Positions 1-30,321 of a stretch of DNA of 30,321 nt are shown piece by piece. Position 1 is the stretch's first letter; each line of letters begins with the position of its first letter. The notes under the pieces are model-generated. The model worked only from the letters and a program-made list of their open reading frames with translations. It did no database searches and had not been told where the DNA came from. Position numbers and translations under genes: made by a program. This DNA comes from a virus: the IMG/VR virus record IMGVR_UViG_3300031997_000044, positions 1-30,321 of that record. One strand, given 5' to 3'.

Positions 1-1149
1 ATCCTCTACCGCTTCGTCCCCCGTGAGTGGGAACCCGCGGATCTTCAGGAACATGACGTACGCGGTGTTGGTCGCGTGCGTATTGGCGATCGAGAGTTCC
101 GCACGCTGCGCGAATAGGTTGATACCGGCGACCAGCGCTGCAATACTGACGTTGGTGGCCATATTCCCACCGGCAGCGTTGACCGCCTGGTAGTCCCACA
201 CAGCAGTGTGTCCCGCACTCCAAGCCTCTGGCGTGATGATGCTGTAGACGGGACTGTTGAACCGGGCAACGTGCTCAATGGTTGCGCCTGGCGGTACAAC
301 GATAACCTCTGTGGCCTGGTAGACTTCCGTTTGCAGGCCGATGAACCGTGGCGCATACTCCACAATGACGCCGGTGTAGCAATCCCTCCAAGTGACGTTC
401 CTATCCAACGACCACGCCAGACCTTGAGCCAGCGTCGCCTGGCTCGCTGTATGGTAGGCCCCCTCCAACCAGTGTGTGGCCCGCTCATAGCAACACTTTC
501 CTGTTTCGTCCATGTAGAACCAGCCACTATCGGCGCGAGCGATCTTCTGAATCTCTTCCCAAAGGTTCTCATCATCCAGCCAGGCGTAGGGGAACACGCT
601 GATACCGTAGTCTAGGGCGCGACTACCAAGGTCGCTCTGATTGAGTAGGGTGGCGATGAGTTGGTCTGCCCGTTTGTCCAGGTAGACCTGACTCGACCAC
701 TTGCGCTGAGTGATGTCCAACGCTACATCAATGCAGTTCAGCGTCACTGTGCGATTGTCGGCAGTCTCACTTAGCGGGCTAAGCTCTATTTCTCCGGTGA
801 ACTGTCTAATACCCTCTACATCTACTCCGTTTGCCAGGTAGTAGCCCATCGTTATCCTGATGGGGATGCGGAAAATGCCGGTGGCCGGAACGATTGCCCC
901 ATCAGCGGTGGGAGTAAACCGCTGGTCAAAGTTGTCCAGTTCTACAGTAGCAGTACCAGGCGGCGCTTGACCCAGCAACGGGAGACCAGTCAGTTCGTCA
1001 TAGAGCAGACGATTGATCGACATAGACAACACCCGCCCTGTTTCTGGCGTCCAGTCCACGCGATTCCACCGGACCTCGACGAGCGAATAAACTCTATGAC
1101 TTGGTGCTTCCCACGCGGTAACTAAGGCCGCGCTTTTGGACTGGCTCAT
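1..1149 (-). CDS. Phage tail/baseplate protein, 3' end cut by left window edge
   Basis: The reading frame is open from an ATG at 1149 to the window edge, giving 383 codons with no stop, so the C-terminus lies outside. The ATG overlaps the stop of the preceding gene as ATGA. The N-terminus, with a 'VRWNRVDWTPETGR' stretch followed by 'TATVELDNFDQRFTP', resembles the first beta-rich domain of siphovirus tail hub/minor structural proteins. A middle part rich in W and Y ('GWFYMDETGKCCYE') is typical of baseplate hub folds. Its place after the tape measure and two small tail proteins fits a distal tail or receptor-binding/baseplate component. The family assignment is inference from position and composition; structural role in the tail is likely, exact function unknown. 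Confidence 0.7.
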   Translation of the reverse strand, partial: MSQSKSAALVTAWEAPSHRVYSLVEVRWNRVDWTPETGRVLSMSINRLLYDELTGLPLLGQAPPGTATVELDNFDQRFTPTADGAIVPATGIFRIPIRITMGYYLANGVDVEGIRQFTGEIELSPLSETADNRTVTLNCIDVALDITQRKWSSQVYLDKRADQLIATLLNQSDLGSRALDYGISVFPYAWLDDENLWEEIQKIARADSGWFYMDETGKCCYERATHWLEGAYHTASQATLAQGLAWSLDRNVTWRDCYTGVIVEYAPRFIGLQTEVYQATEVIVVPPGATIEHVARFNSPVYSIITPEAWSAGHTAVWDYQAVNAAGGNMATNVSIAALVAGINLFAQRAELSIANTHATNTAYVMFLKIRGFPLTGDEAVED

Positions 1150-1478
1150 ATTTGCTCCAGTTCGGCATCCACGTCGTAGCAACTTTCTCCATTAGGAGTA
1201 GGGGTCCACTTGCCAGAGATTACCTTGACGGTGAATGCCGTTCCCTCATAGGGAGTCCACGCAATGTGGCCCATGGTATCCAATTCTGCCATAATAGCAT
1301 CGCGTTGGGCCACGGACATCCCTGACCAATGGACCGACCAGGCCCACTTCAGAGCTGTAAACCGACCCACCATCCCGCCAGCAAGCGCTCGACGACTCGA
1401 TCCGACCTGTCGGATGTTTCGGGTGTAGGTAAAGGTTGGGTTCGGTGTAGCATTGTCAGTCCCAAGGGTTACGGTCAC
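1146..1478 (-). CDS. Small tail protein, paralogue of the next gene upstream
   Basis: This 110-residue protein starts with GTG overlapping the stop of the preceding gene (GTGA). It shares with its neighbour (1475-1804) the pattern 'SSRRALAG...KW.WSV.WSG......RD.IMAELDT...IAWT' and the ending 'KW.PTP.GES.YDV.AELE'. The two are clearly tandem duplicates. Small proteins between tape measure and baseplate hub often form the distal tail ring or tail tip, so a tail-tip/distal tail role is inferred. No enzymatic motif is visible. Confidence 0.75.
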   Translation of the reverse strand: MTVTLGTDNATPNPTFTYTRNIRQVGSSRRALAGGMVGRFTALKWAWSVHWSGMSVAQRDAIMAELDTMGHIAWTPYEGTAFTVKVISGKWTPTPNGESCYDVDAELEQI

Positions 1479-1804
1479 TGTTCCTCCAGCTCCGCCTCCA
1501 CGTCGTAGCTACTCTCCCCGCTCGGGGTGGGTGACCACTTTGCTGAATTCACGCGAACGAAAGTCTCAGTACCGTCCACGTCTGTCCAGGCGATGATCGC
1601 CTGGGTATCGAGTTCAGCCATGATGAGGTCGCGAATGGTGCTGGTCAGCCCGCTCCACTTCACAGACCAAATGGATTTCGTGGCGCTGTAAAAGGTGACA
1701 AGCGCGCCGCTCAGCGCCCTCCTGCTGGCCCCAATAGGCTTGATGGCGAGAGAGTAGGAGGTAGTGGGGTTAGTGGCCGTGTACCCGCCGATCACAACAC
1801 TCAT
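1475..1804 (-). CDS. Small tail protein, duplicated pair member
   Basis: This 109-residue protein has an ATG overlapping the tape measure stop (ATGA). It is similar over its whole length to the 110-residue product of 1146-1478 ('GASRRALSGALV', 'IWSVKWSGLTSTIRDLIMAELDT', 'SAKWSPTPSGESSYDV'). Position directly after the tape measure suggests a distal-tail protein. The duplication may have produced two different rings, or one subunit for each of two symmetry environments; this is inference. No known domain is recognised with certainty. Confidence 0.75.
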   Translation of the reverse strand: MSVVIGGYTATNPTTSYSLAIKPIGASRRALSGALVTFYSATKSIWSVKWSGLTSTIRDLIMAELDTQAIIAWTDVDGTETFVRVNSAKWSPTPSGESSYDVEAELEEQ

Positions 1805-3816
1805 ACTCTCGCCTCTCTAGCCAGCAGCAACTCGTAAAACGCTGGGAAAAGAGCCTTCGCGATCTCTTTCGCTGTTGCCTTGGTGATCCCCTCGGTCAGC
1901 CCGGTCTTGAACCAAGTCATCGAGAGCGTTCCCATCTTCACCCAAGTTCCCTGCTGACCCTCGAGCTCCTTCTGGAATTGATCAGTGACGGGCTTCGCGA
2001 GGTTCGCAGCAGTCACACCGACTGCGAACCCTGACGCCAACTCCGCCCCTGCGGCAAGAGGCGTGCCTTCCAACCCCAGAGCCTTCATCACGCCTGCCTT
2101 GTCCTTGCCCCCCACGCGAGCCATCGCCATTTGGATCAGCGCCTCTCGACTCGCCTTCACTTGCAGGAGGTGTGCGTAAGCAGCATCGAACGCCGCCCAG
2201 TCGATCATCTCAGGGCGCATCCCGTTGTAAAACGCTTCCTCTTCTTCTTTGGCGAACGCCTTGGCGGAGTCACCGGAACGACCACCCAACAGTCCCTTCC
2301 ACATCGACTTCGGGTCACTGACCGCGGACTGAAGGCGACGAACGTATTCGTCCCAAGCATTCTGGTAAGCACCCCCGACGTACCGCGCAGTTGAGGGTGT
2401 GAGAATGCTCTCTACGGCACTCCGTGCTTCACGTGCAGCCTCTTCGCCTGCTTGTTGCATCTTCGACTTACCACCACCGCCACCACGGGCTGCAGCAACT
2501 GTCTTCGCATACGCGATATCCGCAATGTCACTCCCCGCCTGAGATCGAAGCGCCCCCGCTGAAGGGAACCTGCCCGCATCATAGCCCTTGAGAGCATTAC
2601 CCTGCGCAATCGCTCTCGCCAGCTCGGGGGAGTTTGTGGCCCCCAAGATCGTCGCCGCGGTAGCGTCGATCGAACCAGAGAGGGCGATGTGCATCTCCGT
2701 CCACGAGGGGAGCGACTCTGCCGCGCCCTTCATTCGGAGGACCATCCGCGTGGCGAGGTCGCTAGTGCCGATCAACGCGGCCGCGGATGCCTGGAATTGT
2801 TCCTGGCTGATCCGTCCGCTTTGAAGCGCGACGATCAGCTGGTCAAGGGCGCGTTTCTCGGCCTCGTAGGCTTCTACACCACTGTAATTGGCTCCCTTAT
2901 TCTGACTGTAGTAATCTGTCCCCGCACGAGCCTTGATGATGTCTTTCCACGGGCCCGAGAGATCAGCAGCAGCAGCCTCTTGTTTGAGCCCGGTAGTGAC
3001 GGCACCCATCGTCTTGGCGATGACCTCGATGATGACCTCTGCGTGGATCGACTCCCCCAACTGCGCGCGCAGATTGCTCCAGGAGGCTCCTAACCGTTCC
3101 GTTGAGGAGAGCGCGTCTTCAGTGACCGTCACCCCTTCTCCAACGACCTTGTTGATCAACAGTTGCTTTCGCTGGGCGTCGGTCAACTCCGCGGCTGTCG
3201 TACCAATGGATTTCGCATACGCCTCGAAGGCTTTCTCGCCCCCAGTAACGATACCGAGGTTGTCCAGGATCAGGGGGCTCATGCGACCAATACCAGTAAC
3301 GATGTCGTTGAAGGCCTGCTGAGTCCCAACGCCCAGAGCACGACCACGGACGGTAGCGACTTCCAACAACTGTGCGAGCGCTTTGGTGTCGGTACTCACC
3401 CCAAGCATCGCTGCCTTGTTGGCGCTCAGCATCAAGTTCATGTCGTCGATCGTCCCGCGAGCAGCCTTACGGAGTGTCTCGAGTCCTTCGACAGCCTGCA
3501 CTCCGAACTGCTCCCTAAACGACGCGCCGATGCGCATGGATTGAGCGCCCGCTTCCCAAGCGCGAAACACCTCCTGTCCCGCTCCGATAAGACCCGCAAA
3601 ACCAAGCGTTATGCCCGCAGCCCCCAGCGCAGTTTTCAGAGCACTCTCAAGACCTTTGCCCAGGTTAGCGCCCACGCCTTCGCCAGCACTCCTGGCGCTG
3701 TTTTGCATGGTCTTTGCGCCCTGCTTGACGATGCCATCGGCCTCGGTCATAGTCTTGGCCAGTGCACTGGCATCCCCGACGATTCGTGCTATAAGGAATG
3801 CGGCGTCAGGACTCAT
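1801..3816 (-). CDS. Tail tape measure protein
   Basis: At 671 residues this is the longest protein of the window and it sits directly after the tail assembly chaperone, the standard place for the tape measure. It is rich in Ala and Gly and mostly helical, with a hydrophobic segment around residues 64-82 ('GAAGITLGFAGLIGAGQ') of the kind that inserts into membranes during DNA entry. The N-terminal part resembles phage tail tape measure/TMP repeats ('GDASALAKTMTEADGIVK'). The start ATG at 3816 has an AGAGGAGA ribosome binding site. By the usual rule of about 1.5 A per residue, a tail near 100 nm would be expected (inference). Confidence 0.9.
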   Translation of the reverse strand: MSPDAAFLIARIVGDASALAKTMTEADGIVKQGAKTMQNSARSAGEGVGANLGKGLESALKTALGAAGITLGFAGLIGAGQEVFRAWEAGAQSMRIGASFREQFGVQAVEGLETLRKAARGTIDDMNLMLSANKAAMLGVSTDTKALAQLLEVATVRGRALGVGTQQAFNDIVTGIGRMSPLILDNLGIVTGGEKAFEAYAKSIGTTAAELTDAQRKQLLINKVVGEGVTVTEDALSSTERLGASWSNLRAQLGESIHAEVIIEVIAKTMGAVTTGLKQEAAAADLSGPWKDIIKARAGTDYYSQNKGANYSGVEAYEAEKRALDQLIVALQSGRISQEQFQASAAALIGTSDLATRMVLRMKGAAESLPSWTEMHIALSGSIDATAATILGATNSPELARAIAQGNALKGYDAGRFPSAGALRSQAGSDIADIAYAKTVAAARGGGGGKSKMQQAGEEAAREARSAVESILTPSTARYVGGAYQNAWDEYVRRLQSAVSDPKSMWKGLLGGRSGDSAKAFAKEEEEAFYNGMRPEMIDWAAFDAAYAHLLQVKASREALIQMAMARVGGKDKAGVMKALGLEGTPLAAGAELASGFAVGVTAANLAKPVTDQFQKELEGQQGTWVKMGTLSMTWFKTGLTEGITKATAKEIAKALFPAFYELLLAREARV

Positions 3817-3828
3817 TATCAGTCTCCT

Positions 3829-4029
3829 CTAGCGACCTGCCTTCAGCCTCGCCATCTCGATGTCTCGATCCAATCGAGCGTTCTTGTACTGGAAGTACCC
3901 GCACCACTGGATCAACTCCGGCAAGTCCATGCTACGACGGAGTTCTTTCACGGTTCGATGTAGCGTCTCGGCGAGACTGAACTCATTGAACAGTGTCGGG
4001 TTCTGGCTGAAATGTCTCTTCCGCCTTGT
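3829..4029 (-). CDS. Tail assembly chaperone extension (T-like frame), probably made by frameshift
   Basis: The frame +1 relative to the chaperone gene (3983-4363) is open from a TAG at 4030-4032 to a TAG at 3829-3831 (66 codons plus stop), ending 13 nt before the tape measure start. The encoded tail 'LPELIQWCGYFQYKNARLD' followed by a charged helix is the type of sequence found in the second half of siphovirus G/T tail chaperones. No good start exists: the first ATG (3930) has only 33 codons and a poor ribosome site, while GTG at 3951 also lacks one. Expression by +1 (equivalently -2) ribosomal frameshift inside the 45-nt overlap is the simplest reading. A C-CCG type slip at codon CCC 3998-4000 (CCC to CCG) is one candidate site. 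The frame and ending are seen; the mechanism is inferred. Confidence 0.6.
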   Translation of the reverse strand, partial: TRRKRHFSQNPTLFNEFSLAETLHRTVKELRRSMDLPELIQWCGYFQYKNARLDRDIEMARLKAGR

Positions 4030-4363
4030 CTACGGCCTCCTGTGCCACCACTCCCCCAGTGGTCAGCCCAGAGATCCTCAGGACCGCCTCCAGGAGCTTG
4101 TTCACAGGCCCGACGACCTTCTTGCGGAGTGCCGTCGCCTGATCGAAGGTCACCGTCGGCTCAGCCAACCCGTTGACCATCATCAAGGTCTCCCACCTTG
4201 CGGTGTTGAACTCTTCCCCCTTCGAGCAGTCCTCACGCATGTCATGGTGAACCGCAAGGGAGAGCGCTCGGATCTTGACCATACCAATTCCTGGGATGGT
4301 CACTTCCTCGAAGGTTGCGTCGGCGTTGGGCAACGCCAGCAGTTCGGCGAGCGTAATGGGCAT
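3983..4363 (-). CDS. Tail assembly chaperone (G-like)
   Basis: This 126-residue protein lies between the tail tube genes and the tape measure, and has the helical, acidic-ended character of the lambda gpG/TAC family. It would bind the tape measure and recruit tail tube subunits. The motif 'VKIRALSLAVHHDMREDC' followed by 'WETLMMVNGLAEP' resembles the substrate-like 'ic..Cl.DP.l' helix region of TAC proteins. The start ATG follows GAGGAGGAATC. The 3' end overlaps the extension frame by 47 nt, the usual layout for a programmed frameshift. The family assignment rests mainly on position and this overlap. Confidence 0.75.
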   Translation of the reverse strand: MPITLAELLALPNADATFEEVTIPGIGMVKIRALSLAVHHDMREDCSKGEEFNTARWETLMMVNGLAEPTVTFDQATALRKKVVGPVNKLLEAVLRISGLTTGGVVAQEAVDKAEETFQPEPDTVQ

Positions 4364-4385
4364 GATTCCTCCTCAAGTAGTTTTC

Positions 4386-4769
4386 TTACGGACCAGGAGT
4401 TACATCGCCATCCGAAGCCAGGTTGATCGCGAACGATACCTTGCCGTTGCTCGCTGCGGACAGCTTGTAGCTGCTGATCCACGCGTTCAGCGTGTAGGTT
4501 CTCGTCCCATCGGGTGTCAGGATGACCTCGATCACGGTCGCGTGGTCGTAGGCGTGAAACAGAGCAGCATCGATGGTAGCATCGTATGCCCCCGCGCCAG
4601 TCAGAACTGTGTTCCGCAGACCAGCAACCCGATGGACGTTTGTGTCGCCCATCGGCTTGATTTCTGCGAGTTCCCGCTGCAAGTCCATATCCGTCGACTC
4701 CAGTACACCAGCGAGTGTCTGACTATCGACAGTTAGGTTTGCGGAGATCCCGTGTTTGAAAGTCGGCAT
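4386..4769 (-). CDS. Tail tube-like protein, third of three paralogues
   Basis: This 127-residue protein is nearly collinear with the product of 4792-5175: both have 'DMDLQRELAEIK', 'RVAGLRNTVL.GAGA.DAT.D', 'TPDG....YT.NAWISSYK.SAASNGKVSF' and a 'DGDV' near the end. Location between tail terminator and tail chaperone is that of major tail (tube) proteins. A beta-sandwich tube subunit is inferred; which of the three paralogues builds the main tube is unknown. ATG start with an AAGGAG ribosome site. Confidence 0.75.
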   Translation of the reverse strand: MPTFKHGISANLTVDSQTLAGVLESTDMDLQRELAEIKPMGDTNVHRVAGLRNTVLTGAGAYDATIDAALFHAYDHATVIEVILTPDGTRTYTLNAWISSYKLSAASNGKVSFAINLASDGDVTPGP

Positions 4770-4791
4770 CGCATTACTCCTTTTCTACCGC

Positions 4792-5175
4792 CTACGCGCG
4801 ACCAACGTCGCCGTCGGCAGCCAGGCTGATCGAGAACGACACTTTGCCGTTAGAGGCAGCGCTGACCTTGTACGATGAGATCCAAGCGTTCATCGTGTAG
4901 TCGATTATCCCATCGGGCGTGAACTCGACAGCGACTGGGACAAGCCCATCGTAGGCGGTCCACAAGAGACCATCGACTGTCGCGTCCCAAGCCCCGGCCC
5001 CACTGAGGACTGTGTTTCGCAGACCAGCGACTCGCGCGATGTTTGTCCCACCCAGAGCCTTGATCTCCGCGAGCTCTCGTTGCAGATCCATGTCGGCCGA
5101 CTCCAACACTCCTGCGAGAGACCCACCGGCACCAACCGTCAACCGCGCGGCAATTCCATGAACGAAGGTAGCCAT
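4792..5175 (-). CDS. Tail tube-like protein, second of three paralogues
   Basis: This 127-residue protein is roughly two-thirds identical by eye to its 4386-4769 neighbour, and shares its N-terminal 'MDLQRELAEIK..G.TN..RVAGLR' with the longer gene upstream. It is preceded by AAGGAGAAAAGCT. The three genes form a tandem family in the tail tube position. Being close to the 4386 copy in size and sequence, it likely arose by a recent local duplication. Role as tail tube or tube-associated subunit is inferred. Confidence 0.75.
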   Translation of the reverse strand: MATFVHGIAARLTVGAGGSLAGVLESADMDLQRELAEIKALGGTNIARVAGLRNTVLSGAGAWDATVDGLLWTAYDGLVPVAVEFTPDGIIDYTMNAWISSYKVSAASNGKVSFSISLAADGDVGRA

Positions 5176-5186
5176 AGCTTTTCTCC

Positions 5187-5924
5187 TTAATGTGTGCGCC
5201 TTGCAAATGCCGCAAAGAACGTCGCGTGATTCGCGGACAACGTCCAGGCGACGCGGACGTAGGCCCGAACGTTGGTGGTGGGGGTGGCGGTCAACACGAC
5301 TTGTGACAGCGGATCGCCAGATGTTTGTTCGGTGAATGTAATGAGTGTCGCCCAGTTGTCCGTCCCGTTGACGCTGTGCTCGATGATGACATTCAGCGTC
5401 CCAGTCAACGCTGTAACGATCAAGTAGCCTGCACCACCGAAGTCAGAGTCTGCCCCGCCAGAGGCGGGGGATTTACTACCGGGGCTGGTCCCATCCGTAG
5501 CCAACGCCCTCAAGATCAGTCCACGCTCCATCCTATTCGTACCGATCAGAGCTACTGGTAGCCGAACCGCGTCAGAACTGGTGGCAACCCGCTTCTGCGA
5601 GTTATGCCACACCTGCCCCAGATAAGCCGACCGGTTCAGCAGGTCGCCGTAAGGCAAGAAGGCAAACGCCTTTTGAGTCGTATCCGCTCGTCTGGAGAAC
5701 ACCCACTCGTCGCTCTCACCGGCGGCAAAACCAGCAGCGCCTCCAGTCAGAGCGACGCTCCCACTTCGGAGACCGGCAACACGAGAGACGTTGGTGTCTC
5801 CCTGAGGCTTGATCTCGGCCAGCTCGCGGGAGACCTCCATCTCGACCGCCTCGACATAGTTGCTCATATCGAGGTTGTGGTAATAGAAGCGTGCCGCCGT
5901 GCCGTGATGAAAAGCGATGACCAT
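5187..5924 (-). CDS. Large tail tube-like protein with extra beta domain
   Basis: This 245-residue protein shares the N-terminal region of the two downstream paralogues ('EVSRELAEIKPQGDTNVSRVAGLRSGSVALTGGA'), but continues with a different body. Its C-terminal ~80 residues ('GAGYLIVTALTGTLNVIIEHS' onward, with 'RAYVRVAWTLS' near the end) look like the Ig-/carbohydrate-binding-like beta-sandwich often attached to siphovirus tail tube proteins and exposed on the tube surface. It follows the tail terminator by a TAATG-type overlap and has a GGAGGTG ribosome site. By size and domain make-up it is the best candidate for the major tail protein of the three (inference). Confidence 0.75.
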   Translation of the reverse strand: MVIAFHHGTAARFYYHNLDMSNYVEAVEMEVSRELAEIKPQGDTNVSRVAGLRSGSVALTGGAAGFAAGESDEWVFSRRADTTQKAFAFLPYGDLLNRSAYLGQVWHNSQKRVATSSDAVRLPVALIGTNRMERGLILRALATDGTSPGSKSPASGGADSDFGGAGYLIVTALTGTLNVIIEHSVNGTDNWATLITFTEQTSGDPLSQVVLTATPTTNVRAYVRVAWTLSANHATFFAAFARRTH

Positions 5925-6325
5925 TATGACACCTCCAAGCGATAGGTCGCGCCTACCTGCATCAATACTGAGTCCCCGTCTTGTTCCACCATATCGGGGA
6001 TGTCTCCTTCTCGCTGAACAAGCCAGGTTGCCACTCCCGTAATGGTCAACGTCTGCCTTGTAAGCAGGGCATCCACGCGGGCAAGTGCGTCCGACATCGC
6101 CTCTTTGTTTGGCCCCCGCCCGATGATGCGCACCTGATAGAGAAACGCCGTGTTGATCCTGAGCGTGAACGTGTAGGCGTCATCGCCGGACACCTTCTGA
6201 TAGACCAGGTATGGATACACAACCGGATCAGTGGCTACCATGTTGTGTACGCCGCCGGGGATCAACGCCATCAGTGTTGAGTCGCCGACCAACTTTGCTT
6301 GCAGGGCGATCTCCAAGGCTTTCAC
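5924..6325 (-). CDS. Tail terminator/completion protein (DUF3168-like)
   Basis: This 133-residue protein has a GTG start overlapping the stop of the gene before it. The pattern 'MKALEIALQAKLVGDSTLMALI.GGVHN' followed by 'YPYLVYQKVSGDD.YTFTLR' and 'YQVRIIGRGPNKEAMSDALARVDALL' is typical of the DUF3168/lambda gpU-like tail terminator group. Members cap the tail and join it to the head. Its position between head-tail connector genes and tail tube genes agrees. Confidence 0.8.
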   Translation of the reverse strand: MKALEIALQAKLVGDSTLMALIPGGVHNMVATDPVVYPYLVYQKVSGDDAYTFTLRINTAFLYQVRIIGRGPNKEAMSDALARVDALLTRQTLTITGVATWLVQREGDIPDMVEQDGDSVLMQVGATYRLEVS

Positions 6326-6735
6326 GTGTCACCCACTATGCGTTTCATCGCCGCAACGAACGCTTGTTTTTCTGCGGCGACCGCAGGCCGCAGGAAGAAC
6401 CGCGGCAAGATGTTCGGCGTTCCGAATTCAAGATCGGGTGCATACTTCTGGAAGAAGATCACCAACCAGTGCGCGAGAGACTCTCTCTCGGCCTTACTAT
6501 TGCTGGCCAGCGCCCCGGTGTCACTCGCCGGCGCTTCCCCTGGCGCCGATGCCTGGTGTAAGACGTTGCCATGCTTGTACACTTTGCCTGTCTTGGGCCC
6601 CGACTGGATCAGTATCCTGGCCCGCGCAAGCACCTGGTGAGCAGTCAAGCCACACTGCCGATCCACGTCGCGCAACATCTGATCGCGCAGGGGCAGGTAG
6701 TTGCAGAACTCCAGCGTGATCTCTATGTCGCTCAA
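6322..6735 (-). CDS. HK97 gp10-like head-tail/tail-completion protein
   Basis: The preferred start is a TTG at 6735 that overlaps the upstream stop (TTGA) and is preceded by GGAGGTGA; the ATG at 6774 lies inside the upstream gene and lacks this support. From the TTG the protein has 137 residues. The middle contains 'SGPKTGKVYKHGNVLHQASAPGEAPASDTGALA', the hallmark loop of HK97 gp10-family proteins ('sGtkTGr.y...g..h.aSapGe.Pa.dtG.L'). This family sits at the neck between head and tail. Identification is strong because of that loop and the gene order. Confidence 0.85.
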   Translation of the reverse strand: MSDIEITLEFCNYLPLRDQMLRDVDRQCGLTAHQVLARARILIQSGPKTGKVYKHGNVLHQASAPGEAPASDTGALASNSKAERESLAHWLVIFFQKYAPDLEFGTPNILPRFFLRPAVAAEKQAFVAAMKRIVGDT

Positions 6736-7097
6736 ATCACCTCCACGGCTACGACCCTCAGCGCCGTCAGCCACGCGCCCCCCGAGGCAAACCCCAGGAT
6801 AGAGAGTGTCCGCCCACCGATCACCAGCCTATCGCTGATGAGCACATCCGCGTCATGCGCGAAGCTCACAATGACCGGCGTCTGGTGGCGCTCAGCCGCC
6901 AGCGCCAGGTAAGCGCTCGGCACGCCGCTAACGCTCAGCCGGCAGGCATAAGTATGGGTCGTGGAAGGGTACGTTTCGACATGGCCCCCGCTTGTGTTGG
7001 CAGTGGAGACGCGGCGCTTGACCAGGCACGAATCCGGGAACGCGGTTTCTTGCGCCGTGCGCGCGATCTCCAGGTCGTCCGCAGTCAGGATGGTCAC
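6732..7097 (-). CDS. Head closure/head-tail adaptor protein
   Basis: This 121-residue protein starts with GTG overlapping the preceding stop (GTGA), behind a GAGGTGG ribosome site. It is beta-rich, with 'CLVKRRVSTANTSGGHVETYP..THTYACRLS', similar in pattern to phage head-tail joining/SPP1 gp16-type adaptors ('i.r.t...d..Gg..et....a...C.v'). It lies between the connector gene and the gp10-like gene, where head closure proteins are found. Assignment is by pattern and synteny. Confidence 0.7.
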   Translation of the reverse strand: MTILTADDLEIARTAQETAFPDSCLVKRRVSTANTSGGHVETYPSTTHTYACRLSVSGVPSAYLALAAERHQTPVIVSFAHDADVLISDRLVIGGRTLSILGFASGGAWLTALRVVAVEVI

Positions 7098-7522
7098 AGA
7101 TCCACCTCTCCATAGAGAGAGTCATCTTGGGGGCGAGGCTCTATCACCTGTTTGATGGTTCCTGCAGATCGTCTGCTGCGATAAAACCTCGCCATTTGCG
7201 TAGCTTGGGCGAACTGTTGGCTCAGAGACATGGATGCACCATCGGCGCTGTAGTCGAACTTCGATGCGAGCGCCGATGCTTTCTCCTGATACACATCTGA
7301 GGCGGCAGCATTCATGTCGTAGGTGGCAACCCATGCGGTGTTTGTGTCCTGGTGCGGTGGATAGGTTGTATAGTCCCAAATGTACCATTGAGAACCATAC
7401 GGGTCCATCAGCGGGTATCGCTCGATGGCTGCTGTCAAGATCGCATCTGTGTATGTGGTATCCCCTACCGCCAACCCGCACATCCGTCGAAGCGTCAAGA
7501 TCTGCGCTGCTGTTACTGCCAT
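7094..7522 (-). CDS. Head-tail connector (head completion) protein
   Basis: The ATG at 7522 has an AAGGAGCG site and gives 142 residues; longer frames reaching 7636 would run into the upstream gene and are not preferred. The N-terminus 'VTAAQILTLRRMCGL...TYTDAILTAAIERYPLMD' is the typical helical start of gp6/gp15-like connectors that sit under the portal. The C-terminal half is helical ('VYQEKASALASKFDY...SLSQQFAQATQMARFYRSRR'). It is the first neck gene after the capsid and decoration genes. Confidence 0.7.
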   Translation of the reverse strand: MAVTAAQILTLRRMCGLAVGDTTYTDAILTAAIERYPLMDPYGSQWYIWDYTTYPPHQDTNTAWVATYDMNAAASDVYQEKASALASKFDYSADGASMSLSQQFAQATQMARFYRSRRSAGTIKQVIEPRPQDDSLYGEVDL

Positions 7523-7536
7523 GTCCGCTCCTTCGC

Positions 7537-7953
7537 TCAGTCGGTGTCCAATCGGATGAAGTACAAGTACAGCTTCCCGATGAGTCCGACAGTAGACGCA
7601 GATCCCTTGAGGTTCAAGAACTTGGCGGAAGTCCACACCGCCGGAACCACCTCCGTCTTCGCTCCGACGTCAGCCTGGCACTGCCAGACCTTCCCGGGCT
7701 CCGTCCCACCACCGCAAGCCAGTGCATTGATGATGTCAGTGCTCGCAGCAGCCTCAATACCGATGCCAGCGGAGAAGTTGGCTGCCGCAGCAGAGTGCTC
7801 GACGACATGCCAGAACGCCTTGGTGATCAGAAGATCCGCTCCCAACGGATTGGCGAGAGCACCCAGACCACCGTTGTCCGTAGACGCAGCCCCAACGACG
7901 TCGAGCACCATCACACCACCCCGACCCTCAGCCGTATTCAAAGTAACAGTCAT
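7537..7953 (-). CDS. Putative capsid decoration/structural protein, copy 2
   Basis: This 138-residue protein is well over half identical by eye to the product of 7966-8379. They share 'EGRGGV', 'ANPLG.D', 'AAAS.DII.AL', 'GAKTEVVPAVWT.AKFLN' and an identical C-terminal 'FIRLDTD'. It is Ala/Gly-rich with beta-strand-like alternation. Location among head genes suggests a head-surface or head-fibre protein. Function is inferred from position only; no known domain recognised. ATG start preceded by AAGGAGCAATC. Confidence 0.65.
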   Translation of the reverse strand: MTVTLNTAEGRGGVMVLDVVGAASTDNGGLGALANPLGADLLITKAFWHVVEHSAAAANFSAGIGIEAAASTDIINALACGGGTEPGKVWQCQADVGAKTEVVPAVWTSAKFLNLKGSASTVGLIGKLYLYFIRLDTD

Positions 7954-7965
7954 GTGATTGCTCCT

Positions 7966-8379
7966 TCAGTCCGTATCGAGACGGATGAATCTCAGGTACA
8001 GCTTGGCGACCAGGGCGACGGTAGTGACATCCGCGGCGATGTTCAAGAACTTCGCAGCAGTCCAAACGGCTGGGACTACCTCTGTCTTGGCGCCAGCGTC
8101 AGCCGCGCCCTGGTAGACCTTGCCTGTGATCGCGCCATCCACGCGGAGTGCGCTGATGATGTCCGAACTGGCCGCAGCCTCGGTGCCAATGCCGATAGAT
8201 ATGCTGGCCGCGCCAGTAGCGGGGGTGACGATATGCAGGAACTCTTCGATGATCGCGATGTCAACACCCAAAGGGTTGGCGACCTTCCCGATGCCTCCAG
8301 CCGCAACGGAGGCCACGCCGACGATGTCAAAACACAGGACACCCCCGCGGCCTTCACTCACGTTCAAAGTAGTGGTCAT
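7966..8379 (-). CDS. Putative capsid decoration/structural protein, copy 1
   Basis: This 137-residue protein is the tandem paralogue of 7537-7953, separated from it by 12 nt. Conservation is highest in the last 35 residues ('AKTEVVPAVWTAAKFLNI' and the terminal 'FIRLDTD'), which suggests a shared fold core or an assembly interface there. Placement between the beta-helix/capsid genes and the connector genes suggests an outer head protein; this is inference. Preceded by AGGAGACAAGAA. Confidence 0.65.
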   Translation of the reverse strand: MTTTLNVSEGRGGVLCFDIVGVASVAAGGIGKVANPLGVDIAIIEEFLHIVTPATGAASISIGIGTEAAASSDIISALRVDGAITGKVYQGAADAGAKTEVVPAVWTAAKFLNIAADVTTVALVAKLYLRFIRLDTD

Positions 8380-8403
8380 TTCTTGTCTCCTGTTCAGGTT
8401 AGT

Positions 8404-8429
8404 GAGGGCTCAGCGGTTGCCGAGCCCTC
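8404..8429 (-). terminator. GC-rich hairpin inside the head operon
   Basis: A perfect inverted repeat with arms GAGGGCTC/GAGCCCTC (8404-8411 and 8422-8429) and a 10-nt loop lies in the 60-nt gap between the genes ending at 8440 and starting at 8379. There is no following U-tract in the minus direction. A weak terminator, processing site or mRNA-stabilising hairpin that lowers or sets the ratio of the head genes is possible. Confidence 0.4.
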
Positions 8430-8439
8430 GCAGTTGCTG

Positions 8440-8736
8440 TTACGGCGTGATCTCCCCGATAGGGATCTCCTCGATTGGCTCGACCTGCAACCATCGCACA
8501 GAAGGTCTCTGCGATTCCCACAGCGCCTCGTTCTGATCGAACAAGCTCACCAAGCAGGCTCGCTTGTCGGCGTAGTCCTCGGCACTCACACCGCCCGCGA
8601 TCCGCTTGGCGAGCAGCGCGATCTTCAGGGTGCGAATCGTTTCCCTGGTCGTCTGGTAGCGCACGTAGAGATCGGCTTGCGCTACGGTCGCAAAGGTCAT
8701 TGTCGCAGTCCACGAGCCAGAAGTTGCAGTAGCCAC
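8440..8736 (-). CDS. Hypothetical head-region protein
   Basis: This 98-residue protein is not recognised. The N-terminus is Thr/Ala-rich, the middle is helical with basic residues ('YQTTRETIRTLKIALLAKRIAGG'), and the C-terminus is acidic-hydrophobic ('VEPIEEIPIGEITP'). The ATG has AAGGAGG at a good distance. It sits between the beta-helix protein and the duplicated structural proteins and is presumably transcribed with the head genes, so a minor head protein is likely. Confidence 0.6.
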   Translation of the reverse strand: MATATSGSWTATMTFATVAQADLYVRYQTTRETIRTLKIALLAKRIAGGVSAEDYADKRACLVSLFDQNEALWESQRPSVRWLQVEPIEEIPIGEITP

Positions 8737-8747
8737 TCGCTACCTCC

Positions 8748-9707
8748 TTACGTGCTCTCAGCGGTCTGGAAGAATCCACCAAAGCCACCCTGAGCACCCG
8801 TTCCAGGCCCACCACCGATTCGGACCGCGCCAAGGTCCCGCGGCTCCCAATCGGTGAACCCGAAGCCGTAGCAGTCCTTGAGGAACACCCCACCGTAACG
8901 AACGTCGAAGCCTGCGGGCACCACGAAGCACCCTGCCATCGAGAAGTCGGTGTTCACGTTGATAAACTCACAACGATCGAACACCCATGCGCGCTGGCAG
9001 GCCGTCCCCAGGAACTCCACCAAGCCGGCCGCCGTACTGCCTGCGTACCCCGCAAAGTGGCAACCCTCGAAGCGCAGCCGCGCCGGTGGCGCAGCAGCAT
9101 CGACTACCATCGCCATCAGGCCGGTGGCGCTGATCGTGGCGTCAGTCCCGATCATGCAGTGCTTGAACAGGCACTCCCCGGCGTTGTTGGCGATCCGCAG
9201 GCTGCAGCCAGTGTCGATAGCCTGAGCAGTGTAGACGTTCCCGATGAACTCCACGTTCTCGAAGTAGTTGCGTGGCCCGGTGATCTTGACGTTGGTCAAG
9301 CTCGCGGCTGAGTTGTACTCGTGCGAGAAGCGGATGTTCTTGAAGATGTTGCCGTACCCGGACACAAGAACCATCGTGTCCAGATCAGCAGAGGGCATAA
9401 CACGACAGCGCTTGCCAGCCATCGTCTCCGCGCTCAGACCGACCAGGTGGGTGAAGTTCTTGTCCCAAGTCAACATGGCGGCCAGCGCGTACTCAGTCGC
9501 GCTGTTCATGAGCAGTACGGTATCGTTGTGGCCCGTCACGCAGAGGTCTTCCGCAGCCTCAAGCGTGAGGAGCGGCTTGGTCCAGCGGTCGCCGGAGTTG
9601 CTGTTGCTCCCGTGAACCGAATCCACCAGGTAGATCTTCGAGTTCGGTCCGCGGGGGATGCCAGACAACGCGAGGTATTCTGTGATCTCGCGGGGGTAGA
9701 GAGACAT
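8748..9707 (-). CDS. Right-handed beta-helix (pectate-lyase-like fold) structural protein
   Basis: The start chosen is the ATG at 9707 (319 residues), with GGAG eight bases upstream; the ATG at 9725 has its GGAGA too close. The sequence has an N-terminal 'SKIYLVDSVHGSNSNSGDRWTKPLLTLEAA' typical of pectin-lyase-like proteins, where a 'G.d...G....Pf.Tl..A' motif caps the helix. It then has beta-helix-like turns such as 'NIFKNIRFSHE', 'NYFENVEFIGN' and 'LRFEGCHFAGY'. Unlike tailspikes, it lies directly after the capsid gene in the head module. A capsid-surface fibre or decoration protein, perhaps glycan-binding, is inferred. Confidence 0.75.
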   Translation of the reverse strand: MSLYPREITEYLALSGIPRGPNSKIYLVDSVHGSNSNSGDRWTKPLLTLEAAEDLCVTGHNDTVLLMNSATEYALAAMLTWDKNFTHLVGLSAETMAGKRCRVMPSADLDTMVLVSGYGNIFKNIRFSHEYNSAASLTNVKITGPRNYFENVEFIGNVYTAQAIDTGCSLRIANNAGECLFKHCMIGTDATISATGLMAMVVDAAAPPARLRFEGCHFAGYAGSTAAGLVEFLGTACQRAWVFDRCEFINVNTDFSMAGCFVVPAGFDVRYGGVFLKDCYGFGFTDWEPRDLGAVRIGGGPGTGAQGGFGGFFQTAEST

Positions 9708-9794
9708 TTCAGTTTCTCCATTCATTCTCCACTTGGGGGGCTTGGGTCAATCTCCCGACTTTCGCCGCGCCCCGGTAGTGGGCTAATCGAAACG

Positions 9795-10763
9795 TTACGC
9801 GGTCAGCACAGCGAACGGGCTGCGAGCGCCCACAGTCGGCGAAACACGGTTTATAGGGTTGGGGATCGCGAAGCCCAGGCGCATCACCATGCGCAGAGCG
9901 ATCATGTCCTGTTGCAGCAGGTTGTAGATGATCACGTTGGCAGCGTCGGTGATGACACCCTCGGTGGCGATCTTCCAACTGACATCCTGGCGCATCGAAA
10001 AAACGAGTTGGTTCCACGCGCCAGAGATGACCAGGCTGGTCGCAGCGACGATGGCACCGTTCAAGGGGTACAGAACCGGAACACCGTCGATGTCGCCCGT
10101 TGCGAACTGCTGGCCGATCTGCACCCCGGGGTGGAAGATCGGCTGACCGTTCACATCGCGGCAGCCACGGAGCAGGCCGCGCACCGAAGTGTGGGCGATG
10201 TGGCCGGTGGCCATGAAACCGTCCTGTTCGAGCCGGGTCATGGTGCCGTTCTCAGTCAGCAGCGCGTCGTACATGTCAACGCAGGCCGCTAGCGAGACGG
10301 TAGAACCGTGGGCCGCGCTGAGAGCTACGATCCCCGCGTGCGCGCCAAAGGCCGCAGTCCACGAGGCGGGAATGTTCGTACCGTACAGGACGGCCTGGTC
10401 GATGGCCAGCCCGGCAGCTTCTGACAAGAGGGGCTTGATCTGCTCCCAGATCGGGTAGCTGCTATCGTCGAAGGCGCTCTGGGGCACAGGCACGATCACC
10501 GCCAGTTCCTCAGCGGTAATCGTCACATTGGCCCAGTTCACTTCCGTGGTGTGCTTGATGTCCGTCTCCCCGCTCACGAAGTAGGCAGTCGGCAGAGAAG
10601 AGAGCACCGGCATCACACGGGTAGAAGTCGGCATATCCCGCAACCGGCGACCCAAGCGCAAGACCGCGCTAGCCTCGACCGTGCCCTGCAGGATCTCGTC
10701 GGTGTACTCGACAGGGATCAGCCCTGCCATGTCAGCGGCAGAGATTAGACTGTTGTAAGGCAT
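9795..10763 (-). CDS. Major capsid protein, HK97-like
   Basis: The start is an ATG at 10763 (322 residues) with AGGAG seven bases upstream; an in-frame upstream start would cut into the scaffold gene. It follows the scaffold gene in the portal-minor head-scaffold-capsid order. Features typical of the HK97-fold group are 'AGLIPVEYTDEILQGTVEASAVLRLGRR' at the N-terminus, 'ITAEELAVIVPVPQSAFDDSSYPIWEQIKPLLSEAAGLAIDQAVLYG' (spine helix) and 'WKIATEGVITDAANVIIYNLLQQDMIALRMVMRLGFAI' near the C-terminus (P domain strand). No protease gene is present, which agrees with a separate scaffold protein. Confidence 0.9.
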   Translation of the reverse strand: MPYNSLISAADMAGLIPVEYTDEILQGTVEASAVLRLGRRLRDMPTSTRVMPVLSSLPTAYFVSGETDIKHTTEVNWANVTITAEELAVIVPVPQSAFDDSSYPIWEQIKPLLSEAAGLAIDQAVLYGTNIPASWTAAFGAHAGIVALSAAHGSTVSLAACVDMYDALLTENGTMTRLEQDGFMATGHIAHTSVRGLLRGCRDVNGQPIFHPGVQIGQQFATGDIDGVPVLYPLNGAIVAATSLVISGAWNQLVFSMRQDVSWKIATEGVITDAANVIIYNLLQQDMIALRMVMRLGFAIPNPINRVSPTVGARSPFAVLTA

Positions 10764-10773
10764 ATTGTATCTC

Positions 10774-11343
10774 CTAGGATTGTCTTCCGGCAGCACGCCG
10801 GAGCAGTGTGTTCATATCGATCTTCGTCACCGGGGGCGAGCCGGTTCCAATGCCGGCCCTCCCATCGGGCGCGCGTTTCTGGAACAGTTCAGGCGCGGCT
10901 TGCTTCACGGCATCCCAGTTGATGCGGCCTTTGGAATCCATGGCCCCGATCTCCTGGGCCATGAGCATCGCCATTCTGGGATTCGAGCAGCCAATCTCTG
11001 GCTTGCCCGCAGCCTCGAAGAAGTCCGCCCGCATCCGGGCACTCTCCAGGTCGGCGGCCATCGTCTCGATCAGCCGCTTTGCCTCCACCGGGTCTTTGCC
11101 CAGGGCTTTGGTGATACCGGCCAATTGCTGCGACAGGGCGTCTCGCTCCTGTCGCGTGGCCTGGACGGCATTGCGAAGGCTAGTGGTATGCCCCTCATAG
11201 AGCGCCTTCAAGTTAGCCGGGAGGCTCTCCAAATACGCATCCCAGGTCGCGGGTTCCGCAGTCGCCGCAGGCGGCTGATTGGTGGCCCCTGGGATCAGGG
11301 GCACTGGCGGATTCGTCGGGTTCGGATTCAGATTGTCAGGCAT
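10774..11343 (-). CDS. Capsid scaffolding protein
   Basis: This 189-residue protein lies directly upstream of the capsid gene. It has a Pro/Asn/Ala-rich N-terminus, a long charged coiled-coil in the middle ('LKALYEGHTTSLRNAVQATRQERDALSQQLAGITKAL'), and a C-terminal 'PPVTKIDMNTLLRRAAGRQ' typical of the capsid-binding end of scaffolds. Preceded by AGGAGGGCGAG at a suitable distance. Family: phage scaffold (DUF4355/minor structural GP20-like) group. It would direct procapsid assembly and leave before packaging. Confidence 0.8.
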   Translation of the reverse strand: MPDNLNPNPTNPPVPLIPGATNQPPAATAEPATWDAYLESLPANLKALYEGHTTSLRNAVQATRQERDALSQQLAGITKALGKDPVEAKRLIETMAADLESARMRADFFEAAGKPEIGCSNPRMAMLMAQEIGAMDSKGRINWDAVKQAAPELFQKRAPDGRAGIGTGSPPVTKIDMNTLLRRAAGRQS

Positions 11344-11377
11344 CTCGCCCTCCTGTTATTGCCGGCGTCTCGCCGGG

Positions 11378-12385
11378 TTATCCCACTAACTGACTGAGCG
11401 GTGTGACCGCCAAGCCCTGCCCCCAGGTCTCATGCTGCGTAATCGTCGCCAAGGCCGTGAAGTCAAAGCCCCGGCCACCATCCCATGCCTTGAATAGCGC
11501 CGGCCCCATCATCTCTCGCTGCTTGCTCTCATCAAGGCCGTCAAACCACTGGGGGCCCTTGGTGAAGGCTATCGCATCCATGCCCACGACGCGGGGCACA
11601 AACGTGCATCGCCCTTGGGTATGGTCAAAGCCCGGCTCATTCAATCCCAGCACCTCACCGTCTTTGGCGAGGCACGCCAGACAGGTGCGCCCGTCCTTCG
11701 CGCAAACACGCACCTTGTCCTGTACGACCCCGCTCGCCTGGTACTCAGCGTCGCTAGCCGCGCGATAGACCCTCAACTGTGAATCCCTCGCAATCACGAG
11801 TGCTTTCTGTAGGCCCTGGGTTAATCCGTCAGCCATGGCCCTGGCTGTCTTTCGCGGGTTCCAGCCCAACGACGTTCCCTGTAACAGCGCCGTTCGCAGG
11901 CCGTCAATCGCATCGGGAAGCAGCGCCCGTTGTGCCAGCACATCAAACAGTGGCGCGCCGTCTGCGCAGAGGCCAACCATGTACTGTGTGGCCTCCACCG
12001 GCAGGCGGTTGAACGCTAGTCGCAGGTCCGCGTCTATCTGCGCCGCCTGAATGGTCTTCACCGCATGGTCTATGCCCAACTCACCCATCACGGCCTGCTC
12101 GTGCGAGATCAACCCGTCGGCCCAGGTCTGATACTTGGCAATCTCAAGCCTCGTCTGCGCCAGCAATGCTCGATAGCGGTCGTTGCGCCAAAGCTGAGTT
12201 TCGGTCATTATGGTGCCACTGGTCGCCGTGCGGGCGATCTCCTCACCGAGGGCCTGCATGTCGCCCATCAGGCGGGCCTCGACCTGCATCCAGCGCCTCG
12301 TCATCAATGCCTGCTGCGTGCCCTCGCGGGACAGTAGGTCCTGTTTGAACGCCTTCATAACCGAGATGACTCTAGATTCCGGCAT
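11378..12385 (-). CDS. Minor head protein (SPP1 gp7/Mu F-like head morphogenesis)
   Basis: The ATG at 12385 (335 residues, AGGGAG upstream) overlaps the end of the portal gene and is preferred to the start at 12454, which lies deep in the portal gene. The C-terminal part carries 'RAMADGLTQGLQKALVIARDSQLRVYRAASDAEYQASGVV', followed by the Cys-containing motif 'CAKDGRTCLACLAKDGEVL' and 'HTQGRCTFVPRVVG'. This is the Phage_Mu_F/minor head domain with its conserved 'D.rtC..C...hG.......P..H..CrC...P' pattern. Products of this family are packaged in small numbers with the portal and assist DNA ejection. Confidence 0.85.
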   Translation of the reverse strand: MPESRVISVMKAFKQDLLSREGTQQALMTRRWMQVEARLMGDMQALGEEIARTATSGTIMTETQLWRNDRYRALLAQTRLEIAKYQTWADGLISHEQAVMGELGIDHAVKTIQAAQIDADLRLAFNRLPVEATQYMVGLCADGAPLFDVLAQRALLPDAIDGLRTALLQGTSLGWNPRKTARAMADGLTQGLQKALVIARDSQLRVYRAASDAEYQASGVVQDKVRVCAKDGRTCLACLAKDGEVLGLNEPGFDHTQGRCTFVPRVVGMDAIAFTKGPQWFDGLDESKQREMMGPALFKAWDGGRGFDFTALATITQHETWGQGLAVTPLSQLVG

Positions 12386-13751
12386 TGCCCGCTCCCTGCC
12401 CCGGCTGCCCTGGCTGTTGCACCTGCTGGTCCTGTTGCCCTTGGTCGAACTCACGCTGCGCTTTTACCATGGCCAGCGCCAGCATAGACCTGTTCGCCGC
12501 AGACTCAGCCGCCTTCTCTGCATCCATCTCCGCCAATTCTGTGTCGGACCATCCCTCGCGCTTGAGCAAGGTCACCAGGGGGATTCCCGCAGTAATGCCG
12601 TTCTGCCGAACGATGCTCTGGGTCAGCGGCTGGATCGTTTCCGGCCTCTCATATTGCAGGGTGATGGCCGATGGTTCCACCGGCGCACCCAGGAGGGTCA
12701 GGGCAAACGATAGCGCCTGTCGCCAGGTGGGCGTGAGACGTGAGATGTAATCGGCCGCCTTACGGTTGAGCGGCGCTTCAGACGCAATCAGCGCCTCACC
12801 CGATGGGTCGCCGCCCTGACCATATAGAAAGTGTTTGGGCGTCCGGCTGATCACTCCAATGGCTGTGGCCAGTTTATCTATGGCGTTGAGATAGCCCAGC
12901 AAATCGGTAGGAGCCAGATCACCGATTTGAGTCTGCTGTCCTACACCGTCACCGGCGGGAATGGACCAGATTTCGTTAGGGGCGTTCCTCAGCTTCGTTG
13001 TGTCAGTGTTGGAAATGACCCACCGCTGCCGAAACGCGCCAAACTCGGCGACTACCAGCATATCGCTCAGCAGCTTGTTGGCCGCATCCTGAAGAGGGAT
13101 GACATCGGCCAGTTCGCTCCGAACGTCTCGGTGGAGCTTGAATTGGAATACGGGTACAGCCTTGTAGGGATTGGCCTTTTCGTCTGTTAGCTCAAACCGT
13201 TTAGCAGTAAGGTCGCTGGTAGCAGAGATCTTGCTACGGGTCTGATAGTATTCGAGATGATCCGCATAGTAGAGGATCAGGCTGACTTTTCCATCATCCA
13301 TCGCATACATCTTTGCGGCATAGCGGGTCAGGTACGGATTCTCTGCGTCATAGAAAAGATGACACATGCGAGGATCGTTGTAAAATCCCTGAACCTTGCC
13401 CACGTCATCTTTCCAGACGATCAGATAACTCTCGCCTGTTACGAGCGTGCCCTCATGGACATCCTCAGCAATGAGCTCCAGATTGACGGAGCCGAAGATA
13501 CCATCTATCTGCGCCTGCGCATCAGCTCGGCCCTTGACGGTGATTCCCTTGAGTGTCAGCTTGTCACCAACAGAGTTTATCACCAGGGCGCAAAGGTTCT
13601 CCGAGAAACGCGTATCAAGGCGGCGAAAGACCTCTCTCAGCCGTTCACTGGTGTAGGCCAGCGGTTGCTTGCCCAGGTAATAGTTGTATAGCGCCGCATA
13701 GGTGCTTTGCTTTCCCAGGAGGGCCGAAATGGCCATCTCAAGATCAGTCAT
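12372..13751 (-). CDS. Portal protein (SPP1 gp6-like)
   Basis: This 459-residue protein lies between the large terminase and the minor head protein. The N-terminal 'YNYYLGKQPL', 'FRRLDTRFSENLCALVINSVGDKLTLKG', the central 'GESYLIVWKD...VQGFYNDPRMCHLFYD', and 'IPLQDAANKLLSDMLVVAEFGAFRQRWV' are characteristic of the gp6-like portal family. The C-terminus is Gln/Pro/Gly-rich and probably flexible ('QGQQDQQVQQPGQPGQGAG'). The portal ring is the DNA entry and exit channel and the nucleus of head assembly. Confidence 0.9.
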   Translation of the reverse strand: MTDLEMAISALLGKQSTYAALYNYYLGKQPLAYTSERLREVFRRLDTRFSENLCALVINSVGDKLTLKGITVKGRADAQAQIDGIFGSVNLELIAEDVHEGTLVTGESYLIVWKDDVGKVQGFYNDPRMCHLFYDAENPYLTRYAAKMYAMDDGKVSLILYYADHLEYYQTRSKISATSDLTAKRFELTDEKANPYKAVPVFQFKLHRDVRSELADVIPLQDAANKLLSDMLVVAEFGAFRQRWVISNTDTTKLRNAPNEIWSIPAGDGVGQQTQIGDLAPTDLLGYLNAIDKLATAIGVISRTPKHFLYGQGGDPSGEALIASEAPLNRKAADYISRLTPTWRQALSFALTLLGAPVEPSAITLQYERPETIQPLTQSIVRQNGITAGIPLVTLLKREGWSDTELAEMDAEKAAESAANRSMLALAMVKAQREFDQGQQDQQVQQPGQPGQGAGNAGI

Positions 13752-13757
13752 GGACGC

Positions 13758-14963
13758 TTATCCTTGCCTCGACGTGGCTTGCTTACGTTCTCTGGTGCAT
13801 CCGGCTATCACATAACGCAGGGCGTCCAGGCGGTGAAACGTCTCTTTGTCGCGGATCTTCTCCGTCGGCTGCCCCGCGTCATCCACCTCACGCGAGTAGG
13901 TGCCAAGCTCATCTCGAACACCCGCGCAGCCCTTGAACACATAGAGCCGCTTGGTCTTGAACAGCCCGATCACCCGATCTATCCCCGCCTCAACATCCGC
14001 CACTGGCGGCTCATGCGCCTGAATGCCAGCCGCCCGCCAGTCCATGCGTTGCTGGGTCTCTGATCGGGACCCGCCATACCAGCCAGCCACCCGCTCACTG
14101 GTCGCGTTGAGCAGGGCTTTCGCCGCGTGCTGCGCTGTGCTCAGGCCGCCCTCCAAACTTTCGCGGTACAAGTAGTATGCCTTTCGTTCTACGTCTTCAG
14201 CAATCCACACCAGGGCCGTGTTGACTGCGCCGAAGTCTATGCCCACGTACCTGGGCCATTCGGCAGGAAGTGCAATCGGTTCTATCGCCATCGTCTCATC
14301 GTCATAGTCCTCGTAGATCAGGCCGGCGGGTCTTGAGAACTGTCCGTTATAGAACATCTCCCACTTCCACCGCGGCAGACTGTTCTTTGCTCGCTCATAC
14401 TCTGCCCGAGGGAAGGCCGGGTTCTGAATGCTCGGAAACTGAATCACCTTGTAATCGGGATCGCCTGCTCGCCACCTGTCGAATATTTGCGTCTTCAGAA
14501 AGCCCAAGTTGTATGGTGTCGTGGCACCCAATACCCGCCCTTGGTGAATACTCAGACGGCGCAGCGTCGCTTCCCACGATTCCAGCCGGAAGGCGTCCTG
14601 TCCACATTCATCCAGAATGGCCGCCTTGCAGGTGCCGGATTCCAGGCCACCCGGAGCCTGTGCTGAGCGCATGATGATCCGCGTACCATCCGCCCTGCTG
14701 AGCAGGTTATCCGCAGCGTGATAAACCCAACCCTCACGGGCCAGCAGCACCTCGAACATGTGACGCATCGCCGGTAGGAACTTCAGTTTGAAAAGATCAT
14801 AGGTGGCTGTGACAGCCAGGTAGTCGCCAGTCTTGCAGGTATCAATCTCACGCTTGAGCCATATCGGCAAAAACTCAGTCTTGCCGCCCTGGGTGCCGGC
14901 GATGATAAAGGTGAATCGGGCGTCGCTATCCCAGGCCAGTGTCTGCCCCTCATGCAGGTGCAT
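13758..14963 (-). CDS. terL: Terminase large subunit
   Basis: The ATG at 14963 (401 residues) has AAGG upstream and overlaps the small terminase gene by only 14 nt; the TTG/GTG starts near 15005-15011 are possible but less likely. It carries an ATPase domain with Walker A 'GTQGGKT' near residues 23-29 and Walker B 'AILDE' near 115-119, then 'LGATTPY' (motif III). The nuclease domain starts at 'YVGIDFGAVNTAL' with the first catalytic Asp. The enzyme pumps DNA into the procapsid through the portal and cuts concatemers. Confidence 0.92.
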   Translation of the reverse strand: MHLHEGQTLAWDSDARFTFIIAGTQGGKTEFLPIWLKREIDTCKTGDYLAVTATYDLFKLKFLPAMRHMFEVLLAREGWVYHAADNLLSRADGTRIIMRSAQAPGGLESGTCKAAILDECGQDAFRLESWEATLRRLSIHQGRVLGATTPYNLGFLKTQIFDRWRAGDPDYKVIQFPSIQNPAFPRAEYERAKNSLPRWKWEMFYNGQFSRPAGLIYEDYDDETMAIEPIALPAEWPRYVGIDFGAVNTALVWIAEDVERKAYYLYRESLEGGLSTAQHAAKALLNATSERVAGWYGGSRSETQQRMDWRAAGIQAHEPPVADVEAGIDRVIGLFKTKRLYVFKGCAGVRDELGTYSREVDDAGQPTEKIRDKETFHRLDALRYVIAGCTRERKQATSRQG

Positions 14964-15339
14964 CCGGGCCTTGTCGCCCGTCCGTGTCCATAGGCTTTGT
15001 GGCACGCTCAACCTCGATCAAGCCGACCTCGCCGTGGAGGGTAATATCCTGGTGTTCGCCATAGCCCCGGTCACGGGCTTTCGTACTCAGATACCAGCGT
15101 ATCGTACCAGGATCTTTATCCGAGATGATCTCGATCATCTTGGTCTCGGCAAGGTCTTTGATCTTCTCGCATTCGTCGTGATAGGCCGCACGGACGGTTG
15201 GGTGATCGTCAATGAACTTGCGCGCCCTGCGCCAGGAGCAGCCGACCTTGCGGGCGATGGTAGAGACGATCCCAGCTGAGCCGGGAATGGCCTCGATCAT
15301 TTCCTCTGCGGTCAGGTCTGTGCGATAGGCCATAGCCAT
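14950..15339 (-). CDS. terS: Terminase small subunit (probable)
   Basis: From the ATG at 15339, which overlaps the methyltransferase stop (TGATG), the protein has 129 residues. A helix-turn-helix is visible: 'MIEAIPGSAGIVSTIARKVGCSWRRARKFIDDHPTVRAAYHDEC'. It is followed by helices and 'DPGTIRWYLSTKARDRGYGEHQDI', the usual 'P..a..wLK....dW' type C-terminal segment of small terminases. It sits directly before the large subunit. It would recognise the packaging start on phage DNA. Confidence 0.8.
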   Translation of the reverse strand: MAMAYRTDLTAEEMIEAIPGSAGIVSTIARKVGCSWRRARKFIDDHPTVRAAYHDECEKIKDLAETKMIEIISDKDPGTIRWYLSTKARDRGYGEHQDITLHGEVGLIEVERATKPMDTDGRQGPDAPA

Positions 15340-16577
15340 CAGTCCACCAGTACGGGGCTGCGCCCCGTCATGTCGGCCCAGCGCTGGAGGGACACGGCGA
15401 CATAGGCCGGCGAAATCTCGATGGCCCGGCACTTGCGGCCCAGACGCTCGCAGGCGATCAGGGTGGTGCCGGAACCGAGGAAGGGGTCGTAAATTAGGGC
15501 GCTATCATGATTCTCGATAGGAATAGACATGCACCTCAGTGGTTTCTGTGTGGAGTGGCCGCCCTCGCAGTTCTTGTCAAGAGCAACCTCCCAGACCGTG
15601 CTGGCATTTGCTGGGCCGATCCAATGTGCCTGCGCACCCTTTCTAACTGCATACCAGCAGGGTTCGTGCTGATAGGTATAGTGCCCTCGGCTAATCGGGA
15701 AATGCGGCTTGCGCCAAATCACCATATTCCGAATCTCAAAGCCACAGCGTTGCAGTGATTGTCCAGTCAAGATCACGTGGTCACCGGGCGGTGACCACGT
15801 ATAGATAACATCGCCAGAGAAGAGATGCCACGCCTCAGACCAGTCTGTCCGGTCATCGTTGTAGACTTCGCCTATGCGGCGAGCCGCATAGGCGAGTTTG
15901 CCTTCGGCAGCAGCCACATTCCGCCAGTTCGGATCGTATTCGACGCCATAAGGGGGGTCGGTCACCATGAGGATAGCCCTCTCTCCCCCCATCACCCTCT
16001 CCACCACGGCCCTGTCCGTGCAATCCCCGCAGATCAGCCGGTGCTCGCCCAACTCCCACAACTGACCCAACTCCGTTTTCCACTGCTCCTGCAACTCAGC
16101 GGCGCGGTCAATCTGCGGCCCCGGATCTTCCGGCGGATCGCCCTTCACCGAGGCCATGATGTCGGCTAGCTCCTGAGCATCGAAAATGCCCTTGAGATCC
16201 ATGCCCTGAGAGATGTCCGCCGCGATCCTCCCAGCATCCCACTCGGCGATAGCCCCCGTCTGATTATCGTAATACTTGAGCTTCTGTCGCTGCTCCTGGG
16301 TCAGCCCCCGGCGGCGTACGGCGATCAACTCCTGACCATCCGCCTCCACCACGCGCACACGCTCTATGCCCGCCTGGGCCGCCGCCTCTACCACGCCGTT
16401 ACCGGCCAGGATATTGTCATCCTCATCAATGACAATGGAACGCGCAGCACCGACATGATGCAGTGAATCCACGATCATGCCGATGTTTCTAGGATTATGC
16501 TTTCGCGGGTTACGGGTATCCGGCTTCAGTTGGCCGATATGGTCAACCGAACCGTTACCCTCGTGAACATTTCCCAC
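15339..16577 (-). CDS. ParB-like domain fused to DNA methyltransferase (late-operon copy)
   Basis: The GTG at 16577 (412 residues) with a GGAGGG site is preferred; a longer frame starts with GTG at 16616. Residues about 11-100 form a ParB/Srx-like domain ('DHIGQLKPDTRNPRKHNPRNIGMIVDSLHHVGA...ILAGNGVVEAA'). The C-terminal part is a D12/N6_N4-type methylase with catalytic DPPY at 207-210 and the SAM motif 'DPFLGSGTT' at 364-372. Order DPPY before FxGxG marks the beta class of N6-adenine/N4-cytosine enzymes. Lying next to the small terminase, it may mark phage DNA during packaging or protect it from host restriction; target sequence unknown. Confidence 0.88.
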   Translation of the reverse strand: MGNVHEGNGSVDHIGQLKPDTRNPRKHNPRNIGMIVDSLHHVGAARSIVIDEDDNILAGNGVVEAAAQAGIERVRVVEADGQELIAVRRRGLTQEQRQKLKYYDNQTGAIAEWDAGRIAADISQGMDLKGIFDAQELADIMASVKGDPPEDPGPQIDRAAELQEQWKTELGQLWELGEHRLICGDCTDRAVVERVMGGERAILMVTDPPYGVEYDPNWRNVAAAEGKLAYAARRIGEVYNDDRTDWSEAWHLFSGDVIYTWSPPGDHVILTGQSLQRCGFEIRNMVIWRKPHFPISRGHYTYQHEPCWYAVRKGAQAHWIGPANASTVWEVALDKNCEGGHSTQKPLRCMSIPIENHDSALIYDPFLGSGTTLIACERLGRKCRAIEISPAYVAVSLQRWADMTGRSPVLVD

Positions 16578-16621
16578 CGCCCACCCTCCGCCCGGTAGCA
16601 GACCGGAGCGGCGCACGCCTA

Positions 16622-16699
16622 TGCGTTAACGCAAGAAGCCCAAGCCTCGCAGCTTGAGCTTAGCAGGAAAGTGGGTTCAGCGGTGTTGCAAATGTTGCA
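16622..16699. promoter_or_regulatory. Intergenic region with palindrome, hairpin and GTTGC motif ahead of packaging genes
   Basis: The 125-nt gap between the sigma-like gene and the methyltransferase holds three sites. A perfect 12-bp palindrome TGCGTTAACGCA lies at 16622-16633. A stem of ten pairs lies at 16636-16645 with 16652-16661 (one G-T mismatch, 6-nt loop). A direct repeat TGTTGCA lies at 16684-16690 and 16693-16699. No good -35/-10 pair was found. The palindrome could be an operator for late expression; the hairpin could be a weak terminator between middle and late genes. Roles are inferred. Confidence 0.45.
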
Positions 16700-16702
16700 C
16701 GA

Positions 16703-16999
16703 TTACTTGCAGAGTCCTCGAATCAGCACACAGACATCCTGCAAATCACGCTGGATTGACCAGCGGCTCACTCCCAGAATATAGGCCACGTCTTCCTGGG
16801 TAAGGTGTTCTGCATAGAGCAGTATTACGACGGCGCGACAGCGCCATGGCAACGCATCCAGAAACTCACGCAACGGATGGGGGTATTCCGGCACCCCCCG
16901 GGCGAGTTGCGCCTTGAGCCAATCACGTGCATCGCTCGGCGCTTCCGGCGGCGTAGCCAGGTAATCGCCGCCAGCGCCCTGCGGGCGCGTGTCAGTCAT
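16703..16999 (-). CDS. Sigma-region-4-like/late-transcription regulator
   Basis: The ATG at 16999 (AAGGAAAG upstream; 98 residues) overlaps the previous gene by 8 nt. The C-terminal half is a sigma-70 region-4-type helix-turn-helix: 'LDALPWRCRAVVILLYAEHLTQEDVAYILGVSRWSIQRDLQDV' with the HTH at about residues 66-90. The N-terminus is Pro/Ala-rich and looks unstructured. Its place just before the packaging genes is that of ArpU/RinA-type late activators in many siphoviruses. An activator of late genes is inferred; a DNA-binding packaging helper is an alternative. Confidence 0.7.
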   Translation of the reverse strand: MTDTRPQGAGGDYLATPPEAPSDARDWLKAQLARGVPEYPHPLREFLDALPWRCRAVVILLYAEHLTQEDVAYILGVSRWSIQRDLQDVCVLIRGLCK

Positions 17000-17132
17000 C
17001 GCACTTTCCTTTGGTCCAGAAGTATTCACGGGCACCGAAGTTTGTGTCCCAATTCCAGACCAACTCATACCCAGTCAGGCGCAGGATAAGACGATGCACC
17101 CAGATGGGCATGGCATAGATCAAGCGATTCAT
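16992..17132 (-). CDS. Small aromatic-rich protein (46 residues)
   Basis: The ATG at 17132 is preceded by GGGGGATGAG. The product has an amphipathic N-terminal helix ('MNRLIYAMPIWVHRLILRLTG') and a polar, Trp/Phe-rich C-terminus ending 'GKCDD'. A peripheral membrane association is possible. It overlaps the sigma-like gene and follows the 40-residue membrane protein by one base. Not recognised as a known family. Confidence 0.5.
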   Translation of the reverse strand: MNRLIYAMPIWVHRLILRLTGYELVWNWDTNFGAREYFWTKGKCDD

Positions 17133-17133
17133 C

Positions 17134-17256
17134 TCATCCCCCATGTAATGAACACTGGATAGCGTGCCACAGCTCAAAGACAATGATCAGCATGACCGGA
17201 TACGCCAACGCGATCAGCGCCAGGCGCAGGGCGAGGGCGATCACTCTGCCCACCAT
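17134..17256 (-). CDS. Tiny transmembrane protein (40 residues)
   Basis: Start ATG at 17256 behind GAGAGTGAGAG, stop TGA at 17134-17136. The sequence from residue 3 to about 27 is a single hydrophobic helix ('RVIALALRLALIALAYPVML'), followed by a short polar/aromatic tail ('FELWHAIQCSLHGG'). It lies in a chain of overlapping small genes. Function unknown; a small membrane effector or regulatory peptide is possible. Confidence 0.55.
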   Translation of the reverse strand: MVGRVIALALRLALIALAYPVMLIIVFELWHAIQCSLHGG

Positions 17257-17369
17257 CTCTCACTCTCATCATCTGCCCGTGACGCCATCGCCATCAGCGA
17301 CATGAGCAGCGCGCCGAATAGGAACCCGGCCAGCGCCGCCGCGATCACCCAGCCGATGTGGACTGTCAT
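17241..17369 (-). CDS. DUF3789-like small membrane protein (42 residues)
   Basis: ATG at 17369 follows AGGGAGGAACC and overlaps the previous gene's stop (ATGA); it overlaps the next gene by 16 nt. One transmembrane helix spans about residues 5-29 ('GWVIAAALAGFLFGALLMSL'), followed by 'MASRADDESE'. This helix-then-acidic layout is that of the DUF3789 phage family ('GF..G...G...M.L...A...D'). Function of that family is unknown. Confidence 0.6.
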   Translation of the reverse strand: MTVHIGWVIAAALAGFLFGALLMSLMAMASRADDESERWWAE

Positions 17370-17785
17370 GGTTCCTCCCTTCGCGCCATTTCCAGCGCGG
17401 CAACATGGGTTGCACTGGTAGTCTGGTAGGGAATTGTGGCTTCCCCAGACAGGGCAAGAAGTGTCTCCAACTCCGCCACCCGCGCCTTGAGTCGCTCAAT
17501 CTCTGCCCCGTCCTCATCCATCATCTCTTCGTAGTACCCTGCCACCCACTGTATCTGATTCAGCAGAGTTGGGCCGTAGTCATCGGTGTACTTTGGCGGC
17601 GATCCTGGCGAGTGCGGGTCAAGGAAGTAGTTCATGGCTTCAGCTGTGTTTTTCCGCTCAGCCCGCAACGCGGCGACGAGGTCGGCGATACACTGCAATC
17701 CGACCATGTGAGCATGCCCTTCAAGTTGCCCCCGTTCCGCAACGGCAATCAAGCCATGATGTTTCTCCAACGGATCTTCGGTCAC
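17366..17785 (-). CDS. Hypothetical coiled-coil protein
   Basis: This 139-residue protein starts with GTG overlapping the stop of the zinc-ribbon gene (GTGA), behind AAGGAGG. It has an N-terminal His-containing part ('EKHHGLIAVAERGQLEGHAHMV'), a helical middle and a C-terminal coiled coil ('EDGAEIERLKARVAELETLLALSG'). This coiled-coil ending recurs in many phage early hypothetical proteins. Not recognised further. Confidence 0.65.
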   Translation of the reverse strand: MTEDPLEKHHGLIAVAERGQLEGHAHMVGLQCIADLVAALRAERKNTAEAMNYFLDPHSPGSPPKYTDDYGPTLLNQIQWVAGYYEEMMDEDGAEIERLKARVAELETLLALSGEATIPYQTTSATHVAALEMARREEP

Positions 17786-17970
17786 AGCGCCTCCTTCACA
17801 TTCTCAAGATGCCCGCAATACTCACAGTACCATTGTCTCTCAATCCATGTTTCAGTCATGCCCTCAGTAACCGCTTTCTGTTGCGTCCGAGCGTGACACT
17901 TCGAGCACCAGCGTACCGCCATCCCGTGAATCCTTGCTACAACATGCGACGCGGTAGACTGATCACTCAC
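17782..17970 (-). CDS. Small zinc-ribbon protein
   Basis: The 62-residue product carries two CxxC pairs: 'CSKC' at about residues 22-25 and 'CEYC' at about 49-52. This is a classic zinc ribbon. GTG start with GGAGGAGAC. It is the fifth member of a set of tiny Cys-pair proteins in this genome (others at 24.1-25.2 kb). A regulatory nucleic-acid or protein-binding role is inferred. Confidence 0.65.
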   Translation of the reverse strand: MSDQSTASHVVARIHGMAVRWCSKCHARTQQKAVTEGMTETWIERQWYCEYCGHLENVKEAL

Positions 17971-18752
17971 GTCTCCTCCTTCGGCTCAACCGGCTCGCTA
18001 TGGATTGCAGTCACCAGCGCGTGCCAATAAGCAACTGACATATCGGTGAGCATCCCCTTTCGCTCATCCCGTGCAGAGCACGCCTCCCTCACCCGCCGCT
18101 GCCAGGCGAGCAGGCCCTCCGACTCTTTCAGCGCCTCGTTCTCCCTCTCGCGCAGGTTGACGATGGTAGCGCTGTGTTTCAGCACCTGCGCCTGGGTGGC
18201 CTCGCACACCCCCTGTACCCGCGCCAGTTCGGTGGAGAGGCGTAGTACATCCTGTCGCAGCTCAGCCACCTTTTGCAGCGCCGTGTTACGCTCGGATACT
18301 GCGCTCTCGTGGTAGACCTTCTCCTTGGTAAGCGTCGAGTCAAGACGGATGTTCTCGGCCACGATATTCTTGAGTTCCCTGGAGGCGTTGTAGTCCTTGC
18401 CACGCCATAAACACACGCCCTTGTTGGCCTCGTACAAAGCAGTCTTGAGTTTCTCAATCTCTGCCGGGCCAGACTTGTCGAGGTAGCTGAAGCGAACATC
18501 CATGTCGCGTACCTGCATCTGCAACTTCTCACTCTCATCATTGGCCTGCATGAAGGCTTCGTGCTCCCGACCAACCGCGTCGCGCAGTTCCTCCGCCTTG
18601 TTCAGCGCTGCCGCCGCCCCACTCGCAGGGCCGGCGAGAGCGTTCTGTATCCGCTCCGTTTTTAGCGCCAAGTCTGTATCAATGTAATAGCCCTTGTAAG
18701 CCCTTGCCTCCTTACGCCACTTCCGCGCCCGCCGCCTCCACTTATTCGTCAT
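17967..18752 (-). CDS. Long coiled-coil protein
   Basis: This 261-residue protein starts with a very basic helix ('KWRRRARKWRKEARAYKGYYID') and is then a nearly continuous coiled coil ('TLTKEKVYHESAVSERNTALQKVAELRQDVLRLSTELARVQ', 'VNLRERENEALKESEGLLAWQRRVREACSARDERKGMLTDM'). ATG preceded by AAGGGGAGGG. No known domain. The basic N-terminus might bind nucleic acid or membrane; function unknown. Confidence 0.65.
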   Translation of the reverse strand: MTNKWRRRARKWRKEARAYKGYYIDTDLALKTERIQNALAGPASGAAAALNKAEELRDAVGREHEAFMQANDESEKLQMQVRDMDVRFSYLDKSGPAEIEKLKTALYEANKGVCLWRGKDYNASRELKNIVAENIRLDSTLTKEKVYHESAVSERNTALQKVAELRQDVLRLSTELARVQGVCEATQAQVLKHSATIVNLRERENEALKESEGLLAWQRRVREACSARDERKGMLTDMSVAYWHALVTAIHSEPVEPKEET

Positions 18753-18939
18753 CCCTCCCCTTCCTTGGCTGCAATTCGTACCGCGAGAAGAGCAGTTTTC
18801 TGCCGTCTGGCGTCATCACTCGTATGCCATCATGATCTGACCCCAGAATCGATCTGAGAATGGGTCGGTGAATGCGCCTGACCACTTTGCCTTTATATAT
18901 CTTGTATCCTGAGAACCATGTTTCTGAGACGTAGTACAT
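18742..18939 (-). CDS. Small basic hypothetical protein (65 residues)
   Basis: ATG at 18939 lies behind GGAGAAGGAAACACG, and the gene overlaps the coiled-coil gene by 11 nt. The sequence is basic and beta-like ('YKIYKGKVVRRIHRPILRS', 'DGIRVMTPDGRKLLFSRYELQPRKGRDDE'). Not recognised. The alternative frame at 18816-19016 overlaps it and is less protein-like. Confidence 0.55.
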   Translation of the reverse strand: MYYVSETWFSGYKIYKGKVVRRIHRPILRSILGSDHDGIRVMTPDGRKLLFSRYELQPRKGRDDE

Positions 18940-18963
18940 CGTGTTTCCTTCTCCTCAGCCTCT

Positions 18964-18995
18964 GCCCAGGGCGTCGTGGCTTGCCCACCCTGGGC
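18964..18995. repeat. Inverted repeat in the gap upstream of the small basic gene
   Basis: The 116-nt gap at 18940-19055 contains GCCCAGGG (18964-18971) and CCCTGGGC (18988-18995), perfect 8-bp arms with a 16-nt loop. No U-tract follows on either strand. It could be a weak attenuator or an operator; nothing else was seen in the gap except a 7-codon leader-like frame. Confidence 0.35.
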
Positions 18996-19055
18996 TCGGC
19001 TTGTGTTTGTCCCCAACCCCTCAGATCCCCGTTGGCGCTGGCATCACCCCCTCTC

Positions 19056-19790
19056 TTAAAGCGAGCATATACAGGGCCGATACTCTAGCAGGCTATCCAT
19101 CTCATCATCGCCAAGGAACGCGCCCTGGTCTCTGAACTGAACCTCCAGCTCGCGCAGGGTGAAATCCCGATGGATACTCGACCTTATCCCCCGCCGTTCA
19201 GTGGCCGCCTCTTCGAGGCGTGCGGCTCGCTCAAATAAGTCAGGGTGCCGCCGGTAGAGTTCATGCCATTGGCGTTTGCCCATAAAAGGGCATATCCAGC
19301 ACCCCGATTTCTGGGGCACGTCCAGTCCCTCAGCCTGGATGATCTTGATGCAGCCCTTGCGGTCTATGCCCCGGTCAATCAGCGGGCAGGCGCGCCCTTT
19401 CTGCCGGTGCGCCTCATCAGCGGCCATGCCGACGAGTTGCGTTGGGTTTCCGTTGGCAGCGCACCAGTGATCCAGCACATCCGTTTTCCAGCCGGCGGTG
19501 CACCATCTCTGTGCCGGGAATGGCGTCACCCGATAGTGCTCGCAGTATTCGATAAGCGTCCGTGGATCGCGCCCTGGTCCCAGGGCGCGATAGTCTGCGC
19601 CCAAGATGGTAACGGCCAGGCCACGGGGGGCCAGCCACTCGCGCTCGAAGTAGGTCAGATAGCAGTATGTTTCTGGCCACTCAACCCCAGGATCGGACAT
19701 GACAATAGGACCACTCCAACCCTGGTTTACCAACATGATCGTCATGGCGGTGGAGTTGACGCCGGCGCCAAAGGAGATGAGCTCACTCAT
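19056..19790 (-). CDS. PAPS-reductase-like PP-loop protein
   Basis: The ATG at 19790 (244 residues) overlaps the end of the nuclease gene (AATGA), with GAGG upstream. The adenine nucleotide alpha-hydrolase PP-loop is 'FGAGVNST' at residues 7-14. It is followed by 'SDPGVEWPETYCYL', 'RWCT' at 95-98, 'GMAADEAHR' and a 'CWIC' pair at 164-167, with a C-terminal 'CICSL'. This is the phosphoadenosine phosphosulfate reductase family as carried by phages, related to DndC. Members activate substrates through AMP or handle sulfur; the ECGLH motif of true reductases is absent. A role in DNA or tRNA modification, or in sulfur metabolism, is inferred. Confidence 0.8.
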   Translation of the reverse strand: MSELISFGAGVNSTAMTIMLVNQGWSGPIVMSDPGVEWPETYCYLTYFEREWLAPRGLAVTILGADYRALGPGRDPRTLIEYCEHYRVTPFPAQRWCTAGWKTDVLDHWCAANGNPTQLVGMAADEAHRQKGRACPLIDRGIDRKGCIKIIQAEGLDVPQKSGCWICPFMGKRQWHELYRRHPDLFERAARLEEAATERRGIRSSIHRDFTLRELEVQFRDQGAFLGDDEMDSLLEYRPCICSL

Positions 19791-20055
19791 TGACGATCCT
19801 CTCCACGTCCTCGAGCCGGTACACCGTCCTGTACTCACCGGGGTACGCCATCGAGAACTTGGCCTCCGCATCCGTCAGCACACCCCCCGGCGACTTGACC
19901 TCTACCAGCACCACGCGGCCCCGAGGCGAACAGACCAGCCAGTCCACGAAACCTCCCCCAAGATCCGCGGTGTCAAAGGCGAACCACCCTGCCATGCGGA
20001 AGCGCTTGCCGACGTCGCGGTGCAGTAGGTCCCTGCGCCCATGGATATGTACCAT
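19783..20055 (-). CDS. VRR-NUC-type PD-(D/E)XK nuclease
   Basis: This 90-residue protein fits the size of stand-alone phage VRR-NUC nucleases. The catalytic core is visible: 'GGFVDWLV' (Asp), then 'VVLVEVKSPGGVLTDAEAKF' with the E-x-K pair and the family's 'L...Q/E..F' helix. VRR-NUC enzymes cut branched DNA such as replication and recombination intermediates. It overlaps the PP-loop gene by 8 nt, so the two are translationally coupled. Confidence 0.85.
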   Translation of the reverse strand: MVHIHGRRDLLHRDVGKRFRMAGWFAFDTADLGGGFVDWLVCSPRGRVVLVEVKSPGGVLTDAEAKFSMAYPGEYRTVYRLEDVERIVNE

Positions 20056-20059
20056 ACTC

Positions 20060-20245
20060 TCACCACACCCTGAATCGGATCGACTTCACGGCGTCCTGAT
20101 AGGAGCAGTTGGTAGCCTCGATCATTCTGGCGATCCTCACCAGTTCTGCGGTCGTCAGCTCCAACGCCCGCTGCACTTCTGGTCTGACAGCGGCGCCGCA
20201 TCTGCGCTCGCGCATCACATCGCTCAACCCGCGTGGTCGTCTCAT
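20060..20245 (-). CDS. Small helical hypothetical protein (61 residues)
   Basis: The ATG at 20245 overlaps the preceding stop (ATGA); an in-frame GTG at 20254 with a better spaced GAGG is the alternative. The product is basic at the N-terminus ('MRRPRGLSDVMRERRCG') and helical after ('VQRALELTTAELVRIARMIEATNCSYQDAVKSIRF'), resembling small DNA-binding helical bundles. Not recognised. Confidence 0.5.
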   Translation of the reverse strand: MRRPRGLSDVMRERRCGAAVRPEVQRALELTTAELVRIARMIEATNCSYQDAVKSIRFRVW

Positions 20246-20844
20246 TCTCCGCACGTCTGCCTCCTCAGCGCATCGTTTCCCGTCTCGAAGAACTCGCACG
20301 CCGGTTTTTCAGGCCACGGGTCTGGGTCGTAGTGGCACTCGCCGGCTAGTGGGCCATACTCTACCCGCAGGCCGCAATCTCCACACGTGGCCTCCACCCG
20401 CCCCAGCCTGCCGTCGGGATCCTGTGCGGCCAGGCGCTCACGCAGCGCCTCGTTCTCCGTCTCCAGCTCGGTGATGCACGCCAGCGCCGTGGCTAGCCTC
20501 ACATCATGCGCCTGCCCGGAGGCGTGTTCCATACCCTGCATCCACACGCGGAGGGCATCATCTGTGGTGACTGCACTCCCAGCCAGCCGCTCCTGCGCGG
20601 CCAGGCGCTCACGCAACTCAGCGATCTCGGCGGTTAGATCGCGGATGTGCAAGTCACGGCACTCCGTATCCGCACATACCTCGTTCTCACGCAGGCGGCG
20701 CACCTCGGCGGCGAGGTCGCGGATGGCCATATACTTCGCGTCACCGACTGTTGTGCGGTGATCCGGCTCAGCGGGAAAGTCCGCACCCTCTGCAAAGGCT
20801 ATCTCGTCACCCCACTTCACCAGGATGTCGGTGTCGTCGGTCAT
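20242..20844 (-). CDS. Coiled-coil protein with Cys pair
   Basis: This 200-residue protein contains two coiled-coil segments, each ending in the near-identical 'LRERLAAQ' (about residues 77-84 and 132-139). A 'CGDCG' pair and an acidic/aromatic region ('ECHYDPDPWPEKPACEFFETG') follow near the C-terminus and could hold one zinc. ATG preceded by AAGGAGGCACACCC. It is the first gene after the GTTGC repeat region. Function unknown. Confidence 0.65.
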   Translation of the reverse strand: MTDDTDILVKWGDEIAFAEGADFPAEPDHRTTVGDAKYMAIRDLAAEVRRLRENEVCADTECRDLHIRDLTAEIAELRERLAAQERLAGSAVTTDDALRVWMQGMEHASGQAHDVRLATALACITELETENEALRERLAAQDPDGRLGRVEATCGDCGLRVEYGPLAGECHYDPDPWPEKPACEFFETGNDALRRQTCGE

Positions 20845-20882
20845 GGGTGTGCCTCCTTAGTGGCGTGACTTCGCATAATCAT

Positions 20883-20996
20883 GTTGCCCCCCCCCTCAAA
20901 GGTAATGCAACATGGCAACAATGCAACACTTCTGACATAATGTGTTGTATCTGTTGCCCATGTTGCATTGTTGCCTTCGTTGCCTTCGTTGCCTTA
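20883..20996. repeat. GTTGC repeat cluster with 15-bp inverted repeat (possible origin or operator)
   Basis: The 164-nt gap 20845-21008 holds nine copies of the pentamer GTTGC: six on plus (20883, 20953, 20962, 20970, 20979, 20988) and three on minus (20907, 20915, 20923). Three are in tandem 9-mers GTTGCCTTC (20970-20996). GGCAACAATGCAACA (20914-20928) and TGTTGCATTGTTGCC (20961-20975) are perfect inverted arms with a 32-nt AT-richer centre. A run of nine C lies at 20887-20895. The cluster lies directly next to the helicase gene, as replication origins with iterons often do; a binding site for a phage repressor is the alternative. Confidence 0.5.
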
Positions 20997-21008
20997 CCTC
21001 TGTACTTT

Positions 21009-22067
21009 TCAATCACTGGGCAGAACATAGTCATCCTCATCTCTATCAAGGAGGCCACCGGCGACCAGTTCCTGAAGCATCTTGTAGACAGTCCCCCGGT
21101 TTCGGTCCATTGCCTCGGCAATCTCAGCACAGCTCGCCCGCTTCAGATCCGCCACCACCTCGAGTATCTCACTGCGTGACTTGGTGACTTTCACCATATC
21201 GCTATCGCCTTCCGACTGCCAGCATTGCGTTACCCGGTCGTGCGTCAGCACCAGGCGCCGCTCGTCTACGTCTCTGCCGGTAACGGCAAGTATTGCGCCT
21301 GGCTTCCCGTTCAGGCGGTATAGACCCCAAATGCAGTCACAGATAGCAGCCTTCGCCGTGCTGCCAAGTATGTTGATCACCGGATCAAAGTAATCCTCAT
21401 CTGCCTTGCCAAACGGGTTGGCCCCGCCCATCTTGTTATGATGGTCAAGGATGAGGATCGCCGCGCCCAGGTTGATCGCCTCCTGCTGTAGCGGGCCCAA
21501 CGCTGCTGTCACCTGGCTCACGTCGTTCTGGTCGCCAGTGAATAGCCGCGAGAGAGTGTCCACCACCACCAGTCTGTAACCTGTCACGCGGATGGCCTCG
21601 ATAAGCCGGGCCGTGCCGCCCTTGTTGAGTGCCCCGATATTGCGCGCCCCGCGTGCGCCAATGAACTCAGCTACGCCCTTGCCCGCTGGCCACATCTGCG
21701 CCTTCATCCTCTGTTGCAGGCGACGCGGGCTGTCCTCCAGGGCCAGGTAGAGAACGGGCGCAGGCTCAACACCCACGCCCAGAAAGTTACCCCCTGTACA
21801 GACTGCTTGCGCCAGTTGCAAGCCGAGCCAACTCTTTCCCACTTTCGGCTTGCCCGCCAGGTAGCACAGTCCCACTGGCAGTATCCCCGGCACCAACCAC
21901 GGCGGCTCAGGCCAGTCTTTCAGTAGCAGGTCATTGGCGCAGATCGTCGGCAGCGGAAATGATAACTTGGGCAACTCGTGCGCCTGCCCGTTGCCACCAT
22001 CCGCTACCGCGAGATCCTCCTCCGGTGGCGCTTCGTCGTTGTCGCTCAGCCACAACTCATTTTCCAC
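21009..22067 (-). CDS. RepA-like AAA ATPase/replicative helicase with winged-helix end
   Basis: This 352-residue protein starts with GTG behind GAGGAG and overlaps the gene before it by 11 nt. The RecA-like core has Walker A 'GKPKVGKS' near residues 72-79, Walker B 'RLVVVD' near 165-170 ('LVVVDTLSRLFTGD') and 'ILILDHHNK', typical of RepA/AAA_25 hexameric helicases of the DnaB/RadA group. The last 50 residues form a winged helix ('CAEIAEAMDRNRGTVYKMLQELVAGGLLDRDEDDYVL'), suggesting DNA binding. It probably unwinds phage DNA at the origin. Confidence 0.85.
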   Translation of the reverse strand: MENELWLSDNDEAPPEEDLAVADGGNGQAHELPKLSFPLPTICANDLLLKDWPEPPWLVPGILPVGLCYLAGKPKVGKSWLGLQLAQAVCTGGNFLGVGVEPAPVLYLALEDSPRRLQQRMKAQMWPAGKGVAEFIGARGARNIGALNKGGTARLIEAIRVTGYRLVVVDTLSRLFTGDQNDVSQVTAALGPLQQEAINLGAAILILDHHNKMGGANPFGKADEDYFDPVINILGSTAKAAICDCIWGLYRLNGKPGAILAVTGRDVDERRLVLTHDRVTQCWQSEGDSDMVKVTKSRSEILEVVADLKRASCAEIAEAMDRNRGTVYKMLQELVAGGLLDRDEDDYVLPSD

Positions 22068-22377
22068 GCCGGCGCTCCTCTGCCACTACTGCCTCTAGCC
22101 GTTCCCAAACCCACCCGGTACGGTCATCTCCCCAGGCGGCCACGAACTCGGCGCGCTGGCGCTCCCGCCAGATGTCACGACGGGTCATCTCCTTGAGGTC
22201 GGCGTGAGCCAGACGCAGATCCTCGTGCTCATTGAGGTGCTGCCGTGGCATGAAGGCGCGCTCTGCCATTGCGCCGAGGTAGTCCATGCCGAGTTTGGCG
22301 TCGGGGAGCTGGTCGTCGCCGACCAGGCCGAGGCGCTCCATCAGGTCGAGGAAGCGGCGTTGTTTGAGTTGACTCAT
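22057..22377 (-). CDS. Hypothetical protein next to the helicase
   Basis: This 106-residue charged, helical protein has the ATG preceded by GAGGTGATTT. Features are 'KQRRFLDLMERLGLVGDDQLPDAKLGMDYLG' and 'DIWRERQRAEFVAAWGDDRTGWVWERLEAVVAEERRRGK'. No known domain is recognised. Coupling with the helicase (11-nt overlap) suggests a helicase loader or accessory factor; this is inference only. Confidence 0.6.
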   Translation of the reverse strand: MSQLKQRRFLDLMERLGLVGDDQLPDAKLGMDYLGAMAERAFMPRQHLNEHEDLRLAHADLKEMTRRDIWRERQRAEFVAAWGDDRTGWVWERLEAVVAEERRRGK

Positions 22378-22385
22378 AAATCACC

Positions 22386-22979
22386 TCAGAATGGGATCTC
22401 TTCGTCATCCGGCAAATCGTAGATCGTGAATATGCCCTTGCAGTAGTCCCAGGGAATGAGTACAACCAATGTGCTCTTGATGCTGTCTGTGTTGATCCAT
22501 CTGGGATTCGCGCCAGCGCGCTCCTCGCGGGTATACCTCTGGAATGCGCCGCGCAGGTCGTCGGCTCGGCATTGGTAGATTTTGTTTGGCGTTGGAGCAT
22601 AGTAAAAGAAGTATGTCGCCGGGCTGCGTAGAGACCATCCCAACGCGCCGGCCTTCTCTGGTACGCAGGTATGATTGATGCGCAGAATCTCAAAGAGGAC
22701 GTTTCCGCTATTGCCCAGGTACACGTCCGACTTGATTTCCGCTAAGGGCACCCGTCCGTCGCGAGTATAGAGGGCGCAATCCACATCGGCCTCGTGCATC
22801 ACCCGCAATTCGCGCAAGTCCTCAACGCCGACGATCTCGGGGCGTTCGCGCAGGAAGCCCAGGACGATCTCTTCCGCCTTCCGTCCGGCTTTCATATAGT
22901 CGCCGTTGTAGCTTCGCGTCTTCGTTTCGCCCGTAGGAACAGCCCTGATGATGGGAATGTTATGCATCTGGAAGCTCAT
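22386..22979 (-). CDS. Putative PD-(D/E)XK nuclease
   Basis: The ATG at 22979 (197 residues) overlaps the methyltransferase gene by 20 nt; its ribosome site is weak. Catalytic-type residues are visible: 'AGRKAEE' (first Glu), 'HEADVDCALYT' (Asp), and 'VPLAEIKSD' (E-x-K). This pattern is that of the PD-(D/E)XK superfamily. The rest ('ILRINHTCVPEKAGALGWSLRSPATYFFYYAP', then 'STLVVLIPWDYCKG') fits the core strands and helices of such enzymes. Following a methyltransferase by direct coupling, it could be a restriction-like partner or a recombination/replication nuclease. Confidence 0.65.
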   Translation of the reverse strand: MSFQMHNIPIIRAVPTGETKTRSYNGDYMKAGRKAEEIVLGFLRERPEIVGVEDLRELRVMHEADVDCALYTRDGRVPLAEIKSDVYLGNSGNVLFEILRINHTCVPEKAGALGWSLRSPATYFFYYAPTPNKIYQCRADDLRGAFQRYTREERAGANPRWINTDSIKSTLVVLIPWDYCKGIFTIYDLPDDEEIPF

Positions 22980-23916
22980 TTCCGAAGGATTCCCATCCCT
23001 CACGACGTTCACGGGCAAACAGTTCGCAGTACGGGCCGTGGTACATGCTCTCAATGATTCCATATACTTCGTGTGGCTTGGCTGAATGAGCGCCAGGGGT
23101 GAACCTCATCACTGATACGGGCCTCTCCAGCGGATGCGGATTGCCTGCTCGTGTCGCAATCAGTAGCAGCTCATGGTGGGTCATCACGAACCAGCCCATA
23201 CCGGGAGCGCGCCCCTTGTCCCATACCATGCTGGCCTTATACTCAAATCCCCAGGCGTCGATCACGGCCACAGCATCGGGCAACAGCGGCGAGGTGGCCC
23301 ACATAAAAAGCACTGTTTGGTCGTTGCATAGGTCTGACACGGGAAGCGCCGCGATCTCTGGGAGCGGCATTGTCGGGTATTGGCTCGCCGCTGATTGGTC
23401 AAATCCGCTGTTGTCGTAGGCCCAGGGGGGATCAGCATAGACTACTGAGAACGTGCCAACAGGAAGGGGAGGGGTCTCGTGCTTGGCCCCAGCCGCTAGC
23501 GCCCTGCGAATGCGGATCACGTCCTGGCGCTCGGTCTCCGGGGTTATCGTGCCATCGCTTAGTAACTCCTCAAGCACGGGGTCTGGCAACTTCGTGAGTT
23601 CGTACAGGGTACTCCAGGACTGGGGCAAAATCGGCACATGTGCCGGATTTGAGAGCGCGGGATTCTGAGAGATTGCCATAAACCGCTCAGCCGTTCCGGA
23701 CCCAAAGGGCAGATCCTCCTCAATCATGGCCATGAACTCACCATGCCTGAGCATCTCTTTGGCGCGTATCAGCATATCGCCAATGTCGAGGATCGCTCCT
23801 ACCGAATCCTGCCACCGCGTCCGTATGGCCTCAGCCCACTGCCAGCGATCCATTTCGCCGGGGGGAAGGATCTCTCCCGTCGCCGTATTCACCAAAGAGA
23901 CTGTTGTTTCCGTCAT
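22960..23916 (-). CDS. MT-A70 family DNA adenine methyltransferase with DUF3102-like N-terminus
   Basis: This 318-residue protein starts at 23916 behind AAGGGGCGGA. The N-terminal 140 residues resemble DUF3102 ('GAILDIGDMLIRAKEMLRHGEFMAMIEEDLPFGSGTAERFMAI'). The C-terminal domain has the MT-A70 catalytic 'VVYADPPWAYDNSG' with DPPW at 162-165, then 'VLFMWATSPLLPDAVAVIDAWGFEYKASMVWDK' and 'SAKPHEVYGIIE'. It would methylate N6 of adenine in DNA; target site unknown. Driven by its own near-consensus promoter at 24064-24092 through a hairpin leader. Confidence 0.88.
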   Translation of the reverse strand: MTETTVSLVNTATGEILPPGEMDRWQWAEAIRTRWQDSVGAILDIGDMLIRAKEMLRHGEFMAMIEEDLPFGSGTAERFMAISQNPALSNPAHVPILPQSWSTLYELTKLPDPVLEELLSDGTITPETERQDVIRIRRALAAGAKHETPPLPVGTFSVVYADPPWAYDNSGFDQSAASQYPTMPLPEIAALPVSDLCNDQTVLFMWATSPLLPDAVAVIDAWGFEYKASMVWDKGRAPGMGWFVMTHHELLLIATRAGNPHPLERPVSVMRFTPGAHSAKPHEVYGIIESMYHGPYCELFARERREGWESFGNELPDA

Positions 23917-23971
23917 TCCGCCCCTTCCGTCATTCCGTCAAGATGCAAAAGCGCCAGGTCGCTGGAAGGGC

Positions 23972-24053
23972 GGGGAGCCATCAACACACGTATGTGCTGT
24001 CCATCAACCTGACGCTCATTGCCAATGAAAAAACGTGTGTCCTACGGCTCCCC
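23972..24053 (-). promoter_or_regulatory. Leader hairpin upstream of the MT-A70 gene
   Basis: Two nested pairs of perfect 8-bp arms, GGGGAGCC/GGCTCCCC (23972-23979 with 24046-24053) and ACACACGT/ACGTGTGT (23984-23991 with 24033-24040), form a long interrupted hairpin starting at about the transcription start. Inside lies TCATTG-C-CAATGA (24016-24028). It is in the 5' leader between promoter and methyltransferase start. A terminator/antiterminator, protein-binding hairpin or RNA-stabilising structure are options; feedback by the methylase on its own leader is possible. Confidence 0.6.
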
Positions 24054-24063
24054 AGCCACTCCC

Positions 24064-24092
24064 ATCATAGCACTTCCCGCCCCCGCTGTCAA
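24064..24092 (-). promoter_or_regulatory. Sigma-70-type promoter for the MT-A70 operon
   Basis: Read on the minus strand: TTGACA (24087-24092), 17-bp spacer, TATGAT (24064-24069), with an extended TGC before the -10. The -35 is a perfect consensus match and the -10 has five of six, at optimal spacing. Expected start of transcription is about 24057. It reads into the MT-A70 gene and the downstream minus-strand genes. It overlaps the 3' end of the small zinc gene at 24089. Confidence 0.8.
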
Positions 24093-24319
24093 TGGCCTAC
24101 CGCCATTTCATTTTCCCTCTCCTCAAACTTCCCACACGCCCGGTTGTCCGCGCCCCACGGCATGTGATAGCCACTCGGCAAGACAAACTGGTCGCAATAG
24201 TCGGGATAGCCCTCAACAGAGATCAGGCGCCGGCATCCGGCGCACTTCTGCAACAGGTTCTCGCTGGCCCCATGGCGTGAGACCATCAGGTTCGGCCCTA
24301 GCGGTTTCTCGTGTTTCAT
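24089..24319 (-). CDS. Small Cys-rich protein (76 residues)
   Basis: ATG at 24319 is preceded by GGGAGGGGGAG and overlaps the previous stop (ATGA). Cys pair 'CAGC' near residue 26 and further Cys in 'YPDYCDQF' and 'NRACGKF' suggest a single metal site. The product is compact and polar. It is the last gene before the MT-A70 promoter, whose -35 overlaps its stop. Function unknown. Confidence 0.6.
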   Translation of the reverse strand: MKHEKPLGPNLMVSRHGASENLLQKCAGCRRLISVEGYPDYCDQFVLPSGYHMPWGADNRACGKFEERENEMAVGH

Positions 24320-24420
24320 CTCCCCCTCCCCGCCCACAGCGCCATGATGCCAAAGCAGATGAACATCGCCAGCGGGATCCTCAAGCACCACACCGCCCAC
24401 CCCAGTTGTTGAACCATCAT
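24316..24420 (-). CDS. Tiny membrane protein (34 residues)
   Basis: Starts with ATGATG at 24420 behind GGGGGATGCC and overlaps both neighbours by 4 nt. Nearly the whole sequence is a hydrophobic helix ('LGWAVWCLRIPLAMFICFGIMALWAG') ending in 'RGR'. Overlap at both ends and the ribosome site argue that it is translated. Function unknown. Confidence 0.5.
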   Translation of the reverse strand: MMVQQLGWAVWCLRIPLAMFICFGIMALWAGRGR

Positions 24421-24632
24421 GGCATCCCCCGGAAGTGCTCGCACGCCGGATCGCTGACATAGATCGTCACGTGCCTGCCCTCGATCTCGCAAAGGCCCTT
24501 CCCGAAATCCTCCAAGGACGTGTAGCGCCGGCATCTGCCGCATGTGTTCCGGCTGAAAGCCGGGCACTCTGGCAGGGTTCCTACCCATAGGCAGGTACTC
24601 TGGTTAAGGCAGAACTTGCAGTTGACTGTCAT
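24417..24632 (-). CDS. Small Cys-cluster protein (71 residues)
   Basis: ATG at 24632 lies behind AGGAGGGGAG. The sequence carries eight Cys in two groups: 'CKFCLNQSTC' plus 'LPECPAF' at the N-terminus, and 'CGRCRRY...GLCEIEGR...ACEHF' at the C-terminus. The second group (CxxC-x10-GxC-x14-CxxF) is reminiscent of small iron-sulfur/zinc repeats. Binds one or two metal ions by inference. Overlaps neighbours by 4 nt on both sides. Confidence 0.6.
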   Translation of the reverse strand: MTVNCKFCLNQSTCLWVGTLPECPAFSRNTCGRCRRYTSLEDFGKGLCEIEGRHVTIYVSDPACEHFRGMP

Positions 24633-24910
24633 CTCCCCTCCTTGCACCATCCGCAAAGCCCCGCGTCGCCCGCTGGGGCTGCGCCGAGCAATATCTCGCA
24701 CCGCTGGCAGCACTCTGCGCCCACGACACGTGTCGTGGGCGCTCTCCACATACTGACGTTTTGATGCACGCGACATCCACTTGGTCGGATGGTGGCACCC
24801 ATCGAGCCTAGCAGATGGCGGAGCCTGTCCTTCCCGATGTGATACTCGTGCATCAGCGTCACCAGGCTATCGCCACCCTGGTAGCGCAGCGCGATCTCGG
24901 CGGCTATCAC
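24629..24910 (-). CDS. HTH plus zinc-ribbon small protein (93 residues)
   Basis: The GTG at 24910 follows AAGGAG and overlaps the stop of the previous gene (GTGA). The N-terminus 'AAEIALRYQGGDSLVTLMHEYHIGKDRLRHLLGSMGATIRPSG' is a resolvase/transposase-like helix-turn-helix with the common 'L...G...R' end. The C-terminus has 'CCQRC...LCGWC', a zinc ribbon. A small DNA-binding regulator is inferred. Confidence 0.65.
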   Translation of the reverse strand: MIAAEIALRYQGGDSLVTLMHEYHIGKDRLRHLLGSMGATIRPSGCRVHQNVSMWRAPTTRVVGAECCQRCEILLGAAPAGDAGLCGWCKEGR

Positions 24911-25164
24911 GGATACTCCTTCAGCACGTAGTGCGTGCCCGCCCATGCGTTGTCGTCGCAGGGTAGATCAGGGATTGGCTGTGTCGGCGGCTTGGGAAGC
25001 GCACCCAGCAAAATCTCCTTACAATTCCAGCAGAGGCGGGCCACGATCTTGAAACCTCGGTAGTGGTTGCCCAGCGTGCTGAATGTCGGCTTGTCCTCAG
25101 CAATGTACTGCACTGCCCATTCGGCGGGCTCTCGTTTGCAGGAATCACAAGCCCTAATCCTCAT
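24907..25164 (-). CDS. Zinc-ribbon protein (85 residues)
   Basis: ATG at 25164 follows AGAGGTG and overlaps the HNH stop (ATGA). Two CxxC pairs, 'CDSC' (residues 6-9) and 'CWNC' (residues 45-48), form a zinc ribbon. The C-terminus is Pro-rich and acidic. Function unknown. Confidence 0.6.
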   Translation of the reverse strand: MRIRACDSCKREPAEWAVQYIAEDKPTFSTLGNHYRGFKIVARLCWNCKEILLGALPKPPTQPIPDLPCDDNAWAGTHYVLKEYP

Positions 25165-25673
25165 GCGGACACCTCTCTCCAGGTCTTCCGGAGGACGATG
25201 AGTGAGATAGTGGAGGCATTCACTCCCAAAAGCCGGCCTATCTCGCTCTGACTGTGACCCTCTGCGCATGATTTCCTGGCCTCCCGCACCTGTCTCTCAG
25301 TGAGCTTGGCACTGCTTTGTCGCTCCCCACGTCGGACGCTTTCCGGATGGGTATGAGAACCATTACGGGAGCCGCAATTATGCGCGATCCTTCCTTTCGA
25401 TGAGGCGTCCCGCATGTTATCCAGGCGTGTACCTGCCCATAGATGAGAGGGATTGCAGCATGGTTTGTTGTCACAACTGTGGAGAACGCATAAGCCATCA
25501 GGGATAGGGCCTTTTACCAACTCGTAGGCCAGGCGGTGTGCTCCGACTGTCCTCCTATCACCCAGACCGAATCCCCCATATCCCGTTGAGCTGGCGCCCC
25601 CCTTCCACAGCCAGCAGTCGTCGGGGCCCCGTACGTCAATCTTTTCCCAGAAACGCTCAGCGAGAGTTTTCAT
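25161..25673 (-). CDS. HNH endonuclease (free-standing homing type)
   Basis: This 170-residue protein has the HNH_3 core 'CWLWKGG...GYGGFGLG....AHRLAYELVKGPIPDG', 'VLHSCDNKPCCNPSHLWAGTRLDN', with the expected His, Asn and Cys positions. A C-terminal helix-turn-helix follows ('LTERQVREARKSCAEGHSQSEIGRLLGVNASTISLI'). Its ribosome site is poor (GGATGTATAGACC) and a hairpin (CCTGC...GCAGG, 25685-25703) lies upstream, unlike the tight coupling of its neighbours. This suggests later insertion between the annealing protein and the zinc-ribbon cluster. Confidence 0.88.
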   Translation of the reverse strand: MKTLAERFWEKIDVRGPDDCWLWKGGASSTGYGGFGLGDRRTVGAHRLAYELVKGPIPDGLCVLHSCDNKPCCNPSHLWAGTRLDNMRDASSKGRIAHNCGSRNGSHTHPESVRRGERQSSAKLTERQVREARKSCAEGHSQSEIGRLLGVNASTISLIVLRKTWREVSA

Positions 25674-25712
25674 GGTCTATACATCCTGCCCATTGGGTGC
25701 AGGCTCGTGGTT

Positions 25713-26576
25713 TCATCGCGCATTCTTTTCGGCGAGGTACTGCTCCTCACGTAGCAGGTTGTTCTCCTCACTCGCCAGCAACCTCTCCATCACCGGGTCT
25801 TTCTGCTGGGCGTAAGGGCGCAGATCGCTCACTTGCGGCACGTTGAGCGCATCCACCTGCGCCTCTGCGGTCCTGGCGTTGATCCAGGCGTCAATCAACT
25901 TCAGCGCATCGTCAAACGTCCCTGGGTACTGTGCGAGGTGCTCATGGCCCAAGACGGTGTGCACCTGGTCGTTGGTCAGCCCGCGCCTGGTTGTTTCCGC
26001 CCAGAATGCTGCGCGGACCTTGCCCGATGCCGACCAGTGCGTCGCTTTGGGGACGGGCAATTGTGCGTGTTCTACAATCTCACCCGTCTCAGCGACTACT
26101 GCCGTCCTGGCGTCGAGGATGGTCTCCGTCTCGGTCTCATCCAGCCAGCCAAGGCCGACGATGCTCAAGGTAACGCGGCGCTTGGCTTTCGTCTCGGCCT
26201 TCATAATGGCGTTGGCCAACGCATCGCCCTTCAGCCCCTCGATGGCCACTGCGCCCGTGGAAGAATCTGTGCGTCCGTCTACTGCCGTGGCATAGGCCGT
26301 CACCACATAGACGCCGTTGATGGTCTCCCGCTCCAACTTGGTAATAGAGACCTTGCGCGAGGCGCGAAGCTGCTCGGTGCAATCCTTGCGCGCATAAAGC
26401 GTAAGCTTGCCGTTCAGCATGATATAGTCGAATGGCCGGGTGAGGGGATTCAGGTTGAGTGACTTGCAGATGGCCTGGTAGTAACTCACCCTCTGGGCCG
26501 CTGTGAGCTTGGAGAGGTCGCCCATGATGGCGGCCTCGATTGGCGACACATCCGATTTGACGATTTGCGAATCCAT
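25713..26576 (-). CDS. RecT/Rad52-like single-strand annealing protein (probable)
   Basis: This 287-residue protein starts at 26576 with GGAGG six bases upstream. The N-terminal core 'LTAAQRVSYYQAICKSLNLNPLTRPFDYIMLNGKLTLYARKDCTEQLR' and 'MKAETKAKRRVTLSIVGLGWLDETE' is of the type found in phage recombination proteins: the 'ETKA.RR....L.GLG..DE' motif is shared with RecT/Erf groups. It lies in the early replication/recombination block. It would anneal complementary ssDNA during phage replication and recombination. Family level (RecT vs Erf/Rad52) is not settled by eye. Confidence 0.65.
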   Translation of the reverse strand: MDSQIVKSDVSPIEAAIMGDLSKLTAAQRVSYYQAICKSLNLNPLTRPFDYIMLNGKLTLYARKDCTEQLRASRKVSITKLERETINGVYVVTAYATAVDGRTDSSTGAVAIEGLKGDALANAIMKAETKAKRRVTLSIVGLGWLDETETETILDARTAVVAETGEIVEHAQLPVPKATHWSASGKVRAAFWAETTRRGLTNDQVHTVLGHEHLAQYPGTFDDALKLIDAWINARTAEAQVDALNVPQVSDLRPYAQQKDPVMERLLASEENNLLREEQYLAEKNAR

Positions 26577-26604
26577 TGCATTCCTCCATCATTCGTGGTA
26601 CAAT
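26576..26604 (+). promoter_or_regulatory. Plus-strand promoter candidate inside the leftward block
   Basis: TTGCAT (26576-26581), 17-bp spacer, TACAAT (26599-26604), on the plus strand against the direction of the surrounding genes. Expected start is about 26611. The -10 is the same as that of the clear promoter at 27649. It overlaps the start of the annealing-protein gene. Confidence 0.45.
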
Positions 26605-26610
26605 GACCAC

Positions 26611-26674
26611 AGATAGTTGACTCACCCGCCGACGGCTCTGGCATCTTCACACGCCAGAGCCGTCTTGCTTCTTG
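26611..26674 (+). ncRNA. Possible small antisense RNA with terminator hairpin
   Basis: Downstream of the plus-strand promoter candidate lies a perfect hairpin with 12-bp arms GACGGCTCTGGC/GCCAGAGCCGTC (26631-26642 with 26653-26664, 10-nt loop), followed by TTGCTTCTTG. Together this gives a unit of about 64 nt: start, short unpaired 5' part, terminator. It is antisense to the 3' end of the gene ending at 26647. The hairpin could instead be a terminator for the leftward genes, but no U-tract follows on that strand. Confidence 0.4.
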
Positions 26675-26901
26675 TCCATTATTCTGGCGATGGCCGACTC
26701 GGAGGCTAGTGGCGCGCACCAATCGATTGGCTGCGCGTCCTGATAGACAGCGCGGTCTGGTTGTCCCTGTGCCTGCCCCTTCAGCGCCGCGACCTCTGCC
26801 TCCAGCGCCAGGATGCGCCGCAAGAGCATCTGTTCCACCAGGACGATGCGCCGCGAGAGACGCGCCATCTCGCCGTATGCTTCCTCGTTGTGCTCGCTCA
26901 T
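26647..26901 (-). CDS. Small coiled-coil protein (84 residues)
   Basis: ATG at 26901 is behind GGGGGTGAG and overlaps the membrane-protein stop. A helical N-terminus ('GEMARLSRRIVLVEQMLLRRILALEAEVAALKGQ') is followed by a polar tail ('PIDWCAPLASESAIARIMDKKQDGSG'). Its 3' end forms one arm of the 26631-26664 hairpin. Function unknown. Confidence 0.55.
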   Translation of the reverse strand: MSEHNEEAYGEMARLSRRIVLVEQMLLRRILALEAEVAALKGQAQGQPDRAVYQDAQPIDWCAPLASESAIARIMDKKQDGSGV

Positions 26902-27089
26902 CTCACCCCCAGCATCGCGCAGAATAGGTCCATCAGCGGCTCAGCGAACATGATCCCCAGAAACACCACCACCAGAATCAGCATGAACCAGAACTCGTGC
27001 TTCAGCGTCCGATGCTCAGCCGGCGTCACCGGCTCATCGGGATACGTCCATCTCGGAGAGTAACGCTTCATCCCACCTCCCCGCTTCAT
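26898..27089 (-). CDS. Small membrane protein (63 residues)
   Basis: Start ATG at 27089 behind AAGGAGGCGTGAG; a second start at 27071 also has a site (GGAGGTGGG). A basic, aromatic N-terminus ('RYSPRWTYPDEPVTPAEHRTLKHEF') is followed by one transmembrane helix ('WFMLILVVVFLGIMFAEPLMDLFCAMLG'). Function unknown; a host-membrane effector is possible. Confidence 0.6.
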   Translation of the reverse strand: MKRGGGMKRYSPRWTYPDEPVTPAEHRTLKHEFWFMLILVVVFLGIMFAEPLMDLFCAMLGVR

Positions 27090-27090
27090 C

Positions 27091-27261
27091 TCACGCCTCC
27101 TTGCTAACCGCTACCCCATTGATAGCCACCTTCCTGAATGCTGCGACCAGGATCATCCGCGCCTGCATGGACATGGTGATGCCGTTCCGTCTGGCCATCT
27201 CTGCCAGCATTGCGCGGTGCGCCTGGTCGAGCCTGACTCCCACTACCGTCGTTTTTGCCAT
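27091..27261 (-). CDS. Ribbon-helix-helix (CopG/Arc-like) regulator
   Basis: This 56-residue protein starts at 27261 with a strong GGAAGGAGG site. The ribbon 'KTTVVGVRLDQAH' and the helices 'RAMLAEMARRNGITMSMQARMILVAAFRKVAI' are the classic RHH layout (strand with alternating residues, helix, G-I-T turn, helix). Such dimers bind palindromic operators. It sits next to the divergent promoter region and may act on the palindrome at 27527-27538 (inference). Confidence 0.7.
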   Translation of the reverse strand: MAKTTVVGVRLDQAHRAMLAEMARRNGITMSMQARMILVAAFRKVAINGVAVSKEA

Positions 27262-27311
27262 CGTTGCCTCCTTCCGCTCATCAGGCCGGCCCGTTTAGCC
27301 GGCGACGGGGC

Positions 27312-27452
27312 CTATGCCCCGTTTCGCGTCCATAAGAGGTGGAATTGGTAATTCCGTTCGGCAACCATATCGCGCAGTATCTCTACGATGTCCATTCGCT
27401 CGTTGGTGTAGGCCCAGTCCAACCACCCGATCAGCCATCCGTAAGCGTCCAT
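27312..27452 (-). CDS. First gene of the leftward operon (46 residues)
   Basis: ATG at 27452 with GGGAG seven bases upstream; TAG stop at 27312. The sequence 'MDAYGWLIGWLDWAYTNERM' followed by 'DIVEILRDMVAERNYQFHLL' is acidic and helical with many aromatic residues. It is the first reading frame after the leftward promoter. Not recognised. The overlapping 61-codon frame at 27295-27480 is considered its shadow. Confidence 0.5.
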   Translation of the reverse strand: MDAYGWLIGWLDWAYTNERMDIVEILRDMVAERNYQFHLLWTRNGA

Positions 27453-27496
27453 CTCGGTCTCCCTTCCTTCCGTTTCTCATCCTCTACTCTGCCCAC

Positions 27497-27525
27497 ATCA
27501 TAGCATGGGTGTTAGCCTTTGTCAT
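27497..27525 (-). promoter_or_regulatory. Leftward early promoter
   Basis: Minus strand: ATGACA (27520-27525; five of six to TTGACA), 17-bp spacer, TATGAT (27497-27502) with an extended TGC. Expected start about 27490. It would drive the whole leftward early block. The palindrome at 27527-27538 lies directly upstream of its -35. Confidence 0.65.
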
Positions 27526-27526
27526 C

Positions 27527-27538
27527 AGCATTAATGCT
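27527..27538. promoter_or_regulatory. 12-bp palindrome (operator candidate)
   Basis: AGCATTAATGCT is a perfect 12-bp palindrome immediately upstream of the leftward -35 element. Its symmetry and position are those of a regulator binding site, possibly for the nearby ribbon-helix-helix protein. Confidence 0.5.
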
Positions 27539-27585
27539 TAGTTTCGAGGGTGAGTTTCGCGTCATGCCGGGCCGATTTGCACGAT

Positions 27586-27614
27586 CTAGTGGTGTGGCGC
27601 AAGACGGCCACTAG
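27586..27614. repeat. Inverted repeat between the divergent promoters
   Basis: CTAGTGG (27586-27592) and CCACTAG (27608-27614) are perfect 7-bp arms spaced by 15 nt, 12 nt upstream of the rightward -35. Centre-to-centre spacing of 22 bp (about two DNA turns) suits a dimeric regulator. The rest of the 318-nt gap 27453-27770 holds only the promoters, palindrome and hairpin listed. Confidence 0.45.
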
Positions 27615-27625
27615 GGGTAGTGGGC

Positions 27626-27654
27626 TTGACGTGCCGCTGAGGATATGGTACAAT
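27626..27654 (+). promoter_or_regulatory. Rightward sigma-70 promoter of the methyltransferase unit
   Basis: TTGACG (27626-27631), 17-bp spacer, TACAAT (27649-27654): five of six matches at each element and optimal spacing. Expected start about 27661, which gives a 110-nt leader before the ATG at 27771. This is the only clear rightward promoter that leads into genes. Confidence 0.8.
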
Positions 27655-27698
27655 AGAGGCGCTGGGAGACATTGGGTGAGGGGCGTTTTGTATATCAT

Positions 27699-27751
27699 GG
27701 CCCTGGTATCCTACACCCGTCTCTCAGCAAGACGCCCAGGATACCAGGGCC
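27699..27751 (+). promoter_or_regulatory. Leader hairpin before the rightward methyltransferase
   Basis: GGCCCTGGTATCCT (27699-27712) and AGGATACCAGGGCC (27738-27751) are perfect 14-bp arms with a 25-nt loop, ending a few bases before the GGAGGTGAT ribosome site. No U-tract follows. The structure could control translation, bind a protein (on RNA or, as a palindrome, on DNA), or be an operator for autoregulation by the ParB-like protein. Confidence 0.65.
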
Positions 27752-27770
27752 GCCTTATTGTGGAGGTGAT

Positions 27771-28979
27771 ATGAGAATAGCCGACATCCGCACTGGCGAG
27801 CGTCACCGCAAGGACTTGGGCGACATCACCAGCCTTGCCGCCAGCATCGCCGAAATCGGACTGCTGCACCCTATCGTGGTGACGCCCGACGGTACGCTGA
27901 TCGCCGGGGCCAGGCGGATCGCCGCCTGCGTCTCTCTCGGATGGACGGACATCGCCGTCACCGTGGTAGACATCCCGGCCATCGTGCGCGGCGAAGCTGC
28001 CGAGAACACGGAGCGGCTGAATCTGACGCCAACCGAGGCATGGGAGCTTGCCCAAGAGCTTGAGCCGTTGCTGGCGGCAGAGGCCAAAGAGAGGATGGTA
28101 CAGGCCCACGCTAGCTGTGGCAATTTGCCACAGCTGGATCAAGGCAAGACCCGCGACCAGGTAGCCGAGGCCATCGGCATGAGTGGGCGAACCTACGAGA
28201 AGCTCAAGATGGTGATGGAGGCAGCGGTGGCAGAGCCAGAGAAGTATGCGGGGGTTGCAGAACACATGGCCCAAACAGGAAGCGTAGACGGCGCAGTCAA
28301 AGAGAAGCGGAAACGCGATGTGGACGCCGAGCGTGCTATATTGGTAGAAAAAGCGCAGGCTCTACGCCCGTCCGACCGCTGGCATATTGACGTAGCAGAC
28401 ATCCGCACTTATGCAACGGAACAACGCTTCGACTTCATTATCACCGATCCACCGTATCCACGAGAATACCTCGATCTTTATCGCGTCCTGGCAGAGCGGG
28501 CCCTGGAATGGCTCAAGCCAGGCGGCCTGCTTCTGGCCATGTGCGGCCAATCCTACTTTGACCAGATCATGCTCGTCATGGGAAAGCGCCTCGAATATTA
28601 TTGGATGGCCAGTTACCAGACGCCCGGCCAACCTACACCATTGAGACAGCGCCAGGTCAACACTTCGTGGAAACCGATCTTGATATATGGCCTTCCCGGC
28701 GAATCCTACAAAGGCAAGATTTTCGGCGACGTATGGGTAAGCGGTGGCAACGACAAAGACCACCACAAATGGGGTCAATCCGTCAGCGGGATGCTATCGC
28801 TTGTGAAGCAGGTATGCTTGCCAGGGCAGAGCGTTTTCGACCCGTTCTGTGGCGCTGGCACAACAGGTATCGCGGCGCTCATGCACGGATGCACCTTCTG
28901 GGGCATTGACATTGATGAGAAGAGTGCTGATCTTGCGTGCGGTCGGCTTGCGGAGGTGAACAATGACCAGACCGCGTAA
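27771..28979 (+). CDS. ParB-like domain fused to DNA methyltransferase (plus-strand copy)
   Basis: ATG at 27771 right after GGAGGTGAT (402 residues). ParB-N domain at about 1-90 ('LGDITSLAASIAEIGLLHPIVVTPDGTLIAGARRIAACVSLGW'). An HTH-like middle follows ('TRDQVAEAIGMSGRTYEKLKMVMEAA', about 127-152). The methylase domain has 'FIITDPPYPREYLDLY' (DPPY 226-229) and 'SVFDPFCGAGTTGIAALMHG' (about 354-373), a beta-class N6/N4 methylase. Compared with the 15339-16577 copy it has an added HTH region and little other similarity beyond the shared motifs. Overlaps the next gene by 17 nt. Confidence 0.88.
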   Translation: MRIADIRTGERHRKDLGDITSLAASIAEIGLLHPIVVTPDGTLIAGARRIAACVSLGWTDIAVTVVDIPAIVRGEAAENTERLNLTPTEAWELAQELEPLLAAEAKERMVQAHASCGNLPQLDQGKTRDQVAEAIGMSGRTYEKLKMVMEAAVAEPEKYAGVAEHMAQTGSVDGAVKEKRKRDVDAERAILVEKAQALRPSDRWHIDVADIRTYATEQRFDFIITDPPYPREYLDLYRVLAERALEWLKPGGLLLAMCGQSYFDQIMLVMGKRLEYYWMASYQTPGQPTPLRQRQVNTSWKPILIYGLPGESYKGKIFGDVWVSGGNDKDHHKWGQSVSGMLSLVKQVCLPGQSVFDPFCGAGTTGIAALMHGCTFWGIDIDEKSADLACGRLAEVNNDQTA

Positions 28980-29349
28980 CGACCAACACAGCACGGAGTT
29001 TGGCTTGTGGCTACGCAAGCAGAGAGAGATTGATAGTTCACTGGGCTTTGTCGCAACGAACATTGACTACAAGTGGGAGAATTACAAGACCGGTCAATGG
29101 ATGTTCATTGAAGAGAAACGATATGGGCGGCTAGTCGAGTCCTCGCAGCGCAAACAGTTTGTATCTCTTGATAAGGCACAAACAGACCCTCTTTATCGTG
29201 GATTCTGGATTATCAGGTTCCAGAAGACGTCTCCAGAAGATGGCCTTATCTGGCTCGGTCGTTTGTGTCAGCAATCGCAAGCAGAGAAATACGAAGAGAT
29301 AACGAAACAACAACTGCTCGGCTTCCTGAAGGGGTTTGCCCTCTTGTGA
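28963..29349 (+). CDS. Methyltransferase-coupled protein with D...ExK nuclease-like motif
   Basis: This 128-residue protein has an ATG at 28963 behind GGAGGTGAACA. The stretch 'NIDYKWENYKTGQWMFIEEKRYG' puts Asp35 and Glu50-x-Lys52 at the spacing of a PD-(D/E)XK active site (D, then E-x-K on the next strand). The rest includes 'GFWIIRFQKTSPEDGLIWLG' and is helical at the C-terminus. It is translated together with the methyltransferase before it. A small nuclease partnered with the modification enzyme is inferred; family not recognised by name. Confidence 0.6.
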   Translation: MTRPRNDQHSTEFGLWLRKQREIDSSLGFVATNIDYKWENYKTGQWMFIEEKRYGRLVESSQRKQFVSLDKAQTDPLYRGFWIIRFQKTSPEDGLIWLGRLCQQSQAEKYEEITKQQLLGFLKGFALL

Positions 29350-29364
29350 CCCACAAAAGCACCT

Positions 29365-29399
29365 GGGGCGGCCAGGTGGAGGTCGAACCCAGCCGCCCC
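29365..29399. terminator. Hairpin between convergent operons
   Basis: GGGGCGGC (29365-29372) and GCCGCCCC (29392-29399) pair perfectly, with a 19-nt loop, in the 105-nt gap where the rightward unit meets the leftward holin gene. No U-run follows either arm. A bidirectional Rho-independent-like or roadblock hairpin is the simplest reading given the convergent layout. Confidence 0.45.
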
Positions 29400-29454
29400 G
29401 TCAGAAAGGAGGAGGAACCCCCGCCGCTTGCTCAAGGCGGCAGGCGGATATAGG

Positions 29455-29673
29455 CTATGCCTCTGGCGGATTCCGCGCACTTCTGGTCTGGCGATCTGCG
29501 CTCGTGGCCTTCGTGCCAAAGAAGAACGACACGACGATAAGACAGATGTTCACCAGCACCTCCGGTATCGGTCTCCCGGTTACCGCCAGGAAACAGAGAC
29601 AGCCAATACACAGCACGGTGATGAATCCCGACAAGATCACGCTCTGCTTGAACAGATCCCAAAAGTTGGTCAT
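29455..29673 (-). CDS. Holin-like membrane protein
   Basis: This 72-residue protein starts at 29673 with AGAAGGAAAG upstream. Two hydrophobic segments (about 11-32 'VILSGFITVLCIGCLCFLAV' and about 38-54 'EVLVNICLIVVSFFFG') joined by 'TGRPIPE', plus a polar tail 'TKATSADRQTRSARN', match the two-TM phage holin layout. It lies 15 nt after the lysin. Function as holin is inferred from topology and neighbourhood. Confidence 0.7.
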   Translation of the reverse strand: MTNFWDLFKQSVILSGFITVLCIGCLCFLAVTGRPIPEVLVNICLIVVSFFFGTKATSADRQTRSARNPPEA

Positions 29674-29688
29674 TTTCTCTTTCCTTCT

Positions 29689-30321
29689 CTAGCCCCTTTG
29701 GGACAGCATATAGACGGCAGGATCATGCCAATAGAAACCCATGTCGTGCTTGTCCTGGAAACCTGGATTCGCGTCGGTTGTCTCAATTCCCAGGTGCAAG
29801 TGCGGCGCAGTGCTGTTCCCACTGTTTCCACTCAGCGCCACGATATTCCCCGCCTCAACGTGGTCGCCCTTGTCGGCCAGCACGCGGATCAGGTGCGCCA
29901 GAATCACCCAATAGGTGAGCACCTGGTCGTCGCCCTTGATCCACAGGTGCTCGCCATAAGCATGGTAGTCGCCCGTGGGATTCCCTGGATAGCATATGCC
30001 GCTGCATGGCGCACGCACCACGCTACCCTCTGGGCACCCATAATCGAGTCCCGGATGGCCTGCAGGCCCATAACCATAGGTGTTCGGATTCTCGGCGAAG
30101 CGCTGAGTTATGCGCGGCTTGCGTAGCGGATGGACCAGGACAATCGTTGGTTGTGGCACACTCACCTCCTCGTATTCACTCACGACCTGCGGCCAGATCG
30201 CCGTCACGTCGAATGGCTTCCACTGCGGGTCAATCGCCCCGACCTGGAAGACCGTTGCGCCCAGGACGTTCGGGTAGGCGTCCAGCAGGCGGCTATAGCA
30301 GCGCAGGTCTCCCAGGTACGT
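29689..30321 (-). CDS. Two-domain endolysin, 5' end outside the window
   Basis: The frame is open to the right edge (210 residues seen, start missing); the GTG at 30207 is internal. Residues 1-50 ('LRCYSRLLDAYPNVLGATVFQVGAIDPQWKPFDVTAIWP') look like the C-terminal end of a TIM-barrel glycosyl hydrolase. Residues about 60-205 are an M23 zinc metallopeptidase: His89 and Asp93 in 'HPGLD', and the 'HLHLG' motif at 174-178. Such enzymes cut peptide crosslinks of peptidoglycan. The stop is 15 nt before the holin gene; the pair forms the lysis cassette. Confidence 0.85.
   Translation of the reverse strand, partial: TYLGDLRCYSRLLDAYPNVLGATVFQVGAIDPQWKPFDVTAIWPQVVSEYEEVSVPQPTIVLVHPLRKPRITQRFAENPNTYGYGPAGHPGLDYGCPEGSVVRAPCSGICYPGNPTGDYHAYGEHLWIKGDDQVLTYWVILAHLIRVLADKGDHVEAGNIVALSGNSGNSTAPHLHLGIETTDANPGFQDKHDMGFYWHDPAVYMLSQRG

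Follow-up and report, generated by a model that had tools for sequence, protein, structure and literature searches.

A stretch of viral DNA of 30,321 nt (IMG/VR virus record IMGVR_UViG_3300031997_000044, positions 1 to 30,321; hereafter the window) carries a two-gene cassette in which the gene of an N6/N4 DNA methyltransferase (MTase) is overlapped by the gene of a 128-aa protein of the PD-(D/E)XK type. The cassette is real, recurrent and largely unannotated: the two genes occur side by side in many other viruses, the catalytic residues of the small protein are invariant under purifying selection, and the nuclease-type gene has been exchanged repeatedly beside a conserved MTase. Its purpose we infer, and with a probability of about one half (0.48) we read the module as a translationally coupled modification-nuclease cassette, in which the small protein would be an active nuclease, methylation would control it, and its DNA substrate would be set by the marking of the DNA. 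The coupling of the small gene to modification is well supported.

Results

Organization of the cassette

The identified genes elsewhere in the window, i.e., those for the terminase, the major head protein, the tape measure, an M23 peptidase and two further MTases, lie on the minus strand, and the cassette forms a single plus-strand unit at about 27.6 to 29.35 kb. The GC and AT skews are jointly positive solely in 28-29 kb, which agrees with the first-pass annotation that this is the only rightward transcription unit, with room left for tiny plus-strand genes. The MTase ORF (27771-28979, plus strand, 402 aa) is preceded by the ribosome-binding site GGAGGTGAT at 27760-27770; a longer tool call starting at TTG 27672 is unlikely, since 27771 is the first ATG to have GGAGGTGAT ahead of it. 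The proposed fusion of ParB-like, HTH and methyltransferase parts was borne out by profile searches, with Pfam matches to N6_N4_Mtase (PF01555) at 1.8e-15, above the cut-off, and to ParB_N at 3.3e-5, just below the gathering score, and a PHROG match to the ParB-like phrog_12047 at 1.2e-30. Beta-class N6/N4 MTases are defined here by motif IV, (D/N/S)PP(Y/F/W), followed by motif I, FxGxGT, together with the N6_N4_Mtase profile, and in this protein DPPYP (motif IV) stands ahead of DPFCGAGTT (motif I). The 128-aa ORF (28963-29349, plus strand) is preceded by a GGAGGTG ribosome site and overlaps the MTase ORF by 17 nt; both the overlap and the positions of D35, E50 and K52, with E51 between the last two, are as previously annotated. 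Its candidate motifs are E12 (I), D35 (II), E50/K52 (III) and Q62 (IV). The hairpin CACCTGG-CCAGGTG directly past the cassette (29360-29378) is terminator-like only for the oncoming minus-strand genes.

Elsewhere on the minus strand, an MT-A70-type second MTase is followed by a 197-aa protein with a 20-nt overlap (22386-22979 / 22960-23916). By eye, the D-x-D ... AEIK motif of the 197-aa protein (HEADVDCALYTRDGRVPLAEIKSD) resembles that of PD-(D/E)XK enzymes, and a search for family matches and relatives of this protein found none. A protein that appears RecT-like by eye (NLNPLTRPFDYIMLNGKLTLYARKDC) is encoded at 25713-26576, also on the minus strand, and its Pfam and PHROG matches are unconvincing.

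The leader

A promoter-like site of the sigma-70 type, a consensus match only (TTGACG-17-TACAAT with an extended -10 TG; 27626-27654, plus strand), precedes the MTase gene. Four sites of this type were seen in the 3.3 kb, where 1.6 would be expected; the site alone is therefore within chance, and its support comes from its placement immediately 5' of the leader. The cassette had been credited with its own strong promoter; the consensus site is there, and it does not go beyond chance by itself. Three inverted repeats are found in the leader (27661-27752, plus strand; repeat scan), each interleaved with the other two to give the order A M B A' M' B', namely A at 27661-27670 / 27719-27728, M at 27681-27691 / 27727-27737 and B at 27698-27712 / 27738-27752. 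Repeat B is the leader hairpin with 14-bp arms that had been noticed before, a perfect inverted repeat at 27699-27712 / 27738-27751; in shuffles of the same 220 nt the arm length was never above 8.

Scans for interleaved repeats across all loci (designated L and a number) gave 494 matches, many of them GC-rich and largely due to chance, and our claim for the leader is therefore based not on that count but on its rank, its position and a random-window control. The leader of the window is the top-scoring interleaved pair among 403 windows sampled in the 30 kb, and of the 950 random windows of the control, four scored at least 64, two of them owing to one element of L128/L130. Interleaved repeats with other sequences stand 5' of the MTase in L015, L016, L025/L041, L032 and L042, and leaders of this kind also precede MTases paired with another partner family (L093, L128, L132). 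Ten other relatives are without an interleaved leader, which thus seems restricted to some cassette copies. An Rfam search of the leader gave no convincing family match, and its exact repeat was sought elsewhere and not found. The leader may be an attenuator, a pseudoknot or a protein-binding site, all of them candidates.

The A M B A' M' B' architecture also lies directly 5' of an HNH endonuclease gene in L128 (4470-4600) and in L130, where this gene adjoins a primase-like gene.

Family and predicted fold of the small protein

Iterated alignment searches found the small protein encoded in 46 other loci, 45 of them viral and one in a bacterial assembly; among 380 genomes of the phylum of L043, only L043 itself had it. 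The family was recovered only through alignment queries, single-sequence queries being insufficient: with the small protein alone, one viral relative was obtained and no match in genome contigs, INPHARED or PLSDB. Pfam, PHROGs, NCBIfam, PADLOC and PDB sequences gave no named match; the PDB sequence matches were at chance level and were discarded, and a match to the BpuSI restriction enzyme (E 1.3) was too weak and was set aside as evidence. Members of the family are 116-155 aa long. The small gene has a dN/dS of 0.03-0.17 in close pairs and is under strong purifying selection.

Proteins of the PD-(D/E)XK superfamily have the motif II D and the motif III (D/E)xK at a set spacing and residues of motifs I and IV in core helices (PMC1913061). 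The small protein follows this pattern with D35, E50, K52 and Q62, which are invariant, as are E51 and R53, in 38 of 38 distinct sequences, and with E12, kept in 37 of the 38; D35, E50 and K52, from which a nuclease-like protein had been proposed, thus hold throughout the family. AlphaFold2 models of two family members, built on the family's own alignments, reached pLDDT 83 and 86 with pTM 0.73. The small protein is modelled with helix 12-18, strands 36-39 and 46-52, helix 60-72 and strand 78-86, no strand being assigned before residue 36, and the second member is nearly identical. As read from this secondary structure, the hairpin 36-39/46-52 would set D35 opposite E50, the usual PD-(D/E)XK arrangement.

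Foldseek against the BFVD viral models returned a top match at E 8e-8 and four matches at E 1e-3 or better; a VRR-NUC protein (E 3.6e-3), the single one in the top ranks, was among the matches with probability 1.00, and PD-(D/E)XK and RecU proteins stood lower down. Against the PDB the best E was 0.054 and no match was individually significant, and the list consisted mainly of PD-(D/E)XK enzymes (cap-snatching endonucleases, splicing endonuclease, Cas4-type proteins). The nuclease-like fold that had been suggested is thus favoured by the viral models and by the composition of the PDB list, and not by any significant match to a solved structure. We consider a PD-(D/E)XK nuclease fold of the small protein very probable. 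The protein is likely a minimal PD-(D/E)XK nuclease, predicted to be close to the bare core fold with scant room for sequence recognition. None of 30 members matched VRR-NUC (PF08774) in Pfam at the gathering score, and no similarity to Hjc was detected by sequence or profile in Pfam, NCBIfam or PDB sequences, the agreement with Hjc lying in motif spacing and size only.

Association of the small gene with methyltransferase genes

An MTase gene lies directly upstream of the small gene in 35 of the 47 loci, as the cassette proposed in the first-pass annotation requires, and the two genes overlap in 33 loci by 4-29 nt, most often by 20; the two adjacent but non-overlapping pairs (L003 and L005) look like assembly errors. 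At least three MTase types are found upstream: the common DPPYP-first type, a permuted type with motif I before DPPYW (L002, L011, L029), and the divergent MTase of L055 (33% identity). The loci with permuted MTases fall at two separate positions in the small-protein tree. The Mantel correlation between the distances of the MTases and those of the small proteins (r 0.18, p 0.21) lends no support to strict co-divergence.

The 12 loci without an adjacent MTase form one monophyletic clade (support 93/90), which keeps the catalytic residues intact. PF01555 was absent from all nine contigs of this clade that were searched, and two of its contigs of 35 kb, possibly incomplete, had no MTase motif in ORFs of at least 100 codons. 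In this clade the small gene is located in an early region, in the neighbourhood of genes for RecT/Bet-like and VRR-NUC-like proteins, and in L031 it overlaps an unrelated upstream gene by 20 nt. Many relatives lie within replication/recombination operons, so the description of the module as isolated and self-regulated fails as a general trait.

Exchange of the partner gene

The reciprocal search with the MTase core as query yielded 185 viral relatives; the best 80 of 185 were kept, and 78 of these had downstream DNA. In about 75 of the 78 loci the neighbour of the MTase is a small gene whose product carries a motif of the PD-(D/E)XK type or its lysine-shifted form, and these genes fall into about eight sequence families. 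The partner belongs to the family of the 128-aa protein in about 32 loci, to the ERTGWRD...DIDF...EYK family in 27 (two scanned members match phrog_16357, of unknown function), to a PD...DFK family in 7 and to a TDID...D(L/R)K family in 5; four are singletons with similar motifs, and in three loci (L098, L119, L136) the downstream gene is not nuclease-like. Of 55 non-redundant partners, 47 agree with a loose motif, as do 32 of 222 ORFs taken as controls from these loci; the contrast is descriptive, since the pattern was composed after inspection of the data. A profile alignment of the two largest partner families (E 0.007) places D35 on DID and E50xK52 on EYK, and L139 matches the profile of the 128-aa protein family at 9e-5, which suggests that the two families are probably remote homologues. 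Partner families switch at least 8 times across the MTase tree, against a minimum of 3, within well supported clades; thus L087 (third family) stands beside L089 (128-aa protein family) with support 98/84, and L093/L095 beside L078/L080 with 98/88. This indicates a slot that is refilled by predicted nucleases of the same type.

The front part of the MTase varies among relatives, being ParB-like, HTH, or neither recognised, and the stretch that separates motif IV from motif I, with 64% identity, is about as conserved as the catalytic motifs. In beta-class MTases this region is the one responsible for site recognition, and target diversity thus seems not to track partner diversity.

Several further loci are of note in their own right. 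In L004-L010, which have near-identical MTases from one metagenome, the ParB-HTH linker (MTase residues ~115-150) is strongly divergent, as if hypervariable. In the partners of L106, L134 and L140, VETAQD, IEATTN and VEAARD replace ExK, and the lysine of motif III has been lost or lies on the next helix. The cultivated archaeal Methanoculleus virus L4768/Blf4 (L059, 3339-3905) encodes a related MTase (~30% identity) whose gene overlaps that of an unrelated protein of 189 aa bearing the motif D...IDVERK; homology to the small protein was undetectable for the partners of the related MTases in Blf4 and in an Oceanotoga phage. Cultivated Streptomyces phages encode a protein of 308 aa that matches the ERTGWRD/EYK partner family in its N-terminal part (L141, Streptomyces phage YDN12, 3495-5474); a DNA methylase comes after it in YDN12, and none is annotated nearby in phiSAJS1.

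Discussion

The cassette resembles several known systems in part. As in Type II restriction-modification, an N6/N4 MTase gene lies beside a PD-(D/E)XK gene and the MTase is conserved while the nucleases are highly divergent; here, however, the small protein is of 116-155 aa, the pair occurs in viral contigs and is known from genes alone, the MTase middle is conserved across very different viruses, and one clade is without an MTase. Orphan phage ParB-methyltransferase fusions have the same combination of ParB/HTH and N6_N4_Mtase (phrog_12047, phrog_67, phrog_498), whereas the MTase described here has an overlapping small nuclease-type gene downstream. The best PADLOC match of the MTase is mad2 of the MADS defence system (7.8e-19), which would also comprise other mad genes, but this match covers the MTase only, and the partner gene had no PADLOC match in the scan of these two genes.

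In the mechanism that we propose, the first gene would encode an N6/N4 DNA MTase on an exchangeable ParB/HTH DNA-binding front, and the second a minimal metal-dependent PD-(D/E)XK nuclease. The MTase would mark the DNA of the virus itself, and the nuclease would cut unmarked DNA, or DNA to which the ParB/HTH-MTase brings it, i.e., the host chromosome or rival genomes. With such marking and selective cutting, the pair would act like restriction-modification, not necessarily of Type II, where endonuclease and MTase share one recognition sequence and methylation prevents the cut. The first-pass annotation had likened the module to a compact restriction-modification cassette; the cassette part of that reading gained from the reciprocal test, in which a small PD-(D/E)XK-like protein comes after the MTase in nearly every case, while restriction-modification as stated finds no such support, one whole clade having no adjacent MTase. 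This clade, the conserved MTase middle and the little room for recognition in the small protein together favour a modification-coupled nuclease over simple restriction-modification, and targeting is perhaps supplied by the ParB/HTH-MTase rather than by the nuclease. We count against our reading the 12-locus clade that keeps the catalytic residues without an adjacent MTase, the 64% identity in the MTase middle, which is unlike the target diversity usual in restriction systems, and the partners in L106, L134 and L140 without the motif III lysine.

The main rival, which we regard as quite conceivable, takes the small protein for a structure-specific nuclease, in the size class of Hjc / VRR-NUC, that processes junctions, flaps or ends in recombination or replication, the adjacency of the MTase then reflecting co-expression in an early operon. 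The spacing E12-D35-E50-K52-Q62 is near that of archaeal Hjc (E9-D33-E46-K48-D61; PMC1913061), the size and the order of motifs I-IV are similar, and the Foldseek matches include RecU and VRR-NUC proteins, although the small protein has no significant Pfam VRR-NUC or PDB-chain sequence match and is coupled to an MTase. Many relatives adjoin replication genes, and the company of RecT/Bet-like and VRR-NUC-like genes in the MTase-less clade would suit such a role as well. Other resolvase-type genes, however, seem by eye to be present already (RusA-like in L017, VRR-NUC-like in L030), and neither MTase adjacency in 35 of 47 loci nor swapping with other PD-(D/E)XK families would be expected of a general recombination gene.

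The tight coupling to the MTase and the partners without a motif III lysine could also be explained if the small protein had the PD-(D/E)XK fold and served as a non-cutting MTase accessory, a DNA-binding or regulatory subunit. We hold this to be improbable, as every catalytic residue of the 128-aa family is kept under strong purifying selection and the protein is retained in phages without a recognisable MTase. A Vsr-like nuclease for the repair of lesions at methylated sites is more improbable still. The Vsr gene overlaps the dcm methyltransferase gene, and the two layouts are alike in that a gene for a small PD-(D/E)XK enzyme overlaps a DNA MTase gene; 5-methylcytosine, though, deaminates to thymine and the products of N6/N4 methylation do not, and the MTases here are of the N6/N4 class. 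Vsr is likewise a small enzyme with the PD-(D/E)XK fold (PMC1913061), yet no sequence similarity of the small protein to the PDB chain set was detected, and the family of the small protein persists without an MTase.

Phage MTases are usually interpreted as solitary shields from host restriction. The MTase subfamily of the modification-nuclease cassette is almost never alone, having a small PD-(D/E)XK-type gene 3' that is often exchanged while the MTase stays, and the small partner proteins are so tiny and divergent that the searched annotation libraries give them no name. We found no description of the MTase/small-nuclease pair in the open-access literature, and it is a tentative and rather doubtful suggestion that the cassettes make up an undescribed, widespread class in phages, which would combine an MTase subfamily with exchangeable fronts, swappable minimal nucleases targeted by the MTase, and a new interleaved leader in the stand-alone copies. 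If the small partners are active, these viruses would bear a restriction-like weapon of their own or a methylation-guided processing enzyme.
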